Below, piece by piece: positions 1 through 64,000 of a stretch of DNA of 64,000 bases. Source of the DNA: an uncultured Clostridia bacterium. Its GTDB lineage: Bacteria; Bacillota; Clostridia; Oscillospirales; Ruminococcaceae. The notes under the pieces were generated by a model. That model searched no databases. It had not been told where the DNA came from and saw only the letters and a program-made list of their open reading frames with translations. Numbering within the stretch: position 1 is the stretch's first letter; the number at the start of each line of letters is the position of its first letter. Position numbers and translations under genes: made by a program. Location: positions 1 to 64,000 of the forward strand of contig CANQHA010000007.1 in assembly GCA_947623585.1 (NCBI GenBank). The letters are read 5' to 3'.

Positions 1-473
1 CAGAGGGCGGCTTCACCGACGGGCTCTCAATCGCCGGCGAGGAAGGCGTGGAGGCGGTCATCTCGTTCGATCCCGCCAACCGCGCACAGAACACCGCCGT
101 CTGGGCGAAGGCCGGCAAGCTCCTCGGCGTCCTCCACGACCTGAACGTCGAAACGGGCGCAGAGGTGGCAAGCGTCGCGTCCCTCCAACTCATCAAAGAC
201 GAGGAGGCCGCGAGCGAGGAGCCGCTCATCGCACAGGCCGGCAAGCTGGCAGATCTCGACGGCTTCTCCCTCGGAGAACTGACAGAGACGACGATCATCT
301 ACTACGACTTCAGCGGCTTCACATGGTCGCCGCAGGTCGAGGCGGGCAACGCCAAAGACCGCGACGACATCCTCGCGAAGCTGCGGGAGGAAGAAAACGA
401 GTTCTTCGACTGGCTCGAAGAATGGCTAAGGCAGAAGGAGGTGGGCGCGTATGACCGTATCAGTATTTATTAA
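1..473 (+). CDS. Phage tail tape-measure protein, C-terminal end (5' truncated by window edge)
   Basis: The reading frame is open from base 3, with no start codon needed: the first codons read EGGFTDGLSIAGEEG, so the GTG at 48 is not the real start. A glycine-rich stretch followed by SIAGEEGVEAVISFD is typical of the C-terminal end of tape-measure proteins of clostridial tailed phages, which set tail length and sit inside the tail tube. About 156 residues are visible, ending in an acidic, probably helical tail. The next gene (tail protein X-like) starts inside its last 23 bases, which fits a tightly coupled tail operon. The assignment rests on this short motif and on gene order (the tape measure precedes X and D in P2-like phages); the bulk of the protein lies outside the window. 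Confidence 0.75.
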   Translation, partial: EGGFTDGLSIAGEEGVEAVISFDPANRAQNTAVWAKAGKLLGVLHDLNVETGAEVASVASLQLIKDEEAASEEPLIAQAGKLADLDGFSLGELTETTIIYYDFSGFTWSPQVEAGNAKDRDDILAKLREEENEFFDWLEEWLRQKEVGAYDRISIY

Positions 474-675
474 CTACCGCACGCGAGTCGGCGACACGTT
501 CGACGCGCTCGCCCTTCAAGTCTACAACGACGAGAAGATGGCGCACCACATCATCGAGGCGAACCCGGACTTCTCTGACGTCATCATTTTCGAGGAGTCC
601 GTGCTCCTGAAGATCCCGATCTTCGAGGACACGGAGCTCCCTGAGACGCTGGCGCCGTGGAGGCGAGGGCTATGA
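451..675 (+). CDS. Tail protein X-like, LysM-type baseplate protein
   Basis: A 74-residue protein with one LysM-like fold: RVGDTFDALALQVYND, then HHIIEANPDF, then LLKIPIF near the end. This is the pattern of P2 gpX-type proteins (TxxGDTxDxIAxxxYG...IxEANP...V..IP), which join tail tube and baseplate. The ATG at 451 lies inside the end of the tape-measure gene and has GGAGG at 437-441. The stop TGA at 673-675 overlaps the ATG of the next gene. Order tape measure - X - D matches P2-like contractile-tail phages. Confidence 0.8.
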   Translation: MTVSVFINYRTRVGDTFDALALQVYNDEKMAHHIIEANPDFSDVIIFEESVLLKIPIFEDTELPETLAPWRRGL

Positions 676-1592
676 AACTTCTCTACGAAGGCATCGACAT
701 CGCCGGAAAGATCTCAATCAACCGCTGCGAGCATGAAACAAACGCGGAGAGGGAGTGCGACCGCCTCCTCCTCCGCTTCAATGACGCGGAGGGCCTCTGG
801 GACTTCTGGAAACCCGTCAGGGGCGAAAAGGTGCAGCTCGTCGACGGCGCCGATGACACCGGGATCATGTATATCACGAGCATCGAGCCGGAAAACGGGC
901 TTTTTACCCTACGGGCCATGTCAATGCCGCTGAGCGGCGAGACCGTGACGAGCCGGTCGTGGGAGGACGTGAGACTGCTCCAGATCGGGCAGGACATCGC
1001 GGGCAAGCACGGCCTGAAGTTTAAGACCTACGGCGTCACGGATCGCGTCTACAAGTACATCAAGCAGGAGCGCATGACGGACTTCGAGTTCCTTCACTGG
1101 CGCTGCCAGCTGGAGGGCTGCGCGATGATCATATACGACGGCGCGCTGATCCTCTACGACGAACACCAAACGGAAAGCCAAGCGGCGACCGACACGATCG
1201 AGGTCGGCGCCGACGGCTTTTTCCGATACAAAGACGAGTCCGCCACATCCTACGGATCGGCGGAAATCGTGAGCGGGAACTTCCGCGGCACCGCAAAGGA
1301 CGCCAACGGGAACGCCGGCCGGATCCTTCGCCCGAAGAAGGCGATCGACTGCACCAGCAACTCGGAGGCGCTGCGCTTCGCGAAGGGCCTGCTCAGACAG
1401 GCAAACAAAAACGCCCGGACGGGCACCTTCCGGCGGAAGCTCTCGCGAGCCTACGCCGCCGGCAGCGTCGTCAATCTCAAAACCGGGAAGGCGTCGAACT
1501 GGGACGGGAAGATCTTCATCACCCGCACCCGGCACGACTTCCTCACGGGCGAAACAAAGGTATTTTTTCGGAAACCGCTGGAGGGCTACTAA
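672..1592 (+). CDS. Late control protein D-like baseplate hub protein
   Basis: 306 residues. The ATG at 672 overlaps the previous stop (ATGA) and is preferred over an in-frame upstream start at 657. The sequence has the layout of gpD/gp27-like hub proteins: an N-terminal beta-rich domain with a typical electrophilic-domain feel (MKLLYEGIDIAGKISINRC), a middle part with QERMTDFEFLHWRCQLEG, which resembles the 'sdfeFlqrLaee.g' motif of the family, and a C-terminal part with GSVVNLKTGKASNWDGKIFI and a TRTRHDF stretch close to the end, like the usual VxHxxxxxG motif. It would form the hub at the tail tip above the spike, whose gene follows immediately. Confidence comes from the motif and from gene order. 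Confidence 0.75.
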   Translation: MKLLYEGIDIAGKISINRCEHETNAERECDRLLLRFNDAEGLWDFWKPVRGEKVQLVDGADDTGIMYITSIEPENGLFTLRAMSMPLSGETVTSRSWEDVRLLQIGQDIAGKHGLKFKTYGVTDRVYKYIKQERMTDFEFLHWRCQLEGCAMIIYDGALILYDEHQTESQAATDTIEVGADGFFRYKDESATSYGSAEIVSGNFRGTAKDANGNAGRILRPKKAIDCTSNSEALRFAKGLLRQANKNARTGTFRRKLSRAYAAGSVVNLKTGKASNWDGKIFITRTRHDFLTGETKVFFRKPLEGY

Positions 1593-1958
1593 ATGGCAGA
1601 AATTGAAAAGGGCAAAATCAGCACCATCGAAGGGCCGGCCGACGGCAACGGAAACAACACCCGCGCGAGAGTCGTCCCCGATCAGGCCGAGGGCGTCATC
1701 ACGAAGCCGCTGGTCATCCCGGCGCTGCTCCGGGGAGACGCCGGAAAGCTCGAAAAGGGGACGGAGGTCGTGTTCGCGGTTTTCCCGGATCAGACCGGGA
1801 TCATCCTCGACCGCGCCGACGGCGAGTGGTACGGCGTCATCTACGGGAACCTCCGCGTCACGAAGGACATCAAAACGGAGACCATCGAGAGCGTCAACAC
1901 GCACCGCCACGGCGGGATCTATCCCGGAAGCGGCACGACGGACATCCCGCAGGGATAA
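1593..1958 (+). CDS. Baseplate spike protein (gpV/gp45-like, OB-fold)
   Basis: 121 residues, starting on the base after the previous stop. The N-terminal half has the OB-fold pattern of puncturing spikes (RARVVPDQAEGVITKPLVIP, then LEKGTEVVFAVFP and DQTGIIL). The C-terminal part contains VNTHRHGG; in P2 gpV and related spikes an HxH motif near the tip binds iron, and HRH here is in the right place. The spike pierces the cell envelope on tail contraction. It sits between D and W/J/I genes, as in P2-like modules. Confidence 0.7.
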   Translation: MAEIEKGKISTIEGPADGNGNNTRARVVPDQAEGVITKPLVIPALLRGDAGKLEKGTEVVFAVFPDQTGIILDRADGEWYGVIYGNLRVTKDIKTETIESVNTHRHGGIYPGSGTTDIPQG

Positions 1959-1976
1959 CAGCAAAGGAGGCGGCCT

Positions 1977-2732
1977 ATGGGCACTATTGCAACCTTCCAG
2001 ACAACGAAGGGCACCAAAACATGGCAAGTCTCTCCGAGCAGGATCGTCGACCTCGACGGCTTCTCGACGAGCTTCGAGCTCAACGCCGAAAGCAACAAAC
2101 ACGTCGAGGGCTCTCCCCTGAGTAATCAGCGCGGCCTCAAAAAGAAGCCCCTCAGCTTCTCCAGCAACCTCGTCGACGCCGCAGGCGTCAACGTGCGGAG
2201 CGAGTTCGAGAGCTGGGAGTCGTGGATCGGTCTCGCCGGCATCATCAAGATCGGCGGGAAGCGCTTCGGCGCGTCGACGAAGTGGCTGCTCACAGCGGTC
2301 AAGGCGTCGAACGTCCTGATCGATAGCTCCGGCCGCTGGCGGAGGATGACGATCGGCTTCACCTTCGAGGAAAACGACGGCACGGACGGCGCCGGAGAGG
2401 TCGCTGCCGCGGTCAACAAGGCGAGATCCGCCGCAGAGGTCACAGCAAAGTCCGAGGACAAAGCGGCGAAGAAACCGGCGAACACGGCAGTCCAGCAGGC
2501 GCAGAAAACGCCGGCGGCATCCTCGGCGATCGCCCTCAATGACGTTGTGCAGTTCACGGGAGGGCCGCACTATATCAGCAGCACCGCGACGTCCTACAAA
2601 GTAAAGCCGAAAGCCGGGCCCGCAAAGGTAACGGCGATGGCAAAGGGCGCCCGACACCCCTACCACGTCATCCACACCGACAGCTCCTCGACCGTTTACG
2701 GCTGGGTAGACGCTTCACAGATCCACAAGTGA
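1977..2732 (+). CDS. Tail-associated protein with C-terminal bacterial SH3-like domain
   Basis: 251 residues, ATG at 1977 with AGGAGG just upstream. Two parts are visible. Residues 1 to about 140 (GTIATFQTTKGTKTWQVSP...) form an unrecognised beta-rich tail domain, perhaps of the gpU/initiator type given its place between spike and W. An Ala/Lys-rich linker (about 145-185) leads to a C-terminal SH3-like module (about 187-250): DVVQFTGGPHYISS, RHPYHVIHTDSSSTVYGWVD. The same module occurs three times in the endolysin at 10616-12523. In the lysin such modules bind cell wall, so the tail protein may grip peptidoglycan during infection. That role is inference. Confidence 0.55.
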   Translation: MGTIATFQTTKGTKTWQVSPSRIVDLDGFSTSFELNAESNKHVEGSPLSNQRGLKKKPLSFSSNLVDAAGVNVRSEFESWESWIGLAGIIKIGGKRFGASTKWLLTAVKASNVLIDSSGRWRRMTIGFTFEENDGTDGAGEVAAAVNKARSAAEVTAKSEDKAAKKPANTAVQQAQKTPAASSAIALNDVVQFTGGPHYISSTATSYKVKPKAGPAKVTAMAKGARHPYHVIHTDSSSTVYGWVDASQIHK

Positions 2733-2747
2733 CGGAGGGAGGATGCC

Positions 2748-3038
2748 ATGAAGAAAACAGGAAACGGAAACCCGGCGATCTGCGTCACGAACCTTCTGCG
2801 GATCTCCCGCGGGGAAAACCCCTACGAGAGGCTGAAGGGCGTGAGCTTCGCCAAAATCGACGCACCGGCCTCGCAGGCCAGCGCCGACATCATCGAGGAC
2901 GCCGAGTGGATGCTCGGCACCTACGAACCCCGCGCTCAGGTCGACAGCCTCACCATGACGGCAGACGACTCGGAGAGCGGGCAGTTCCGCATCTCGGCGG
3001 AAATCTCAACAGCAAAGGAGGCCGACGCCTATGAGTAA
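2748..3038 (+). CDS. Baseplate assembly protein W-like (gp25-like)
   Basis: 96 residues with GGAGG upstream. The pattern LLRISRGENPYERLKGVSF early and EWMLGTYEPRAQVDSL in the middle, then GQFRISAEIS, matches small W/gp25-type wedge proteins (LLxTxxGExPYxxxxG ... YEPRxxV). Its last eight bases overlap the J-like gene, which is the usual W-J order in contractile phages. Assignment by motif and order. Confidence 0.7.
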   Translation: MKKTGNGNPAICVTNLLRISRGENPYERLKGVSFAKIDAPASQASADIIEDAEWMLGTYEPRAQVDSLTMTADDSESGQFRISAEISTAKEADAYE

Positions 3039-4374
3039 TGAGTTCATAACAACCGACGCGAACCTGATCTATCAGGAGATCATCACCTCGCTGGAGTCGG
3101 GAGTCGACGAGCCTCTATACCCCGGCGACGAGCGCCGGATCTTCGGCGAGGCCCTCGTCGCGGTCATCGTGGCGGCCTATAACGCCATGAACGACGCGGC
3201 ACGACAGAAGATGCTCAGGTATGCCCGCGGGAGCGTTCTCGACGCTCTGGGCGAGCGCGTGGGCGTCGAAAGAATATCCCCGACGGAGTCGATGACGACG
3301 CTCCGCTTCTCAATGAACTCCACCGTCAGCGAGAACGTCATCATCCCCGAAGGCACGAGGGCCACGAGCGACAGCACGCGCTACTTCGCGACGACGGTCG
3401 CGGCGGTCATCGTCGCCGGGGAGACTTCGGTCGACGTCCCTGCTGCGAGCGTCGGAGGCGGGAAAGACTTCAACGGGATCCCGATCGGCGCGATCAACAC
3501 GATCGTCGACCCGGTCGTCTACGTCGACAACGTCACGAACCTCACGGCCACCGCCGGAGGCGACGACGAGGAGGACGACGACAGCCTCCGCGAGAGGATC
3601 AGGATCGCCCCGTCGAGGCTCTCGACAGCCGGCCCGATCAATGCCTACAAATACTGGGCGATGACGGCCGACTCCTCGATCGCCGACGTCTGCGTCAAGA
3701 GCGAGCGGGAAACGCTCACGAGGACGCTCACTGTCACCGGCGGGAAGATCTTCAAGGGCGGCGAGCATCTCCTCCCGGAGACGCTGATCGTCTACAAGCC
3801 AGACGGGCAGCCGGCAACGCCGGACACCGACTACAAGGCGACGTTCGAGGACGACCTGCTGACGATCACGCTGGAACACTCCGGGGCACTCTCCAGCGTG
3901 CAGACGGTCAAGATCGACGTCGACACGACGAACGACGGCATCGTCAAGATCATCCCGATCTGCGACGGCGGCGTCATCCCGGACGAGACGATCCTCGCGA
4001 AAGTGCTCGCGGCGTGCAACGCCTCGGAGGTCAGACCGCTCACGGATCTCGTGAAGGTCGAGGCCCCGCAGGTGCAGGAGTACGACGTCGAGCTCACCTA
4101 CTACACAACACCGGCCGAAGAAAGCGCCTGCATCAACACCATCGAGGCAGCAGGCGGCGCGATCGACCAGTACAACGCATGGCAGAGCTCCACGCTCGGC
4201 CGGCATATCAACCCCGACAAGCTGCGGGCCCTCATCCTCGCACCGACTGAGGAGGGAGCCGTCGGCGCCACGCGCGTCGTGATCACAAGTCCCGTGTTCA
4301 CGGAGCTCTCGGACGTGACGATCGCAAAATTCAGCGGTCGCAAAACCATCCGGCATGAGGTCGTGAGGGCGTAA
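3031..4374 (+). CDS. Baseplate J-like protein (Mu gp47/P2 gpJ family)
   Basis: 447 residues. The N-terminus (NLIYQEIITSLESG), RYARGSVLDALGERVGVERI and the DDSLRERIRIAPSRLSTAGP stretch are the recognisable core of baseplate J proteins, which form the wedge ring. The usual polyserine-free family length is about 300-450, so it looks complete. The C-terminal third holds repeated acidic, beta-rich segments. It overlaps W upstream and shares one base with the I-like gene downstream (TAATG). Confidence 0.85.
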   Translation: MSNEFITTDANLIYQEIITSLESGVDEPLYPGDERRIFGEALVAVIVAAYNAMNDAARQKMLRYARGSVLDALGERVGVERISPTESMTTLRFSMNSTVSENVIIPEGTRATSDSTRYFATTVAAVIVAGETSVDVPAASVGGGKDFNGIPIGAINTIVDPVVYVDNVTNLTATAGGDDEEDDDSLRERIRIAPSRLSTAGPINAYKYWAMTADSSIADVCVKSERETLTRTLTVTGGKIFKGGEHLLPETLIVYKPDGQPATPDTDYKATFEDDLLTITLEHSGALSSVQTVKIDVDTTNDGIVKIIPICDGGVIPDETILAKVLAACNASEVRPLTDLVKVEAPQVQEYDVELTYYTTPAEESACINTIEAAGGAIDQYNAWQSSTLGRHINPDKLRALILAPTEEGAVGATRVVITSPVFTELSDVTIAKFSGRKTIRHEVVRA

Positions 4375-5579
4375 TGCGAGTAAAGACCGCGGACGTCCTC
4401 AAACTCGTCCCGGAATTTATGCGGGACGACGGAGCGGTAAAGGGACTGGCCGCCGCCGTCAACTCGCTCATCCGCGCGCCCGGCACCCGGATCGACACCG
4501 TCCGCATCTGGGACAAGATCGACGAGCTCACCGATGAGCAGCTCGACGAGCTCGCCTACGAGCTCGACATCGACTGGTACAGCTCTGCGCTCCCGATCGA
4601 GATCAAGCGGAAGCTCGTCAAACACTCCGACCTCACTCACAGCCGGCGCGGAACGCGCTGGGCGGTCGAGGATCTGATCTCCTCGTACTTCGAGGGCTCG
4701 GCGGTCGTCGAGTGGTACGAGCCGGAAGCCCTGACGAACCTCCCGTTCCACTTCGCGATCTGCACGACAGACCGCGACGTCAATGACGCGGAGATCGTCG
4801 ACTTCATGAGGCTCGCGAGCCTCGCGATGCCAGTCAGGTGCAGGATCGACGGCGTCTACTTCGCGGACAAGTACGGCAGCGTGATCGTCGTGCAACACGT
4901 CGACAGCGCTCACTTCTTCCGCCCGAAGAAATGCGGCACAATCCCGCGCCAGTCTACGCTCGGCGGGCTCGTGGACGACTCCGGCGTCGTCGCAGGAGAA
5001 GGATCCGGCGGTCACAAGTTCGACGCGCCCAACGCCGGCACGAAGGTCTCCGGCACATATCCGAGGCCCGGAACGCTCGGCTCCATCACGGACGCCGGAG
5101 CGGTCGCAGGCGAGGGATCTCTCCCGTCCATCTTTGAGCTGGGACACTCCGGCGACGAGATCGCCGGCACGTTCCCGCGGAGGGCGACGATCGGAGAGAC
5201 GACAACCGCCGGAACAGAAGCAGGACAACAGACGGCCGGCTCGCACTTCAACCCGAAGATCGCGGGCACGCTGCCGCGGGCCGGTACTCTCGGCGGCGTG
5301 ATCCCCGGAAACGGAGCGCAGGCCGGAGAAGCGACCGACCCGTCGTTCTTCAAGCCTCGCAAAGCTGAGGGAACCCTCGGCGGAGCGATACCCGGCAGCA
5401 GTACAGAAGCCGGGGAAAGCACGGCGACGTCCTACTTCGCACCAAAACAGGCCGGAACGGAGCAAAAGGCAGAGGGAACGCTCGGATCGGTACAGACCGC
5501 GGAAGCGGCAACCGTCGAGACGAACGACGCCCGGAGCTTCGGCTGCATCAAATGCGGCACCGAAAGGTGTGGCAAATAA
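4374..5579 (+). CDS. Tail protein I-like with a long repeat-bearing C-terminal extension
   Basis: 401 residues. Residues 1 to about 175 match P2 gpI-type baseplate proteins: LKLVPEFMRDDGAVKGLAAA at the start and a gpI-like RRGTRWAVEDLISSYF followed by VVEWYEPEAL. The usual family length is about 180-220. Here the remaining half is a run of six imperfect repeats of about 33-39 residues, each with a (PRxG)TLGG/TIGE turn followed by AGE/AGQ and an S-x-F/FxPxxAGT segment; starts of four PRxxTLG turns lie at 4944, 5061, 5175 and 5274. The extension probably forms a beta-fibre or an attachment platform for the tail-tip genes that follow; that is inference. It ends with a Cys pair (CIKCGTERCGK). Confidence 0.75.
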   Translation: MRVKTADVLKLVPEFMRDDGAVKGLAAAVNSLIRAPGTRIDTVRIWDKIDELTDEQLDELAYELDIDWYSSALPIEIKRKLVKHSDLTHSRRGTRWAVEDLISSYFEGSAVVEWYEPEALTNLPFHFAICTTDRDVNDAEIVDFMRLASLAMPVRCRIDGVYFADKYGSVIVVQHVDSAHFFRPKKCGTIPRQSTLGGLVDDSGVVAGEGSGGHKFDAPNAGTKVSGTYPRPGTLGSITDAGAVAGEGSLPSIFELGHSGDEIAGTFPRRATIGETTTAGTEAGQQTAGSHFNPKIAGTLPRAGTLGGVIPGNGAQAGEATDPSFFKPRKAEGTLGGAIPGSSTEAGESTATSYFAPKQAGTEQKAEGTLGSVQTAEAATVETNDARSFGCIKCGTERCGK

Positions 5580-5600
5580 ATCCGTAAAGGAGGAAAGACG

Positions 5601-5912
5601 ATGGCATTTTACACAACGAACTTTCTGGAAAAGCGCCGGAGATGGTGGATGAGAAACATCTGGCAGGTGCAGGCAGCCGCCGGCGGCACATGGTACACCG
5701 GCGACATCCAGAAAAAGCAACTGGAGGGCGACAAGATCGTCATCCACGCGGTTTTCCCCGCGCTGACGTCGCTCGCGACTACGGTCACGAGCCTCCGCGT
5801 GCTCGACATCGACGGGCAGGTCGCGGCCACGAAAACCGAAAACATCAAAAAGGCAGTCGGTCAGGGCATCCTGATCAAGCTGGAGCTGCCGATCATCGAG
5901 CAGGAGGTGTAA
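5601..5912 (+). CDS. Small tail-tip protein, unknown function
   Basis: 103 residues, ATG at 5601 with AAAGGAGG upstream. I do not recognise the family. The N-terminus is basic and aromatic (KRRRWWMRNIW), followed by a beta-rich body (GTWYTGDIQKKQLEGDK, SLRVLDIDGQVAATKTE) without signal peptide or membrane segment. Its place between the I-like gene and the DGR target suggests a tail-fibre or baseplate accessory role. Strong coding signs: good ribosome site, tight spacing (4 bases) to the next gene. Confidence 0.6.
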   Translation: MAFYTTNFLEKRRRWWMRNIWQVQAAAGGTWYTGDIQKKQLEGDKIVIHAVFPALTSLATTVTSLRVLDIDGQVAATKTENIKKAVGQGILIKLELPIIEQEV

Positions 5913-5916
5913 ACAA

Positions 5917-6330
5917 ATGGCTCTGAAGTACAAGCCCACAATCTGGAAGGACGACGTCCCGGACGTGCAAACCGGCACAGACCTCGACGCCGCTCACTTT
6001 AACAACAACGAGCGCGCAACCTTCGAGGCGCTCGCCCTCGCCGATCTGAACGCCGTGTTCCACAGGTACGCGATGGACGAGGTCGCGCAGGTCGCCGCGG
6101 CGAAGGCGATGGTCATGATGGCGCCCGGCCTCCAGTCGGTCGCGCTGCCCGCCGGCGCTCTCCGTAACACTACGGACTACGACGTCGAGGCGACGGTCGT
6201 CTCCGCTGAGGGCGGCGAGGTCGAGAAGGTAACGATCGGCACGAAGCAGGCCAACGGCTTCAAGGTTTCCTACGAGGGAAGCGCCGAGTCTGCGACGATC
6301 GCGTTCAAAGTGACGGGAGGGATGCTCTAA
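5917..6330 (+). CDS. Putative tail-fibre/tail-tip protein, unknown family
   Basis: 137 residues. The start KYKPTIWKDDVPDVQTGT followed by NNNERATFE resembles the N-terminal 60 residues of many phage fibre proteins that describe a WKDxxxxxGTxxxAxxFNxxE pattern; the C-terminal part (YDVEATVVSAEGGEVEKVT, KVSYEGSAESATIAFKVTGG) is beta-rich. It could join the baseplate to the diversified protein downstream. The stop TAA at 6328-6330 shares its last base with the ATG of the small gene that follows. Confidence 0.55.
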   Translation: MALKYKPTIWKDDVPDVQTGTDLDAAHFNNNERATFEALALADLNAVFHRYAMDEVAQVAAAKAMVMMAPGLQSVALPAGALRNTTDYDVEATVVSAEGGEVEKVTIGTKQANGFKVSYEGSAESATIAFKVTGGML

Positions 6331-6497
6331 TGAACGGCCCGAACGTCATCATCAAAACCGACGAGCAGAAGGCTCACGAGAACAAGGTGCTCGCGTCCTA
6401 CGGCGTGAGACCTGAGCAGGCAACCAAAGAGCAGCGCGAGTGCGCTCGCGAAATCAGCCGGACAACGGCAGAAATTGAAAGGAGGATCAGAAAATGA
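6330..6497 (+). CDS. Very small phage protein, 55 residues, unknown
   Basis: ATG at 6330 shares a base with the previous stop (TAATG) and the TGA at 6495-6497 overlaps the next ATG (ATGA), so the frame fills the gap between two real genes exactly. The product is hydrophilic and probably helical (NVIIKTDEQKAHENKVLAS, RECAREISRTTAEIERRIRK). Similar short charged proteins follow tail-fibre genes in clostridial phages and plugs such as XkdX-type proteins occur there, but I cannot assign it. Confidence 0.6.
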   Translation: MNGPNVIIKTDEQKAHENKVLASYGVRPEQATKEQRECAREISRTTAEIERRIRK

Positions 6498-6805
6498 TCA
6501 TCATCGAGAAAAACGAAGGGAAGAAAGTGGCCTACGAGGTCACGGGCAACAAGATCACATTCGGCGACGACGAGATCACCCTCAACCTCGCGAAATACGA
6601 GCGCGACGAGGAGGTGCAAGTCGACATCTGCCGGAACGATGAGAACATCCTGATCGCAGGGCCCTCGACGTTCTTCGTGGCGAACGTCATCATCCCCGCC
6701 CGCAAATACACGGAGGAGCACGAGCCCGTCCCCTTCAGCATGGAGAACGTGACGCTCGTCCTCTGGGCGCTGATCGACCGCGTCGACGACAGAGAGGAGG
6801 ACTAA
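6494..6805 (+). CDS. Small phage protein, unknown function
   Basis: 103 residues; ATG at 6494 overlaps the preceding stop and AGGAGG lies at about 6480-6485. No recognised motif, signal peptide or membrane segment; acidic overall with beta-strand pattern (KVAYEVTGNKITFGDDEITL) and a hydrophobic C-terminal helix (VTLVLWALIDRV). It ends four bases before the DGR target gene, so it is co-translated with it; a fibre-assembly or chaperone role for the diversified protein is possible but speculative. Confidence 0.55.
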   Translation: MIIIEKNEGKKVAYEVTGNKITFGDDEITLNLAKYERDEEVQVDICRNDENILIAGPSTFFVANVIIPARKYTEEHEPVPFSMENVTLVLWALIDRVDDREED

Positions 6806-6808
6806 GGC

Positions 6809-7948
6809 ATGGCACAGGTAAGCAAGACACCCGTCAGCGACTTCGACGCCGCCGTCCGCCTTCTGAGCGGCGGGACGAACGTCGCGCTCTACAATGACCT
6901 CGGCCTGCCGGGCATCTACGTCATCAAGCCGAAGGGCAACCTCTCGGACGTCATCACGACGGAGAGCATGGGCGTCCATCCGGCCTTCCGCGTGGACGGT
7001 CACGAGATCGACGCCTTCTACATGGGCAAATACCTCGCCGCGGTCTATATGGGCCGCGCGCTCTCCCTCCCGCTTCAGGATCCGAGCGCCTATCAGGTGG
7101 ACGCCTCCGACAAGGGCGACGCCCCGAACACGAACGTCAACTTCGATAACGCGAAGCTCTGGTGCGAGGCGAACGGCCCCGGCTTCCACCTTCCCACCAT
7201 CGCCGAGTATGCGTGGATCGCGCTGCTCGCCCGCAAAAATGAGACCATGCCGCACGGGAACACCAACTACGGCGCATCCAGCGACGCGGCCTTCGAGAAG
7301 GGCATCGGCTCCACATACGGATCCGACGGCAGAGTAAACCGCACGCTCACCGGCTCCGGCCCCGTCTCGTGGAACGACAACGGGAAGCCCGACGGGATCA
7401 GCGACATCTGCGGAAACGTCTGGGAGTGGCAGGGCGGCTACCGCATCGTCGAGGGCGAGCTCCAGTTCTTCGCGGACAATGACGCCGCGATGCAGTGGCA
7501 GCAGAACGCCGAGAGCTCCCTCTGGAAGGCTATGCTCCCGGACGGCACTCTCGTCGCACCCGGCACGGCCGGCACCCTCAAATGGGACTACACGGCCGAC
7601 CCCGGCACCGAAAGCGCCGCGAAGGCGTTCCGCCTGAACACGACGATCCAGTTCAAGCAGACCGTCGAGGCGCCCTACGGCGGCCAGACCATGCAGACCC
7701 TCACCGCCGCGCCCGGCGTCAATATCCCGGAGCGCCTGATCGCCCTCGGCATCATGCCCGAAAGCGGAAAGGCCAACTACGGAGGCGACTGGGCGTACAT
7801 GAGGAACATGGGCGAGCGGCTCGGCTTCCGCGGGGGCTACTGGGGCGACGGCGCGTACGCTGGTGTGTTCGGCCTCCTCGGCGCCTATCCCCGCTCCCCC
7901 GTCGACGCGAGCTTCGGCTTCCGGCCCGCTTTTATTCCGACACCCTGA
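6809..7948 (+). CDS. DGR target (variable) protein, FGE-sulfatase/C-type-lectin fold, likely receptor-binding tail tip
   Basis: 379 residues. The second half carries the formylglycine-generating-enzyme (FGE) signature: FHLPTIAEYAWIALLA at about 134-150 and CGNVWEW at 201-207, then a C-terminal LGFRGG...GFRPAF block. FGE/C-type-lectin folds are the usual scaffold of DGR variable proteins (for example BPP-1 Mtd and the Treponema TvpA). Residues 337-374 are encoded by the variable repeat (7816-7931); the 14 residues 340, 344, 346, 347, 350, 355, 357, 359, 360, 364, 366, 367, 368 and 369 differ from what the template would encode, all through adenine changes. The protein follows tail-tip genes and precedes avd, so it most likely displays a variable ligand-binding surface on the phage tail. 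No catalytic role is implied: FGE-like DGR proteins are binders. Confidence 0.93.
   Translation: MAQVSKTPVSDFDAAVRLLSGGTNVALYNDLGLPGIYVIKPKGNLSDVITTESMGVHPAFRVDGHEIDAFYMGKYLAAVYMGRALSLPLQDPSAYQVDASDKGDAPNTNVNFDNAKLWCEANGPGFHLPTIAEYAWIALLARKNETMPHGNTNYGASSDAAFEKGIGSTYGSDGRVNRTLTGSGPVSWNDNGKPDGISDICGNVWEWQGGYRIVEGELQFFADNDAAMQWQQNAESSLWKAMLPDGTLVAPGTAGTLKWDYTADPGTESAAKAFRLNTTIQFKQTVEAPYGGQTMQTLTAAPGVNIPERLIALGIMPESGKANYGGDWAYMRNMGERLGFRGGYWGDGAYAGVFGLLGAYPRSPVDASFGFRPAFIPTP
7816..7931 (+). repeat. DGR variable repeat (VR)
   Basis: 116 bp at the 3' end of the target gene, aligned without gaps to the template repeat exactly 600 bp downstream (8416-8531). It differs at 19 positions; each differing position is A in the template (template coordinates 8426, 8438, 8444, 8445, 8447, 8456, 8471, 8472, 8477, 8478, 8483, 8484, 8486, 8498, 8499, 8504, 8507, 8511, 8513). 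The 91 non-adenine positions are all identical. The last 18 bp, TCGGCTTCCGGCCCGCT-type and adenine-free, would correspond to the initiation-of-mutagenic-homing (IMH) end. Confidence 0.97.
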
Positions 7949-7972
7949 GCTCTGCGCTCTGGAAATCTGAAA

Positions 7973-7996
7973 GAGGCCCGGCTCTGTCCGGGCCTC
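7973..7996 (+). promoter_or_regulatory. Perfect 9-bp inverted repeat just after the DGR target gene
   Basis: GAGGCCCGG (7973-7981), a 6-base loop and CCGGGCCTC (7988-7996) form a perfect hairpin 42 bases after the end of the variable repeat. No T-run follows, so it is a poor rho-independent terminator. In the Bordetella BPP-1 DGR a hairpin/cruciform just downstream of VR promotes retrohoming; this one is further away and has a larger loop, so a similar role is inference. Confidence 0.6.
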
Positions 7997-8016
7997 CCTA
8001 TTTCAGGAGGTAACAC

Positions 8017-8385
8017 ATGGCAGACCTAATCCTACAACAGAAGATCTCCCGCCTGATCCTCAAAAGCTCCGCCCGGATCGCGAACTTCCGAAAGCCGGAA
8101 AAGTTCACGCTCGGCGTCGCTATACAGGAGACACAGCTGAAGATGCTGAGGCTGGCGATCATGGCAAACAAGTCGCGGACGTCAAAGCGGCAGCACTTCC
8201 AGTTCGAGCTCGACACGGAGCTCGAAGTGCATCGCGCTCTCATCGACGTCGCGGTCGCGCCGGAGACGAAAGTCATCAGCCCCGGCTTGCATCGCGACTG
8301 GTCGGCGGAGCTCGACGAGATCGGCAGACTCCTCGGCAAGTGGATCCAGTCCACAACGGCGAAGCCTCCGGCCTCGCCTGAGTGA
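8017..8385 (+). CDS. avd: DGR accessory variability determinant (Avd-like)
   Basis: 122 residues, ATG at 8017 with CAGGAGG upstream. The basic, helical sequence (LILKSSARIANFRKPEKFTL, LKMLRLAIMANKSRTSKRQH, ELDTELEVHRALIDVAV, DEIGRLLGKWIQ) fits the small four-helix-bundle Avd/bAvd family. Avd forms a pentamer that binds the reverse transcriptase and template RNA and is needed for adenine mutagenesis. Its position between variable gene and template repeat is the BPP-1 order (target - avd - TR - RT). It has no other obvious function. Confidence 0.88.
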   Translation: MADLILQQKISRLILKSSARIANFRKPEKFTLGVAIQETQLKMLRLAIMANKSRTSKRQHFQFELDTELEVHRALIDVAVAPETKVISPGLHRDWSAELDEIGRLLGKWIQSTTAKPPASPE

Positions 8386-8801
8386 TAGACATGGGGGATG
8401 CGCCGAGAAAAAGTCGCGGCTCGGCATCCGCGGGGGCAACTGGAACAACGGCGCGAACGCTGGTGTGTTCAACCTCAACGGCAACAATCCCCGCTCCAAC
8501 GTCAACACGAACATCGGCTTCCGGCCCGCTTCGGCCTCAATCGGTGAAAGCTCAAAACCTACGGGCGCGAGCGCCTCAGAGGTCAAAGGGGCGCATCTCC
8601 CGGCGCACAGCGCCAAAGAATGAAGCCGCGGGGCGAGGAGGTCAAAAGCCTCAGAGGATCCGCGGCAAAACGCGCAGGCTATACGCGCCCCTCACGGGGC
8701 ACAGGCCCGGAAGTCGCCGGCATGGCAACCCGGAAAGACGTCGGGCGGAAGGACTGTCACACGCGGCCATTTTTTATTAACAACAGGAGGAGGCGGCAAC
8801 A
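8386..8801 (+). ncRNA. DGR template RNA region (template repeat plus 3' spacer)
   Basis: 416 bases without a convincing gene between avd and the reverse transcriptase. It contains the template repeat (8416-8531) and a 270-base GC-rich spacer up to the RT start. In studied DGRs the template is transcribed as part of a non-coding RNA and the spacer 3' of TR is needed for priming and Avd-RT binding. The spacer holds repeated segments (CCTCAGAGG at about 8573 and 8648; AGGTCAAA nearby) that suggest folding. Exact RNA ends cannot be read from sequence; a frame open through this region is low-complexity and lacks support. Confidence 0.75.
8416..8531 (+). repeat. DGR template repeat (TR)
   Basis: 116 bp matching the variable repeat except at adenines. 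It has 25 adenines; 19 are changed in VR and 6 unchanged. Read in the VR frame it would encode a string rich in Asn (AAC/AAT codons: N-W-N-N-G-A-N, N-L-N-G-N-N) as is typical of DGR templates. AAC/AAT, ATC and ACG codons mutated at A can never become stop codons, so the template gives wide amino-acid diversity without truncation. Confidence 0.97.
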
Positions 8802-9902
8802 ATGGAAAAGCCCACAATTTTCGAGCGGATTTACTCATGGGAGAACCTGCTCCGCGCGTACCACGAAGCCGGGAAAGAGAAATGGTTCCGGGACGACGTC
8901 GCGCACTTCTCGGCGCATCTGGAGGAGAACCTGATCGAGATCCAGAACGAGCTCATCTGGCGCACCTACACCGTCGGGAGATACCGCGAGTTCTACGTCT
9001 ACGAGCCGAAGAAGCGCCTCATCATGGCGCTCAGCTTCAAGGATCGCGTCGTGCAGTGGGCGATCTATTTGCAGCTCAATCCGATTTTTGACAATCAATT
9101 TATTTTTCACTCCTACGGCTGCCGCGTCGGCAAAGGCACGTCGCGCGCGGTCGATAGGCTCCAGTATTGGATGCAGGCCGTCGAACGGAAGCCGGGCGAG
9201 TGGTACTATCTGAAGCTCGACGTCTCGAAGTATTTCTACCGCGTGGATCACGACGTTCTCATGCGGATCCTGCGGCAGAAGTTCCCGGACGAGGAGGGCC
9301 TTCTCTGGCTCATGGAGCGGATCATCAACTGCGACCACACGCCGTTCGGACTTCCGCCGGGAGTCGAGGCCGACAGCATCCCACCCTCGGAGAGGCTTTT
9401 CGAGGTCGGGATGCCGATCGGAAACCTGACGTCTCAGCTCCTCGCGAACGTCTGCCTCAACGAGCTCGACCAGTTCGTGAAGCACACCCTCAAAGTCCAC
9501 TACTTCGAGCGCCTCATGGACGACATGATCGCCCTGCTCCCGACGAAGGAGGAGGCGAACGAAGTCAGGGACGAGATCGAGGGCTTCCTGAACCGCGAGC
9601 TCCACCTCGACCTAAACGCAAAGACAACGATCAACAAGGTCAAGAACGGGATCACCTTCGTCGGCTACCAAGTCCACACGGACTGGAGAAAAATCAAGCG
9701 GAAAACGCTGCGAAAAATGAAAGCCCGGATCCGATACATCGAAAAGGAGTACGCGGCCGGCCTCATCGACCTCGAAGCGGTCGAGAGCACGATGCAGAGC
9801 TACTACGGACTCATGAAGCACTGCAACAGCTACGGGCTCCGGCGATGGATCGAGCGGAACGTCGTGTTCCAAAGGGCGGAAACGGAGGATTTAACAGAAT
9901 GA
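8802..9902 (+). CDS. DGR-type reverse transcriptase
   Basis: 366 residues, ATG at 8802 with AGGAGG upstream. Motifs in order: RT1-2 block (RLIMALSFKDRVVQWAIY, then HSYGCRVGKGTSRAV), motif A LKLDVSKYF with Asp140, motif B GMPIGNLTSQLLANV with the DGR hallmark IGxxxSQ at 206-212 (group II intron and retron RTs usually have QG), motif C LMDDM with Asp240/241, and a short thumb (TFVGYQVHTDW...). Length and lack of a maturase domain fit DGR RTs. It copies the template RNA with error at adenines to rewrite VR. Its stop overlaps the next ATG (ATGA), tying its expression to the late lysis genes. Confidence 0.96.
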   Translation: MEKPTIFERIYSWENLLRAYHEAGKEKWFRDDVAHFSAHLEENLIEIQNELIWRTYTVGRYREFYVYEPKKRLIMALSFKDRVVQWAIYLQLNPIFDNQFIFHSYGCRVGKGTSRAVDRLQYWMQAVERKPGEWYYLKLDVSKYFYRVDHDVLMRILRQKFPDEEGLLWLMERIINCDHTPFGLPPGVEADSIPPSERLFEVGMPIGNLTSQLLANVCLNELDQFVKHTLKVHYFERLMDDMIALLPTKEEANEVRDEIEGFLNRELHLDLNAKTTINKVKNGITFVGYQVHTDWRKIKRKTLRKMKARIRYIEKEYAAGLIDLEAVESTMQSYYGLMKHCNSYGLRRWIERNVVFQRAETEDLTE

Positions 9903-10300
9903 TCGAAATCTCACTTTACCAGCTCGTCGTCTTTATGGGCGTACCCTCTGCCGTCACCGGCTTCTGCTTCTGGCTGCTCCAACGGCGCATCACGAAGCGA
10001 GACGCCGAACGCGCGAAGCAGGAGGAGGAACGCCGGCAAAGGGAAAAGAACGAGGCGGACGCCCGCCGGAAGGCGCTGGAAGAACGCGAACAGGCGCACG
10101 AGGATCTGGAGCTGCTCATCGTGCAGAGCACGAGCGCCGCGATCGCGCTCGCGGAGGCCACAGCGAGGGCCGTGCAGAGGATCCCCGACGCACACTGCAA
10201 CGGGGATATGCACGCCGCGCTGGACTATGCCGCGACCGTGAAGCACGCGCAGAAGGAGTTCCTCCAGAAACAGGGCATCGCCGCGATCTTCGACTCGTAA
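9899..10300 (+). CDS. Membrane-anchored coiled-coil phage protein
   Basis: 133 residues, ATG at 9899 overlapping the RT stop. One N-terminal membrane segment (LYQLVVFMGVPSAVTGFCFWLL, about residues 5-27) is followed by a highly charged helix (about 30-75, RRITKRDAERAKQEEERRQR...), then a helical C-terminal domain. The layout resembles small phage lysis-cassette proteins that position at the membrane; I cannot assign a named family. Placed directly before another membrane protein and the endolysin. Confidence 0.6.
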   Translation: MIEISLYQLVVFMGVPSAVTGFCFWLLQRRITKRDAERAKQEEERRQREKNEADARRKALEEREQAHEDLELLIVQSTSAAIALAEATARAVQRIPDAHCNGDMHAALDYAATVKHAQKEFLQKQGIAAIFDS

Positions 10301-10314
10301 AGGAGGCGGGCGAC

Positions 10315-10632
10315 GTGAAAGGAAAACACGAAAACCAGAAGAAGGGCTTCGGCACGATGAACCTGATCCTCATCGTCATCGCCGTCGCCCTTTTAGCGTT
10401 CACGCTGAAAATGATCGCAGTTTTCGAGGCGACCGGGATGATCCCGGACACCCTCGTCACCTGCGTCTTTGCCGCGCTCGGAGGCGAGTGCGGCGCGATG
10501 GCGTGGATCAAAACGACCAAAGAGCGCCGGCAGGATCGGGAGTGGCAGAAGCAGGACGAAGCCGAAGCCAGACGCCGGGAAGCGCTCGAAAGACAGAGAC
10601 AGAAGGAGGAGAACGATGAGTCTCAGAGGTAA
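10315..10632 (+). CDS. Holin-like small membrane protein with charged tail
   Basis: 105 residues, GTG start at 10315 with AAAGGAGG at 10299-10306. Two hydrophobic segments (LILIVIAVALLAFTLKMIAV, then a shorter one around TLVTCVFAALGGECGAMAW) and a basic/acidic coiled C-terminus (KERRQDREWQKQDEAEARRR). Its last 17 bases overlap the endolysin start, the usual holin-endolysin arrangement, so a holin or regulator role is likely but not proven. No signal of a specific holin family. Confidence 0.6.
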   Translation: MKGKHENQKKGFGTMNLILIVIAVALLAFTLKMIAVFEATGMIPDTLVTCVFAALGGECGAMAWIKTTKERRQDREWQKQDEAEARRREALERQRQKEENDESQR

Positions 10633-12523
10633 AAACAACGCCGAGAAAATCTGGAATTTTCTCACCGACAACGGGCTCACGGCGCACGGCGCCGCGGGCC
10701 TCATGGGAAATTTGCAGGCTGAGAGCGGCCTCGTGCCGAACAACCTGCAAAACACCTACGAGAAATCGCTGGGAATGACGGACGCGGCCTACACCGCCGC
10801 CGTCGACTCCGGCAGCTATGCGAACTTCGTCCGCGACTCGGCCGGCTACGGTCTCGCACAGTGGACGTACTGGTCACGGAAGGAGGCGCTCCTGAACTAC
10901 GCGAGGAGCCGCGGCGCCTCGATCGGCGATCTGGAGATGCAGCTCGGCTTCCTGCTCAAAGAGCTCGCCGAGGACTTCGCCGGCGTGCTCGCGACGCTGA
11001 AAAAGACCGGGAGCATCCTCGAAGCCTCGAACGCCGTGCTCCTGAACTTCGAGCGCCCTGCAAATCAGGGCACCAGCGTCCAAAACACCCGCGCGGGCTA
11101 CGGTCAGACCTTCTTCGACCAGTTCGCGCCAAAGACTACCACCAGCAACAAAGGAGGAACCACAATGTCCGGGAAAATCACGACCGCGGCAGAGCTCGCT
11201 CAGAGGGCCGAGAACGCTGCGAAGAACTACAAGACCCTCTACGTCATGGGCTGCTTCGGCGCGCCTATGAATGACGCCAACAAAAAGAGGTACACGACGA
11301 ACCACTCCTACAACAAAGACCCCGCGAGGACGAAGATGATCAACGCTGCGAGCGCCGACACCTTCGGCTTCGACTGCGTCTGCTTCATCAAGGGCCTGCT
11401 CTGGGGATGGTGCGGCGACGCCTCGAAGCAGTACGGCGGCGCCGGCTATGCCATAAACGGCGTGCCGGACATCGGCGCTGACAGCATGATCCGCGTCTGC
11501 TCCGGCGTCTCCACCGACTTCTCGAAGATAGAGATCGGCGAGGCTGTCTGGATGGAGGGACACATCGGCCTCTATATCGGCGGCGGCCTCGCGGTCGAGT
11601 GTACGCCGAAATGGTCGAACAACGTCCAGATCACGGCCTGCAACAACACCCGGAGCGGCTACAACACCCGCAACTGGACGAAGCACGGGAAGCTCCCCTA
11701 CGTCACCTACACGGGCAAGAGCGAGGATGTGAAAACGGCCGGCAAGTCGACCGGCGGATCCTCCGGCAACACCGGCGGGAGCACCGGCGGCAACACCGGC
11801 AGCGGATCCTCCTCACTGAAGTTCTCCGTCGGCCAGATCGTCAACTTCTCCGGCGGCTACCACTACACCAGCGCGAACGCGAGCAGCGGCCCGGCCGTGA
11901 AGGCCAGCAGGGCGAAGATCACCGACGTCTATCCGAGCGGAAAGCACCCGTACCACGCCCGCGCGGTCAACGAGGCCGGCAGCTTCATCGGCGGCGTCTA
12001 CGGCTGGGTAGACGAGAAAACGCTCTCCGCGATCTCCACCGGCAGCAGCTCCGGCGGATCCACCGGCGGCAACACCTCGAAGGAGCTGAAGGTCGGCGAC
12101 ATCGTCAACTTCACCGGCTCCGTCCACTACGCCAGCGAGGACGCGACCACCGGCCCCGCGGCGAAGCCCGGCAAGGCGAAGATCACGAAGATCGTCAAGG
12201 GCGGGAAGCACCCCTATCACATCATCCACGTCGACAGCTCGTCCAACGTCTACGGCTGGGTAGACGCTGCGGACATCGGAGCGGCCGATCCTGCTGCCGA
12301 AAGCTGGACGCCGGCCGTCGGGGACATCGTCAACTTCACCGGCTCCGTCCACTACGCGAACGCCAACGCGGCGACCGGGCCCTCCTGCAAGCCGGGCAAG
12401 GCTAAGATCACGCAGATCTACCTCCCCAACAAAAGCAAGCACCCGTATCACCTGAAGGCGATCAGCGGCTCCTCCTCCACCGTCTACGGCTGGGTAGACC
12501 GCGACGCCTTCACGAAGTCATGA
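10616..12523 (+). CDS. Modular phage endolysin: tail-lysozyme-like + NlpC/P60-like domain + three SH3-like modules
   Basis: 635 residues. The ATG at 10616 has AGGAGG at about 10604-10609; an upstream in-frame start is not needed. Domains: residues about 5-165 resemble phage tail-lysozyme/glucosaminidase (GLMGNLQAESGL with likely catalytic Glu, YGLAQWTYWSRKEALL); about 195-375 an NlpC/P60- or CHAP-like amidase/peptidase with FGFDCVCF (Cys254) and GHIGLYIG (His316); a Gly/Ser/Thr linker; then three SH3-like modules (about 400-460, 480-550, 565-633), each ending in VYGWVD. The enzyme cleaves host wall at lysis. An in-frame ATG at 11165 with AAAGGAGG 7 bases upstream may yield a shorter form. Confidence 0.85.
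   Translation: MSLRGKNNAEKIWNFLTDNGLTAHGAAGLMGNLQAESGLVPNNLQNTYEKSLGMTDAAYTAAVDSGSYANFVRDSAGYGLAQWTYWSRKEALLNYARSRGASIGDLEMQLGFLLKELAEDFAGVLATLKKTGSILEASNAVLLNFERPANQGTSVQNTRAGYGQTFFDQFAPKTTTSNKGGTTMSGKITTAAELAQRAENAAKNYKTLYVMGCFGAPMNDANKKRYTTNHSYNKDPARTKMINAASADTFGFDCVCFIKGLLWGWCGDASKQYGGAGYAINGVPDIGADSMIRVCSGVSTDFSKIEIGEAVWMEGHIGLYIGGGLAVECTPKWSNNVQITACNNTRSGYNTRNWTKHGKLPYVTYTGKSEDVKTAGKSTGGSSGNTGGSTGGNTGSGSSSLKFSVGQIVNFSGGYHYTSANASSGPAVKASRAKITDVYPSGKHPYHARAVNEAGSFIGGVYGWVDEKTLSAISTGSSSGGSTGGNTSKELKVGDIVNFTGSVHYASEDATTGPAAKPGKAKITKIVKGGKHPYHIIHVDSSSNVYGWVDAADIGAADPAAESWTPAVGDIVNFTGSVHYANANAATGPSCKPGKAKITQIYLPNKSKHPYHLKAISGSSSTVYGWVDRDAFTKS
11150..11167 (+). promoter_or_regulatory. Internal ribosome site and in-frame ATG inside the endolysin gene
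   Basis: AAAGGAGG (11150-11157), a 7-base spacer, then ATG at 11165-11167 in the endolysin frame (residue 184). It sits exactly at the junction between lysozyme-like and NlpC/P60-like domains, after a Thr-rich linker (KTTTSNKGGT). A 452-residue product with peptidase plus three wall-binding modules could be made. Several Gram-positive phage lysins make such secondary products; here it is inference from a perfect site. Confidence 0.6.
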
Positions 12524-12702
12524 CCGCGGAGCAGATCGGGGCCCTGCTCAATCTGATCCCGCCAGTGATCGGCCTCGCGTGTATGGTCATCTGGATCATC
12601 AACCTCGTCAAATGGGACGGGAAAGGCTGCAAGCCCGGAGAGGACTGCGAGAGCTGCCCGTTCCCCTGCGAGGAACACGAAAAGCAAAACGAGAAGGAGT
12701 GA
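12520..12702 (+). CDS. Small one-pass membrane protein, holin-like
   Basis: 60 residues; the ATG at 12520 overlaps the endolysin stop (ATGA). One hydrophobic segment (LLNLIPPVIGLACMVIWIINLV) and a Cys-rich acidic tail (CKPGEDCESCPFPCEEHEK) with four to five Cys. The Cys-rich end could bind metal or form disulfides. Position after the lysin suggests a holin/antiholin function. Confidence 0.55.
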   Translation: MTAEQIGALLNLIPPVIGLACMVIWIINLVKWDGKGCKPGEDCESCPFPCEEHEKQNEKE

Positions 12703-12707
12703 TAGAC

Positions 12708-13097
12708 ATGAACGTCGTCAACTACATCGTCAACAACTGGGACTTCGTCCTTCTGATCGTCGCCGCTCTGGCGGCGGTCATCTTCTTCGCCTTCAAGGGC
12801 AACAAGTCCGTCGTGATGAAAATGCTCTACGCGCTCGTCACGGAGGCGGAGAAGGATCTCGGCAGCGGCACCGGCTCTCTGAAGCTGGCGCAGGTCGTCA
12901 CGGCGATCTACCCGAAACTCCCGGCGATCCTCAAAGCCTTCATCTCGGAGAAAACCCTGACGAAGTGGATCGAGGACGCCCTCACGGCCGCGAAGGATAA
13001 CTGGCAGAAGAACGCCAACATCGCCGGCTATATTGCAGGGCCCGCAGAGAGCGCGAAAAACGACGCACAGAGCGTCGAAAGCTCGAAGGCCGAGTAA
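12708..13097 (+). CDS. Holin-like phage protein (N-terminal membrane segment, helical C-domain)
   Basis: 129 residues, ATG at 12708 with GAAGGAGTG just upstream; it is the real start of a longer open frame. One strong membrane helix (WDFVLLIVAALAAVIFFAF, about 10-28) followed by an amphipathic domain (MKMLYALVTEAEKDLGSGTG, LPAILKAFISEKTLTKWIED). This resembles LLH-type/phi-LC3-like phage holins of Firmicutes, where the sentence 'VTEAEKxxGxGxGxxK' is typical. It is the last gene before the prophage's right-end terminator. Confidence 0.7.
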   Translation: MNVVNYIVNNWDFVLLIVAALAAVIFFAFKGNKSVVMKMLYALVTEAEKDLGSGTGSLKLAQVVTAIYPKLPAILKAFISEKTLTKWIEDALTAAKDNWQKNANIAGYIAGPAESAKNDAQSVESSKAE

Positions 13098-13117
13098 ATC
13101 ATCACCCAAAGAAAAGA

Positions 13118-13157
13118 GACCCGCACAGCGCCTTCTGGACGCCGTGCGGGCCTTTTT
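13118..13157 (+). terminator. Terminator at the right end of the prophage
   Basis: CCCGCAC (13120-13126) pairs with GTGCGGG (13144-13150) and is followed by CCTTTTTGTTTTTT. It closes the late operon about 20 bases after the last phage gene. Confidence 0.85.
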
Positions 13158-13257
13158 GTTTTTTCTGCCGTTCTTCACCCTACGACAGACAAGGGCAGGA
13201 GCATCACGAACGCCGTGCTGCATACAAAGAGCCGCGCGTGTTCGTTTACTCCTCTAA

Positions 13258-13333
13258 TGGTGGAGCATACGGGATTCGAACCCGTGACCTCCACACTGCC
13301 AGTGTGGCGCGCTTCCAACTGCGCTAATACCCC
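13258..13333 (-). tRNA. tRNA-Ala(GGC), CCA encoded; probable prophage attachment site
   Basis: Read on the minus strand: 7-bp acceptor GGGGTAT/ATGCTCC (with G-T pairs), D arm GCGC...GCGC, anticodon stem CCACA/TGTGG with loop CTGGCAG giving anticodon GGC (Ala, codon GCC), T arm ACGGG-TTCGAAT-CCCGT, discriminator A and an encoded CCA (13258-13260). The 3' end faces the prophage 160 bases away. Tailed phages often integrate in the 3' half of tRNA genes and restore it, so the attR is most likely in 13258-13300; the left copy is outside the window. Confidence 0.93.
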
Positions 13334-13363
13334 GCAAATGTTCGGCTTTTGCCGACATCTGCT

Positions 13364-13392
13364 ATAATATCACATCTTTAAAAAATATGCAA
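13364..13392 (-). promoter_or_regulatory. Promoter of the tRNA-Ala gene
   Basis: On the minus strand TTGCAT (13392-13387), 17-base spacer, TATTAT (13369-13364), about 30 bases before the tRNA. Confidence 0.65.
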
Positions 13393-13411
13393 GTGTTTTT
13401 TGAAAAAATTT

Positions 13412-14446
13412 TTAAATTTTTTCTTTGGGGTCATTTCTTCGCTTCTCCGCGCCTCTTTTGCGGAGCATAATCGCGCAGACTGCCGCCGCGAGCGCGGTAA
13501 CGGCGAGCGCTCCGCCTTCGGCTCCCGTCTCGGGGTTCTTATACTCGGGGTTTAACGCCCCGGGGTTGGGAACGCTTTGGTAAGACTGCTCCTCAAACTC
13601 GGGCACCGTAACTCCGTAGGGCAGGAAGAACCTGAAATCGCCGTCGCAGAGGGCGACAAGGCAGTCGACCCCGTTATAAACCGCCTCGGCGAAATCTACA
13701 GGGTCCAAAGAATAGTTCTGAGTGCCGGATACGGTAGGCTCGCCCTCAACGTAGCTGAGCGTCCCCAAGCTCGCAAAATCGACGTCCTGCGGGAGCTCGA
13801 GCGCGGAATCCGCGAGCTTATAGAGAACCCCGTTATAGAATATCATCGCGGGATAGTCGCCCTGCGTAGAGCCCGAGAATTCTTCGTAAAAGGCGTCCAT
13901 TTCCGCTTTGAGCTCGGCTTCGGAATAGCTTCCGTCGGGGTAGGGATACCAGTTGTCAAAGCTCCTCAGCGAATTTATTCCGTCGATCTCTTTTCTTATC
14001 GCTTCGTCGGTGAGGCTGTAAGCCTTTTGCGGCTCGCCGAGGAACTTGACCTCGCTATAACCGACGAGCTGCGGCGGATAGGAATCCAGAACAAATATTC
14101 CGTCTTCCGATTCTGAGACGAGCTCGACCGCGGTCCTTGCGGGGATCGGCTTTCCCTCTTTGACGGCGGAAAGAAGCTCGTCCGCCGCTTGCGAGCCGTC
14201 GGACGCAAACATATCCGCAGGGATAATGTCGGGCGCAAAGACGTAATACCAATTTATCTCCCCCTCAGGGCTTTTGAAGCCGTAGCCCCATGCGACTATA
14301 ACGCTGTAATCGTCTGATTCGGGGCGATATTTTGCATAGACGAGCTCGACGTCGGTTCTGATATCCTCGCCGTCGGCGGCGAAAACCGGCAGGCTCAGCG
14401 CCGCAAAAATTAAGGCGCAGAAAAAAACAGAGATGATTTTTTTCAT
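13412..14446 (-). CDS. Secreted surface protein with NPETG-type C-terminal sorting signal
   Basis: 344 residues. The real start is the ATG at 14446 (GGGAGGAATT upstream), giving a signal peptide MKKIISVFFCALIFAALSLP...FAADG; the frame is open further upstream but has no ribosome site. The mature part is acidic, Tyr-rich, with no recognised domain. The C-terminus has NPETG at about 13522-13536, a hydrophobic segment (ALAVTALAAAVCAIML) and a basic tail (RKRGAEKRR), as in sortase substrates. Two giant proteins in this window share the same type of ending. Function unknown; likely wall-anchored. Confidence 0.7.
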   Translation of the reverse strand: MKKIISVFFCALIFAALSLPVFAADGEDIRTDVELVYAKYRPESDDYSVIVAWGYGFKSPEGEINWYYVFAPDIIPADMFASDGSQAADELLSAVKEGKPIPARTAVELVSESEDGIFVLDSYPPQLVGYSEVKFLGEPQKAYSLTDEAIRKEIDGINSLRSFDNWYPYPDGSYSEAELKAEMDAFYEEFSGSTQGDYPAMIFYNGVLYKLADSALELPQDVDFASLGTLSYVEGEPTVSGTQNYSLDPVDFAEAVYNGVDCLVALCDGDFRFFLPYGVTVPEFEEQSYQSVPNPGALNPEYKNPETGAEGGALAVTALAAAVCAIMLRKRGAEKRRNDPKEKI

Positions 14447-14567
14447 TTTAAAATTCCTCCCAAAAAACATTCTTTGCTTGTAATACGCTTTTTGAGGGCA
14501 AAATATTGCGCCTCGGCGAAAAAATCTTCTCCCCGAAAAAAATAAGAACGGAATTTTAAAAAACATC

Positions 14568-14596
14568 TTGTAATCTTTGCAAGGATAGTGTATAAT
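14568..14596 (+). promoter_or_regulatory. Promoter of the NifU-like/GGGtGRT operon
   Basis: TTGTAA (14568-14573), 17-base spacer, TATAAT (14591-14596), about 50 bases before the ATG at 14649; AAAGGAG at 14633-14639. Confidence 0.85.
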
Positions 14597-14648
14597 GGTG
14601 TAGTCTAAGTTCGCAAAACCACAGTATGTTGAAAGGAGTTAATACTCA

Positions 14649-15341
14649 ATGAACTATTCACGCGAAGTTGAAGAGATGTGCATGGTGGCGAAAGGCCCCA
14701 AGCACGGTCCCGCTCCCCTGCCCGAAGAAGGCAAATGGGTCGAGGCGAAAGAGATCAAGGATATCTCGGGCTTTACCCACGGAATCGGCTGGTGCGCTCC
14801 TCAGCAGGGCGCCTGCAAGCTGTCGCTCAACGTTAAAGAGGGCGTTATCGAAGAAGCTCTCGTTGAGACTATCGGCTGCTCGGGCATGACCCACTCGGCC
14901 GCCATGGCCGCTGAGATCCTCCCCGGAAAGACCATTCTTGAAGCCCTTAACACCGACCTTGTCTGCGACGCTATCAACACCGCCATGCGCGAGCTGTTTT
15001 TGCAGATCGTTTACGGCAGAACTCAGTCGGCTTTCTCGGAAGATGGTCTTTCGATAGGCGCAGGGCTTGAAGACCTCGGAAAAGGCACCCGCTCGCAGGT
15101 CGGCACCATGTACGGCACCAAGGCCAAGGGTGTGAGATACCTTGAAATGGCCGAGGGCTACGTCACAAGAATGGCGCTTGACGACGAGGATCAGGTTATC
15201 GGCTACGAATTCGTTTCGCTCGGAAAAATGACCGACTTCATTAAGAAGGGCGACGACCCGAACACCGCTTACGAAAAGGCAAAGGGCACCTATGGCAGAT
15301 TCGCCGAGGCGGCAAAATACATCGATCCGAGAAAACAGTAA
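14649..15341 (+). CDS. NifU-like iron-sulfur scaffold-type protein
   Basis: 230 residues. The core IGWCAPQQGACKLSLNVKE followed by ALVETIGCSGMTHSAAMA, about residues 45-85, carries two conserved Cys (GWC..., GCSGM) typical of IscU/NifU N-terminal-like proteins, and this long form always accompanies the GGGtGRT gene in clostridia. The partner starts 22 bases downstream with its own ribosome site. Presumed role: assembling or handling an Fe-S cluster together with the partner; the biochemical function of the pair is not well established. Promoter and start are clear. Confidence 0.8.
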   Translation: MNYSREVEEMCMVAKGPKHGPAPLPEEGKWVEAKEIKDISGFTHGIGWCAPQQGACKLSLNVKEGVIEEALVETIGCSGMTHSAAMAAEILPGKTILEALNTDLVCDAINTAMRELFLQIVYGRTQSAFSEDGLSIGAGLEDLGKGTRSQVGTMYGTKAKGVRYLEMAEGYVTRMALDDEDQVIGYEFVSLGKMTDFIKKGDDPNTAYEKAKGTYGRFAEAAKYIDPRKQ

Positions 15342-15362
15342 AAGGAATGGAGGAAATATATC

Positions 15363-16364
15363 ATGGCTTTATTTGAAAACTATGAGAGAAGAATCGACAA
15401 GATAAACAAGGTTCTCGCTCAATACGGTATCTCCTCTGTTGAGGAATGTAAAGAGATCACCCTTGCAAAGGGGATCGACTGCGATAAGATCGTTCGCGAA
15501 ACTCAGCCTATCTGCTTTGAAAACGCCGTATGGGCTTACACCGTCGGCTGCGCAATCGCCATTAAGAAAGGCTGCAAAAAAGCCGCCGACGCCGCCGTCG
15601 CTATCGGAGAGGGACTTCAGAGCTTCTGCATTCCCGGCTCGGTCGCAGAAAACAGAAAGGTCGGTCTCGGGCACGGAAACCTCGCTTCAATGCTTCTTTC
15701 CGAAAGCACCGAGTGCTTCTGCTTCTTAGCGGGACATGAGAGCTTTGCCGCCGCCGAGGGCGCTATCAAGATCGCCCTTAACGCCAACAAGGTCAGAACC
15801 AAGCCCCTGCGCGTTATCCTTAACGGTCTCGGAAAAGACGCCGCGTTCATCATCTCGAGAATAAACGGCTTCACCTACGTCGAGACCAAGTTCGACCCGT
15901 TCACCGAGCAGGTCGAGGTAGTCTATGAGAAGGCTTACTCAAACGGACCGAGAGCAGACGTCAAGTGCTACGGCGCAGATAACGTCCCCGAGGGCGTGGC
16001 TATCATGAAGCTCGAGAACGTCGGCGTTTCGATCACCGGCAACTCGACCAACCCGACAAGATTCCAGCACCCCGTCGCCGGCACCTATAAGAAATGGTGC
16101 GTTGAAAACGGCGTGAAATACTTCTCGGTCGCCTCGGGCGGAGGCACCGGCAGAACGCTTCACCCCGATAACATGGCCGCCGGCCCTTCCAGCTACGGTA
16201 TGACCGACACCATGGGAAGAATGCACTCCGACGCTCAGTTTGCGGGCTCGTCCTCCGTCCCCGCTCACGTTGAGATGATGGGACTTATCGGCATGGGCAA
16301 CAACCCGATGGTAGGCGCCTCCGTCGCCTGCGCTGTCGCGGTCGAAGAAGCGATGAAAGGCTGA
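15363..16364 (+). CDS. GGGtGRT family protein
   Basis: 333 residues, with the name-giving motif ASGGGTGRTLHPDN at about 258-271 and a conserved Gly-rich C-terminus (GLIGMGNNPMVGASVACAVA). It has several conserved Cys (CDKIVRETQPICFE, YTVGCAIAIKKGCKKA, CFCFLAGHE). The family is conserved in anaerobic Firmicutes and some other anaerobes next to a NifU-like scaffold, as here; its reaction is not known to me. Length matches the family. It is followed by a strong terminator, so the operon has just two genes. Confidence 0.85.
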   Translation: MALFENYERRIDKINKVLAQYGISSVEECKEITLAKGIDCDKIVRETQPICFENAVWAYTVGCAIAIKKGCKKAADAAVAIGEGLQSFCIPGSVAENRKVGLGHGNLASMLLSESTECFCFLAGHESFAAAEGAIKIALNANKVRTKPLRVILNGLGKDAAFIISRINGFTYVETKFDPFTEQVEVVYEKAYSNGPRADVKCYGADNVPEGVAIMKLENVGVSITGNSTNPTRFQHPVAGTYKKWCVENGVKYFSVASGGGTGRTLHPDNMAAGPSSYGMTDTMGRMHSDAQFAGSSSVPAHVEMMGLIGMGNNPMVGASVACAVAVEEAMKG

Positions 16365-16377
16365 TAAATAATTTTAA

Positions 16378-16412
16378 GACCTCCCGAGAGATTTTCGGGA
16401 GGTTTTCTTTTT
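16378..16412 (+). terminator. Rho-independent terminator after the GGGtGRT gene
   Basis: CCTCCCGA (16380-16387), 7-base loop, TCGGGAGG (16395-16402), then TTTTCTTTTTT. Confidence 0.92.
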
Positions 16413-16457
16413 TCGGCGATACTGCTCGGGAAAATAAAAAGGAAGATTTAATAAATA

Positions 16458-16485
16458 TTGACAAATCCTTATTTAGTGGTACAAT
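16458..16485 (+). promoter_or_regulatory. Promoter of the ABC exporter operon
   Basis: TTGACA (16458-16463), 16-base spacer, TACAAT (16480-16485), 36 bases before the TTG start at 16521. Confidence 0.85.
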
Positions 16486-16520
16486 ATATCGTATCGTATT
16501 TATTTTCGGAGGAATGTGCT

Positions 16521-18260
16521 TTGAAACGTCTCATGGCTTATCTAAGACCGTTTATCCCACGAATGTCGCTCGGGTTCGCAGTCAAGGTATTCGGCACGGT
16601 TGTCGAGCTCGCCATTCCGTGGATACTCTCTTACATTATCGACGATCTTATACCCCTCGGCAGAATAAGCCCGGTCGTGGTTTGGGGCGTTTTGATGATC
16701 GTCTGCTCGCTTTGCGCGTGGTTCGGAAACATCATCGCCAATCAGATGGCCTCGGCGGTGGCGAGGGATTTTACCCGCACGATTCGCCGCGATCTTTTCA
16801 GCAAGATATCCTATCTTTCCGAGCGCGCCGTTGACAGAATAACTATCCCCTCGCTTATTTCGCGAGTTACCAGCGATACATACGTTTTGCACCAAACGGT
16901 CGGAATGATGCAGCGCCTCGGTGTCAGGGCGCCGATACTTCTCGTCGGCGGAATACTCGTCACCTTAACGCTCGACCCGGTGCTTACGCTGATAATGGTC
17001 GCAACGCTGCCGGTGGTTTTCGGAATAACCTTTTTCGTCTCGCGAAAGGGCACAAGGCTTTTCAGACGCGTTCAGGCAGGCTCGGATTCGATGCTCAGGG
17101 TCGTTCGCGAAAACGCGGTCGGGGTCAGAGTGATAAAGGCGCTTTCAAAGTCGGGCTATGAGCGCGAAAGGTTCAAAACAGTAAACGACGACCTCACCGA
17201 GCGCGAAAGAGTCGCCGAAAACACGATGGCGATAATCAACCCGGTCATGAGCTTTTTGCTTAATATAGGCATCGTCGCGGTCATAGTCGCCGGAGCGTAC
17301 CGAGTTCATGGCGGGCTGACGGAGGTCGGAAAGATCATCGCTTTCATGAACCTTTTCACCATTGTTTTAAACGCCTTGATGGCGATAAACAGAATGTTCA
17401 CCATGCTTTCAAAGGCGGCGGCTTCGGCGGGGAGAGTTCTTGAAGTCCTCGATACGCCGGTGGAGCTTTATGAGACCGAGCCGCACTTTTCGTTTATCCC
17501 CGAAAACTGCCCGCATATCGCCTTTAAGAACGTCACCTTCAAATATGACCGCGGCAGCTTTTCGGTCAAAAATCTCAGCTTTTCGCTTGAGCGCGGCGAG
17601 ACCCTCGGAATAATCGGGGCGACCGGCTCGGGAAAATCAACTATCGTCAGGGCGCTGATGAGATATTACGACGTCGCCGAGGGCTCTATCGAGATAGACG
17701 GCGTTGATATCCGCGACTATGCGACCGCCGATCTTCGGGCGAAGTTCGGCGTGGTGTTCCAAAACGACACCCTCTTTAAAGACACGATAAGAGAGAATAT
17801 ACGCCTCGGGCGGCAGCTTTCGGACGAGCAGATAACCGAGGCTGCGCGCAGGGCGCAGGCGATTGAATTCATCAACGAGCAGGGCGGGCTTGACGCGCCG
17901 GTGGCAATTAAAGGCGCAAACCTCTCGGGCGGGCAGAAGCAGCGGCTTCTCGTAGCAAGGGCTCTCGCCAAAGACCCCGAGATACTCGTTTTGGACGACT
18001 CGTCGAGCGCTCTCGACTATAAGACCGACTCTAAGCTGCGCGAGGAGATAAGACTTCACTACTCGAACTCGACTAAAATCATCATCGCGCAGAGGATAAG
18101 CTCGATAATGCACGCGGAAAAAATAATAGTAATGGACAACGGCAGCGTTATCGCGATGGGCGATCACGAGCAGCTTATGCAAAGCTGCGAGCTTTACCGC
18201 GAGATAGGGCAGTCGCAGATCGGAGACAGGCGCGAGGAAAGCGCGGAGGCGGCGTCATGA
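16521..18260 (+). CDS. Heterodimeric ABC exporter, subunit with degenerate catalytic site
   Basis: 579 residues. TTG at 16521 with GGAGG at 16508-16512 is the best start; an earlier TTG at 16458 is within the -35 box. N-terminal six-helix membrane domain, then ATPase domain with Walker A GATGSGKST (about 366-374), signature LSGGQKQR (about 468) and Walker B ILVLDDSSSAL, where Asp493 replaces the catalytic Glu. The partner gene overlaps (ATGA) and has the opposite pattern (normal DEATS, altered signature). This is the asymmetric BmrCD/TM287-288 type: one ATP site is inactive. Substrate unknown; such exporters move drugs, peptides or lipids. Confidence 0.9.
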   Translation: MKRLMAYLRPFIPRMSLGFAVKVFGTVVELAIPWILSYIIDDLIPLGRISPVVVWGVLMIVCSLCAWFGNIIANQMASAVARDFTRTIRRDLFSKISYLSERAVDRITIPSLISRVTSDTYVLHQTVGMMQRLGVRAPILLVGGILVTLTLDPVLTLIMVATLPVVFGITFFVSRKGTRLFRRVQAGSDSMLRVVRENAVGVRVIKALSKSGYERERFKTVNDDLTERERVAENTMAIINPVMSFLLNIGIVAVIVAGAYRVHGGLTEVGKIIAFMNLFTIVLNALMAINRMFTMLSKAAASAGRVLEVLDTPVELYETEPHFSFIPENCPHIAFKNVTFKYDRGSFSVKNLSFSLERGETLGIIGATGSGKSTIVRALMRYYDVAEGSIEIDGVDIRDYATADLRAKFGVVFQNDTLFKDTIRENIRLGRQLSDEQITEAARRAQAIEFINEQGGLDAPVAIKGANLSGGQKQRLLVARALAKDPEILVLDDSSSALDYKTDSKLREEIRLHYSNSTKIIIAQRISSIMHAEKIIVMDNGSVIAMGDHEQLMQSCELYREIGQSQIGDRREESAEAAS

Positions 18261-20017
18261 GCGAAAAAGTCAGAATGAAAAAAACCGCCGTCATCGGCAG
18301 GCTGTTCCCATATCTTATGCAGCACAAGCTGCTGCTTTCGGCGTGCATTTTTCTCACTATCGGCGGAAACCTGCTCGGGCTCGCGGGGCCTTATTTCTCG
18401 GGGCTCGCGATAGACGCTATCGAGCTTCACGACGAGGCCGGAAAGGTCGATTTTTCGGGCGTGTGGCGCTATGCCGTCATCATGGTGATTTTATACGCCC
18501 TCTCGGCGGTGCTGTCATATCTTCTCACAAGGCTTATGATAGTCGTCAGCCGAAAGGTCGTCAACACGATGAGAAAGGACGTCTTTAACAAGCTGACCGA
18601 GCTTCCGGTCGGATATTTCGACCAGAACCAGACCGGAGATATCCTCAGCAGGATATCCTATGACATCGACACGATAAACACCTCGCTTTCTCATGACCTC
18701 GTTCAGATCTGCGCGAGCGTGGTAACGGTGCTCGGCGCGCTTATTATGATGATAGCGATATCTCCCCTGCTCGTGCTCGTTTTCGCTTTCACGGTGCCGC
18801 TCTCAATAATCCTCACCAAAAAAATAACCGGCTTCACAAGGCCCCTTTTCAGAAAACGCTCCGCAAAGCTGGGCGAGCTAAACGGCTTCGTCGAGGAGAT
18901 GATAAGCGGTCAGAAAACGCTTCGGGCTTACAGTCAGGAGGAAAACACCATCGCGAAGTTCGACGTTCAGAACAACGAGACCGTTGACGCATACTACCGC
19001 GCAGAATACTTCGGCAGCATGACCGGTCCGTCGGTAAACTTCGTCAACAACCTCTCGCTCTCGCTTGTCAGCTTCTTCGGCGCGCTTTTATACCTCTTCG
19101 GCTCGATAACTATCGGAAACATCTCGACCTTCGTTTTGTATTCCCGAAGATTCAGCGGGCCTATCAACGAATTTGCAAACATCATCGGCGAGCTGCAATC
19201 GGCTTTTTCGGCCGCGGAACGAGTTTTCAGACTTTTGGACGAGGCCCCCGAGCCGAAAGACGCCGAGGGAGCTTATGAGCTTAACGGCGCCGAGGGAAAC
19301 GTAAACCTTGAAAACGTTCGCTTCGGATATTCCGAGGATCACGAAATTATCCACGGTCTTTCGCTCGACGTTCCGAAAGGCTCGCTCGTAGCGATAGTCG
19401 GGCCCACGGGAGCCGGAAAAACCACCATAGTAAACCTTTTGATGAGGTTTTATGACGCCGACAGCGGAAAGATAACCCTTGACGGCAGCCCGATAAAAGA
19501 CCTCACCCGAAAAAGCCTGCGCCTAAACTACTCGATGGTGCTTCAGGACACTTGGCTTTTCAACGGCACCGTTTTTGAGAACGTCGCCTATGGAAGCGAG
19601 AACGCCACGCGCGAGGACGTCGAAAGGGTCTGCCGCGCCTGCGGGATCCATAACTATATCATGACCCTGCCGAACGGCTATGACACCGTGCTCGACGACG
19701 ACGGCTCGAACATCTCAAAGGGTCAGAAACAGCTTATGACCATCGCCCGCGCAATGCTTCTGCCCTCGTCGCTTCTTATTCTCGACGAGGCGACCTCGAA
19801 CGTCGATACGAGGACCGAGCTGCAAATTCAACGCGCAATGCGCGCTCTCATGGCGGATAAGACCTGCTTTGTCATCGCGCACCGGCTCTCGACCATCAAA
19901 AACGCCGATATGATACTTGTCGTCCGCGACGGCGAAATCGTCGAGCGCGGCACGCATGAATCGCTGATGTCGGAAAACACCTTCTATAAGCAGCTCTATA
20001 ACGCGCAGTTCGCCTGA
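18257..20017 (+). CDS. Heterodimeric ABC exporter, catalytic partner subunit
   Basis: 586 residues, ATG overlapping the previous stop by four bases. Six membrane helices with PVGYFDQNQTGDILSR and coupling-helix region, then Walker A GPTGAGKTT (about 380-388), signature altered to ISKGQKQL (about 486-493; consensus LSGGQ) and Walker B LLILDEATSNVD with Glu511 intact. The non-canonical signature completes the degenerate site together with Asp493 of the partner, so the two changes match. Ends in front of a bidirectional terminator. Confidence 0.9.
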   Translation: MSEKVRMKKTAVIGRLFPYLMQHKLLLSACIFLTIGGNLLGLAGPYFSGLAIDAIELHDEAGKVDFSGVWRYAVIMVILYALSAVLSYLLTRLMIVVSRKVVNTMRKDVFNKLTELPVGYFDQNQTGDILSRISYDIDTINTSLSHDLVQICASVVTVLGALIMMIAISPLLVLVFAFTVPLSIILTKKITGFTRPLFRKRSAKLGELNGFVEEMISGQKTLRAYSQEENTIAKFDVQNNETVDAYYRAEYFGSMTGPSVNFVNNLSLSLVSFFGALLYLFGSITIGNISTFVLYSRRFSGPINEFANIIGELQSAFSAAERVFRLLDEAPEPKDAEGAYELNGAEGNVNLENVRFGYSEDHEIIHGLSLDVPKGSLVAIVGPTGAGKTTIVNLLMRFYDADSGKITLDGSPIKDLTRKSLRLNYSMVLQDTWLFNGTVFENVAYGSENATREDVERVCRACGIHNYIMTLPNGYDTVLDDDGSNISKGQKQLMTIARAMLLPSSLLILDEATSNVDTRTELQIQRAMRALMADKTCFVIAHRLSTIKNADMILVVRDGEIVERGTHESLMSENTFYKQLYNAQFA

Positions 20018-20033
20018 GCAGGGCATAAAAATA

Positions 20034-20070
20034 AATCAGCAGGAGGATAGCCCCCTGCTGATTTTTTATG
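20034..20070. terminator. Bidirectional terminator between ABC exporter and giant adhesin
   Basis: AATCAGCAGG (20034-20043) pairs with CCTGCTGATT (20054-20063), followed by TTTTTT on plus; A-rich bases upstream give a T-run on minus (ATAAAAATAA). It serves the convergent genes on both sides. Confidence 0.85.
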
Positions 20071-20071
20071 A

Positions 20072-23000
20072 TTAGTTTTTGGAGGAGCGAGGACGGCGGC
20101 GCGTGATCGCCGCAAAGACCGATGAGATGAAGCCCAGCAGCGCTCCGAAGCCGATACCCGTCGAGGGATTCGGGGCTTCGGGTGCGTCGTCGGCAGAACT
20201 TTGCGCCTGCTCGGTCGGCACGGATTTGATGTTCGTGTAAACGACCTTTGAGGTGAAGTCGGCGGGGATCATGCCGGTGCTGTTCTCCGAGATCGAGATG
20301 TAATTTTCGGGAGTGATCTCGGTTACGGTGTAAACCGTACCCTGCGGAATGCCCGAGATAACTATTTTCTCGCCGCCCCTGAGACTTACTGTGCAGCCGT
20401 CGAAGACATATCCTCTCGACGAGCCGACATACGGGAAGGTACCCGAGACCGACGCTCCGAGCGGAGTTTTGAGACTTATCACAAAGTCGAACGAATCGTC
20501 GGTATCGCTCTCAAAGACTATCTTTTCAATGCTCAGCGAGCCGTATTTCGGCGCTTCGGGAATGAGCGGCGGCCTGTCGCCGGGCTGCTGAGGGCCGGGG
20601 GTGTCGGGAGCAACGTAAGGCGTGTTTATGAACTCGACGTTGGCGGTATCGGTCGTTATAACGCCGACCGCAGTGTTATCGTTGAGCGCGTAATTGGTGA
20701 CATAGCCCTCGTTGCCGGTCTCTTTGACGCTGTATCTCGTTCCCTCGGGCAGACCGCTGAAGCTGACGCTCTCGCCGCTTCTGAGCATTATCTGTCCGCC
20801 GTTTGCGACCGAGCCGACCGTTCCGTCGCTCTTTACATACTCAAACGGTCCCGCAAGCTGAGCGCCTGTCTGGTCGGTGAAGGTGAATGTAAAGGTGAAC
20901 TGCCTGTCAACCTCGCCGCCCGCTGCTACCGTCTTTTTCACGACTAAAGCGCCGAGCTGAGGCTGAGGCTGAATCGGCGGAAGCTGCGGCGAGCCGTTGC
21001 TTGCCTTACGGTTCTCGACCGTGACGGTGACATCGGCGGCTTCTGCGGTTATTTTTCCGCTTTCGTTAGTATATGTCGTTTCGTAACCGTCGGAGGAATA
21101 ATCTTCCTCGGCAACGATGTAGTCTGCGCCGTCTGGAATGCCGGTGAAGGTCACGCTCTCGCCGTTTGCAAGCGTGAAGCTGCCGCCGTTTGTGAATTCA
21201 TGCTCTACGCCGTCCTTGGTATAGCTGAGCGGGTCGGTTATCGGCATGCCGTCTATATAGAACGCAGCCGTAAAGCTGAACTGCTTTACCAAATCTTCCG
21301 CTGTGACGTCGTCTCCGGTGACGGTTTTTATTACCGTGACGGAGCCGGTTTTATCGTCGGACGGCGTTTTCTTGTTCTCGACCGTGACGGTGACTTCGCT
21401 GGCTTCTGCGGTTATTTCGCCCTTTCCGTCAGCAGGATTCATAATGGCGGGTTCAAAACCTTCTTCCTGAGTTTCCGTGATCTCAAAGGTCGAGCCGTCG
21501 GGGATGCCGGTAATGGTCACGCTCTCGCCGTCTGCAAGCGTAAATGTGCCGCCGTTTGTGAATTCATATTTGTCGCCGCCTTTGGTATAGCTGAGCGGGT
21601 CGGTTATTGGCGTGCCGTCTATATAGAACGCGGCCGTAAAGCTGAACTGCTTTACCTTATCGTCCTCTGTGACGTCGTCGCCGGTGACGGTTTTTTCAAC
21701 CGTCAGCTTGCCGGTGCCGAGTGCGTTAATAACATCGGCCTTTGCGCCATCGACAGTTATTTTCCCGCGTGCGTTGGCATATGTCGTTGCGTAGCCCTCG
21801 GAGGAATAATCGTCCTCGGCGACGGTATATGTCGAGCCGACCGGGATTCCATTTATCGTGATCTTCTGATTGTGTTTCAGGGAGAAGTGATAAAGTCCGT
21901 CGGTGCCGAGTTCGAGCGTTCCGCTCGTAGGGAAATCTATCAGCGCGATTCCCTCGGGGATATCGTCAACACCATATTCGCAGGTAAGAGTGCCGTCAAA
22001 TACCGTCGGGGTGACTATTTTCAGAGTGAAGTTGAACTCTTTAGCGGTATCGGGCTCCTCGGTGCCGGTGATTTTTTTCGTCACGACAAGAGACGAAGTT
22101 CCAAGGTCGTCGCCCGGCATCGAAACCGTTACCATGCAAAGCCCGAGGCGGTCGTCGGTATACTTTCTCGTCGCAGCGGGTTCGGCATATTCCGCTGTGC
22201 CGAGCTTGAATTCGGCATACGAATCCGTCTTCGCTATGGGAAGCATTATCGCTCCGATTTTTGATTCTTTCGGCGCTGCCTTTGTCGTGTCGTTCGACGT
22301 TTTAAACTGACCGATATTATCGACGGTTATATCTTCCGCTGCAATATCCGAGAATTCAAGCATCAACAGGGTCTCTTTGAGCGCGCCAACATCGGAAGCA
22401 GGGCGCACCGAATATGTGCCCTTTTGCAGCTTCTCCGCAAAACCGTCTTCGGGCGTGAAATCGTTCGAGGTTGCGTAAACGGTGAGCTGCTTCTGCCTCT
22501 CAACGGTCTCCGTCCAGCCATAACCTGCTCCGAAACCGAAAGGCAGCGACAGAGTGCCGACCTTGGTTTCGCCTCTAAATACGTCGGCATTATAGGTGTA
22601 ATCGCCGGGGTAGTTCTCTTTGAGATAATCAAGCTGCTCGGCGGTGAGATTTATTTTGAGGCCCAAAACGATCTCTCCGCGAACCGTTTCGATAGTATGT
22701 TCCTCCGTGTTCTCTTTGGTCGTTTGCGGGGTTCCCGCAGTCGGTTTAAATTTCTCGTCCCACTTGAACTTTCCATCTTTTACCAAGTCGGATATCTGTT
22801 TTTCGCGCGAATTATCGGCCGGCAAATCTTCGGCGTCAAACTTCACCGAAAGCGTATAGGTCTTGGTCTTAAGATCCTTAGCGGTGTACGGCTCTTTCGT
22901 TCCGAGAGACGCGTCGTCCGAATCGGTCGCTTTCAGCTCATAGGTGATCGTTCCGAACGTCTCGGCCTGATGAGAAGAAGTTCCGGCCAAAACACCGTCT

Positions 23001-26000
23001 TTTTCAAGATAGCTGTAAGGCAGCTCGAGGGTGCCGTTCTCAATAAGCGCGTTATAGGAAGTGTTGGCGTCCTTTCCGTTCTTGCTGTCGTATCTGTCGA
23101 GATACTCCCAGTAGTAATCGTAATCGTCGGAGCCCTTAATGCTGTTTATTATCTCGGTCGGGTCAATATCTTCGCCGAGATAGATTATGCTTTCGCCTGC
23201 CGTCAGCTTGGGCTCGAGCAGCTTGACGTTCACGGTAGTCCTCGGGAAGCCTTTTGAGGTGAATTCATAATCTGCTGCTCCTGCGCCCAAAATGCTGTGA
23301 TCAACTCCGGAGTTTGTCTTATCTTTTTCTTCGGTGGAATAGACGTAGTTCATATTTTCGGCGATGCCGTTTGTCAAAACAACGTTTCCGCCGATAAAGT
23401 CTTCTTTGGCGACGATTTTGAAGCTGCTGCTCCAAACGGCGATACTCTCGTCTCCGACCGTGCAGCCGGGTATGACAACGCCGTTCCACTTGAGATAATA
23501 TGCCTTGGCGGTGTCGTCGTAGTAAAGCGCCGCCGGTATGCCGTCTTTGTCCTTGATGCCGGCAATGGGAAGCGACGAAGTGCTGTCGTTGACAGTTTTG
23601 GATTCGGTGCCGTATGTTACATTGCCGTCGGGGCCGAGCTTGTAAAGCGTGCCGTCGGCCTCGATGTCAAAGCGCGGGTCGATATAATCCTGAACGGCAT
23701 AATTTCTCTGAGAGGAGGAAATTTCACCGAGAATTTCGCCGGTAAAGACTTCCATAAGACTTTCAGCGTTACTTGCCTCAAAGATGTAATGATTTTTCAA
23801 GTTGCCGTAATTTTCACTTGCGGTTGATGTGTTACCTGCTACATAACTCATCAATTTCTGAACGCCGCTATCGCTTTCGGTAAACGAACCGGTTGTGAAC
23901 AATACTACATAAATCGTATAGCCTTTTTCTTTTAACTCTTCGGCAACCTTTTTGGCTTCGGTCGCGTCCGGATCTTTACCATCTCTATTGATCTCGTCGT
24001 CTTTGCCGTCGGTAAATACAATTACATATTTTTTAGAAGTTATTCCGTATTTGCCCACTTTCTCGGTGCGCGGGTCGAGTATGTCTTCATATGCCTGCAA
24101 TCCGGTATAGAGATATGTTCCGCCGGTCATTATATAGTTATACTGATTTAACGGTTCTAACTTAGCTCCTCCGTCTTCGGGTTCAGGAGGATTAGAAGGA
24201 ACAGAGCCGCTCACCGTGCCGCCGCCGGTTGCAAGGCTGAGCATTTTCACAGAGTCTTCTGCGTTGGTGGTCCAGTCGAGCAAAACGAGCTGTTTAGGGT
24301 CTTTGATATTCTTTGTGGAGAATCGCACTGCCGAAACGCGGCTTTTCGGAGAAGCGGCATGAAGCTCGGAGACGAACGAGCCGATCGCGTATTGCAGCGA
24401 TTCATATTTGATGTCGTTGTCGTCTATCTTTCTATAAACGTAAGAACATACTGTGTAAGGCTCAGTAGTATCTGATTTTGTTGAGTTGCCGTTGTTGTAG
24501 AAGCAGCGCAGATAGCCCTCATTGTCAACAAAGAACACCACGGGGCTGCCGCCGTTTTCATCAAACTGCCTGTCGGCATCCGGCAAGGTCAAAGCAACAT
24601 TATCATCATCGATAGGAGTAGTCCACTTTTCTGCTTTACCTATTCCTACTACATTTTGGCTCAAATCGTAATAATATACATCTTTACCTCCTAAAGCGCC
24701 GCTATCAACTTTAAAATCTTTCGAGCCGGTAAATATGTATTTTTCGCCGTCGTTTCCTTGCTCTACTGCTGTTTTGCCGATAGCCGTTTGAATATAATCG
24801 GGCAGGCTGTCATAGTTGATGTAGTTTCTTACGACCTCGCCTGTTCTGAGTTGCTTAAATTGCTTTGGGGATTGGAGCTTTTCGTTTGTAATCTTCTCCC
24901 AAGTGCTTGAGCTGTTTACATAATACCAGCCCTTGGCGATATCACCTGAAAAATCCATTCCGGCGGGAGCCTCGGCAATTACTTCGCCGTCAGCGCTGTA
25001 TTTTGCCAGATATATAGCATCGTCGGGTTTTTCAACTGCTTTATAGAGATTCTCAACATCTTCAGCGCCAAGCGCACGGTCGTAAACGAAAACTTCGTCT
25101 ATTACCATCTTACTATCTTTATTATAAGATGCAGTATTATAGTAGCCACCAAATATAATCTTTTTAGTCGATAGTGCGTTCAGCGCATAGCTATTAGGAG
25201 ATTTACCATCAATATACACATCGGCACCGTCTTTATGAAAAACCAACGTTATAAATTTATAATCAGTACCAACACTGGTGATAGTGTTCTCAGCACCGCC
25301 TGATGAATAATTGCCAAAACAAATATTGTTTGAAGTAGTTCTAACCAGATTATACCCGATATCAGAATTGCCATTAGCACCTATCGTTAATATAGACTCA
25401 GAGCCATTAGGCCTTCCACTTTTTGCCAATTTAATTGCAAAAGCCACCGTAAATTCATCGTCTAAAAGATTTGGATCAATTACTAATGCCGCTGATGATT
25501 CGCCGGCGGTTCTGCTAAGGTCAAACGCTCTCTTAGTCGTGCCTGATGATGTATCGTAATAATCTTGGCTGGTTACATTTATACTTTCATTTTTGGATTT
25601 AATATCATAATCATTTCCTGCTGATACATGTGATATACCTTTCGCCTCTACACTACTCTTAGATACAGAGTTCTCAAGCCTATTAGAGGAGTTGTCAAAC
25701 GTATAATGTGCAATCAATCCGTCGTCCACGCTGTTCCCAAGGTTTCCGTCCCAATATCCGAGCGGGACGAACTCTTTCGTGGTCGAGCGCGCGTCGTATA
25801 CATAATAGGTGTAATCGCTGTAACCGAGCTTTGAATTGTCGGTGTTTTCCTTAGTGAGAATTCCGTTTACCTGCTCAAGCGTGAGGTAGGTGTTCTTCGC
25901 ATAGCTGGGGTCATCGACCTTTATCGGCTCTACGCCCTCGGAGGCAAACGCCATCGAGCCCGAGGCGTCGAGCACCATGCCGACCTCGGCGTAAGATTTT

Positions 26001-26602
26001 TCGGCATACCATGACTCGAGCTTGACCTCAAACTCGCGGGTGCCCTTGCCGGCGTCGTTCAGGGCGGTAACCGTCTTGTCGGTGTGAAGCCCCAAAGAGG
26101 TGTTGTAAATCTTTGTGTCGTCCGGTGCCACTTTAGGAGGAGTATATGTATATTTAAGACTGCTGGTAGCATCTTCCCAAGCAACGTCTTTATCGGTTGT
26201 TGCGCCATCAACTATCAGTTTTGCTCCTGCAAAATCCAAGCCCAAAACTTTCTGAGGCTCGGCGCTGTAAAATACCTCTATTTTTACAAGGCGAGTGTCC
26301 GGTCTGTAATTGACCTGCAGCTTATCTTTGCTTTCAAAAGTCACCGCGTTCTGACCGGCAGAAACGGCAAAGCCGGAGAAGCTCTCAATTCCTTCCAAAG
26401 GATCGGGGGTAATTTCACACGGTTTACTACTTGCGGTGACAGACTTCTCTACATCGGTAGGATCGCCCTCAATGTGCCAATGAGTGACAATAATAGTCAT
26501 AGCAGGCTCATCGGCAAAAACGGTAATGGCAGAATCGGCCACGACCGCAAAAGCCATACAAAGACTGAGCACAACGGCAATCAAACGGTTAAACTTTCTC
26601 AT
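20072..26602 (-). CDS. Giant cell-surface adhesin: VWA domain with inserted LamG-like domain, Cna-B/SpaA-like repeats, NPSTG anchor
   Basis: 2176 residues. Signal peptide MRKFNRLIAVVLSLCMAFAV...VFADE. VWA domain MIDAS: MVLDASGSM (Asp212), Thr in GGTYLYTGL (about 826), VFTDGKDDE (about 862). Between the first and later strands lies a LamG/concanavalin-like domain (about 295-525, GLIAHYTFDN...LLDDEFTVAFAIKL). From about 1500 to 2130 there are five or so DUF5979/Cna-B-like modules (LTVEKTVTGDDV..., GIPDGSTFEITE). It ends NPSTG (20156-20170), hydrophobic helix, RRRPRSSKN. This looks like a host- or glycan-binding wall adhesin akin to pilus-tip adhesins with VWA domains. Two repeat blocks (about 21170-21330 and 21540-21690) are nearly identical in DNA. 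Confidence 0.85.
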   Translation of the reverse strand: MRKFNRLIAVVLSLCMAFAVVADSAITVFADEPAMTIIVTHWHIEGDPTDVEKSVTASSKPCEITPDPLEGIESFSGFAVSAGQNAVTFESKDKLQVNYRPDTRLVKIEVFYSAEPQKVLGLDFAGAKLIVDGATTDKDVAWEDATSSLKYTYTPPKVAPDDTKIYNTSLGLHTDKTVTALNDAGKGTREFEVKLESWYAEKSYAEVGMVLDASGSMAFASEGVEPIKVDDPSYAKNTYLTLEQVNGILTKENTDNSKLGYSDYTYYVYDARSTTKEFVPLGYWDGNLGNSVDDGLIAHYTFDNSSNRLENSVSKSSVEAKGISHVSAGNDYDIKSKNESINVTSQDYYDTSSGTTKRAFDLSRTAGESSAALVIDPNLLDDEFTVAFAIKLAKSGRPNGSESILTIGANGNSDIGYNLVRTTSNNICFGNYSSGGAENTITSVGTDYKFITLVFHKDGADVYIDGKSPNSYALNALSTKKIIFGGYYNTASYNKDSKMVIDEVFVYDRALGAEDVENLYKAVEKPDDAIYLAKYSADGEVIAEAPAGMDFSGDIAKGWYYVNSSSTWEKITNEKLQSPKQFKQLRTGEVVRNYINYDSLPDYIQTAIGKTAVEQGNDGEKYIFTGSKDFKVDSGALGGKDVYYYDLSQNVVGIGKAEKWTTPIDDDNVALTLPDADRQFDENGGSPVVFFVDNEGYLRCFYNNGNSTKSDTTEPYTVCSYVYRKIDDNDIKYESLQYAIGSFVSELHAASPKSRVSAVRFSTKNIKDPKQLVLLDWTTNAEDSVKMLSLATGGGTVSGSVPSNPPEPEDGGAKLEPLNQYNYIMTGGTYLYTGLQAYEDILDPRTEKVGKYGITSKKYVIVFTDGKDDEINRDGKDPDATEAKKVAEELKEKGYTIYVVLFTTGSFTESDSGVQKLMSYVAGNTSTASENYGNLKNHYIFEASNAESLMEVFTGEILGEISSSQRNYAVQDYIDPRFDIEADGTLYKLGPDGNVTYGTESKTVNDSTSSLPIAGIKDKDGIPAALYYDDTAKAYYLKWNGVVIPGCTVGDESIAVWSSSFKIVAKEDFIGGNVVLTNGIAENMNYVYSTEEKDKTNSGVDHSILGAGAADYEFTSKGFPRTTVNVKLLEPKLTAGESIIYLGEDIDPTEIINSIKGSDDYDYYWEYLDRYDSKNGKDANTSYNALIENGTLELPYSYLEKDGVLAGTSSHQAETFGTITYELKATDSDDASLGTKEPYTAKDLKTKTYTLSVKFDAEDLPADNSREKQISDLVKDGKFKWDEKFKPTAGTPQTTKENTEEHTIETVRGEIVLGLKINLTAEQLDYLKENYPGDYTYNADVFRGETKVGTLSLPFGFGAGYGWTETVERQKQLTVYATSNDFTPEDGFAEKLQKGTYSVRPASDVGALKETLLMLEFSDIAAEDITVDNIGQFKTSNDTTKAAPKESKIGAIMLPIAKTDSYAEFKLGTAEYAEPAATRKYTDDRLGLCMVTVSMPGDDLGTSSLVVTKKITGTEEPDTAKEFNFTLKIVTPTVFDGTLTCEYGVDDIPEGIALIDFPTSGTLELGTDGLYHFSLKHNQKITINGIPVGSTYTVAEDDYSSEGYATTYANARGKITVDGAKADVINALGTGKLTVEKTVTGDDVTEDDKVKQFSFTAAFYIDGTPITDPLSYTKGGDKYEFTNGGTFTLADGESVTITGIPDGSTFEITETQEEGFEPAIMNPADGKGEITAEASEVTVTVENKKTPSDDKTGSVTVIKTVTGDDVTAEDLVKQFSFTAAFYIDGMPITDPLSYTKDGVEHEFTNGGSFTLANGESVTFTGIPDGADYIVAEEDYSSDGYETTYTNESGKITAEAADVTVTVENRKASNGSPQLPPIQPQPQLGALVVKKTVAAGGEVDRQFTFTFTFTDQTGAQLAGPFEYVKSDGTVGSVANGGQIMLRSGESVSFSGLPEGTRYSVKETGNEGYVTNYALNDNTAVGVITTDTANVEFINTPYVAPDTPGPQQPGDRPPLIPEAPKYGSLSIEKIVFESDTDDSFDFVISLKTPLGASVSGTFPYVGSSRGYVFDGCTVSLRGGEKIVISGIPQGTVYTVTEITPENYISISENSTGMIPADFTSKVVYTNIKSVPTEQAQSSADDAPEAPNPSTGIGFGALLGFISSVFAAITRRRPRSSKN

Positions 26603-26699
26603 AAAAACATTCCTTTCGCGCTTTTCTCGCCACTAAATGCGAATTTTTCATATAACAGAAAAAAATCTACCCCCCCCCGCAGAATTTTCGCGGGGAGGG
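26603..26699 (-). promoter_or_regulatory. Leader of the giant adhesin with a C9/G9 tract and hairpin
   Basis: Between promoter and ATG, a run of nine C (26670-26678; G9 in the transcript) leads into CCCCGC-AGAATTTTC-GCGGGG-type complementarity (about 26674-26697). AAAGGAATG precedes the ATG at 26602. Homopolymer tracts of this size in leaders of surface-protein genes can vary in length and alter expression; that is a hypothesis. Confidence 0.5.
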
Positions 26700-26762
26700 A
26701 TATTTTTCGCATTTTCTGAGACGTGCAGAAGCCGACCGTTTTTGTCAGCTTATGTTTATTTA

Positions 26763-26791
26763 ATTATACCTCGGTTTTCGTATCATGTCAA
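26763..26791 (-). promoter_or_regulatory. Promoter of the giant adhesin gene
   Basis: On the minus strand TTGACA (26791-26786), 17-base spacer, TATAAT (26768-26763): a consensus promoter, leaving a leader of about 155 bases. Confidence 0.9.
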
Positions 26792-26801
26792 CAAATTTTC
26801 T

Positions 26802-26838
26802 GCAAAAAGAAAAGCGGCCACTATAAAAAATGACCGCT
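26802..26838 (-). terminator. Terminator after the pseudopilin gene
   Basis: On minus: AGCGGTCA (26838-26831), loop, TGGCCGCT (26820-26813), then TTTCTTTTTG. Confidence 0.8.
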
Positions 26839-26861
26839 GAAAATTATACATTCTGCTATAA

Positions 26862-27359
26862 TCACGACGACTCGTCGAAGCTGTCGCCGCGGAGAGTGAA
26901 CTCGGAGCGACGGCTGAAAGCGCCGCTTGAAAGGCGATATGAGACGGTGTAAAGGCCGCCAGAATAGGCCACGCAAAGCTCTGAGACCTCAAAGCCGCAA
27001 TATGCGCTTTCGGGGAGAAGCTCGCGTGAGGGGCCGTCTTTGTTTTCAAAGCCGCTCACGGTTATGCGGCCGTTCTCGCACCGAAAAGAAAGCTCGAAGC
27101 CAGAATATTTTTCGCTGAGAAAGCGCGCTTCGCCGCCCGATTTTGTGCAGGCTGAGCATGAAAGAAAGCCCGCGAGCTTTGCGTTCAGAGTGTCGGATAC
27201 CGCGCCGAGGCGTGATATTAAAGCGCTTGCCTCGCCGCTTCGTTTTGAGGCTCGAACCAGCGACGACGAGGCGCTCGCAAAAAGCGACAGCAAAAGAAGC
27301 ACGGTCAGAAGCTCGGCGAGGGTGAAACCCCCGTTTTTGCGAGGCGGGCGCTTTTTCAT
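26862..27359 (-). CDS. Type IV pilin-like (pseudopilin) protein
   Basis: 165 residues. The start MKKRPPRKNGGFTLAELLTV is a prepilin leader: cleavage after Gly-Gly before Phe, a hydrophobic helix (TLAELLTVLLLLSLFASA, with Glu at +5). The rest is a small beta-rich domain with two Cys (FLSCSACTKSG, CGFEVSELC). No other pilus genes lie nearby, so it is an orphan pseudopilin that would rely on a system elsewhere. It starts 30 bases after the Cthe_2159-like gene's stop and probably shares its transcript. Confidence 0.8.
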   Translation of the reverse strand: MKKRPPRKNGGFTLAELLTVLLLLSLFASASSSLVRASKRSGEASALISRLGAVSDTLNAKLAGFLSCSACTKSGGEARFLSEKYSGFELSFRCENGRITVSGFENKDGPSRELLPESAYCGFEVSELCVAYSGGLYTVSYRLSSGAFSRRSEFTLRGDSFDESS

Positions 27360-27389
27360 ACCTTTGCGGCGAGGTCTGCCGTTTGAAAT

Positions 27390-29351
27390 TTACGGCATCG
27401 GCGCGCCGTCGGGCATTTCGGGAGGCTCGGGCATATCCTGCGGGCGCTCCCCTCTTCCGAACGGGTTTTGATGACCCTCGCCCTGCATTCCGCCGAATCT
27501 TCCGTTTTCTCCGAAGCCCCGGCCGCCAAGCGAGCCGCCGAGACCGATTCTTCCGTAGGAGTTGAGCCCCTCGCTCAGAGTGAACGTCGCAAGCTCGGTG
27601 CCGCCGGAATATTTTCCTCCCGAGCAGACGCCGTTTTCGGATTCTCCCGAATATTTGCCGCCGTATGAAACGGTATACTCGGCTCCGGTCTGAAGCTCGG
27701 GCGAGCTGAAAATAAAGTTCTGAGTGCGTTTTTCGGTCACGAAGACAAACTGCTCATCTCCGCCCGAAACGCAGATATAGGTTCCGGCCTCAAGAGGCTC
27801 GTCAAAGGTCACGCTTATAACGTTTGAGGTCATGTTGTCGGGCGCCTGAGCCATTCCGGCAGCGCCCGCGGCATAAAGCAGGCCGCCGTCGATGTGAAAA
27901 TCTCCGGCATAATCTATCGCGCCGTCGCCGTCGGAAACGGGGCCCGATATCACAAGGGTTCCGCCCGACATATAGATATCGCCGTTTGAATCTATGCCGT
28001 CTCCGACAGAATTGATATAAAGATATCCGCCGGTGATGGCAAGGTATGAGCCGTCGGAGCCAAACATTCCGCCGAAGTCGTCCGAAGAGGAATCGTTTCC
28101 GCCCGCGGCGTTTATGCCGTCGTCGTCAGCGACGATATAGACCTCGCCGCCCGAAATTGAAATGAGCGCGCCTTCAAGACCCTCGTGGCAGTCGGGTATC
28201 TCGATTTTTCCGCCCGAAACATATATATCCGCGTCGGAATGAACGGCGTCGTCGCCGGTCGCAACGGAAAGCTCGCCGCCGTTGAGATAAATGTCGCCCG
28301 CCGCGTGCAGGGCGTCGTCGGCGGTGTTTATTATCAGCGTGCCGCTGTTCACGGTTATGCCGCCCTGATTGCATTTAAGCCCCTTTTGGCTCGTCTCCGA
28401 GGGGGCGCCGTTTGCGCCGTTTGCCCCGGCGGTCAGGCTCATCGAGCAGTTATCGACGGATATAGCGGTCTCGGTCTGCACGGCGTCTTCTCCCGAAACG
28501 AGAGTGATGTTTGAATCGGAAAACTCAGCCCAGCCGAGCGCCGGGTCTTTTTCTTGGGTGGAGCGAAGCGCGTCTCCGCCAGCGTTGACGCTTAAAGTGG
28601 AGTTTTGGACCTTTAAGCTGTCCTTTCCGTTGACGCCGTTATTTTTCGCGGTGACGCTCACCGTGGTGTTTAATATCTGAAGCGTGTCTTTTCCGATGAT
28701 CCCGCTGTTGTAATTTGCATTAACGACAAGCGAGCCGGTGCCTCTGATGATGAGGTCGGCCTTTGAGAACACGCAGGCGTCGGGCTCTTCCTCGACGGCG
28801 TCGCCGTATTCAAGAGAATAGTCGTAGGAGGTCCCGTCGGTGAAGGTGTTCACGGTTTTGCCGTTTAAAAGAAGCGTCACCGAGGCGGCCTTGTTTATAT
28901 AAAGCGGAGCGGAATTTTTGCAGGTAACGTCAACGCCGTTGAGAATCAAAACAACGTCCTCGCCCTGCGCTCTGACGGCTATTCTTCCGTTTGAGAGTTT
29001 GCCCGAAAGGGCATATGTTCCCCCGCTGACGATTTTTAAATAGCTGCCCTCGGCGAGCGCGCCCTTGCCGTTTATTTCAATGCCGCTGTCGCTGAGGGTT
29101 ATCAGCGTATCGCCGACGGCGTCGGTCTCCTGCACGGGGGTGGTGGCGTCGGGAAGCGTTGAGGAATCAATAAGTTCAAGGGCAGTTCCGTTGTGCGAGC
29201 CTTCTCCCAAAATATCGTCTCGTATATGAGAAAGAGTGCCTCCGTCGCCGCCGAATGCGAAGATGAAGGTCACCGCGAGAATTATTACGACCACCGCGAC
29301 GACGATCACCGCCCCGGCGTTTTTTGAACGGTTTTTACTGCTCTGTGCCAT
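27390..29351 (-). CDS. Membrane-anchored carbohydrate-binding protein (Cthe_2159-like, parallel beta-helix)
   Basis: 653 residues. One N-terminal membrane helix (AVIVVAVVVIILAVTFIFAF, about 14-35), then a Cthe_2159-type domain: GTYALSGKLSNGRIAVRA, VVLILNGVDVTCKNSAPLYI and VTLLLNGKTVNTFTDGTSYD, followed by a long run of D-D-A-x-H/N turns (ADDALHAAGDIYLNGGELSV, GDDAVHSDADIYVSGGKIEI) typical of a calcium-rich parallel beta-helix. Clostridial homologues bind polygalacturonate-like polysaccharides. A Gly/Pro-rich, Met-containing tail ends the protein. It may display the helix outside the membrane and fetch plant-derived glycans; function by family. Confidence 0.82.
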   Translation of the reverse strand: MAQSSKNRSKNAGAVIVVAVVVIILAVTFIFAFGGDGGTLSHIRDDILGEGSHNGTALELIDSSTLPDATTPVQETDAVGDTLITLSDSGIEINGKGALAEGSYLKIVSGGTYALSGKLSNGRIAVRAQGEDVVLILNGVDVTCKNSAPLYINKAASVTLLLNGKTVNTFTDGTSYDYSLEYGDAVEEEPDACVFSKADLIIRGTGSLVVNANYNSGIIGKDTLQILNTTVSVTAKNNGVNGKDSLKVQNSTLSVNAGGDALRSTQEKDPALGWAEFSDSNITLVSGEDAVQTETAISVDNCSMSLTAGANGANGAPSETSQKGLKCNQGGITVNSGTLIINTADDALHAAGDIYLNGGELSVATGDDAVHSDADIYVSGGKIEIPDCHEGLEGALISISGGEVYIVADDDGINAAGGNDSSSDDFGGMFGSDGSYLAITGGYLYINSVGDGIDSNGDIYMSGGTLVISGPVSDGDGAIDYAGDFHIDGGLLYAAGAAGMAQAPDNMTSNVISVTFDEPLEAGTYICVSGGDEQFVFVTEKRTQNFIFSSPELQTGAEYTVSYGGKYSGESENGVCSGGKYSGGTELATFTLSEGLNSYGRIGLGGSLGGRGFGENGRFGGMQGEGHQNPFGRGERPQDMPEPPEMPDGAPMP

Positions 29352-29383
29352 TTTCTTGCTCCTTAAAAATTTTCTTTTTTAGT

Positions 29384-29411
29384 ATTATAATCGGATTTTT
29401 TCGGAAGTCAA
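29384..29411 (-). promoter_or_regulatory. Promoter of the carbohydrate-binding protein/pseudopilin operon
   Basis: On minus: TTGACT (29411-29406), 16-base spacer, TATAAT (29389-29384), 33 bases before the ATG. Confidence 0.8.
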
Positions 29412-29536
29412 TCGGCTGCAAGAAAAATTAAGCAGATTTTCATCTGCCTGTCATTAAAAGAAAAGCGCGTGAAATCACGGCGCAGGGTTTGAGCGCAGGT
29501 AAAAAACGCTTTGGCGCCCGCGCTTTTGCGCCGCGA

Positions 29537-29629
29537 GGGCGAAGCCCCGCGGGCGCACGCAGTGCGCCCCGGCCGCGGACCTGCGGTCCGCGGCGAAAAT
29601 CCGCGGAGCGGATTTTCGGGGCTTCGCCC
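29537..29629. repeat. Family C hairpin element, copy 1 (three hairpins closed by a 13-bp stem)
   Basis: Outer stem GGGCGAAGCCCCG (29537-29549) pairs perfectly with 29617-29629. Inside lie three perfect hairpins: 29551-29569, 29572-29594 and 29595-29617. Flanking GC-rich bases (29505-29655) add weaker pairing. It fills most of the gap between convergent... more exactly same-strand genes 29352-29697 and contains no gene. A second element of the same design but different arms is at 54992-55082. Confidence 0.8.
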
Positions 29630-29697
29630 GGCGGCGCGCAACGCGCGGCGAACAAAAAGCCCACGGCAAAATCACCCGTGCGAAAATTATCGGCGTC

Positions 29698-30870
29698 TTA
29701 ACCCAAAACGTCTCGGCGGACGGCGTTCACCAGCTTGCGTGAAAGCGCCGAGGTCCCGCAATCGGTGCGCTGAGTGCCTATGAGTATCGTCATGCGGCTC
29801 TCGGGATAGTTTGCGAAGAAACAGCCGAGCCAGCCGTCCCAGCCGTATTCGCCCTTTTCGCCAAACGTCACCGCCTGCCCCGGATCTATAAGGTTTCGCA
29901 TAAGGTTACCATAGCTGTAACCCGAAAGCCCCTGCCAGTCAAGCCCTGTGCGCTGACTGTCCGTCAGGCTCGGCGAGGTCATATATTTCACGGCGGTCTC
30001 TGAGAGTATCCTCACGCCGTCAAGCTCGCCGCCGTTTTGAAGCATAGTCGCGAATTTTGCATAATCGTCGAGCGTTGAAACGAGCCCTGCTCCGCCCGAC
30101 TGAAACGCCGGTTCGCGGTCGAGGTTATAGTCTATGCCGAGATGATCAGTCGGGCAGTGCTCGACCCTCCACTCGGAATAATTTGTTCTGTAAACCTTAG
30201 CGAGCCTATCTCGCTTCTCGGGCGGCACCCAAAAGCCGGTGTCGCTCATTCCGAGCGGCTCGAAAATATTCTCTTTCAAAAAATCGCCGAAGCGCTGACC
30301 GGTGACGTTCTCGATAACTCCGCCCAAAATGTCGGCCGAGGCGCCGTACATGAACCTCTCCGACGGGTTGAAGCAAAGATCGCACCCGCCCATTTTCTCG
30401 CAGAATTCCTTCGTCGTCATCGGGTCGCCGCCGTGAAGCCTTTTGTCAAGCTCGGAGAACACCCCCGCCACCTGTGCCGAAGCGCCGTCAGGCCCGGGGT
30501 AAGGTATCCCCGAGGTCATGTTCATGAGGTCTTTGAGCATTATCTCTCGCGTTGATTTGACCCTTTTGCCCTCGCCGTTAATGTAATATGCGGGCGACCA
30601 CCCGGGCATCGTCCAGCAAAGGCAGTCCGCAAGGTCGATAAGACCGCGATCGGCAAGTATCATCACCGCCGCCGAGGTTATCGGCTTCGACATCGAATAA
30701 AGCCGCATCAAAGTGTCTCGCGAAAAAGGAATTTTATTTTCAAGGTCGCGATATCCGCATTCTTCATAGATGATCTCTTTACCGTCCCTGAGCACCAAAA
30801 GGTTTGCGCCGGCCGCGAATCTGCGGTCTTCAAGCTCTTTTCGCATTATCTCTTTATAGTTAAGCGGCAT
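29698..30870 (-). CDS. Serine hydrolase of the beta-lactamase/class C family
   Basis: 390 residues, ATG at 30870 with GAAAGGAGCG upstream. The active-site motif SMSK (RLYSMSKPITSAAVMI, about residues 57-72) is SxxK; YGASAD (about 170) is in the place of the YxN motif, and a GG-containing C-terminal part is present. No signal peptide, so it is cytosolic or has non-classical export. Members are esterases, D-aminopeptidases or peptidase-like enzymes; the substrate cannot be told. It has its own promoter (30900-30928). Confidence 0.85.
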   Translation of the reverse strand: MPLNYKEIMRKELEDRRFAAGANLLVLRDGKEIIYEECGYRDLENKIPFSRDTLMRLYSMSKPITSAAVMILADRGLIDLADCLCWTMPGWSPAYYINGEGKRVKSTREIMLKDLMNMTSGIPYPGPDGASAQVAGVFSELDKRLHGGDPMTTKEFCEKMGGCDLCFNPSERFMYGASADILGGVIENVTGQRFGDFLKENIFEPLGMSDTGFWVPPEKRDRLAKVYRTNYSEWRVEHCPTDHLGIDYNLDREPAFQSGGAGLVSTLDDYAKFATMLQNGGELDGVRILSETAVKYMTSPSLTDSQRTGLDWQGLSGYSYGNLMRNLIDPGQAVTFGEKGEYGWDGWLGCFFANYPESRMTILIGTQRTDCGTSALSRKLVNAVRRDVLG

Positions 30871-30899
30871 CGTCGTCGCTCCTTTCGGGCTGTGAAAAA

Positions 30900-30928
30900 A
30901 GTATAATTCTTTTTTAAGAAAATGTCAA
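30900..30928 (-). promoter_or_regulatory. Promoter of the serine hydrolase gene
   Basis: On minus: TTGACA (30928-30923), 17-base spacer, TATACT (30905-30900). Confidence 0.85.
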
Positions 30929-30948
30929 CAGTTATCGGGTGGAGCGGC

Positions 30949-31015
30949 GAGCTAAAGCGTTTCCTCGGTCTCGGCCGGCACGAGCCCGGCCGCCATGCGG
31001 ATAAAACGCTTTTTA
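30949..31015. repeat. Stem-loop with outer AAAGCGTTT stem
   Basis: AAAGCGTTT at about 30955 pairs with AAAACGCTTT at about 31003-31012, enclosing a GC-rich hairpin (GGCCGG...CCGGCC). On plus it is followed by TTATAATT. It is part of a 745-base gene-free stretch (30871-31615) that also holds the direct repeats and family A copy 1; nothing else is visible there. Confidence 0.5.
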
Positions 31016-31018
31016 TAA

Positions 31019-31071
31019 TTAAAATATACCGCATATTGTATTCAATGTCAATATCTATTGAGATATTTTTC
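31019..31071 (-). repeat. Direct repeat 1 with promoter-like sequence
   Basis: About 53 bp, repeated with changes at 31509-31563. On the minus strand it contains TTGACA, a 17-base spacer and TATATT, so it resembles a promoter in front of the serine hydrolase (31050-31022). The second copy has lost the -35 box. Confidence 0.55.
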
Positions 31072-31227
31072 ACTTTTTTCTTGCCGCAAACGCCTGAGGA
31101 GGTTATAATGAGGCGAAAAAAAAGGGGGGGGAAGAGGGGTGGGCGGCGGCATTACGCCACTCGGCGCAAACGCTAAGCCCCCGGTTTGCGGCTTTTTCAT
31201 ACTTTCAGCGGAACTTGAACAGCCGCT

Positions 31228-31450
31228 AAAAAGGTATCCATATTTTCCTCAGCCGGAAAATATGGATGCTATTTTGAGCCACCCCACCCCCGGCGCACAT
31301 TTGTCGGAGAGGGACAAATGCAACGCCCCCGCCCCTCGAGGGGCGGGGGCTCTCAAACTCAGCCGTTCCGCAGAAAGCATAGCGGGGGTGGGGTGATGAG
31401 CGTTAGCATGAAATATTTACCTCGTGAGAGGGAAATATTTAATACCTTTT
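31228..31450. repeat. Family A hairpin-mosaic element, copy 1
   Basis: Outer stem AAAAAGGTAT...ATACCTTTT. Left arm CCATATTTTCC...GGAAAATATGG; mid stem CACCCCACCCCC (about 31280-31291) with GGGGGTGGGGTGATGAGCG (31385-31403); central 26-bp perfect palindrome at 31325-31350; right arm GAAATATTTACC...GGGAAATATTT. The design matches five other copies in this window. Confidence 0.85.
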
Positions 31451-31508
31451 CCCCGCTCGGTTCGGCTTGCGCCAAAATGCGGTTTCCCCGCGCTCGTCCC
31501 CTGCCCCA

Positions 31509-31563
31509 TTAAAATACACCGCATATTGTATTCAAGGCCACTATCTATTGCAACATATTTTTC
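31509..31563 (-). repeat. Direct repeat 2 (degenerate copy of 31019-31071)
   Basis: Shares ACCGCATATTGTATTCAA and TATCTATTG with copy 1 in the same orientation, 490 bp apart, flanking homopolymers (A8 then G8 at 31116-31131) and family A copy 1. Confidence 0.6.
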
Positions 31564-31615
31564 ATTTTGTGGCAGCGTTCAGCGGCTCGCATCTACGACT
31601 CCTCGCTATAATGCT

Positions 31616-32638
31616 TCACCCTTTCACACTCATCTCGATATCGCCGGTGTCGGTCGTTACCTCGCACCTGCCGCCGGTCATTGACTTCGGCACGCTGACG
31701 CGGCCGGTGTCAGAATCCGCAAAGAAGATCTTCTCCGTCAGAAGCTCGCCGGTAACGTCGCCGGTGTCGGTCTCGATGTAAAGCTCGGCGGCGTCGCAGC
31801 CGTTGAGGTCGATATGCCCGGTATCGCTTATAAGCTCGAATTTTCCGCTGCCGACGACGTCTTTAAGCGCTATGCTTCCGGTGTCAGTCTCGGCGTGAAG
31901 ACCGCCGCAGGTAACGCTTTCAAGCCTCACCGCTCCGGTGTCGGCCTTGGCGTAAAGGTCGCCGCAGGTGATATTTTCGAGGCTCACATACCCGGTGCCG
32001 GTTTTAACTTCGATGCTTTCGGCAACAGCGCCGCCGCTCAGCTTTATGACGCCGGTGTCGGTTTTGAGCTTCATGCTGCCGGCGGAAAACCCGCTTACCG
32101 ACAACGCGCCGGTGTCAAGCTCGATATCGACGTCTCCTTTGGCGCTTGCCGAGCAGCTGACCGCGCCCGTGTCGCCGACAATATTTATACTCGCAAATGT
32201 AAAGTCTTTCGGGAGATCAACCGCGCCGGTGCTGGTGCTGACGTCCAAAAAATCGTACTCGTTTTTCGGCAGATATACCGTCATCGTCGGGTTGCTGAAG
32301 CCTAACGAGATAAAGCCTAACCATCTGCGCGAATCCTCTGTGTCGATAACGAGGGCGCCGTCCTTGACCTTTGCGGTATGAACGACCATCTCGTCCTCAT
32401 AACATTCTATCCTGCATTTTCCGTCCTCAGAGGGCACAAACTTGAGGTCGGTCGTGTAGACATTTACCGCGATATTTTTGAAATCTCCGCTCGGCTCGAG
32501 CGTCGTTTCTACATAATCCACCGTCCCGAGCTTAGATATATCCCAGCCGCAAAGCGCAAGGGTCGCTGCGAACAGGATAGCGCCCGCAAAAATCAGCGCC
32601 GCTGCGGCGATAAGCCAATTTCTAACCGTTTTACTCAT
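31616..32638 (-). CDS. DUF4097-family membrane-anchored beta-repeat protein
   Basis: 340 residues from the ATG at 32638 (a GTG at 32641 is also possible; both overlap the previous stop). N-terminal membrane helix (WLIAAAALIFAGAILFAATL) then an extracellular beta-solenoid made of repeats near 'xxTDTGxIxLxxVxxGxLxxE' (for example ADTGAVRLESVTCGGLHAE), the DUF4097/adhesin-like mark. It is last in a PadR-DUF1700-DUF4097 operon, a known clostridial arrangement linked to envelope stress or membrane sensing. Exact role unknown. Confidence 0.85.
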   Translation of the reverse strand: MSKTVRNWLIAAAALIFAGAILFAATLALCGWDISKLGTVDYVETTLEPSGDFKNIAVNVYTTDLKFVPSEDGKCRIECYEDEMVVHTAKVKDGALVIDTEDSRRWLGFISLGFSNPTMTVYLPKNEYDFLDVSTSTGAVDLPKDFTFASINIVGDTGAVSCSASAKGDVDIELDTGALSVSGFSAGSMKLKTDTGVIKLSGGAVAESIEVKTGTGYVSLENITCGDLYAKADTGAVRLESVTCGGLHAETDTGSIALKDVVGSGKFELISDTGHIDLNGCDAAELYIETDTGDVTGELLTEKIFFADSDTGRVSVPKSMTGGRCEVTTDTGDIEMSVKG

Positions 32639-33237
32639 CACTCTGTCTCCTTTCCGATAAGCATATGTTTAAGCCCGACAGCGATTTTTTTGGTTATCCA
32701 AATTACGAACCGCGCCGCGGCAAGACATACAAAAAACATAACTATCCCCGCGCCCGCGCTCAAAAGCGCGACAGCGAGCATTGTCAAAGCGGCGAGTATC
32801 CTGCCGCAAACCGCATTGCAAACCGCCGAAAAAACTCCGCCGAGCAAGGCAGCAGCAAGCGAAACAAAGACCGCCCAAAGCGAAATTATCACCGACCAGA
32901 CGACGATATACGCCGCCAAAATTATCGCGAAAACGGCGGCCAAAATCGGGAACCAAAGCGGGAAGCCGAGTATCAGAAGAACGACGACCCACGGCTTTAT
33001 CGGGCTTTTCGGTTTGATTTTTTCTTTCACGAGCCTCGTGAGCGGGGTCTCGGCAAGTATCTGCGAAACGACGTCGCCGACCGTGCCGATAGCGGCGACC
33101 GCCTCGGCCTCGGACAAGCCTTCCTCGATCCGGTCGTCGATCATCTCGCTGTAAAAGTTCAGCCGCTCCTCAATGTCCTCCTGCGGCAGCCCGCGCAATC
33201 CGCGGCGCAGCTGCTCCAAAAATGCCTGTTTATTCAT
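32638..33237 (-). CDS. DUF1700-family membrane protein
   Basis: 199 residues. ATG at 33237 with AAGGAGG upstream; the frame extends further but the site decides. N-terminal cytosolic helical domain (NKQAFLEQLRRGLRGLPQED, LNFYSEMIDDRIEEGLSEAE, AVAAIGTVGDVVSQILAE) is the DUF1700 pattern; then four or so membrane helices. Sits between padR and DUF4097 genes with overlaps at both ends, so the three are translated together. Confidence 0.87.
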   Translation of the reverse strand: MNKQAFLEQLRRGLRGLPQEDIEERLNFYSEMIDDRIEEGLSEAEAVAAIGTVGDVVSQILAETPLTRLVKEKIKPKSPIKPWVVVLLILGFPLWFPILAAVFAIILAAYIVVWSVIISLWAVFVSLAAALLGGVFSAVCNAVCGRILAALTMLAVALLSAGAGIVMFFVCLAAARFVIWITKKIAVGLKHMLIGKETE

Positions 33238-33547
33238 TTTCTTCCTCCTTGACAACAAAACGATATATGGAAAGAATTTCCTTCCAGTCCTCTTTAAATT
33301 CCTCGATGCGCGCTATCCCCGAGTCGGTGATATGGTAATATTTTCGCAGCCGCCCGTCGTGCTCGGCGCTGTGCACCGTCAGCATTCCCGCCGTCTCAAG
33401 CCGCTTCAAAATGGTGTATAAGGTCGATTCGGACAGCGACAGATAGGGCTTCATGTCCTTGATGATCCGGTAGCCGTAGGAGTCCTTGTCCTTTATCGCC
33501 GCCAGCACGCAAACGTCCAAAAGTCCGCGTTTCAACTGAATATCCAT
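33230..33547 (-). CDS. PadR-family transcriptional regulator
   Basis: 105 residues, winged helix: MDIQLKRGLLDVCVLAAIKD, YGYRIIKDMKP, LSESTLYTILKRLETAGMLT, YYHITDSG. These are classic PadR motifs (YGYEI, xLYPxLxRLExxGLI, R.YYxLT). It heads the operon, whose promoter (33572-33600) lies 25 bases upstream, so it most likely regulates its own transcription together with the membrane genes. Confidence 0.92.
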   Translation of the reverse strand: MDIQLKRGLLDVCVLAAIKDKDSYGYRIIKDMKPYLSLSESTLYTILKRLETAGMLTVHSAEHDGRLRKYYHITDSGIARIEEFKEDWKEILSIYRFVVKEEENE

Positions 33548-33571
33548 GCAATGCCTCCTCTCACGGTATAC

Positions 33572-33600
33572 ATCATATCACGAAGTATCGAGCTTGTCAA
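33572..33600 (-). promoter_or_regulatory. Promoter of the padR operon
   Basis: On minus: TTGACA (33600-33595), 17-base spacer, TATGAT (33577-33572). The ATGATGTATACCGTG region that follows holds a short TATAC-centred palindrome-like stretch that could be the PadR operator. Confidence 0.8.
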
Positions 33601-33626
33601 GGGGAAAAGAGAAAAAATTTTTTAAA

Positions 33627-33654
33627 TAAAAAAATCCCCCGGCTGCCCGGAGGA
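33627..33654 (-). terminator. Terminator after the M48 peptidase gene
   Basis: On minus: TCCTCCGG (33654-33647), GCAG loop, CCGGGGGA (33642-33635), then TTTTTTATTTA. Confidence 0.85.
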
Positions 33655-33742
33655 TATTTATTTGAAAAATCACCGTTCTTCGCTAAGCGGCGCTACTTCT
33701 CCCCTAACGCGTTAAACCGCTTCTTTGCGTGTATCACTGCCT

Positions 33743-34981
33743 CTAATTCGTCGGCTCACGACGCTCTGACATAGCGCGCTCTATCGCCTCAATGCGCATA
33801 GAAAGCGGCGGGTGGGAATAGGTCAGGGCGACCTCGATTCGAGAAGGCGATAAGTCTGAAAGATTGTCCTTTGCGAGCTTTTTCAGCCCGGAAATAAGCT
33901 CTTTGCCGTAGCCTTCCTCAACAGCGTGGCGGTCGGCGCGGTACTCTGCGCTGCGCGAGACAGAACTTGCGATAAGCGAAAACAGCGGCATCAGAACCGG
34001 CATTTCTATAACCATGACGAGGACGAGCGCGAATCCGTAGTTGCGTCCGTCGAAGCCGAAGTCGGGATATATTGCCGCAGTGCGCACGGTCAGCCATGTC
34101 AGCAGGACTATCACGACCATCTGCAAAATCCCGATAAAGCTGTTCTTGAACGTGTCTTTATGAAGCCCGTGTCCGAGCTCATGCGCAAACACCGCGACTA
34201 TCTCATCGGGGGTCATCGAGGAAATAAGCGTGTCGTATAAAACTATCGTCTTTGAGCGACCTAACCCCGAAAAATAGGCGTTTGATTTGGTGGTACGCCG
34301 CGAAGCGTCCATGACCTGAATCTCGCGGACCTTATAGCCGTTCTTTTCAAGAAGAGCAGTGAGCTTGTCGCGAAGTTCTCCATCACCGAGCGGGGTAAAT
34401 TTATTGAATATTTTGGAAAAATATGGCGCAAGAAAAATCATCGCGAACACTACCGCTATCATCACTCCGGAAAACAGCAGCAGAATCCAGTCGCCCATGC
34501 TCTCATAAAGCAGGGTAAATAGCAGCGTTAAAGCGATCATAACGACCGTCTGAATCAGCCAGCCCTTTATTTGGTCTGCGACAAAGGTTTTTAGGGTCAT
34601 TCTGTTGAAGCCGTACTTTTCGTCAATCTTCATCGAATAGATATAAGCGAAAACCGCGCCGGTCAGAGAGTCGAGCGTGAGGATAAACAGAAGCAATAAT
34701 GCCGCCGAAAGATACAGATTGCCGCCTATGTCAAACTTCGGGAGAATGTTAAAAATAAAAAGCAGCAGGTAAATCACAAAGCTGACGAGCGACGAAACAA
34801 GGTCCGCAAGAGAGGTCTCGCGGTGATAGTCCTGCCATTTTTTATAACTCTCCGCGTCATATATATCTCTGACGTTTTCCGGGATCGGATTGTTCTTTGA
34901 ACGGTATTTGACCGCCTGCAAAAACAGACTGTAAATAAAACTTAGCGCGTAAAGTATTATTCCGAGTATTTTAAAATTCAT
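33743..34981 (-). CDS. M48-family membrane zinc metalloprotease (Ste24/HtpX-like)
   Basis: 412 residues. Zinc site HELGH (His267, Glu268, His271) in VFAHELGHGLHKD, and a later EYRADRHAVEEGYG that supplies the third zinc ligand. Several membrane helices precede and follow it. An N-terminal domain (NPIPENVRDIYDAESYKKWQ, then SLADLVSS) is that of CAAX protease 1 (Ste24-type). It probably cleaves membrane or damaged proteins; specific substrate unknown. Single gene with its own consensus promoter and terminator. Confidence 0.9.
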   Translation of the reverse strand: MNFKILGIILYALSFIYSLFLQAVKYRSKNNPIPENVRDIYDAESYKKWQDYHRETSLADLVSSLVSFVIYLLLFIFNILPKFDIGGNLYLSAALLLLFILTLDSLTGAVFAYIYSMKIDEKYGFNRMTLKTFVADQIKGWLIQTVVMIALTLLFTLLYESMGDWILLLFSGVMIAVVFAMIFLAPYFSKIFNKFTPLGDGELRDKLTALLEKNGYKVREIQVMDASRRTTKSNAYFSGLGRSKTIVLYDTLISSMTPDEIVAVFAHELGHGLHKDTFKNSFIGILQMVVIVLLTWLTVRTAAIYPDFGFDGRNYGFALVLVMVIEMPVLMPLFSLIASSVSRSAEYRADRHAVEEGYGKELISGLKKLAKDNLSDLSPSRIEVALTYSHPPLSMRIEAIERAMSERREPTN

Positions 34982-35005
34982 GCCATGCGCCCTCCTTTTT
35001 ATGAC

Positions 35006-35034
35006 ATTATATTACAAGCGCGGAAGCGTGTCAA
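35006..35034 (-). promoter_or_regulatory. Promoter of the M48 peptidase gene
   Basis: On minus: TTGACA (35034-35029), 17-base spacer, TATAAT (35011-35006), 25 bases before the ATG. Confidence 0.92.
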
Positions 35035-35214
35035 TTATGTTATGCCGTTATCTTAAAAATCTTTTCAATTCAAGTTTACATATTGCTTCTCATTGGCAGG
35101 CTCAAGCCGCTCGTTGGAGCTGTTTTTGCCGGGGACTTCGATGGCAATGTGGCTGAACCGGCTGTCGGGAGCGGCACCGCGCCGGTGCTTCACGCCCTCG
35201 GGAAAGTTTGCAGT

Positions 35215-35375
35215 GAAGCATTACATGGAAACGCCCCCTCCCCTTTCAAGGGGAGGGGGCTTCGATATCTTTCCCGCCCGCAGGCAGTTTGCCGGGGGTG
35301 GGGTGGTGAGCGATAGCATTCTTCTTACCCGCGGGAGCGGGGAAGATGAATACCTTTTCCCCGCTCGGTTCGGCT
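35215..35375. repeat. Family A hairpin-mosaic element, copy 2 (right half only)
   Basis: Central 28-bp palindrome at 35233-35260, then the conserved GGGGGTGGGGTGGTGAGCG (35293-35311), a right arm TTCTTACCCGC...GCGGGGAAGA and AATACCTTTT. The left half (35040-35215) does not match other copies. Nothing else is visible between 35035 and 35424. Confidence 0.7.
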
Positions 35376-35424
35376 TGCGGCAAAATGCGTTTTTACCCGC
35401 GCTCATCCCCTGCCCTTTCGGCTC

Positions 35425-36699
35425 TTATTTCTCCTCGGTCTCAGGGTCCTGCGCCTCGGCCGCGACCGACTTTTCCTCGATCTCAATGGGCACCGGGTCG
35501 GTCACCTTGCCGATATCCACGCCTCTCATGCTGTAATAATCATTGTCGGTCGGCATATTCTTCTCTTTCAGCTTGCGGTCAACATAGCCGTTTATGAGGT
35601 CGTATGCGACGGCGAAAAGCGGCACCCCGACTATCATTCCGACGATGCCGAACATCGAGCCGAAAACGATTATCGAGAAAAGCATCCAAAACGACGAAAG
35701 CCCTATCCGCGAGCCGAGTATCTTCGGGCCGATGATGTTTCCGTCAAGCTGCTGGAGCGCGATGATAAAGATTATAAACCATATCACCTTTTTCGGCTCG
35801 GCGATGAGGATAAGCACCGCCGAGGGTATTGCGCCGATGAACGGCCCGAAGATGGGGATTATGTTCGTTATTCCGATGATGAGCGAAATTATCATCACAT
35901 AGGGCATATTGAAGATCAGCATACCTATGCAGCAGATTATTCCGATGATGACGGAATCTATGACCTTGCCGTAAATGAAGTTTAACAGCGCGCTGTTGGT
36001 GCTTGAGGTGAAGCTGAATATCCAGTGATATGTCTCCTCACGGAAAGCCGCGACGACAGCCTTTTTTGCCTGCTGCTGAAGCGTCTCTTTGCTGAAAAGG
36101 AAGTATATCGCAAAGATTATTCCGAAGATGAAGTTTTTGATAGAATTTGCAAAGTCGAGCAGCTTGGTCAGAAATTCCGTCAGCTTGGGACCTATCGTCG
36201 AGAACAGCGAGCGCACGCCGGAAAGTATCGAGGAAAGCTGCTCGTCAACTATTCCCTGAATACTCGGAATGTCTTTGAGGATCTTGTCAAACCAGCGCTC
36301 GGCCCCGGGGATAAGCTCGTTTGTTATGCCCGAGTAGATGCCCGGTATCGCCGAGATTATCTCGGGTATCACCGAGAGGACTATGGCGCTTATAACGGCG
36401 ATGAAAATCACCGCGGCGAATACCACTCCGATGGCGCGCGAGACCTTCGGGCGGGCTTTTTTTCGGAAGATGAAGCGGTTCAAAAACTTCTCGGCCGACA
36501 TCATCAGCGGATTCATGATGAACGCAATTACGGCGCCCCAGATTATCGGCTCGAAAATTCCGACGACGACCGAAAATACCGTCTTCACGGTGTCCCACTT
36601 GAATATGGCGACGATAAGCAGCAGCGTAACCACTATCGCCACGATGAAATATTTGAGAATAACGTTGTATTTTTTGTTTGAAAGCAGTTTCACGTCCAC
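35425..36699 (-). CDS. AI-2E family (PerM/YtvI-like) permease
   Basis: 424 residues, GTG start at 36699 with AGGGAG upstream. Eight-helix pattern with the family's signature region near the C-terminal third (NIIPIFGPFIGAIPSAVLIL, then QLDGNIIGPKILGSRIGLSS and VFGSMFGIVGMIVGVPLFAV). Family members were linked to autoinducer-2 export or Na+/Li+ transport, so the substrate is uncertain. The C-terminal tail (DNDYYSMRGVDIG...) is acidic. Confidence 0.88.
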   Translation of the reverse strand: MDVKLLSNKKYNVILKYFIVAIVVTLLLIVAIFKWDTVKTVFSVVVGIFEPIIWGAVIAFIMNPLMMSAEKFLNRFIFRKKARPKVSRAIGVVFAAVIFIAVISAIVLSVIPEIISAIPGIYSGITNELIPGAERWFDKILKDIPSIQGIVDEQLSSILSGVRSLFSTIGPKLTEFLTKLLDFANSIKNFIFGIIFAIYFLFSKETLQQQAKKAVVAAFREETYHWIFSFTSSTNSALLNFIYGKVIDSVIIGIICCIGMLIFNMPYVMIISLIIGITNIIPIFGPFIGAIPSAVLILIAEPKKVIWFIIFIIALQQLDGNIIGPKILGSRIGLSSFWMLFSIIVFGSMFGIVGMIVGVPLFAVAYDLINGYVDRKLKEKNMPTDNDYYSMRGVDIGKVTDPVPIEIEEKSVAAEAQDPETEEK

Positions 36700-36724
36700 A
36701 CTCCCTTTGACAATACTTGTTAAT

Positions 36725-36753
36725 ATTATAGCCTCTTTTTGCCGAATTGTCCA
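36725..36753 (-). promoter_or_regulatory. Promoter of the AI-2E-family gene
   Basis: On minus: TGGACA (36753-36748), 17-base spacer, TATAAT (36730-36725). Confidence 0.8.
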
Positions 36754-36809
36754 TAGAAAATGAAAACTTTAAGAAATATTTCAAAAAATTCTTTTTGAGG
36801 TATTTCTTT

Positions 36810-36838
36810 TGGACAGATTATGTGCTATTATATATAAA
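36810..36838 (+). promoter_or_regulatory. Promoter of the pcrA operon
   Basis: TGGACA (36810-36815), 17-base spacer, TATAAA (36833-36838), 36 bases before the ATG. Confidence 0.75.
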
Positions 36839-36873
36839 GCCGAACGGCAAGAGTATTTTTTTACGGAGGCACC

Positions 36874-39219
36874 ATGACCGACAGAGAATTTTCAGCGGCA
36901 AAGCGCCGCGCTTTGGAAAAATATTTTTCCGGACTTAACGATATGCAGCGCGAGGCGGTATTCACCGTCAACGGCCCGCTGCTGATACTTGCCGGCGCGG
37001 GAAGCGGCAAAACGACCGTGCTTGTAAACCGCGTCGCGAACATGATATATTTCGGGAACGCTTATTTCGATACCGCAAGGTTCTCGGGGGTAAGCCCCTC
37101 GGACGAGCAGTTTCTTCTTGATTACGCCGACGGAAAGACCTCGGACAGCGAGCGGCTAAAATCAATAGTCGCCGTGGACTGCGTGAGCCCGTGGAACATT
37201 TTGGCGATAACCTTTACAAACAAGGCCGCGGGCGAGCTTAAAGCAAGGCTGGGGCTTATGCTCGGCGAGCAGTCAAACGGCGTCGCCGCGGCGACATTTC
37301 ACTCGGCCTGCGTGAGGATCTTACGCCGCGAGATCGAAGCGCTCGGATATTCCTCAAACTTCACGATCTATGATACCGACGACTCGACGAGGGTGATAAA
37401 AGCCTGCCTTGCCGACCTTAACATCTCGGACAAGCTGTTTCAGCCGAAAGCGGTTCTGAGCGAAATTTCTCACGCAAAAGAGGCGCGCATCGGCGCGGAG
37501 GAATATATTCTTCAGTCGGCAGGAGATTATCGCAAAAAGAAGATAGGCGAGGTCTATTCGCTTTATCAGAGCCGCCTGAGATCGGCAAACGCCGTCGATT
37601 TCGACGATATAATACTTCTCACCGTCGAGCTTTTCGAGCAGTTCCCCGACGTTTTGTCGCACTATCAGAACCTCTATAAATATATCCTCGTGGACGAATA
37701 TCAGGACACCAACATGGTGCAGTATCGGCTTGTTTCGCTTTTGTCGGAAAAGCGGAAAAACCTCTGCGTTGTCGGCGACGACGACCAGTCTATCTATAAA
37801 TTCCGTGGGGCGACCATTGAGAACATCCTCTCGTTTGAGAACCAGTTTGAAAACGCAAAGGTAATCAGGCTCGAGCAGAATTACCGTTCGACGCAGGCGA
37901 TCCTCAACTGCGCGAACGAGGTCATTAAAAACAACAAGGGAAGAAAGGGCAAAAGGCTCTGGACCTCGGCGGGAGACGGCGAACCGGTCACTCTTTACCG
38001 CGCCGCAACCGGCGAGGGCGAGGCAAGATTCGTCGCCCAGACTATCTATGAATCGGTCAAAAAAGGCGGAAAATGGTCGGACAACGCGGTGCTCTATCGC
38101 ATGAACGCGCAGTCGCAGTCGATAGAACGGGCGCTGATGGCCTCGGGAATAAGCTATCGGGTGATAGGCGGCCTCAAATTCTATGAGCGCAAGGAGATCA
38201 AGGACATGATCGCCTATCTCTCGGTGTTAAACAACGAAAACGATATTTTGCGCCTAAGAAGAATTATCAACGAGCCGAAGCGCGGCATCGGCGACGCGTC
38301 GGTAGATCTTCTTGAGCAGGTCGCGGCGGGGCTCGGCGAGTCCCCTCTTTCGGTGATGCGGCACGCCTCGGACTATCCGCTTCTTTCGAGGGTCGCCGGA
38401 AAATTTATCGCCCTTGCCGAGACCTTCGACGAGCTTAAGCAGCTTTCCGAGGAGGAGCCGCTCGACCTGCTTTTGGACGAGCTTGTTCAGAAGACCGGCT
38501 ATCTTTCGATGCTTCAGGCGCAGGGCGACGAGGGCGCGGGGCGGCTTGAAAACATCTCCGAGCTGAAATCGACGATGCTGAGCTATTCTCAGAACGCCGA
38601 GGAGCCGACGCTCTCGGGATTTTTGGAGGAGATTGCGCTTTATACCGACATCGACAGCCTTGAGACCGACGCCGACGCCGTGACGCTTATGACCGTTCAC
38701 TCGGCGAAGGGGCTTGAATTCAACAACGTCTTCGTCGTGGGGCTTGAGGAAAATATCTTCCCGAGCTCCCGGAGCACCGACCTTGAAGAAGACGTCGAGG
38801 AGGAGCGCAGGCTTTGCTATGTGGCGATAACAAGGGCGAGAAAGCGGCTTTATCTTTGCTGCGCAAGGCAGCGGCTTTTGTTCGGAACCACCCAGTATAA
38901 CCGCCCGTCAAGGTTCGTCGGCGAGCTCCCCGCGGAATTCGTAAAAGAGAAGAACGAGCGCCGCGAGCTTCCCGAAAAGCCTCAAAGAGAAGCCGAACGG
39001 CGGCCCGCTTCGGGGTTCGGGGCTTTTGCAAAAAGGCCGGAGCAGCCCCCCGCGGCAAAGGTATTCTCGATAGGAGACAGAGTGTCGCACAACGTCTTCG
39101 GCGAGGGGACAGTTCTCAAAGCGGTGAGAATGTCGAACGACACGCTTTTGGAGATAGCCTTTGAAAAGGTCGGCACAAAGAAGATAATGGCAAACTTTGC
39201 AAACATCAAAAAGATCTGA
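36874..39219 (+). CDS. pcrA: ATP-dependent DNA helicase PcrA/UvrD
   Basis: 781 residues, superfamily 1A. Walker A GAGSGKTTVLVNRVANM (about 40-56), motif Ia ITFTNKAAGELKAR, motif II VDEYQDTN, motif III GDDDQSIYKFRGA, motif IV QNYRS, motif V TVHSAKGLEFNNVFVVGLEE, motif VI YVAITRARKRLYL. The C-terminal end DRVSHNVFGEGTVLKAV...TKKIMANFA is the PcrA RNA-polymerase-binding Tudor-like tail. An insertion of about 30 residues near 70-100 (GVSPSDEQFLLDYADGKTSD) is larger than in Bacillus. Repairs DNA and removes stalled complexes. Confidence 0.94.
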   Translation: MTDREFSAAKRRALEKYFSGLNDMQREAVFTVNGPLLILAGAGSGKTTVLVNRVANMIYFGNAYFDTARFSGVSPSDEQFLLDYADGKTSDSERLKSIVAVDCVSPWNILAITFTNKAAGELKARLGLMLGEQSNGVAAATFHSACVRILRREIEALGYSSNFTIYDTDDSTRVIKACLADLNISDKLFQPKAVLSEISHAKEARIGAEEYILQSAGDYRKKKIGEVYSLYQSRLRSANAVDFDDIILLTVELFEQFPDVLSHYQNLYKYILVDEYQDTNMVQYRLVSLLSEKRKNLCVVGDDDQSIYKFRGATIENILSFENQFENAKVIRLEQNYRSTQAILNCANEVIKNNKGRKGKRLWTSAGDGEPVTLYRAATGEGEARFVAQTIYESVKKGGKWSDNAVLYRMNAQSQSIERALMASGISYRVIGGLKFYERKEIKDMIAYLSVLNNENDILRLRRIINEPKRGIGDASVDLLEQVAAGLGESPLSVMRHASDYPLLSRVAGKFIALAETFDELKQLSEEEPLDLLLDELVQKTGYLSMLQAQGDEGAGRLENISELKSTMLSYSQNAEEPTLSGFLEEIALYTDIDSLETDADAVTLMTVHSAKGLEFNNVFVVGLEENIFPSSRSTDLEEDVEEERRLCYVAITRARKRLYLCCARQRLLFGTTQYNRPSRFVGELPAEFVKEKNERRELPEKPQREAERRPASGFGAFAKRPEQPPAAKVFSIGDRVSHNVFGEGTVLKAVRMSNDTLLEIAFEKVGTKKIMANFANIKKI

Positions 39220-39229
39220 CGGAGGAAAC

Positions 39230-39823
39230 ATGAACAGCTTCGATAAATACATAACCCCGGGCATGATGGATCTTACCGACACCTATGCCGTCAAAATTCT
39301 GATATGCTATTTTCTCAGGCAGATAAACCGCCCGATAACCCCGCTTCAGCTCACCGAGATCGCTACCGACGACGGAATTGTGAATTATTTCGTTTTCACC
39401 GAGGCGATGAATCAGCTTTTGGAGGCCAAAACCATTATTTTGGAGGAGCAGGACGGCGAGGAATACTATGTTCTGACCGATAAGGCCAAAAACGGCGCCG
39501 AGGATTTCAAAAAATTCGTGCCGCAAAGTTTTCGCAACAAAATACTCTCCTCGGGGCTGAAATTCTTTGCCAAGCTGAAAAACCGAAACGACGTCAAGGT
39601 CTCCGTCTCGGAACGCGAAAGGGGCTTTTGCGTAGACGCCGTATGCACCGACGGCGGGCTTACCCTTATGGACCTTAAGCTCTATGCTCCCGACCGCGAA
39701 CAGGCCGAGCTGCTTTCAGATAAAATTTTAATGAACCCCGCGGATTTTTACGCGAAGGTGCTTGATTTCGCCCTCGAAAACGAGGAGTATAAGCCCGAGC
39801 CGAAGGAGGTGAGCGGCCTGTGA
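39230..39823 (+). CDS. DUF4364 family protein
   Basis: 197 residues from the ATG at 39230 (GGAGG upstream). LTDTYAVKILICYFLRQINR and ITPLQLTEIATDDGIVNYF followed by EEDGEEYYVLTDKAK are the family's winged-helix-like N-terminal part. It is conserved in Clostridia without known function; a transcription-factor-like role is probable. In operon between pcrA and the HD gene (GTGA overlap). Confidence 0.85.
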   Translation: MNSFDKYITPGMMDLTDTYAVKILICYFLRQINRPITPLQLTEIATDDGIVNYFVFTEAMNQLLEAKTIILEEQDGEEYYVLTDKAKNGAEDFKKFVPQSFRNKILSSGLKFFAKLKNRNDVKVSVSERERGFCVDAVCTDGGLTLMDLKLYAPDREQAELLSDKILMNPADFYAKVLDFALENEEYKPEPKEVSGL

Positions 39824-40404
39824 AAAACAGCTTCTTTGCCCTTGCCTCAAGAATGAAATATATAACCCGCTGGGGGCTTATGAGAAATTCGCGGCCCGAA
39901 AACGTCGCCGAACATTCGCTTGAAGTCGCCATAATAACGCATCTTCTCTGCGAGCTGAGAAACCGCCGCTTCGGCGGAAGCGTTGACGTATCGGAAGCCG
40001 TGCTGACGGCGGTTTATCACGACGTCGGCGAGATAATCACCGGCGACCTGCCCACGCCGGTAAAATATTACGACCCCGAGATAAAAACCGCTTATAAAAG
40101 GGTCGAGCAGGCCGCCGCGGAAAAGCTGCTCGAATCGGTGCCCGAAGACCTTCGCGACGGCTACGCCCCGCTTATAACCGGCGGACACGACCCGAAGATC
40201 GCCGAGATAGTCAAGGCGGCGGACAAGCTGTCGGCGCTGATCAAATGCATTGAGGAGCGAAAAAGCGGCAACAGCGATTTTTCGGAGGCCGAGCGCCAGA
40301 CCCTCGAAGCGATAAAAAAGATGGAGCTTCCCGAGGCGGAGGTCTTTATCGAGGAATTTCTGCCGGAATACGGGCTTACGCTCGACGAGCAGACCCGCCC
40401 GTAG
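39820..40404 (+). CDS. HD-domain phosphohydrolase, 5'-deoxynucleotidase (YfbR-like)
   Basis: 194 residues, GTG start at 39820 overlapping the upstream TGA. Metal site: RNSRPENVAEHSLEVAIITH (first His), VYHDVGEIITGDLPTP (His-Asp), and KAADKLSALIKC (Asp). The SRPENVAEHS and GDLPTP motifs are those of YfbR 5'-nucleotidases, which dephosphorylate deoxyribonucleoside monophosphates. Length fits. Confidence 0.9.
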   Translation: MKNSFFALASRMKYITRWGLMRNSRPENVAEHSLEVAIITHLLCELRNRRFGGSVDVSEAVLTAVYHDVGEIITGDLPTPVKYYDPEIKTAYKRVEQAAAEKLLESVPEDLRDGYAPLITGGHDPKIAEIVKAADKLSALIKCIEERKSGNSDFSEAERQTLEAIKKMELPEAEVFIEEFLPEYGLTLDEQTRP

Positions 40405-40518
40405 ATTTTCGGATTTCTGCGGAAATTTATGTATCAGGCCGAGCCGAGGCGGCATAAATTGAAAAAGAACGCTCGGAGATATTTTTGAAAAATGAAATCA
40501 TTTCCATGACGGCGGCGC

Positions 40519-40547
40519 TTGAAAAACGCGCCGTCTGCTGATATAAT
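40519..40547 (+). promoter_or_regulatory. Promoter of the CDF-transporter/DUF3810 operon
   Basis: TTGAAA (40519-40524), 17-base spacer, TATAAT (40542-40547). Confidence 0.8.
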
Positions 40548-40577
40548 AGATTCGATGAAAAGAAAAGAGGGAACGCC

Positions 40578-41498
40578 GTGGACGATGTTGCAGCCGGAAA
40601 AAAACAGCGGACGAAAACAGGGTTTTTTGCCGGAGTTTTCGGTATCGTTACAAATATTCTCGCCTTTGCGGCAAAAATAGCCGTCGGGGCGGTCTCGGGC
40701 AGCGTCGGAATCGCGGCGGACGCTTTTAACAGCCTGACCGACGCGCTGAGCTCGGTTCTGACCATCGTCGGCTTTAGGCTTTCGGCAAAGCCCGCCGACC
40801 GCGAGCACCCTTACGGCCACGCGAGATATGAGCAGATAACCGCGCTTTTCATCGCAGTCATCATGCTTGCCGCCGGGCTGATGTTTGCGAAAAGCTCGGT
40901 CGAAAAGATAGTTCGCCCCGAAGCCCCCGACTTCGGAACGATGACCTATATCGCGCTTATTTCGGCGATAATTCTGAAGCTGATACAGGCCGCGGTGAAT
41001 TTCAGGCTCTCGAAAAAAATAGATTCGGGGGCGCTTCGGGCGGCGGCGCTTGATTCAAGAAACGACGTTTTGATAACCTCTACGGTGCTTTTAAGCGTCG
41101 TCGTGACCCACCTTTTCAGGGTCAACATCGACGGCTGGGCGGGCCTTGCGGTCTCTCTTTTCATAGTCGCCTCGGCGGCCTCGACCCTTAAAAGCGCCAT
41201 AAGCCCGATGCTCGGCGCTCCCCCGCCCGAACAGCTCGTTCAGGGCATTGACCGCATAGTTAAGTCGCGGCCCGAGATCCTCGGATATCACGACCTCATC
41301 ATTCACAACTACGGCTCGGGCGCAAATTTCGCCTCGCTTCACGCCGAGGTGGATTCTTCGTCCGACCTGTCGTCGGTACACGAGGTGCTCGACTGGGTGG
41401 AACGGCAGACGGAAGCCGAGTTCGGCGTGGTTTTAACGATACATACCGACCCCGTAAAGGTCGAGGGAAAGGATAAAGATGAAAAAACCGAAGTTTAA
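40578..41498 (+). CDS. Cation diffusion facilitator (CDF) family metal transporter
   Basis: 306 residues, GTG start with AGAGGGA upstream (no in-frame ATG). Pattern GSVGIAADAFNSLTDALSSV (Asp/Asp metal site), REHPYGHARYEQI, ALDSRNDVLITS (second AxDxxxD site) and a C-terminal cytosolic domain (PEILGYHDLIIHNYGSGANF, SLHAEVDSSSDLSSVHEV). Exports divalent cations such as Zn2+, Fe2+ or Mn2+ by proton antiport. Its last 20 bases overlap the next gene. Confidence 0.92.
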   Translation: MDDVAAGKKQRTKTGFFAGVFGIVTNILAFAAKIAVGAVSGSVGIAADAFNSLTDALSSVLTIVGFRLSAKPADREHPYGHARYEQITALFIAVIMLAAGLMFAKSSVEKIVRPEAPDFGTMTYIALISAIILKLIQAAVNFRLSKKIDSGALRAAALDSRNDVLITSTVLLSVVVTHLFRVNIDGWAGLAVSLFIVASAASTLKSAISPMLGAPPPEQLVQGIDRIVKSRPEILGYHDLIIHNYGSGANFASLHAEVDSSSDLSSVHEVLDWVERQTEAEFGVVLTIHTDPVKVEGKDKDEKTEV

Positions 41499-42618
41499 AA
41501 GGTCCGACGTCGCGGTCATGTCTATAATCGCCGCCCTGCTGCTCATAAACCTTATCGCAAGGCTTTCTACCGCTTTCTCGGACTTCTATGTTCAGAAAAT
41601 ATATCCGATAATCTCGGCCGCGCCGATATTTCTCTCGGGGCTTTTGCCGTTTTCACTGGGCGAGATAATGATAATCGTCTTTGCGCTGATGGCGATAATA
41701 GGAATTCCGTGGGTGATAATCTATTCCGTTGCCAAGAGAAAACAGCCCACGGCCTCGAAAAAAGCCCTCGTTTTTGCCTGCCGCTTTTTAAGCTGGATAT
41801 TCGCTTTCGTTTTTGCGACCGAGACCTTCGGCTGCTTTATAATGTATCAGTGCACTAAATTCTCGGACAGATATTTTCAACCCGTCGAGCACAACGAACA
41901 GCTTCTTCTTGACACGCTCTCGGCTTTCAGCAAAAGGATAGAGGACCTTTACGACAACTTCGAGCGCGACCAAGGCGGTTATATCGTTCTCGACCACGAC
42001 ACCTCGGACGAATGCCGCGAGGCGATGAGGGCGCTCGGCTCGGAATATTCGCAGCTCAAGGGATATTACCCGAGGCCGAAAAAAATCTTCAACTCGTTTT
42101 TCATGTCTCAGGAAGGGATAATCGGACTTTACATACCCTTTGCCTTTGAAGCTACATATAACCGCGACATTCAGCCCATCGCCGTCCCCGCAACGGTATG
42201 CCACGAGCTCTCTCATCTTAAAGGAATAATTCAGGAGGACGAGGCCAGCTTTACCGCCATAATCGCCTGCCTTCGCAGCAAAAACGACGCTCTTGAATAC
42301 AGCGCTTGCCTCGACGCGTTTTACTATCTCTATAAAAACGCGCTCCAGCTTAAAGGGACGTCTTATGAAAACGCCCTGCGCGAAGCCGTCGCTTCGGTGC
42401 CGAAGCAGGTCTGGGACTGCGATATAAGCTCGTATACCGCCGACTATTGGGAGAAAAACCGCCACAAAGAGATAATCCCGACCGAGACCGTCGCGGCGAT
42501 TTCGGAAAAGCTGACCGACGCAAACCTCACCATGAACGGCGTTAAGGACGGCATAAACGTTTATAACCGCGTCGTCGAGCTGCTGATGGACTATTACGGC
42601 AACGGCGGAAAGATTTAA
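41479..42618 (+). CDS. DUF3810 domain membrane protein, metalloprotease-like
   Basis: 379 residues. Three N-terminal membrane helices, then a soluble domain with VCHELSHLKGIIQEDEASFT (about 230-250), a zinc-protease-like HExxH followed by E-x-x-A. That is the DUF3810 signature. It is co-transcribed with a metal-ion transporter by a 20-base overlap. Activity is not proven for the family; the intact HELSH suggests a peptidase. Confidence 0.85.
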   Translation: MKKPKFKRSDVAVMSIIAALLLINLIARLSTAFSDFYVQKIYPIISAAPIFLSGLLPFSLGEIMIIVFALMAIIGIPWVIIYSVAKRKQPTASKKALVFACRFLSWIFAFVFATETFGCFIMYQCTKFSDRYFQPVEHNEQLLLDTLSAFSKRIEDLYDNFERDQGGYIVLDHDTSDECREAMRALGSEYSQLKGYYPRPKKIFNSFFMSQEGIIGLYIPFAFEATYNRDIQPIAVPATVCHELSHLKGIIQEDEASFTAIIACLRSKNDALEYSACLDAFYYLYKNALQLKGTSYENALREAVASVPKQVWDCDISSYTADYWEKNRHKEIIPTETVAAISEKLTDANLTMNGVKDGINVYNRVVELLMDYYGNGGKI

Positions 42619-42653
42619 ATTTAACAATTTTTTCTTCATAAACATCAAAGCGC

Positions 42654-42682
42654 TTGACATTTTGTAATTTAAGTGTTATTAT
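42654..42682 (+). promoter_or_regulatory. Promoter of the small secreted protein gene
   Basis: TTGACA (42654-42659), 17-base spacer, TATTAT (42677-42682), 44 bases before the ATG at 42727. Confidence 0.88.
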
Positions 42683-42726
42683 TTAATCGGATACTTGATA
42701 TCCGCAATTTTAAGGAGGAATGCTTT

Positions 42727-43344
42727 ATGAAGAAGTTTATTGCAATCGTTATGTCCCTTGTAATGGTAATGTCTCTGACCGTTGCCGTTTCGGCTGACGA
42801 TCCGGTCCTCAAAGAGGGCGACATCGAATTCACCGTTGAGACCGATTGGTGGGAAATGCATGATATGAAGGGCGTTATCTTTGATTCCGCCGAAGATCTT
42901 GCAAATATGTCAAAGATAGTTTTCACCACTTCGTCGAGCGGCGTTATTATCTCTTACAGCAGCGTTGAAGTTGTTGATGAAAGCAAGAACGGTCACTGGC
43001 AGCAGACCCCCGAAGCGATCACCGAATTCACCATTGATTGCTCCGATATTCTTCTTGAAGAGACCACCGACACCGACGGAAACGTATCGCCTTACATTTA
43101 TGTTTGCGCTTCCACCACTGCCGGCACCAAGGTTTCCGTTCACTATGTAGTTTACGGTAAAGAAGCCGCCGCCGAGGCTCCCGCCGAGACCACTGACACC
43201 ACCGGGACCGCCGAGGCTCCCGCAGCTTCCGAGACTTCCGAAGCCCCCGCTGAGCCGGCCGCCGCTCCCGACACCGGAATCGCCCTTGCGGTTGTTCCCG
43301 CAATCATCGCAATGGCAGCCGCCGCGTTCGCAAAGAAGCACTGA
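42727..43344 (+). CDS. Secreted/wall-anchored small protein with Ala/Pro/Glu-rich stalk
   Basis: 205 residues from the ATG at 42727 with AAGGAGG upstream (an earlier in-frame ATG at 42673 lies within the promoter). Signal peptide KKFIAIVMSLVMVMSLTVAVSAD. A 120-residue beta domain (DIEFTVETDWWEMHDMKGVI), a low-complexity stalk (EAAAEAPAETTDTTGTAEAP, EAPAEPAAAP) and an ending PDTG, hydrophobic helix, AKKH that looks like a cell-wall or membrane anchor. Function unknown. Confidence 0.75.
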   Translation: MKKFIAIVMSLVMVMSLTVAVSADDPVLKEGDIEFTVETDWWEMHDMKGVIFDSAEDLANMSKIVFTTSSSGVIISYSSVEVVDESKNGHWQQTPEAITEFTIDCSDILLEETTDTDGNVSPYIYVCASTTAGTKVSVHYVVYGKEAAAEAPAETTDTTGTAEAPAASETSEAPAEPAAAPDTGIALAVVPAIIAMAAAAFAKKH

Positions 43345-43361
43345 TTCTAAGCGCTGACCTT

Positions 43362-43397
43362 AAAAGCCGCGTCCGATGAGGGCGCGGCTTTTTTGCA
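43362..43397 (+). terminator. Terminator after the small secreted protein gene
   Basis: AAAAGCCGCG (43362-43371) pairs with CGCGGCTTTT (43383-43392), then TT. Confidence 0.85.
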
Positions 43398-43431
43398 GCT
43401 GTTCAAGCTAAGCAGAACGCCGCGGCGCTTG

Positions 43432-43664
43432 CTTAAAGGTATTCAATCATTCCCTCTGCCGGGAATGATTTCATACTATTTTAAGTCACCCCACCCCCCC
43501 GCAGTACGTTTGTCTAAAAGTTTGCAAAGCGAACGCCCCCGCCCCTTGAGGGGCGGGGGCGGATTCATGTTTCCGTTCCGTAGGAAGCAAGGTGGGGGGT
43601 GGGGTGATAAACGATAGTATCCATATTTTCCGGCGGAGGAAAATATGGATACCTTTTAAGCGGT
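43432..43664. repeat. Family A hairpin-mosaic element, copy 3
   Basis: Outer TTAAAGGTAT/ATACCTTTTAA; left arm AATCATTCCC...GGGAATGATT; mid stem CACCCCACCCCCC with GGGGGGTGGGGTGAT (about 43590-43607); central 26-bp palindrome at 43535-43560; right arm CCATATTTTCC...GGAAAATATGG. Its right arm is the left arm of copy 1. No gene lies in 43345-43722. Confidence 0.85.
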
Positions 43665-43722
43665 TATTTCGGCTTGCGGCAAAGTGCGGATAAAGCCGCG
43701 GACGTGAAGACTGCTTCCCCTC

Positions 43723-45444
43723 TCAGCCTATCGTCAGGTCGTCGTCGGCAAAGATCCAGACGGTGTTCTTGAGGTCCGGCTCGTCGTCTTGGGGGAGAAT
43801 GTGAAGGTGCAGGCCCTTGCCGCTGACCTTGACATATGAGAATCTGACGGCGCCGTCGCTTTTCAGCTTTTGCTTTAACCAATCGTAATCCATTACTTGA
43901 TCGAAAATCTCGGAATACTCCTCTTTCACATAGCGCTCGCTGTACAGCTTCAGCGCTTTGCTGTAAACATAATCGGTCTTTTGGAGAAGCTCGGCGAAGT
44001 AATGCGGGATATAAATGTGCCGCACCGTGTCGGCGTCGAGATCGACAAAATATACGCCCGAGAAGCGCTTAGAGATCAGCTTGAGGAAGAATTCGCCGTC
44101 GCGCTTTTCGGTGAGGATTTTTTCGAGCTGCTCGTTCATGTCGCGTCTGCGGCGGACCTCGCCGTTGTTTTTGTAATATTCTTCTTTATCGTGGCGCATA
44201 TTGAGTTCGGCCGCGCCGACAAGCCTTTCGGCGGTGCTTGTTTTGCTGCTGCCGCCCGCGATTCCCACCGCTATCTCATATTTATCCTTGATGAGCTCGG
44301 AGCGGACCTCGACAATAAGCCGGGCGGTGCTTGCAGGCGAGAGGTTTCTGCTCAAAACAATAAACTCGTCGCCGCCGATTCGGTAAGTCCTCTGGTCGGG
44401 GAAAGAGCCGCGCAAAGCGTCGGCAACGGCGCAAAGCATATCGTCTCCGCTGCTGTGACCGAGGCTGTTGTTGAGCTCGTGCAGACCGTTGACGTCGATA
44501 TATACGACGGTGAGATTTTCAAAATCTTCGCTTTTGAGCTCGGCCATATCTTCGTTGAACTTGTGACGGTTGTAAAGCAGCGTGAGCGCGTCGCGGTTGT
44601 AGACCTCGACCATCTCGGCGCGGCTGCGGAGCTCGGATATATACTCGTCATGAATGTCTTTGACGTAAAGCGTGTAGATCCTGTGCTCGTCGGAATATTC
44701 GACGCTCGGCACAAGATCCATCTGAACCCAACGGTAAGTGTCGCCGTTCTTGCGGCGATATCTTACGCTGAGGGTCTTTTCGGGCTCGAGCTTTGCACGC
44801 TCGCGAAGCGATTTTATATCGGTGAAGCGGTCAAATTCGTCGATGTCGTCCTCAAAAACGTTGCCGAATTTCGAGAACGAGCTGAACCAGCCCGAAAGCG
44901 TGTCGGGCTGCATGGATATCGGCTGATCGGTCTTTACCGCCTCATAGGTGTCGTCGGAAAGATTCACCCTTAAAATTTTATAATATAATGAAGTAAGCGT
45001 CGCGAGACCGTCAACAAGCGTTATCGTGTCGGAATCGGCGGAACGCCAGCAGAAAAGCGCCCACGGATTCTCGGGCGAACAACCCTCGCCGGCAATGACG
45101 CTGAAGGTTATCCACCTTGAACCGCTCTCGGTTCTGCGCCTGTAACTGTGAGCGGCGCGGAGATCGCCGGAAAAAACTCTCTTTCTAACATAGTCGGGAT
45201 GGGAGTATTTAAGATAGTCGGCGGCGTGGTCGGGATATACTATGCCGTCATCGACCTGACGCCTTATATATGTGAAAATATCGACTACTCCCTCGGGATC
45301 GTATTTGCTGAACTCGGCGTCGCGTTTCAAAAATTCAAATTCACCGGTCATCAGATTCACAAGCGCTACTTTTGAGAACAGATTGAACAACGTGTCCTTC
45401 GCATAGCCGATGACCGATTCCCTCTGCCCGGGATTCAATTCCAT
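43723..45444 (-). CDS. Diguanylate cyclase (GGDEF) with N-terminal PAS-like sensor domains
   Basis: 573 residues from the ATG at 45444 (AGAAGGTG upstream; a GTG at 45453 is weaker). N-terminal part holds two PAS-like folds (about 20-150 and 155-290; SVRYRRKNGDTYRWVQMDL ends the second), then a GGDEF domain with NRHKFNEDMAEL, VYIDVNGLHELNNSLGHSSG and the active site RIGGDEFIVL. No canonical RxxD inhibition site precedes it. A C-terminal domain of about 150 residues follows. It would make cyclic di-GMP in response to an unknown signal. Confidence 0.9.
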   Translation of the reverse strand: MELNPGQRESVIGYAKDTLFNLFSKVALVNLMTGEFEFLKRDAEFSKYDPEGVVDIFTYIRRQVDDGIVYPDHAADYLKYSHPDYVRKRVFSGDLRAAHSYRRRTESGSRWITFSVIAGEGCSPENPWALFCWRSADSDTITLVDGLATLTSLYYKILRVNLSDDTYEAVKTDQPISMQPDTLSGWFSSFSKFGNVFEDDIDEFDRFTDIKSLRERAKLEPEKTLSVRYRRKNGDTYRWVQMDLVPSVEYSDEHRIYTLYVKDIHDEYISELRSRAEMVEVYNRDALTLLYNRHKFNEDMAELKSEDFENLTVVYIDVNGLHELNNSLGHSSGDDMLCAVADALRGSFPDQRTYRIGGDEFIVLSRNLSPASTARLIVEVRSELIKDKYEIAVGIAGGSSKTSTAERLVGAAELNMRHDKEEYYKNNGEVRRRRDMNEQLEKILTEKRDGEFFLKLISKRFSGVYFVDLDADTVRHIYIPHYFAELLQKTDYVYSKALKLYSERYVKEEYSEIFDQVMDYDWLKQKLKSDGAVRFSYVKVSGKGLHLHILPQDDEPDLKNTVWIFADDDLTIG

Positions 45445-45476
45445 TATGCTCACCTTCTGAACAGGTATCTTTATAT

Positions 45477-45505
45477 ATAATATACAATTTGTCCCGAAAA
45501 GTCAA
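45477..45505 (-). promoter_or_regulatory. Promoter of the diguanylate cyclase gene
   Basis: On minus: TTGACT (45505-45500), 17-base spacer, TATTAT (45482-45477). Confidence 0.8.
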
Positions 45506-45666
45506 TAGGGGAATTGCAAATCATTGATGATTTTTCACAGTTTTTTAGCAATTTATTTGGCGGATTTTCACAGGAGGGCGTTTTTTTAGGGGAGGATAAT
45601 AAATTTATGGGTGAGCCCCCGCCACTTGAGGGCAACATAAGCGGGGGAAGCTAATCGGACTTTGCA

Positions 45667-45928
45667 GCAAGCCGAGCCGACCGATTTAAAGGTATTCAAT
45701 CATTCCCTCTGCCGAGGTAATGATTTCATGCTATTTTTAGACACCCCACCCCCGCAATACGTTTATCAGATAGGGAAAAATGCAAGGCCCCCGCCCCTCG
45801 AGGGGCGGGGGCGGCTCACTTGTCCCACCCCGTAGGAAGTGTGGCGGGGGTGGGGTGATGAGCGATAGCATCCATATTTTCCGGCAGAGGAAAATATGGA
45901 TACCTTTTAAGCGGTCGGCTCGGCTTGC
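45667..45928. repeat. Family A hairpin-mosaic element, copy 4 (most complete)
   Basis: 262 bp. Outer stem GCAAGCCGAGCCGACCG (45667-45683) pairs with CGGTCGGCTCGGCTTGC (45912-45928), continued by TTAAAGGTAT/ATACCTTTTAA. Left arm AATCATTCCC...AATGATT; mid stem ACACCCCACCCCCGC with GCGGGGGTGGGGTGATGAGCG (about 45843-45863); central perfect 26-bp palindrome at 45787-45812; right arm CCATATTTTCC...GGAAAATATGG. Confidence 0.88.
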
Positions 45929-45959
45929 GGCAAAGGTAGGGATAAACGCTCGAGAAGTG

Positions 45960-46185
45960 AGGTTGCGTTTGCGCCGGGGGCAGCTGTTCATTTGCCTCGC
46001 TTAAACTCGGCAAATGGGGGACCCCCGGCGAGGGTCCCCTACGGCAAAACAATTCACCGAATTGTTTTGCCTACCCTCCTGCGCTTCGCTTCGCAGGGAT
46101 TCCGCGTCTGCGGACGCGGCGGGGGGTCACCCCTCGACCCTGACAAGCCTTTTAGAAAAAGGCTTGAGCGAAAACTTTTGTTTTA
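45960..46185. repeat. Family B hairpin array, copy 1
   Basis: Six or more perfect hairpins in a row: CATTTGCC...GGCAAATG, GGGGACCC...GGGTCCCC, GGCAAAACAATT...GAATTGTTTTGCC, CCTGCG...CGCAGG, CCGCGTC-TGC-GGACGCGG and AAGCCTTTT...AAAAGGCTT. No gene. A second, longer copy lies at 48700-49130. Between 45506 and 46221 only these elements are visible. Confidence 0.8.
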
Positions 46186-46221
46186 TGGCTCTGTATGGGT
46201 GCCTTTGGTCGATAATACCTC

Positions 46222-46250
46222 TTGACAAAACGTTAAACAGCGATTATAAT
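46222..46250 (+). promoter_or_regulatory. Promoter of the hypothetical gene at 46309
   Basis: TTGACA (46222-46227), 17-base spacer, TATAAT (46245-46250): perfect consensus. Confidence 0.9.
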
Positions 46251-46308
46251 ATTTATGTCTTTGAAATATTGACAATCGGAGAGAGATTTTTAGAAAGGCT
46301 GAAACGAT

Positions 46309-46833
46309 ATGAGTTTTGCAGACGAGCTTAAAGAACGCGTTAAAAAGAGTTCTCAATCGGGAAACGACGCGGACAGCAGATATATTGACGACAAAGAGAT
46401 CGCAAGGGTCACCGAGGGCGTTAAAAATTGCATTTTAAAACGCGCAAGCGCTCTGGCCGACCTCGGGGAAAACAGCCTTGAGGGGTTTGTGTGCCAAAAA
46501 TGGAGCGGAAACGTGTGCAAGCACGACCTGATGAATTTTGCGGAAAACGAAACCTCAAGAATGCTCACAACGGGCGAGCACTGCCTGCTCGAAACGTTCG
46601 GCACAAACTCGGCTTTTGTGGTTAAACTCTGCAATTCGCTGGCGGATATGATAACTTCGCTGGGATTTGAGGAATTCAGCATAAAACCGGTCTTAAAAAC
46701 CTTCTATGTCTCCGACAAGTTTTACGGCGCTTATTCCTACCCCCCCCGAAAGATAATTCTCGGTTTTTTCAAAAAAAAAACTTTTTTCGCAACAAAGCAG
46801 GCTTATACGGTTCACATAAAAATCTCATGGTGA
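46309..46833 (+). CDS. Hypothetical cytosolic protein with homopolymer tracts near its 3' end
   Basis: 174 residues, ATG at 46309 with AAAGG upstream and a perfect promoter. I do not recognise the family; no signal peptide or membrane helix, with several Cys (NCILKRASALADLG, EGFVCQKWSGNVCKHDLM, EHCLLETFGTNSAFV). The coding sequence ends with a C8 run (46740-46747) and an A10 run (46771-46780), so the last 30 residues could change frame by slippage or by sequencing error. A strong shared terminator follows. Confidence 0.65.
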   Translation: MSFADELKERVKKSSQSGNDADSRYIDDKEIARVTEGVKNCILKRASALADLGENSLEGFVCQKWSGNVCKHDLMNFAENETSRMLTTGEHCLLETFGTNSAFVVKLCNSLADMITSLGFEEFSIKPVLKTFYVSDKFYGAYSYPPRKIILGFFKKKTFFATKQAYTVHIKISW

Positions 46834-46874
46834 AAAAATCCGCCGAACGGTTTGACCGAACGGCGGCGTTTTTT
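46833..46874. terminator. Bidirectional terminator between the hypothetical gene and the DUF1846 gene
   Basis: CCGCCGAACGGT pairs with ACCGAACGGCGG (46840-46866, two A-A mismatches) with AAAAAA before and TTTTTT after. It touches the last codon of the minus-strand gene. Confidence 0.85.
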
Positions 46875-48357
46875 ATTTGTGATAAAGCCCCTGCTTTTGA
46901 TATATCGGCTCGCAGGTGACGTCTACCTTTAACTTGCGGAAGGTTTTGAGATCGACCGCCGAAAGCATTACGCTTGAATGCATCTGGGCTCCCTCCAGCT
47001 TCTTTAACTGGTCGAGGGCGAGCTGTGCGGTGGGGTTCTCGGCGGCGCAGATGCAAAGCGCGATGAGTATTTCGTCGGTGTGCAGCCGCGGGTTCTCGTT
47101 TCCGAGATGATTCACCTTTAAGCGCTGTATCGGCTCGATGACCTTGGGGGAAATGAGAAGCGTTTCGTCGGGAATGCCGGCAAGCGCTTTTAACGCGTTT
47201 AAAAGCATGGCGGAGGAGGCTCCCAAAAGACCCGAGGTCTTTCCGGTGATGACGCTTCCGTCAGGCAGTTCGATAGCCGCGGCCGGAGCGCCGGTGAGCT
47301 CGGCGCGGGTGAGCGCGGGGCTGACCGTTTTTCGGTTAGCGGTCGTTATGCCCGCCTTTTTCATCAGAAGCTCGATGCGAAGTATCTCGTCGTCGTTGGC
47401 GCTGCCGCGCTTTTTCTCATCGAGCGCTTTGTAATATCTGCGGATAATCTCCTGAAGCGAAGCCTCGGCGCAAACAGAGTCATCGACGATGCAAAAGCCC
47501 GCCATGTTTACGCCCATATCGGTCGGAGATTTATATGGCGACTCGCCGAGTATCATCTCAAACATGGCGTTCAGGACCGGAAATACCTCTATATCGCGGT
47601 TGTAATTCACGGCGAGGGTGCCGTAAGCCTCAAGGTGATAGGGGTCGATCATGTTTACGTCGGAAAGATCTGCAGTCGCGGCCTCGTAGGCGAGGTTCAC
47701 CGGGTGGTTGAGAGGAATAGACCATATCGGGAAGGTCTCAAACTTTGCATAGCCCGCCTTTACGCCCCTTTTGTGCTCGTGATAAAGCTGAGAAAGACAG
47801 GTCGCCATTTTTCCGCTGCCCGGCCCCGGGGCGGTAACAACGACGAGACGGCGGGTAGTCTCGATATACTCGTTTTTGCCGTAGCCGTTCTCGCTTATGA
47901 CCCTGCCGAGATCGGCGGGATAGCCCTCGATGGGATAGTGGCGGTAGACCGTTATGCCGAGGCTTTCGAGCTTGCGGGCAAAGGCAAGCGCCGAGGGCTG
48001 GCTTTCATACCTTGTCAGCACTACGCTGCCGACATAAAGCCCGTATCTTCGGAAATTGTCAATAAGCCTCAAAACGTCAAGATCGTATGTGATACCGATG
48101 TCGCCCCGAACCTTGCTCTGAGCGATATCCTCGCAGCTTATGACAACTATTATCTCGGCCTGATCCTTTAACTGCAAAAGCATTTGCAGCTTTGAATCGG
48201 GCTTGAAGCCCGGAAGCACCCTCGACGCGTGATAGTCGTCGAACAGCTTCCCACCGAATTCAAGATAGAGTTTTCCGCCGAAGCTGTCAATGCGCTCACG
48301 GATCTTCTCAGACTGAAGCCTGAGATATTTTTCATTGTCAAATCCTGTTTTTACCAT
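46873..48357 (-). CDS. DUF1846 family protein
   Basis: 494 residues from the ATG at 48357 (GGAGGG upstream); the frame upstream of it has no site. The start KTGFDNEKYLRLQSEKIRER and LYLEFGGKLFDDYHASRVLP are diagnostic of DUF1846, conserved in Firmicutes and structurally studied as a nucleotide-binding-like fold but without assigned function. A VVVTAPGPGSGKMATCLSQL stretch (about 185-205) looks like a P-loop, suggesting nucleotide binding. Single gene with its own promoter. Confidence 0.9.
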   Translation of the reverse strand: MVKTGFDNEKYLRLQSEKIRERIDSFGGKLYLEFGGKLFDDYHASRVLPGFKPDSKLQMLLQLKDQAEIIVVISCEDIAQSKVRGDIGITYDLDVLRLIDNFRRYGLYVGSVVLTRYESQPSALAFARKLESLGITVYRHYPIEGYPADLGRVISENGYGKNEYIETTRRLVVVTAPGPGSGKMATCLSQLYHEHKRGVKAGYAKFETFPIWSIPLNHPVNLAYEAATADLSDVNMIDPYHLEAYGTLAVNYNRDIEVFPVLNAMFEMILGESPYKSPTDMGVNMAGFCIVDDSVCAEASLQEIIRRYYKALDEKKRGSANDDEILRIELLMKKAGITTANRKTVSPALTRAELTGAPAAAIELPDGSVITGKTSGLLGASSAMLLNALKALAGIPDETLLISPKVIEPIQRLKVNHLGNENPRLHTDEILIALCICAAENPTAQLALDQLKKLEGAQMHSSVMLSAVDLKTFRKLKVDVTCEPIYQKQGLYHK

Positions 48358-48387
48358 ATGCCCTCCGATTGCGATAACATTCAAGCT

Positions 48388-48417
48388 ATTATAACACTTT
48401 TCGACAGCGCGTTTCAA
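48388..48417 (-). promoter_or_regulatory. Promoter of the DUF1846 gene
   Basis: On minus: TTGAAA (48417-48412), 18-base spacer, TATAAT (48393-48388). Confidence 0.75.
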
Positions 48418-48482
48418 GCCCTGCGGCTTACAGAAAAATACGGTGCGTTTTGGAGATTTTTAACAAAGGATAGGAAGGGTAA

Positions 48483-48666
48483 CATAAGCGGAGATGAAGA
48501 TGGAGCCCGCCCCCTCCCCTTTGAGGGGAGGGGGCTTCGATATGTGTTCCTCTCCGTAGGCAACGTAGCGGGGGTGGGGTGATGAGCGATAGTATTCGCT
48601 AAAATTCCGCCCCGCGGCGGGATTTTGCGAATACCTTTTTGCAGGTTGGGTCGGCATGCGGCAAAG
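48483..48666. repeat. Family A hairpin-mosaic element, copy 5 (right half)
   Basis: Central 27-bp palindrome at 48509-48535, GCGGGGGTGGGGTGATGAGCG (about 48568-48588), right arm AAAATTCCGCCCC...GGCGGGATTTT and AATACCTTTTT, then a GGTCGGCATGCGGCAAA tail like copy 4. The left half is missing. Confidence 0.75.
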
Positions 48667-48699
48667 GTAGAAATAAAGCTATAACCGTTGAGGTTGCAT

Positions 48700-49130
48700 T
48701 TGAGCCGCCGGCGGCTGTTCATTTGCCTCGCTCATCGCTCGGCAAAGGGGGAACCCCGGCGAGGGGGCAACGATGCTCGCACTTTCTGCGGAAAGGTAGG
48801 TTTTGGCGGCATCGTTTTGCGAAGGCTCAACGATGCTCATACTTTCTGCGGACAGGTTGCTTTTACAGGCATCGTTTCGCGAAGGCTGCGCCTTCGCCCA
48901 ATATGGCGGGAACAGACCTTTCTGCGGGCAGGGTAGTTTGCGGGCATCGTTTTGCGAAGGCTTGCGCCTTCGCCCAATATGGCGGGAACAAGCTGTCCAC
49001 CGGACAGTTTTTCGCTTCCCCTCCTGCGCTTCGCTTCGCAAAAGATTCCGCTTCTGCGGAAGCGGCGGGGGTTTCACCCCTCGACCCTGACAAGCCTTTA
49101 GTAAAAGGCTTGACCGAAAACTTTTAATTT
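48700..49130. repeat. Family B hairpin array, copy 2, with internal 60-bp tandem repeats
   Basis: Starts GCTGTTCATTTGCCTCGCT like copy 1 and ends CCCCTCGACCCTGACAAGCC, AAAAGGCTTGACCGAAAACT, with the AAAAGGCTTGAGCGAAAAC part doubled. A 60-bp unit repeats at 48768 and 48828, with a third partial one at 48913; each has AACGATGC...GCATCGTT inverted arms. GCGCCTTCGCCCAATATGGC occurs twice (48888, 48964). Hairpin CCGCTTC-TGC-GGAAGCGG replaces CCGCGTC-TGC-GGACGCGG of copy 1, a compensated change. Confidence 0.8.
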
Positions 49131-49153
49131 GAAAAAGGCTTGAGCGAAAACTT

Positions 49154-50668
49154 TTAATTTTTGGCGAAATCCGTCAGCTTTTTTGCGTCGAGGCCGTCGT
49201 AGCGGGAAATGAAGCCCGAAAGCTCGCCCGCGATCTTTTTGACGCCGCCCAAAGAATCGGACTCGATGTTTAAGGGCATCAGCGGCTCGTGCAGAGAAAG
49301 CCTTAAAAGGAACCAGCCGTCGCCGTGGTCTTTGTCGAGGTTCACACGCACGCCCTCATAATTCGATGGGGCAAGGCTCCAGCCCTCGCGGGTTTTTGCA
49401 AACTCGCAAAGGTCGTCGATGATCTTCTGACCGTAGGGCTTGAAATCCTTGGGCAGAAGGTTCATTCTGAACTCGGCGCTCTCGGCGGGCTCTTTTAGAT
49501 CCTCAATAAGCGATTCAAGGGTGTAGCCCTCTTTTTTCGCCCTTGAAAGCTCGATTATAAGCCTTGTGACGATGTAAGCGCCGTCGTCCAAGAAATAATT
49601 GTCCTTGAAAGCGCCGTGACCCGAGGTCTCGATGGCAAGGCGGCTGTCGATGCCCGAGTTGTTGAGCCTTACGGATTCGTTGATGACGTTGCGGTAGCCT
49701 CTTTTGAAGCGGTGATGAACGCCGCCGAGAGAAGCGATGAATTCGGCAAGACCCGAAGATGTGACCGAGTCCGTCACTATCGTGGTGCCGGGGTGGTCCC
49801 GAAGAAGCATCGCCGAGAGAATGGCTATAAGACGGTTGCGGTTGAGCTCGCTTCCGTCGGACAAAACTGCTCCCGCACGGTCAACGTCGGTATCGAAAAT
49901 CACGCCGAGATCGGCCTTTGTCTCTTTGACCGCTTCGGTGATGGACTCCATGGCCTCTTTGTTCTCCGGGTTGGGAATGTGATTAGGAAAACTTCCGTCG
50001 GGCTCGAGATATCTTGAGCCCTCGGTGTTCGCCCCGAGCGGCTTTAGCACTTTTTCGACATAAAATCCTCCTGCGCCGTTGCCCGCGTCAACCACTATCC
50101 TCAGGCCCTCAAGAGGTCTCTCGGAACCGCAGGCGGCCCTTATCATGTCGGCGAGCCTCTTTGAATAAGCGCTCATGAATTCGCCCTTTGAAAGGCTGCC
50201 CGAAGGCGCGCCGGTGTGCTCGCTGCTCTCGGCAAAAGCTATCATCTCTTTAATATCGGAAGCCTCGACTCCGCCGTCGGGCGTGAAGAATTTGTAGCCG
50301 TTTCGGTTGTATGGCAGATGCGACGCGGTGACCATTACCGCTCCGTCGAACATATAGCCATCGGTCTTTGTGGTCATAAACATCGCAGGGGTCGAGGCAA
50401 GCCCCATGTCGGTGACCTCTGCTCCCTCTTTGACAAGCTCGTCGGCAAGCCAGAAAAGCAGCGTTTCGCCCGAAAGCCTTGAATCGCGCCCGACCGCTAT
50501 TTTAGGACGCTTTTTACCGCTTCTTTTGAGAAGCCAGACCGCAAATCCCCTCGCGATGTCGCGGCAGGCGGTCTCGGTGAGGTTGACCTCCTGATTCGGC
50601 ACCCCAGCGATCGCAATGCCCCGAACGTCGCTTTCGTTTCTTAAAGATGAATAGTTTTTGACCGACAT
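49154..50668 (-). CDS. Phosphohexomutase (phosphomannomutase/phosphoglucomutase type)
   Basis: 504 residues. ESDVRGIAIAG at the start, active-site VTASHLPYNRNGYKFF (phospho-Ser region TASHLP, about residues 116-131), metal loop FDTDVDRAG (DxDxD, about 258-266), sugar loop ETSGHGAFKDNYFLDDGAY and a C-terminal domain with NYEGVRVNL. This is the alpha-D-phosphohexomutase superfamily, long PMM/PGM form, moving phosphate between C1 and C6 of hexose phosphates for glycan precursor supply. GGAGGG upstream of the ATG. Confidence 0.9.
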   Translation of the reverse strand: MSVKNYSSLRNESDVRGIAIAGVPNQEVNLTETACRDIARGFAVWLLKRSGKKRPKIAVGRDSRLSGETLLFWLADELVKEGAEVTDMGLASTPAMFMTTKTDGYMFDGAVMVTASHLPYNRNGYKFFTPDGGVEASDIKEMIAFAESSEHTGAPSGSLSKGEFMSAYSKRLADMIRAACGSERPLEGLRIVVDAGNGAGGFYVEKVLKPLGANTEGSRYLEPDGSFPNHIPNPENKEAMESITEAVKETKADLGVIFDTDVDRAGAVLSDGSELNRNRLIAILSAMLLRDHPGTTIVTDSVTSSGLAEFIASLGGVHHRFKRGYRNVINESVRLNNSGIDSRLAIETSGHGAFKDNYFLDDGAYIVTRLIIELSRAKKEGYTLESLIEDLKEPAESAEFRMNLLPKDFKPYGQKIIDDLCEFAKTREGWSLAPSNYEGVRVNLDKDHGDGWFLLRLSLHEPLMPLNIESDSLGGVKKIAGELSGFISRYDGLDAKKLTDFAKN

Positions 50669-50696
50669 AATGATCCCTCCGTGAGTTTTTGATTAT

Positions 50697-50702
50697 ATTA
50701 TA
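50697..50702 (-). promoter_or_regulatory. Probable -10 element of the phosphohexomutase gene
   Basis: TATAAT on minus at 50702-50697, 29 bases before the ATG; no clear -35 box. Confidence 0.4.
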
Positions 50703-50738
50703 GCGGATACTGAGGGAAAAAGCAAGGGGAAACAGAAT

Positions 50739-50830
50739 GATGCGGCTAAAGCCGCATCAAGAAGATAGAAATTAGATGTTAGAGTTGCAAGGTGTCGCCT
50801 GCGGCGACGGTTTCTAATGGTGTGGATAAG
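50739..50830. repeat. Family D small stem-loops (GATGCGGC and GTGTCGCC hairpins)
   Basis: GATGCGGC...GCCGCATC hairpin (50739-50758), then an ATTAGATGTTAGAG stretch and GGTGTCGCC-TGC-GGCGAC. The second part recurs at 54880-54930 with a TTAGAG tandem run and GGTGTCGCC-GGT-GGCGACA. Confidence 0.55.
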
Positions 50831-50910
50831 CGCCATGAGCAGGGAAAAGGTATTCATCGTTGCCGGCTTGCCGCATTATACATACTTTCTGCGGGCGACG
50901 AACCGAGCTG

Positions 50911-51145
50911 TTAAAAGGTATTCAATCACTCACTCTTACGAGGGAGTGATTTCATGCTATTTTAAGTCACCCCTCCCCCGCAGTACGTTTGTTGAATAGG
51001 GACAAATGAAGAAGCCCCCGCCCCTCGAGGGGCGGGGGTGGCTCCGTGTTTCCGTTCCGTAGGAAGTTTTGCGGGGGTGGGGTGATGAGCGATAGCATTC
51101 GCTAAAATTCCGCCCCGAGGCGGGATTTTGCGAATACCTTTTACC
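50911..51145. repeat. Family A hairpin-mosaic element, copy 6
   Basis: TTAAAAGGTAT / ATACCTTTTA outer stem; left arm AATCACTCACTC...GAGGGAGTGATT; mid stem CACCCCTCCCCCGC with GCGGGGGTGGGGTGATGAGCG (about 51071-51091); central palindrome at 51014-51039 (one end base changed); right arm AAAATTCCGCCCC...GGCGGGATTTT, as in copy 5. 50669-51353 holds no gene. Confidence 0.85.
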
Positions 51146-51353
51146 CGCTCAGCGCGGCTTTCGGCAAGTGCAGCAATAACGCTCCGCGTTGGGCGCACGG
51201 TGCCGGCGCCTCTGCTTCTTTTCTTTTGTTATTATTCAGCGCATTATATAATTTTTGCGGCGGGCGGGAATTTTGAGCGGAAAGAATGCGGGATTTTACT
51301 AAAATCGCCAAACAGGCGCGGTTTTGAGCGCAAAATATAGGCTATTTTCAGGT

Positions 51354-51382
51354 TTGACACGGCGGGCGGTTAGTGGTATTAT
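51354..51382 (+). promoter_or_regulatory. Promoter of the MATE transporter gene
   Basis: TTGACA (51354-51359), 17-base spacer, TATTAT (51377-51382). Confidence 0.88.
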
Positions 51383-51439
51383 AGTAAAAGATGTATAAAG
51401 CATGATTACAATATATCAATGATGTTAAGGAAGTTTGAA

Positions 51440-52834
51440 ATGAGTTCACCAATGCAGTCACTGAAAAAATTCTTCTCGCCAAAGGATATGTCGGTGGGAA
51501 GCCCAGCCTTGAGAATCGCAGAGTTCGCAATACCTATGCTTATCGGAAACATAGCGCAGCAGCTTTATAACACCGTCGATACCATAGTCGTAGGAAAATA
51601 TGTCGGAGACGGGGCGATCGCCGCGGTCGGCGGAGCTTCGCCGGTTTTAAACCTCATGCTCGCCCTGATGATCGGTCTTTCGACCGGTGTAGGAATACTC
51701 GTTTCGCAGTATTTCGGAGCAAAGGACCGCGAAATGCTCTCGACGACGATCGGAAACTGCATAACCCTGACGGCGATAGGCTCGCTGATAATAATGCTTT
51801 TGGGAAGCGTTCTGACGGCGCCTCTCCTCTCGGCCCTGAAGACCCCAGAGGGCGATATTTTTCGCTGGAGCCGCGATTACCTGCTCGTCTGCTTCTTGGG
51901 GATCGTCGGAATGTTCTATTATAACATTCTCTCCGGCGTTCTGAGGGGTATGGGCGACTCGGTATCGGCGCTCGGATTTCTTCTTATCTCGGCGATACTC
52001 AATATCGGGCTCGACCTTTTGTTCGTTGCGGTCTTCGGGCTCGAGGTATTCGGCGTTGCCCTCGCAACGGTTATTTCACAGGCGATCTCCGCGATATGCT
52101 GCTACATAAAAATGCTTCATATGCGCGAGGTCTTTGATATCAAACGCAAATATTTCAAACTGACCTCGGTGACGACCGAGACCCTGCGCCTCGGTATTCC
52201 GTCGGGGCTGACTCAGGCTATATTCTCGGTAGCTATGCTTATCGTTCAGCGCCTCACAAACAGCTTCGGCGACGCCGTTATGGCGGCAAACGTCGTTGTT
52301 ATGAGGGTCGACGGCTTTGCAATGATGCCTAACTTCTCCTTCGGTCAGGCTATGACGATGTATACCGGCCAGAACGTCGGCGCAAGAAAATTGGACAGGA
52401 TAAAAAGCGGCACCGCTCAGGGAACCGTTATGGCGGTGTCGGTCTCGGCGTTCTTCCTCGGGCTGATCCTTTTGTTCGGGCACTCGCTGATGGGACTTTT
52501 CACCGATACCGAAGCGCTTATCGACATGAGCTACGGAATGATGTGCATTCTTGCCGCGGGATATGTCGCGATGGGCGTTACGCAGTCTTTGGCGGGAGTT
52601 ATGCGCGGCGCAGGAGATACGATGACGCCGATGTGGATTTCTCTTTTCACGACCGTTATTTTACGCGTTCCGCTCGCATATGCTATCGCTTTTCTCACAA
52701 GGACCGACGCGCTTCCGAACGGCGACTATCGCTGCCTGCCGATATCGCTTCTCGTGTCATGGATAGTCGGTATGCTCGTTCACGTCGCGGCGTTCTTGGC
52801 GGGAAAATGGAAGCGAAGAATACTTGATTATTGA
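51440..52834 (+). CDS. MATE-family efflux transporter
   Basis: 464 residues. The ATG at 51440 has TAAGGAAG 7 bases before; an ATG at 51419 lacks a site. Twelve membrane helices in two six-helix halves; IPMLIGNIAQQLYNTVDTIV and GKYVGDGAIAAVGGASPVLN are the characteristic N-terminal motifs, and the second half starts LRLGIPSGLTQAIFSVAMLI. DinF/NorM-like Na+ or H+ coupled exporter of toxic compounds; substrate unknown. Confidence 0.92.
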   Translation: MSSPMQSLKKFFSPKDMSVGSPALRIAEFAIPMLIGNIAQQLYNTVDTIVVGKYVGDGAIAAVGGASPVLNLMLALMIGLSTGVGILVSQYFGAKDREMLSTTIGNCITLTAIGSLIIMLLGSVLTAPLLSALKTPEGDIFRWSRDYLLVCFLGIVGMFYYNILSGVLRGMGDSVSALGFLLISAILNIGLDLLFVAVFGLEVFGVALATVISQAISAICCYIKMLHMREVFDIKRKYFKLTSVTTETLRLGIPSGLTQAIFSVAMLIVQRLTNSFGDAVMAANVVVMRVDGFAMMPNFSFGQAMTMYTGQNVGARKLDRIKSGTAQGTVMAVSVSAFFLGLILLFGHSLMGLFTDTEALIDMSYGMMCILAAGYVAMGVTQSLAGVMRGAGDTMTPMWISLFTTVILRVPLAYAIAFLTRTDALPNGDYRCLPISLLVSWIVGMLVHVAAFLAGKWKRRILDY

Positions 52835-52899
52835 GGCTTGATATTAGGGAAAGGCTGAGACGAAAAGAAGCGGGATTTGCATAAGTAACGGAGACTGTG

Positions 52900-53544
52900 A
52901 TGCTGAATTTTTTGAATAATATACGATGTGTTGAAAAGAAAATTCCCATAAAAAGGCAAATAATAAATACTGCTGCCGTAGCAATTTTGGGAATTATATT
53001 GGGAGCGCTTTCAAAGTTTTTGGATACCGTCCCCATCAATCATTTGCCCGCTTTGCTTCAATATCTGGATGTGGCAAACTTTTTGGGACGGTTTGCAATA
53101 TGGATATTCATCGCCGTATGCATTTCGATTTACAGCTTGTCATCATTAAGGGCGGCAATCAACGTTTTCCTGTTCTTTGCGGGTATGGTTCTCAGCTATT
53201 ATTTATACTCGACATTCATAGCGGGGTTTTTCCCGAAAAGTTATGCGATGATTTGGATCGGTTTTACCGTTGTTTCTCCGTTGCTTGCCTTTATTTGTTG
53301 GTATGCAAAAGGCGAAAGCAGAATATCGCTGTTTCTTTCTGCGGGAATAATAGCCGTTCTTTTTAATATGTCGTTTGCGTACGGGATCGGATATTTTAAC
53401 AGCCTCTCGCTTTTGGAAGCGCTGACATTTTTATGCGGGTGCTTCGTTATGAAACGCAAATCCGTAATAAGCACCGCGATTATGACAGTGATAGGCGTTG
53501 CGTTTGCCTTTGCGCTTAATATCGCCATGCCGTTTGCTTTCTGA
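52900..53544 (+). CDS. Integral membrane protein, unknown family
   Basis: 214 residues, ATG at 52900 with CGGAG upstream (a GTG at 52897 is possible). Six membrane helices (IINTAAVAILGIILGALSKF, FAIWIFIAVCISIYSLSSLR, INVFLFFAGMVLSYYLYS, SYAMIWIGFTVVSPLLAFIC, LFLSAGIIAVLFNMSFAYG, ISTAIMTVIGVAFAFALNIA). No recognised motif. Base composition is more AT-rich than neighbours. It may belong to the MATE transcript 66 bases upstream. Confidence 0.7.
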   Translation: MLNFLNNIRCVEKKIPIKRQIINTAAVAILGIILGALSKFLDTVPINHLPALLQYLDVANFLGRFAIWIFIAVCISIYSLSSLRAAINVFLFFAGMVLSYYLYSTFIAGFFPKSYAMIWIGFTVVSPLLAFICWYAKGESRISLFLSAGIIAVLFNMSFAYGIGYFNSLSLLEALTFLCGCFVMKRKSVISTAIMTVIGVAFAFALNIAMPFAF

Positions 53545-53590
53545 TAAAGTCCCGGTTATCGTCGGGCGGATTTTTTATGCCCCCTTCTAC

Positions 53591-53628
53591 GCAAAAAAGC
53601 AGACTTCAAAAGTCTGCTCTTTTTTATT
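53591..53628. terminator. Bidirectional terminator
   Basis: AGCAGACT (53598-53605), 5-base loop, AGTCTGCT (53611-53618), A-run before and CTTTTTTATTT after; between convergent genes. Confidence 0.88.
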
Positions 53629-53641
53629 TATTTTTCGCAAA

Positions 53642-54781
53642 TCAGGCGCCGAGGAGGGTTTTGAGCTCGGCGGTCAGCTTTTCGGCGGCCTTTGAGTGGG
53701 TGGCTTCGGTCGGGTGCCAGTCGGCGGCAAAGCCGTCGGAAGCCTCGCGGTCGTCAAGCATAAGCGAATAGACGTTTGTGTCGCCGGTCTCGGCGGAATA
53801 CTCAGAAACCGCAGCCTCGACATAGGGATAAAGATTCTGACCCATCATGCCGAGCACGCAGAGTATCAACGCGTCGGGGTTGCGCTTGCGAACGGTCTTT
53901 AACAGCGAGACGTACTCTTTTTGATATTCCGAGCAGCGCTCGGGGATATTTTTGCAATAGCTGTCATCGTTGGTGCCGAGGTTTATTACCACCGCGTCGG
54001 GCTTGCGGGAAAATTTCCATTCCTTCTCGGACGGCTTGAAATCGGGGTTCTCGGACCATGTGTAGCCGTATTTTTCATAATACTGCGGAACCGTCTGCTC
54101 GCTTATTTTGACGTCGCCGTTTGTGAAGCCGGAAATTATTCCGTAGCCGCTGTAAGAGACCATCGACCAGTCGGCGCCCAAGGCCTCGGCGGTCTTAAAC
54201 GCATAGGTCTTTGTGACGTCCTCGGTTTTTGTGGAGAAGTGGTGGTCGCGGTCTTCGTCGTCTACGCCGTAGCCGCAGGTTATGGAATCTCCGACAAATT
54301 CTATTAAGACGTCGCTCTCGGGAGCGGGCCTTACGTTTCCGCCGGTAACGGTTATATCGGATATGCAATACGTTGACATCGCCGACTCGGACAGCTTGAT
54401 TATCCGCACCGTCACTTCTTCCTCGACGTCGCTCTCAAAAACGTCAAAGGTCTTTACCGCGGAATCTATCATGTCGTCGATAACGCGCTCGCCGTTTACA
54501 TAAATCGCTATGCGGGCGTGATTGTCGGCCATCGAGGGGGTCGAGCTGTTTGAATCGCCCGTCACCGTGACGCTGCACGCGGTTCCGGAAAAAATAAATT
54601 CAACGCCGGTGCCCGAAAGCGCGCAGTAAATTCCGCCGTCGGAATAATAGGCCCTGCCGAGAGTTTTGAAGTTCTTTTCTTTAAGGTCGAGCGATCTCAC
54701 TTTTATTCCCCCGTCCGCCGCGCAGCCGCAAAGCGTCATCAGCGCCGCCAAAAGCAACGCGGCAATTTTTTTGATTTTCAT
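53642..54781 (-). CDS. SGNH/GDSL-type esterase lipoprotein (CE2-like)
   Basis: 379 residues, ATG at 54781 with GGAGGGATCC upstream (a longer frame lacks a site). Lipoprotein signal KKIAALLLAALMTLCGC. N-terminal jelly-roll (about 30-155, YYSDGGIYCALSGTGVEFIF), then an SGNH hydrolase: VGDSITCGYG (catalytic Ser), NLGTNDDSY, and DWHPTEATH (Asp/His). The two-domain layout is that of carbohydrate-esterase family 2 acetylxylan/acetyl-glucan esterases. Probably deacetylates plant or mucin-type glycans at the cell surface; family-based. Confidence 0.85.
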   Translation of the reverse strand: MKIKKIAALLLAALMTLCGCAADGGIKVRSLDLKEKNFKTLGRAYYSDGGIYCALSGTGVEFIFSGTACSVTVTGDSNSSTPSMADNHARIAIYVNGERVIDDMIDSAVKTFDVFESDVEEEVTVRIIKLSESAMSTYCISDITVTGGNVRPAPESDVLIEFVGDSITCGYGVDDEDRDHHFSTKTEDVTKTYAFKTAEALGADWSMVSYSGYGIISGFTNGDVKISEQTVPQYYEKYGYTWSENPDFKPSEKEWKFSRKPDAVVINLGTNDDSYCKNIPERCSEYQKEYVSLLKTVRKRNPDALILCVLGMMGQNLYPYVEAAVSEYSAETGDTNVYSLMLDDREASDGFAADWHPTEATHSKAAEKLTAELKTLLGA

Positions 54782-54813
54782 TCGGATCCCTCCAAAGGAA
54801 CGTTTATGATAAT

Positions 54814-54842
54814 ATATTAACACCTGCGGGGAGAATTGTCAA
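54814..54842 (-). promoter_or_regulatory. Promoter of the CE2-like lipoprotein gene
   Basis: On minus: TTGACA (54842-54837), 17-base spacer, TAATAT (54819-54814). Confidence 0.75.
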
Positions 54843-54875
54843 TAAAAATAGGAGCGGGACGCGGCAAGAGGACAG

Positions 54876-54930
54876 AAGTTAGAGGTTAGAGATTAGAGAT
54901 TAGAGATTAGAGGTGTCGCCGGTGGCGACA
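54876..54930. repeat. Tandem AGATTAGAG microsatellite and GTGTCGCC hairpin (family D copy)
   Basis: Three AGATTAGAG units and related TTAGAGG units (about 54883-54912), directly followed by GGTGTCGCC-GGT-GGCGACA. Related to 50762-50815. Confidence 0.65.
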
Positions 54931-54991
54931 TATTTTATGGATAATGCGTGAGGAAAGGGCGATTTTAAGGAGCGGAGCGAGCCGCGTTGCA

Positions 54992-55082
54992 GGGGCGAAG
55001 CCCGGGCGCGCGCAGCGCGCCTTGCCCGCCGCCGCGGCGGCGGGCAAGACCCCGCCCGAAGGGCGGGGGCGGGATTCGCCCC
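54992..55082. repeat. Family C hairpin element, copy 2
   Basis: Outer stem GGGGCGAAGCCCG (54992-55004) pairs with 55070-55082 (one mismatch). Inside: GGCGCGC-GCA-GCGCGCC (55005-55021), a 28-bp perfect palindrome (55021-55048) and CCCCGCCC-GAA-GGGCGGGG (55050-55068). The arms differ from copy 1 at 29537-29629 but the plan is the same. Flanks contain GCAAAGGTGGGGCGC twice (about 55096 and 55221). Confidence 0.8.
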
Positions 55083-55287
55083 GCGATCAGGGAGCAAAGG
55101 TGGGGCGCACATTTCGCGCACATTATCCTTGGCATCTCAGGCGGCCGCGAAAACGCGCCTCGGAATCCGGCGGTCCGACCTCTGACCTCTGTTTTCTTGA
55201 CGCGGCCGCTGGCCACGCCTTGCAAAGGTGGGGCGCGCACCTTTTGCACTCCGTTTAATATAATGATAACGGAGGTGTAACGCGCTT

Positions 55288-56091
55288 ATGAACAATTTCG
55301 TGACGGCGGCGCTTATCGCAACTCTCGGAACGTGGCTCGTGACCGCTCTCGGCGCCGCAACCGTCGTCTTTTTTAAATCTCCCGACCAAAAAATCATGAA
55401 CCTTATGCTCGGCTTCGCTTCGGGAGTTATGATAGCGGCGAGCTTCTGGTCGCTTTTGCAGCCCGCGATCGACCTCGCCGAAAATTCAAAGGGACTCCCC
55501 GCTTACATCGTCGCGACGCTCGGTTTTCTCAGCGGAGCGGTTTTTATGTGGGCGTCGGATAAAGCAGTTTCTTTTGCAAGACGAAAGGCAAACAACACTC
55601 AGGGACGAAAAAACGAACGCCTGAACAGAATAATCATGCTTGTTATGTCGATAACCCTGCACAATATCCCCGAGGGGCTCGCGGTCGGCGTCGCTTTCGG
55701 AGCGCTGAGCCGCGAAAACGCCACAGCCGAGGGATTTATGGGCGCCGTGACCATCGCGGTGGGAATCGGTCTTCAGAATTTTCCCGAGGGCGCCGCGGTC
55801 TCGGTCCCGCTTCGGAGAGAAGGCTATTCGAGAAAAAACAGCTTTCTCTTGGGGCAGGCTTCGGGAATGGTCGAGCCGATAGCAGGCGTGATTGGCGCTC
55901 TGACCGTCGTTTACGTCGAGGCGATACTGCCCTATGCCCTGTCGTTTGCGGCGGGCGCGATGATACTCGTCGCGGTCCACGAGCTTATTCCCGAATGTCA
56001 GCGAAATCAGTCGGATAACCCGTATTTTTCAACAATGGGCATCGTCGGCGGCTTCGCGGTGATGATGCTGCTCGACGTGATGCTGGGATAA
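55288..56091 (+). CDS. ZIP-family divalent metal transporter
   Basis: 267 residues, ATG at 55288 with GGAGGTG upstream; TATAAT at 55259-55264 is a probable -10. Eight membrane helices. Helix IV HNIPEGLAVGVAFGAL and helix V FPEGAAVSVPLRREG carry the metal-binding HNxPEG/xFPEG motifs. GufA/ZupT-like importer of Zn2+, Mn2+ or Fe2+. A His-poor, basic loop lies between helices III and IV (RRKANNTQGRKNERLNR). Stands alone. Confidence 0.9.
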   Translation: MNNFVTAALIATLGTWLVTALGAATVVFFKSPDQKIMNLMLGFASGVMIAASFWSLLQPAIDLAENSKGLPAYIVATLGFLSGAVFMWASDKAVSFARRKANNTQGRKNERLNRIIMLVMSITLHNIPEGLAVGVAFGALSRENATAEGFMGAVTIAVGIGLQNFPEGAAVSVPLRREGYSRKNSFLLGQASGMVEPIAGVIGALTVVYVEAILPYALSFAAGAMILVAVHELIPECQRNQSDNPYFSTMGIVGGFAVMMLLDVMLG

Positions 56092-56094
56092 AAG

Positions 56095-56136
56095 GAAAAC
56101 AGACGCACCCGCTTTTGCAGACGCGTCTGTTTTCAA
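56095..56136. terminator. Stem-loop terminator between ZIP transporter and giant surface protein
   Basis: GAAAACAGACGC (56095-56106) pairs with GCGTCTGTTTTC (56123-56134). T/A-rich on both sides; serves convergent genes. Confidence 0.75.
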
Positions 56137-56159
56137 TGAGAGAGATTAAGGTGAAGGCA

Positions 56160-59100
56160 TTATTTGCGCCGGTGTGAAAGCGCCGCTGCTGCCGCGAAAA
56201 ACACGGCGGCCGCCGAAGCGGGCAAAAGCCCTGTTTCGGGATTGGCGGGGTCCTCCGAGACCTCTGCGCCCTCGATTGGCCGCTCGATCTCTACGCCGTC
56301 GTCGGGAATCGTCTCGACGTCTGACGAGCTGTCGCCCGACGGCAGAGTTTCAGACGGAACGGTCGGCAGGCTCGGTATCGACGGCACAGACGGCTCGGCA
56401 GGAGTTGACGGCTGAGAAGGAGGCCCGGGAGGCGCTATCGGAAGATCGGGACCCGTTGAACGGTTGAGGTTCGTTACAAGCGCCGTGGACTCGGTATCGG
56501 CCTGAATAACACCGCTTGTTCCGGAAGTGTACTCGGGCAGAATCCTGTATCTTGTGCCGGTGAGATTTTCGGTTATTTCATATGTCACGCCCTCGGGCAG
56601 ACCGAGTATCGTTATCTTTCCGCCGCCTGAAACGTTTATTACATCGCCGTTTGAAACGGTGCCGCCGCCCTCGCCGACATAGCCGAACTCTCCGACCAAG
56701 GGATTGCCGTTTACATCGGTGAATTTAACGGTGAACGGGAACAAAGTGTGATCCTCGTACTCGAGCCACCTGTAATCGTAAACCACCTTTGAAATGCTAA
56801 GCGAGCCGGTTTTGATGTAGTAGACGAATTCGGCTTCGGAGGTTGTTCCGTCAATGATGTGACCAGACGAGCCGACGGCAGACCTCTGATAATACCAGTT
56901 TACGGGCTTTGCGGAGACGGTGTAGCCTACCCCCGCGGGGAGATCGACCGCTATCGCGGTTTCGTTGTTTTTGAGCGTTACCGTCGCGACGCCGCCGACA
57001 AATTCCATCAGCTTGCCGCTTTCGGGCGCTGCGCTGTTAAACCTCAGAGAATGGTCGATAGGCTGATCGAGAGTTATCGTATACTCGAATTCCTGAGCGT
57101 CATAGCTTACGTTGCCGCCGGTCTCAAATTCGACGAGATTTGTAAGTCTGAGACTTCCGACGTGCCATTTGTTGCTGAAAACGGCGGTCGAACGGACAGA
57201 TTCGGAGATGGTTCCCGTCTCGTTTATCGAGGTGACCTTGAAGTATATGTTCTCAGTCTCAAAGACCGAATAGACGCAGCCGGCGGGAATTGCGCTTATT
57301 ATCGCTCTTTCGCCGTGTCTCAAAGAGATGTGAGCTTCGCCCAAAGCGTCGAATTCAACCGTCTGATCGGCGAGCGTCATTATCTCACCCTGCGGGAGGA
57401 CTGCGGGATAAAGCCCCGAAACGGGGTTGCCGAAAGCGTCGGTCAGTTTTATCGTAAAGTCGAAAAGCTCGGAGGTCTCGGTGCCGACGACGTTGTTTAT
57501 TATCGCGAGGCTGCCGCCCGAGTGAACTTCGGGCGGGGCGTCTTTGTGATTCACAAACGCCGCCTCAAAAGACGTGCCCTCGATCACAACGCCGCTGATG
57601 AAGCCCTCGGCGGGAACGGTCGAATAACCGTCGGCGCCCGCGTCAAGCTCGGTAACGGTGAACATCGTTCCGGCGGGAATGCCGCTTATATTGACGCTCT
57701 GACCGTGTGAAAGCGTGAAGTCGGAAATTCCCGAAGTGAAGTTAAGATCGCCGTATATACCCTCGAGCGGAAGCCCGATGAGCTCTAATCTGAAGCCGAA
57801 CGGACGGCTGCGGTCGGAAGCGGTGCCCGAAACGGTGTTTCTGACGGTTATTCCGCCCGACGGAACGGTGTTTACAAACGCCTCAGCAGCGCCCGCCTCG
57901 GTTATCACGCCGGTTTTTGCAGCGGCGTCGGGTATCATTCCGCGAGCGTCGATCTCGGTGACGGTGTAGGCGGCTCCGACCGGAAGCGAGGGTATTAAAA
58001 CGTGCTGACCGTCAGAGAGGGTGAACTCGCCCACGCCTTCGGAAATTACGCCGACCGGAGCGCCGAAGCCGTCGAATATCTGACCCGAGAAGCCGTCCGA
58101 TATCTCAATGGAGAATCTGAACGGAAGCGCGGAGAAATCATGGCCGACGACGGTTTTTGAAACTATCAGCGAGCAGGGAGTTAAAACTGTGTTTGTGAAC
58201 ACAGCCGAAGCGCCCGAGCCCTCGGGGATAACGCCCGATTCTCCGACCGAAACGGTCGTGCAGCCGACGTTTGCGTTGGTCTCAATCACGGTGTAGGAAA
58301 GCCCGGACGGAATGCCCGCCGCGGTTACGCTTTGATTGCCGGTGAGGGTGACCTCGGCGACGCCGTTTGTGAATATCAAGCCGCCGCAAACGCCGCTGAA
58401 CGCGGGATCGCTTAGCTGAACGACGAAGCTGTAAGTCTCTGCTCCCGAACCGCCGACGACCCTGCTCATTACGGTGAGACCGCCGGTTTTTCTTGAGCTG
58501 ACTATCTCTATCGCCGAGACCTCGTTTGCCGCGACGACGCCGCTTGCGCCGATGATTTCGGTGCTGAAGCCCGAAGAATCGCCGAGAGGTGAAAGCGTGT
58601 AGGCCGCTCCCTTGGGAAGACCGGATATCTCGATCCTGTCGCCGTCGCCGAGGCTTAACAGCGCGGTTCCGCCGATTATCGTTCCGCTCTGAGTGCCGAA
58701 GTAGGCAAACTCGTCGGTCAAGGGGGCGCCGGTCTCGTCGGTAAGATAAAGGGTATAGCCGAACCTTGCCGAGTCGCTTTGATAGCCGACAACGGTGTTA
58801 GTTATCAAAAGACCGCCGCTGACCTTTTCGTTGTAGAATATCGCGGTGACGCTCTCGTTTTCGGGAACAATGCCGCTTTGATTGCTTGAATGGGTCTCAA
58901 AGCCGAGGGAGTTGGCCTCGAGCTCTATGACGTCATAGCTTATGTCGGATGGAAGATCGGCAAACGTTACCGACTGACCCGAGGAAAGCTCGAACGAGGC
59001 GGTTCCGCCGACGAACTGAATTCCGCCGTAGACGCCGTTTATCGACGTGTCGCCGAGAATTATGCGATAGTGGAAGATCGTTGACTCGGGCGCGCCCGAA

Positions 59101-62100
59101 ACGATGTTGGTGACGGATACCGTTCCGAAGCTGAGCTCGGTGAAGCTGTAAGTATTTATTATCTCGGCGGTCGCCGGCGCTTTTGAGTTTCCGACCGAGC
59201 CCTCGGAAATGCCTCCGTTTTCGGGAGTATAGCCCGAGGCTTCTGAAATCTCTTTGACGGAATATCTCGTTCCGGCGGGGAGATCTTTAAACGTCGCGAT
59301 ATCACCTCCGGCAAGGCGCAGCTCGGCATAGCCGTTTATCGCGGCTCCGCTTGCGCCGCTTGAAAGATCGAATTCGTAAGCGCCGTCAAGAGGAGCTCCG
59401 AGACTGTCGCTAAGACGGACCTCGAACAGGAATTCGGTTCTTGAAGCGGGCATATCGCTTCCGGGCGCGGGCTGAACGGTCTTTGTAACCGAGAGATCGC
59501 CCACGGGATATGCCGAGACGGGCTCGGAATGGATCCAGCCGTCGGCCGAGATTTTGGGAAGCGAAAGCTCGTGACCCTCGGGGTCGCCCGCCCGGGCATA
59601 CGCGGTCTCGGACCAGAGAGTGTAAGCCGAAACATAGGGAACGGAAGCGGTGTAGCTTACCGATTTTTCGGAGCCGTCGCTTATCTCGCCTATTTTCCAG
59701 ACTATCGCGCCGGTTGCGAGATCGTACTCCCCTCCCGCAAGAGAGGATTGATCGAGTATCAGCCCGGCCGGGAGATAATCCGCTATTATGACGTTTTCGG
59801 CGCTGCCGCCCTCGACGCCCTCGGCGGAAACGGTGAGGGTGTAGGTGATGACATCGCCCTCGCGAACGGCCGCCGAAGCGCCCGAAATTCCGTTTACGGA
59901 CTGGGTTTTGGTAACGGTTATGCTGTTGAGCGGGTTTATGACCTCGTTGGACGGAGCCTCGACCTCGATGCCGTTATATGTCATCGTTGCGGAGTTGGAA
60001 ATCTGACCCTTTATGGCCGCCTTGGCGGTGACCTTGGCGCGCAGGGTGACATAGCCCTCTTCGCCGCTGTTTGCGGTGAAGGCCCATGTTACGGCGCGGG
60101 TGAGATCGTTATATTCATCGCCGCCGTCAATAAGCTCTAAGCCCTCGTCCAAAACGTCGGTTATAACTATTTGAACGTTGTCCTCGGAAAGAGGATTGAC
60201 CCAGTGGATTCTATACTCTATCTCCTCACCGACAAGAACGCTGCTGCCGTCGCGGGGATAGGTCTCCTCCTTGAAGATATAGCGGTCGGGGTTCTTGGTC
60301 CAGACGAATTTTGCATTGCCCTCGTTGTCTACAAGCGTCGTGCTCGAAGAATAATAGGACTCGGAAGTCTCGGGCATGGTGAGGTCATAGCTTCCCGAAC
60401 GGGCGGGAACGCTTATCTTGAGCACCGCTCCGGCGGGGATGCCGCTTATGACGAGATCCTGTGCTCCTTTAAGAGGAATGCCGTTTTCTTCAAACGTGTG
60501 AGAGCAGCTTGCAGAAACGTCTGCGCCGATGTCGGTTATTGCATAGGCATACTCTCCGATGAGGGTCTTGCCGGCCTCGGCCTCAAAGCTGACGGTGAAC
60601 GGGAATTCGTGAGAGTCGCCCACAGAGGCGCCGACGACAAGGTTCTCTATGGCGTATTGATATGTCGTGTAGGTGTTTGTGAAGCTCAGGTCGGCGGTGG
60701 CGCCGTCGCTGTCTCTGATTATCGAAACCGCGCAGTCAAGCTGACCGTCGAAGCCGTCGTCGGTCACGGTGAACGTTACGGTATAGCTCTCGCCAGAATA
60801 GCTCATGCCCTGAGAAGTGCCGGCGGCCTGAGTTACTTTATAGACGTAGGTGCCGGTCTCTGTGAATTCAAAGGACAGGTCTTCGCTCGCGGTGTAGGCT
60901 TCTTTGCCGAGAGTGAATGAAACGGTCTTTGACGCCTCCGCTGCTCCAGAAGAAGACGTGGAAGAATCAAGCGCGGCGTTGACGGTGAAGGTTTCGCTTG
61001 CATTGAGCGCACCGTTGAGGTTTTCGGTAACTGTTATCACGGTGTTCGCAGGGGCGGGAGAATACTTGTTTGTAAAGCCTGTCTTTGCGCCGTAAACGGG
61101 TCCCGAGACCGAAAGGGTGCCGTTTTTATTGTCGGTCACGGTGTAGGTCAGGGTCACGGGGTCTTCGTCGTATGTCACTCCGACACGCTCGGGCGACGGG
61201 ATAACTTCATTGACCGTGACGGTGTAAGTTCCGGGCTTTGTGAACGTTATGCCGCCGAACGAAATGCTGCCGCCGACGTTTGCGACCGTCTTATCAGTTC
61301 CGCCCGAGGCAAACTCGGCGCCGTCCGTAACATCGCCGGATATCTCGGCTGTGAAGCTGAAAAGACCATCAGTCAAGGGTTCGGGACCGTCGTAGGTTTT
61401 GATGAGGGCGGGGAGGGTTGCGGTGGCGGAGGTGAGGGTGTAAGTGTTGACCGCAGTGACTGTGGCATACTGATGAGTTCCGTCAAATTGGCCGGTGATG
61501 GAAGTGTCGGTTCCGGTCAACTCCTCCGGATTTGTTTTATCATCATTGTCCCGAACGCCGGAGAAGCTGCTAAAGGTATAACCGTCAAAGCTGTATGAGG
61601 ATAATTTGGCTTTAGCTAAATCATCGGGAGTGGGGGCGGTTATTTCCTCGACGGTGAACTTATATGTCGAAAGAAGTTTTTCGATGCTTATGCTCTGATT
61701 GTTTTTGAGCAGAACATAGGCCACGCCGTTCTCAAAGGTTATTTTGCCGATCTCGGGAGCCGCTATCGCCATTATTTCGGAAGATACGGTCGGATAAGTC
61801 GCGGGGAATTCCTTGGTTCCCGCAAGAGTATTCTCAGTTGCGGTATCTTCAAGAGTGATCTTGAAGATAAACTGCTTGTCGTCGTCGGGGGTTATTCCCG
61901 CGGGCGAGGTCTCTATATTTTTAATAACCGTTAAAACACACGGCTCGGGCGTGTAGGTGTTGACAATGACGTTATTTGTGCCGGCTTCGATATAGGCGCT
62001 GCCTGTATTCTCGTCTACTTTTGAATATTCGGGGGTGTTGATTACAAGCCGGCGGGTGCTCTCGTCGAGCGTGACATTATAGGTTACGGTTATGGTGGTT

Positions 62101-64000
62101 TCGTTTACGTCATAACCTACCCTGTCAAGCCTGTCAAGCGGCGACGAAGCAACTTCCTCGGTCACCTTGAATACATAAGTGCCCTGCTTGGAGAATGTGA
62201 TTCCGTCAAAGTAAACATTTCCCCAGTCGTTGTTGACTGTATCTTTGGTGATCTCATAGCCGGATGCGTCGCCCGTGCCTGCTATTTTAAAGGTAAAGGC
62301 TTTTTGGAATACCTCGTTGTTCTCAACGTGAGATTTTTCGCCAACCTCATCTGCCAATATGTCTTCGCCGCTTACCATTGTGTTGATCAGCTTTTTGATA
62401 ATGTGGACGCGGGTATCGGCAGCTCCGGCGGCATCGCTTACCGTTACTTCGTCGGGAGTGAAGACGTTGGTGAACGTGAGGGCTGTATTATCAGTTTTTG
62501 TGCCGTCTGAGTACGACGTATTGGTAACTTTCAGCGCGCCGGTTTCATCATCGGCGACGGTGTAGGTTACGGTGAGGGTCTTTGAATCCGCCTTAATACG
62601 CGAGTCAGTGATAAGTTTCTCGTCCTCTGTGACCGTGACGGTATAGGTTCCCGCCTTGGTGAATTTAAGATTAAACTTAACTTTGCCGTCTGTATCGTTT
62701 TGAGCGGTGCCGGAATCAAGGCTTGCTCCGCCCTCGGGATTAGAGGTCAACACGGCATTAAAGCTGAACTCGTCAGCTTTGAGGGCCATGGAAATGCCGG
62801 CATTGTCAATAAGCCGCTTTGTGAGGTTGAGCTCGGCAGTTGCAGGGGTGGGATTATAGGCGTTATTGAATGTGATTCCGTCTTTGCCGGTTTCGCCTAT
62901 TTTGTAGGTTGTGCTGCTCACCACGAGCGCACCTTCTCCATTATCATCAACTTTGACGGTAACGGTGTATTCGCTGTCGTCGTAGTCAAAGAGAGGATTG
63001 GCCGACGAAGTAGTCTCTTTGACGGTGAATTTATATTCTCCCGGACGGTCAAATTTGATTTCGTCAAACGGTTTCTCGACGGAGTAGCTGCTATTTTTTA
63101 ACTCCGTTCCGCTGATGGTGACCGTTTTGTCGCTCGGCAAAGTTACGCCGTCTGTGGCGGGATCGTCGGCGCTTTCAATAGAGAATGTGAACAAGTAGTC
63201 GGTGTAATTTACCGGCTTTTCGCCCGAAACGGTTTTTGTCAGCGAAATCGTCGTACTTACGGGCACGGGAGTGTAGATGTTGACAAACTCTTCTTCGACG
63301 GCGGGTTCGGCAGCCGTGGTGTTTTCGTTAATCGTGCCGCTTCGTGTTTCAGACGTAGGCGGTTTGATTGCAAACTGAGTTTTTGAAGGCTTGCTCTCGG
63401 TGACGGTATAGGTCGCGCCGGCGGGCAGCCCGAGGATCTCAACGGACTGACCGTGTTTCAGACTGAATTTCCATGTATTGTCGCTTTCTTTTTTAAGCTC
63501 GGTTATGCTCGGCACTGCGGCTCCGGAATCAGCGCCGGCGGTTACTGAAAGGGTGTCGGGGTTCCACCCGTCTCCGTCAACAGGTTTGACTACAAGGGTG
63601 AACGTGAATTCTTCATTTTTGGCAAATTCGGGAAGATCGACGCCCTCGGCGAAGTGCTCGACGGTTTTGCTGACCTTGAGCGTGCCGGTTTTATAGGTGT
63701 TGGTGACGGTTACAGAAGCCGGATCGCCGCCGTTAGGAATATTACCTTTATCCGATTCGGCGTAAGTGGTGTTGTAGAATTGAGAATATGTGCCGCTGCC
63801 CTCGGTGACGGTATAGGACGCGCCGGCGGGCAGACCGCTTATCGTTGCAGTCTGATCTTTCTTGAGAGTCAGATTTAGCGACGCTGCTCCGTCTATGAAT
63901 TCAAGAGTTTCATTTTTGCTGGACGGCTCTGCTCCGCTGATTTCGACCTTGACGGTTGACTTCAAATCGGGCGTATCCGCGATCGGGCTCGGGGCGGAAA
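56160..64000 (-). CDS. Giant cell-surface protein with FctA-like, DUF11-like and many Cna-B/DUF5979-like repeats, NPETG anchor (5' truncated by window edge)
   Basis: The frame stays open to the window edge with no convincing start (the TTG at 63965 is internal), so over 2600 residues are seen and the N-terminus is missing. From the visible N-end: isopeptide-type FctA/Spy0128-like pilin modules (about 63,250-60,900; FTVKETTSSANPLFDYDDSE style), a DUF11-like segment (about 60,290-59,500; VGEEIEYRIHWVNPLSEDNV), then about ten DUF5979/Cna-B-like modules with GLPAGxxYTVxE loops (59,480-56,480). A Pro-rich wall-spanning part (56,460-56,340), NPETG (56,229-56,243), hydrophobic helix and SHRRK follow. 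A very long stalk for adhesion. Confidence 0.85.
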   Translation of the reverse strand, partial: SAPSPIADTPDLKSTVKVEISGAEPSSKNETLEFIDGAASLNLTLKKDQTATISGLPAGASYTVTEGSGTYSQFYNTTYAESDKGNIPNGGDPASVTVTNTYKTGTLKVSKTVEHFAEGVDLPEFAKNEEFTFTLVVKPVDGDGWNPDTLSVTAGADSGAAVPSITELKKESDNTWKFSLKHGQSVEILGLPAGATYTVTESKPSKTQFAIKPPTSETRSGTINENTTAAEPAVEEEFVNIYTPVPVSTTISLTKTVSGEKPVNYTDYLFTFSIESADDPATDGVTLPSDKTVTISGTELKNSSYSVEKPFDEIKFDRPGEYKFTVKETTSSANPLFDYDDSEYTVTVKVDDNGEGALVVSSTTYKIGETGKDGITFNNAYNPTPATAELNLTKRLIDNAGISMALKADEFSFNAVLTSNPEGGASLDSGTAQNDTDGKVKFNLKFTKAGTYTVTVTEDEKLITDSRIKADSKTLTVTYTVADDETGALKVTNTSYSDGTKTDNTALTFTNVFTPDEVTVSDAAGAADTRVHIIKKLINTMVSGEDILADEVGEKSHVENNEVFQKAFTFKIAGTGDASGYEITKDTVNNDWGNVYFDGITFSKQGTYVFKVTEEVASSPLDRLDRVGYDVNETTITVTYNVTLDESTRRLVINTPEYSKVDENTGSAYIEAGTNNVIVNTYTPEPCVLTVIKNIETSPAGITPDDDKQFIFKITLEDTATENTLAGTKEFPATYPTVSSEIMAIAAPEIGKITFENGVAYVLLKNNQSISIEKLLSTYKFTVEEITAPTPDDLAKAKLSSYSFDGYTFSSFSGVRDNDDKTNPEELTGTDTSITGQFDGTHQYATVTAVNTYTLTSATATLPALIKTYDGPEPLTDGLFSFTAEISGDVTDGAEFASGGTDKTVANVGGSISFGGITFTKPGTYTVTVNEVIPSPERVGVTYDEDPVTLTYTVTDNKNGTLSVSGPVYGAKTGFTNKYSPAPANTVITVTENLNGALNASETFTVNAALDSSTSSSGAAEASKTVSFTLGKEAYTASEDLSFEFTETGTYVYKVTQAAGTSQGMSYSGESYTVTFTVTDDGFDGQLDCAVSIIRDSDGATADLSFTNTYTTYQYAIENLVVGASVGDSHEFPFTVSFEAEAGKTLIGEYAYAITDIGADVSASCSHTFEENGIPLKGAQDLVISGIPAGAVLKISVPARSGSYDLTMPETSESYYSSSTTLVDNEGNAKFVWTKNPDRYIFKEETYPRDGSSVLVGEEIEYRIHWVNPLSEDNVQIVITDVLDEGLELIDGGDEYNDLTRAVTWAFTANSGEEGYVTLRAKVTAKAAIKGQISNSATMTYNGIEVEAPSNEVINPLNSITVTKTQSVNGISGASAAVREGDVITYTLTVSAEGVEGGSAENVIIADYLPAGLILDQSSLAGGEYDLATGAIVWKIGEISDGSEKSVSYTASVPYVSAYTLWSETAYARAGDPEGHELSLPKISADGWIHSEPVSAYPVGDLSVTKTVQPAPGSDMPASRTEFLFEVRLSDSLGAPLDGAYEFDLSSGASGAAINGYAELRLAGGDIATFKDLPAGTRYSVKEISEASGYTPENGGISEGSVGNSKAPATAEIINTYSFTELSFGTVSVTNIVSGAPESTIFHYRIILGDTSINGVYGGIQFVGGTASFELSSGQSVTFADLPSDISYDVIELEANSLGFETHSSNQSGIVPENESVTAIFYNEKVSGGLLITNTVVGYQSDSARFGYTLYLTDETGAPLTDEFAYFGTQSGTIIGGTALLSLGDGDRIEISGLPKGAAYTLSPLGDSSGFSTEIIGASGVVAANEVSAIEIVSSRKTGGLTVMSRVVGGSGAETYSFVVQLSDPAFSGVCGGLIFTNGVAEVTLTGNQSVTAAGIPSGLSYTVIETNANVGCTTVSVGESGVIPEGSGASAVFTNTVLTPCSLIVSKTVVGHDFSALPFRFSIEISDGFSGQIFDGFGAPVGVISEGVGEFTLSDGQHVLIPSLPVGAAYTVTEIDARGMIPDAAAKTGVITEAGAAEAFVNTVPSGGITVRNTVSGTASDRSRPFGFRLELIGLPLEGIYGDLNFTSGISDFTLSHGQSVNISGIPAGTMFTVTELDAGADGYSTVPAEGFISGVVIEGTSFEAAFVNHKDAPPEVHSGGSLAIINNVVGTETSELFDFTIKLTDAFGNPVSGLYPAVLPQGEIMTLADQTVEFDALGEAHISLRHGERAIISAIPAGCVYSVFETENIYFKVTSINETGTISESVRSTAVFSNKWHVGSLRLTNLVEFETGGNVSYDAQEFEYTITLDQPIDHSLRFNSAAPESGKLMEFVGGVATVTLKNNETAIAVDLPAGVGYTVSAKPVNWYYQRSAVGSSGHIIDGTTSEAEFVYYIKTGSLSISKVVYDYRWLEYEDHTLFPFTVKFTDVNGNPLVGEFGYVGEGGGTVSNGDVINVSGGGKITILGLPEGVTYEITENLTGTRYRILPEYTSGTSGVIQADTESTALVTNLNRSTGPDLPIAPPGPPSQPSTPAEPSVPSIPSLPTVPSETLPSGDSSSDVETIPDDGVEIERPIEGAEVSEDPANPETGLLPASAAAVFFAAAAALSHRRK

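What the first reader, a model, noticed from the sequence alone, without database searches (positions are those of the whole stretch)
6809..9902. Complete diversity-generating retroelement in a prophage tail-tip module
Target gene with FGE/C-type-lectin fold, avd-like gene, template repeat and DGR reverse transcriptase follow one another on the plus strand in the BPP-1 order. VR and TR align without gaps at a constant 600-bp offset and differ only at template adenines. The system would rewrite the phage's receptor-binding face during its life in the host, a tropism-switching machine in a gut-type clostridium.
Basis: partly seen in the sequence, partly recalled or inferred. Interest (0 to 1): 0.95.

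Follow-up and report, generated by a model that had tools for sequence, protein, structure and literature searches.

The report
Ordinary phage tail-diversifying retroelement (DGR)
A bacterial prophage carries a standard, apparently complete diversity-generating retroelement that rewrites the end of a tail-module protein; it closely resembles one already described in a gut Faecalibacterium phage, so it is a good but ordinary example.

Summary
VR 7816-7931 and TR 8416-8531 align over 116 nt without gaps, 600 nt apart, and differ at 19 positions, all template adenines (p about 6e-17). The target is a full-length homologue of the solved DGR variable protein TaqVP, Avd matches Pfam bAvd, and the RT has the DGR motif IGNLTSQ and matches the BPP-1 DGR RT best among solved structures. 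Gene order is that of BPP-1. The closest named relative found, Faecalibacterium phage FP_Lagaffe, has the same order and a published DGR. Of 80 IMG/VR relatives, 61 have such TR/VR pairs; of 13 pairs of them with identical TRs, 11 have different VRs, so the family is active in nature. Activity of this copy is inferred. Small oddities: RT motif 5 is LMDD (79 YMDD, 1 YVDD in those 80); the hairpin after VR has a 6-nt loop, not GRNA. A 99%-identical prophage lies in another host species beside tmRNA, not tRNA-Ala; only the last 20 bases of its VR are available. New member of a known kind.

The parts
6809..7948 (+). target (variable protein), 379 aa, FGE-subtype C-type-lectin family
   Evidence: Pfam FGE-sulfatase E 2.9e-8, over its cut-off; match to 5VF4 (TaqVP, a DGR variable protein) E 8e-55, residues 14-376 (identity of 5VF4 from PMC6328139); phrog_2889 E 3e-105
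7816..7931 (+). variable repeat (VR), in codons 336-375 of 379 of the target
   Evidence: gapless repeat of TR, all 19 differences at TR adenines
7914..7931 (+). adenine-free invariant 3' end of VR, position of an IMH (label by analogy)
   Evidence: identical in TR and VR; IMH role inferred from BPP-1
7973..7996 (+). G+C-rich hairpin 41 nt after VR: 9-bp stem, 6-nt loop CTCTGT
   Evidence: 43 of 61 IMG/VR relatives with a VR have a perfect-stem hairpin within 90 nt after it; DGR role by analogy to BPP-1, could also be a terminator
8017..8385 (+). avd, accessory variability determinant, 122 aa
   Evidence: Pfam bAvd E 1.3e-17, over its cut-off; PHROG 'Avd protein of DGR' E 5e-29; NCBIfam DivGenRetAVD 72 bits, below its cut-off of 80
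8416..8531 (+). template repeat (TR)
   Evidence: identical in L012
8532..8801 (+). TR-RT spacer, probably the 3' part of the template RNA
   Evidence: between TR and RT; a single 1-base indel in 270 nt against the 99% identical prophage L012; no Rfam match at E <= 0.1 in 6500-10500; RNA role inferred
8802..9902 (+). DGR reverse transcriptase, 366 aa
   Evidence: RVT_1 E 1e-22; 8UB7 E 6e-39; tree
9417..9437 (+). RT motif 4 IGNLTSQ (DGR SQ motif)
   Evidence: motif described in PMC3521204 (passages)
9513..9524 (+). RT motif 5 reading LMDD where the 80 IMG/VR relatives read YMDD or YVDD
3031..5579 (+). tail neighbours: baseplate J (3031-4374) and tail P2 I-like (4374-5579)
10619..12523 (+). tail lysozyme/endolysin downstream of the DGR
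   Evidence: Pfam Phage_lysozyme2 E 8e-32, PHROG endolysin E 3e-126

Best explanation
A complete diversity-generating retroelement of the BPP-1 / FP_Lagaffe kind in the tail module of a temperate prophage. The TR-spacer region is transcribed, the Avd-RT complex copies it into cDNA with random bases opposite template adenines, and the cDNA replaces VR at the 3' end of the target gene, guided by the invariant 3' end of VR and the hairpin after it. This diversifies up to 14 residues of a C-type-lectin ligand face of a tail protein, most likely one that binds the host surface. Shown: anatomy, adenine restriction of past changes, homology of all three proteins, VR diversity in close relatives. Inferred: activity of this copy, the homing steps, receptor binding and tropism switching.
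For: 19 of 19 VR/TR differences at adenines; no such run for C, G or T; adenines only at codon positions 1-2, no reachable stops; Avd, RT and target family matches; BPP-1 gene order and the same order in FP_Lagaffe, RT 69% identical; A-only TR/VR pairs in 10 of 14 relative loci and in 61 of the 80 relatives (two loci in both); 11 of 13 (not independent) relative pairs with identical TR differ at 10-17 VR adenine positions while spacer+RT is 93.5-99.9% identical; dN below dS for RT against L010 (0.15/0.72) and Lagaffe (0.25/1.56); for Lagaffe-like phages a published alignment of 18 cognate genomes shows adenine-linked variation at the VRs (PMC11792537, passages).
Against: No direct sign of activity of this copy: no second full VR was found. 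L010 and L011, 97% identical overall, have identical VRs and TRs, and L112/L113 do too (100% identical around it). RT motif 5 has Leu where 80 of 80 IMG/VR relatives have Tyr, which might lower activity. In a published study no read-level signal was seen for the Lagaffe DGR in the limited data there (PMC11792537, passages). 19 of 80 relatives gave no A-only pair. NCBIfam's Avd model stays below its cut-off. The prophage is cut by the contig start, and a search with the Lagaffe large terminase found nothing in the own genome at E <= 1e-20 (no positive control), so its completeness is unknown.
Confidence: 0.95

Rival explanations
1. A decayed or idle DGR: VR was diversified in the past, but the RT (LMDD) or the prophage is no longer active.
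For: Leu in place of Tyr in motif 5 seen only in the window and L012; prophage completeness unknown; no second full VR to compare.
Against: RT, Avd and TR are intact and nearly identical in a second host species (1 nonsynonymous and 4 synonymous codon changes in RT; 6 nt changes in avd; TR identical). That copy has A where the window VR has T at template-adenine position 7913, and its contig ends just before the next template adenine, 7911. This is what varied VRs would give, but it is one base at a contig end, and those 20 bases equal the TR, so an assembly mix-up with TR is possible. Relatives with Asn or Thr at the same place (L024, L025) still have A-only VR/TR differences.
Confidence: 0.2
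2. The target is a prophage-encoded surface or adhesion protein of the lysogen, not a virion receptor-binding protein.
For: The assignment is by homology only, and no virion proteomics is available.
Against: It lies between baseplate genes and the tail lysozyme. FP_Lagaffe's homologue is annotated as BPP-1 Mtd-like and reported as an FGE-superfamily target like Mtd in PMC5883640 (passages).
Confidence: 0.07
3. Chance repeat or gene duplication with ordinary divergence.
For: None found.
Against: All 19 differences at adenines, p 6e-17; no comparable run for other bases.
Confidence: 0.001

Closest known systems
DGR of Faecalibacterium phage FP_Lagaffe (MG711461; PMC5883640, PMC11792537)
   Same: Same gene order (baseplate J, P2 I, small genes, target, avd, RT, two small genes, endolysin; TR between avd and RT), RT 69% identical, A-only TR/VR, hairpin with a loop over 4 nt 45 nt after VR
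   Different: Target 39% identical; RT motif 5 YMDD; two VRs reported for the Lagaffe DGR (PMC11792537 passages), one found here; IS30-type integrase in Lagaffe, integrase of this prophage not found; window prophage lies beside tRNA-Ala
Bordetella phage BPP-1 DGR (NC_005357)
   Same: Order mtd(VR)-avd-TR-brt, SQ motif, changes mostly at A, hairpin after VR
   Different: RT far diverged (134 bits); BPP-1 VR/TR also differ at 4 non-A positions in the annotated 134-nt repeats, 18 of 22 at A; GAAA tetraloop 4 nt from VR instead of a 6-nt loop 41 nt away
Thermus aquaticus TaqVP DGR (5VF4; PMC6328139)
   Same: Target homologous over nearly its whole length, VR at the C-terminus, where the paper puts TaqVP's VR
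   Different: 9 variable residues in TaqVP (passage), 14 adenine-bearing codons here

Membership tests
Diversity-generating retroelement | TR and VR near-identical, differences at TR adenines | tested here: met
   19 of 19
Diversity-generating retroelement | RT of the DGR clade with (I/V/L)GxxxSQ motif | tested here: met
   IGNLTSQ; best solved match is the BPP-1 Brt chain; on the BPP-1 side of the tree (inner forks partly weak)
Diversity-generating retroelement | Accessory protein (Avd) near TR | tested here: met
   Pfam bAvd over cut-off, PHROG Avd; NCBIfam Avd below its cut-off
Diversity-generating retroelement | Target with VR at its 3' end, C-type-lectin or Ig-like scaffold | tested here: met
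   VR ends 17 nt before the end of the ORF, stop codon included; TaqVP homology
Diversity-generating retroelement | Mutagenic homing demonstrated (VR changes, TR constant) | tested here: inconclusive
   Not for this copy (one base at a contig end). In relatives 11 of 13 identical-TR pairs differ in VR
DGR RT motif-5 consensus (a frequency, not a defining trait) | YxDD, Tyr replaced by Phe in 14% (PMC3521204 passages) | tested here: not met
   LMDD; both aspartates present
Phage DGR hairpin of the BPP-1 type | 7-10 bp stem, GRNA tetraloop, 4-34 bp from VR (PMC3240598 passages) | tested here: not met
   9-bp stem but a 6-nt loop, 41 nt away

The most novel reading that the evidence does not exclude
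A phage lineage, present in two host species, carries an active DGR whose RT has Leu for the motif-5 Tyr and whose target hairpin lacks the GRNA tetraloop. This would show that both features thought close to fixed are dispensable, and the Leu might alter adenine infidelity.
Probability: 0.2. Interest if true: 0.45.

Novelty: new member of a known kind. Interest (0 to 1): 0.25.

Why it matters
It adds one clean member to a large, described group of gut-phage DGRs. Its modest extra value is a natural RT variant in the catalytic motif and a near-identical prophage in two host species, in which DGR-driven host adaptation could be examined.

Tried and rejected
Chance repeat: rejected. A second VR elsewhere in the own genome: none at E <= 0.1. 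Rfam match in 6500-10500: none at E <= 0.1. IMG/VR pattern for near-identical TR/VR with N at adenines: 0 stretches. Rest of the prophage in the L012 genome (G149), to read its VR: queries 1-5600 and 5601-8790 gave no near-identical match upstream of 7914, only short matches of 78-83%. Family-wide DNA search for further near-identical copies: 2 of 395 genomes matched at E <= 1e-30, the own genome and G048 at 70%. Motif 5 by a first regular expression gave four false non-Tyr readings and one false YRDD; alignment gave 79 YMDD and 1 YVDD of 80. That VRs of relatives differ nowhere but at adenines when their TRs are identical holds by construction of my scan, so only the number of adenine differences against the background identity is used as evidence; the 13 pairs share loci and are not independent. 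The hairpin scan asks for perfect stems and misses imperfect ones such as L010's, seen. The RT tree left out two Pfam RVT_1 matches (L041, L043) that did not reach E 1e-8 against the window RT. L022 also gave runs at an offset of 201 near its contig end with 0-2 mismatches, an ordinary repeat that I did not count. Structure prediction was not run, since the sequence match to 5VF4 was nearly full-length.
Full report
Observation. The window holds three + strand ORFs, 6809-7948, 8017-8385 and 8802-9902. A gapless direct repeat of 116 nt lies at 7816-7931 and 8416-8531, 600 nt apart. The copies differ at 19 positions, and each has A in the downstream copy; that copy has 25 A in 116 nt, p 6e-17.

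Proteins. The target matches Pfam FGE-sulfatase (E 2.9e-8) and, over residues 14-376, the chain 5VF4 (E 8e-55). 5VF4 is TaqVP, a solved DGR variable protein with the FGE subtype of the C-type-lectin fold, whose VR is at its C-terminus (PMC6328139, passages), as here. The second ORF matches Pfam bAvd above its cut-off and the PHROG Avd family, but is below the NCBIfam Avd cut-off (72 against 80 bits). The RT's best solved match is 8UB7 (E 6e-39), ahead of group II RTs at E 2e-19; 8UB7 matches BPP-1 Brt over 328 of 328 residues. The RT has IGNLTSQ in motif 4, the SQ motif described as characteristic of DGR RTs (PMC3521204, passages). In a tree of 21 RTs it groups with L012, L010, L011, FP_Lagaffe and L021 (100/99) and lies with BPP-1 Brt on the side opposite three RTs with a QGxxxSP-type motif (100/100; that this motif marks group II-like RTs is recalled). 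Four of 18 inner forks are open and the place of BPP-1 is weak.

Setting. Upstream are baseplate J and P2 I-like tail genes, downstream a tail lysozyme. Comparison with L012 puts the right end of the prophage at a tRNA-Ala(GGC), 13258-13333. The contig begins at window base 1, so the head genes are not in view, and a search of the own genome with the Lagaffe large terminase found nothing (no positive control).

Relatives. FP_Lagaffe has the same order with a 69% identical RT, and its DGR is published (PMC5883640 and PMC11792537, passages). Of 149 related genomes, 6 including the own carry an RT at E <= 1e-40. Of these 80, 61 have an A-only TR/VR pair of 60 nt or more with at least 3 differences, VR upstream of TR at offsets of 543 to 723. 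In one search, 10 of 14 relative loci examined had such a pair; L021, L026, L029 and L030 had none, and the L021 contig ends at about the 5' edge of its TR.

Activity in the family. Among the 61, 13 pairs of loci have identical TRs over the compared 71-119 nt. In 11 of them the VRs differ at 10 to 17 template-adenine positions, while spacer plus RT is 93.5-99.9% identical; L136 and L141 differ at 2 of 1400 bases there but at 15 of 22 VR adenine positions. In 2 of 13 (L010/L011 and L112/L113) the VRs are identical. L010 and L011 differ by about 3% elsewhere, a result against constant turnover. The pairs share loci and are not independent.

This copy. L012, from the MAG Lapin-024 bin47, carries the prophage at 99.1% identity over 5377 bases, with TR identical, RT with 1 nonsynonymous and 4 synonymous codon changes, and one indel in the 270-nt spacer. 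Its contig ends inside VR at the place of window base 7912, just before template adenine 7911, and has A at 7913 where the window VR has T. This fits varied VRs, but it is one base at a contig end, and these 20 bases equal the TR, so a mix-up in assembly is possible. Activity of this copy therefore remains inferred.

Oddities. RT motif 5 is LMDD in the window and L012; of 80 IMG/VR relatives 79 have YMDD and 1 YVDD. The DiGReF survey gives Tyr, replaced by Phe in 14% (PMC3521204, passages). L024 and L025 have Asn and Thr and still show A-only VR/TR differences. A paper search for LMDD with the DGR term found no paper. The hairpin 41 nt after VR has a 9-bp stem and a 6-nt loop. Of 61 relatives with a VR, 15 have a perfect-stem hairpin with a GRNA loop, 28 another loop, 18 no perfect stem; among the nearer loci L010-L106, 17 of 29 have a perfect stem, 14 of the 17 with a 6-8 nt loop and none with GRNA, and all 15 GRNA loops lie in L107-L147. 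BPP-1-type hairpins were described with GRNA tetraloops 4-34 bp from VR (PMC3240598, passages). So the longer loop is a trait of this branch, not of this element alone.

Verdict. A survey of over 30,000 DGRs found phage clades that seem to diversify attachment proteins and found DGRs broadly active (PMC8144416, passages).

Noticed in passing
window 12900-13345; L012 4988-5694: The same prophage (99%) sits in two host species: rpoB region 69-73% nt identical, a host gene 73% on the same contig as the prophage. It abuts tRNA-Ala(GGC) in the window but tmRNA in L012; the shared phage end runs to 13265, through the 8 bases TGGTGGAG at the 3' end of both genes. The own genome's tmRNA shows no match to this window in L062, which has 175 bases beyond the gene's 3' end. 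A Lagaffe prophage 98% identical in Blautia hansenii is reported in PMC5883640 (passage).
   Followed up: partly
window 9513-9524: RT catalytic motif LMDD instead of YMDD, shared with L012 alone among the RTs examined.
   Followed up: partly
window 7973-7996: Post-VR hairpin with a 6-nt loop; near relatives also have mostly 6-8 nt loops and no GRNA.
   Followed up: partly
L020 (G149:C2:46000-58000): The L012 host genome has a second DGR, TR/VR with 21 of 21 differences at adenines and an offset of 732.
   Followed up: no
L042 (G000:C22:1329-1766): A second RT match in the own genome, with a QGxxxSP-type motif, holds an in-frame TGA.
   Followed up: no
L012 start; L004/L021 (G048:C24 end): One related contig ends inside VR and another at about the edge of TR, suggesting that assemblies break at DGR repeats.
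   Followed up: no
window 11770-12500 and 2622-2713: Repeated segments in the endolysin ORF, also similar to a stretch of the tail gene at 1977-2732.
   Followed up: no
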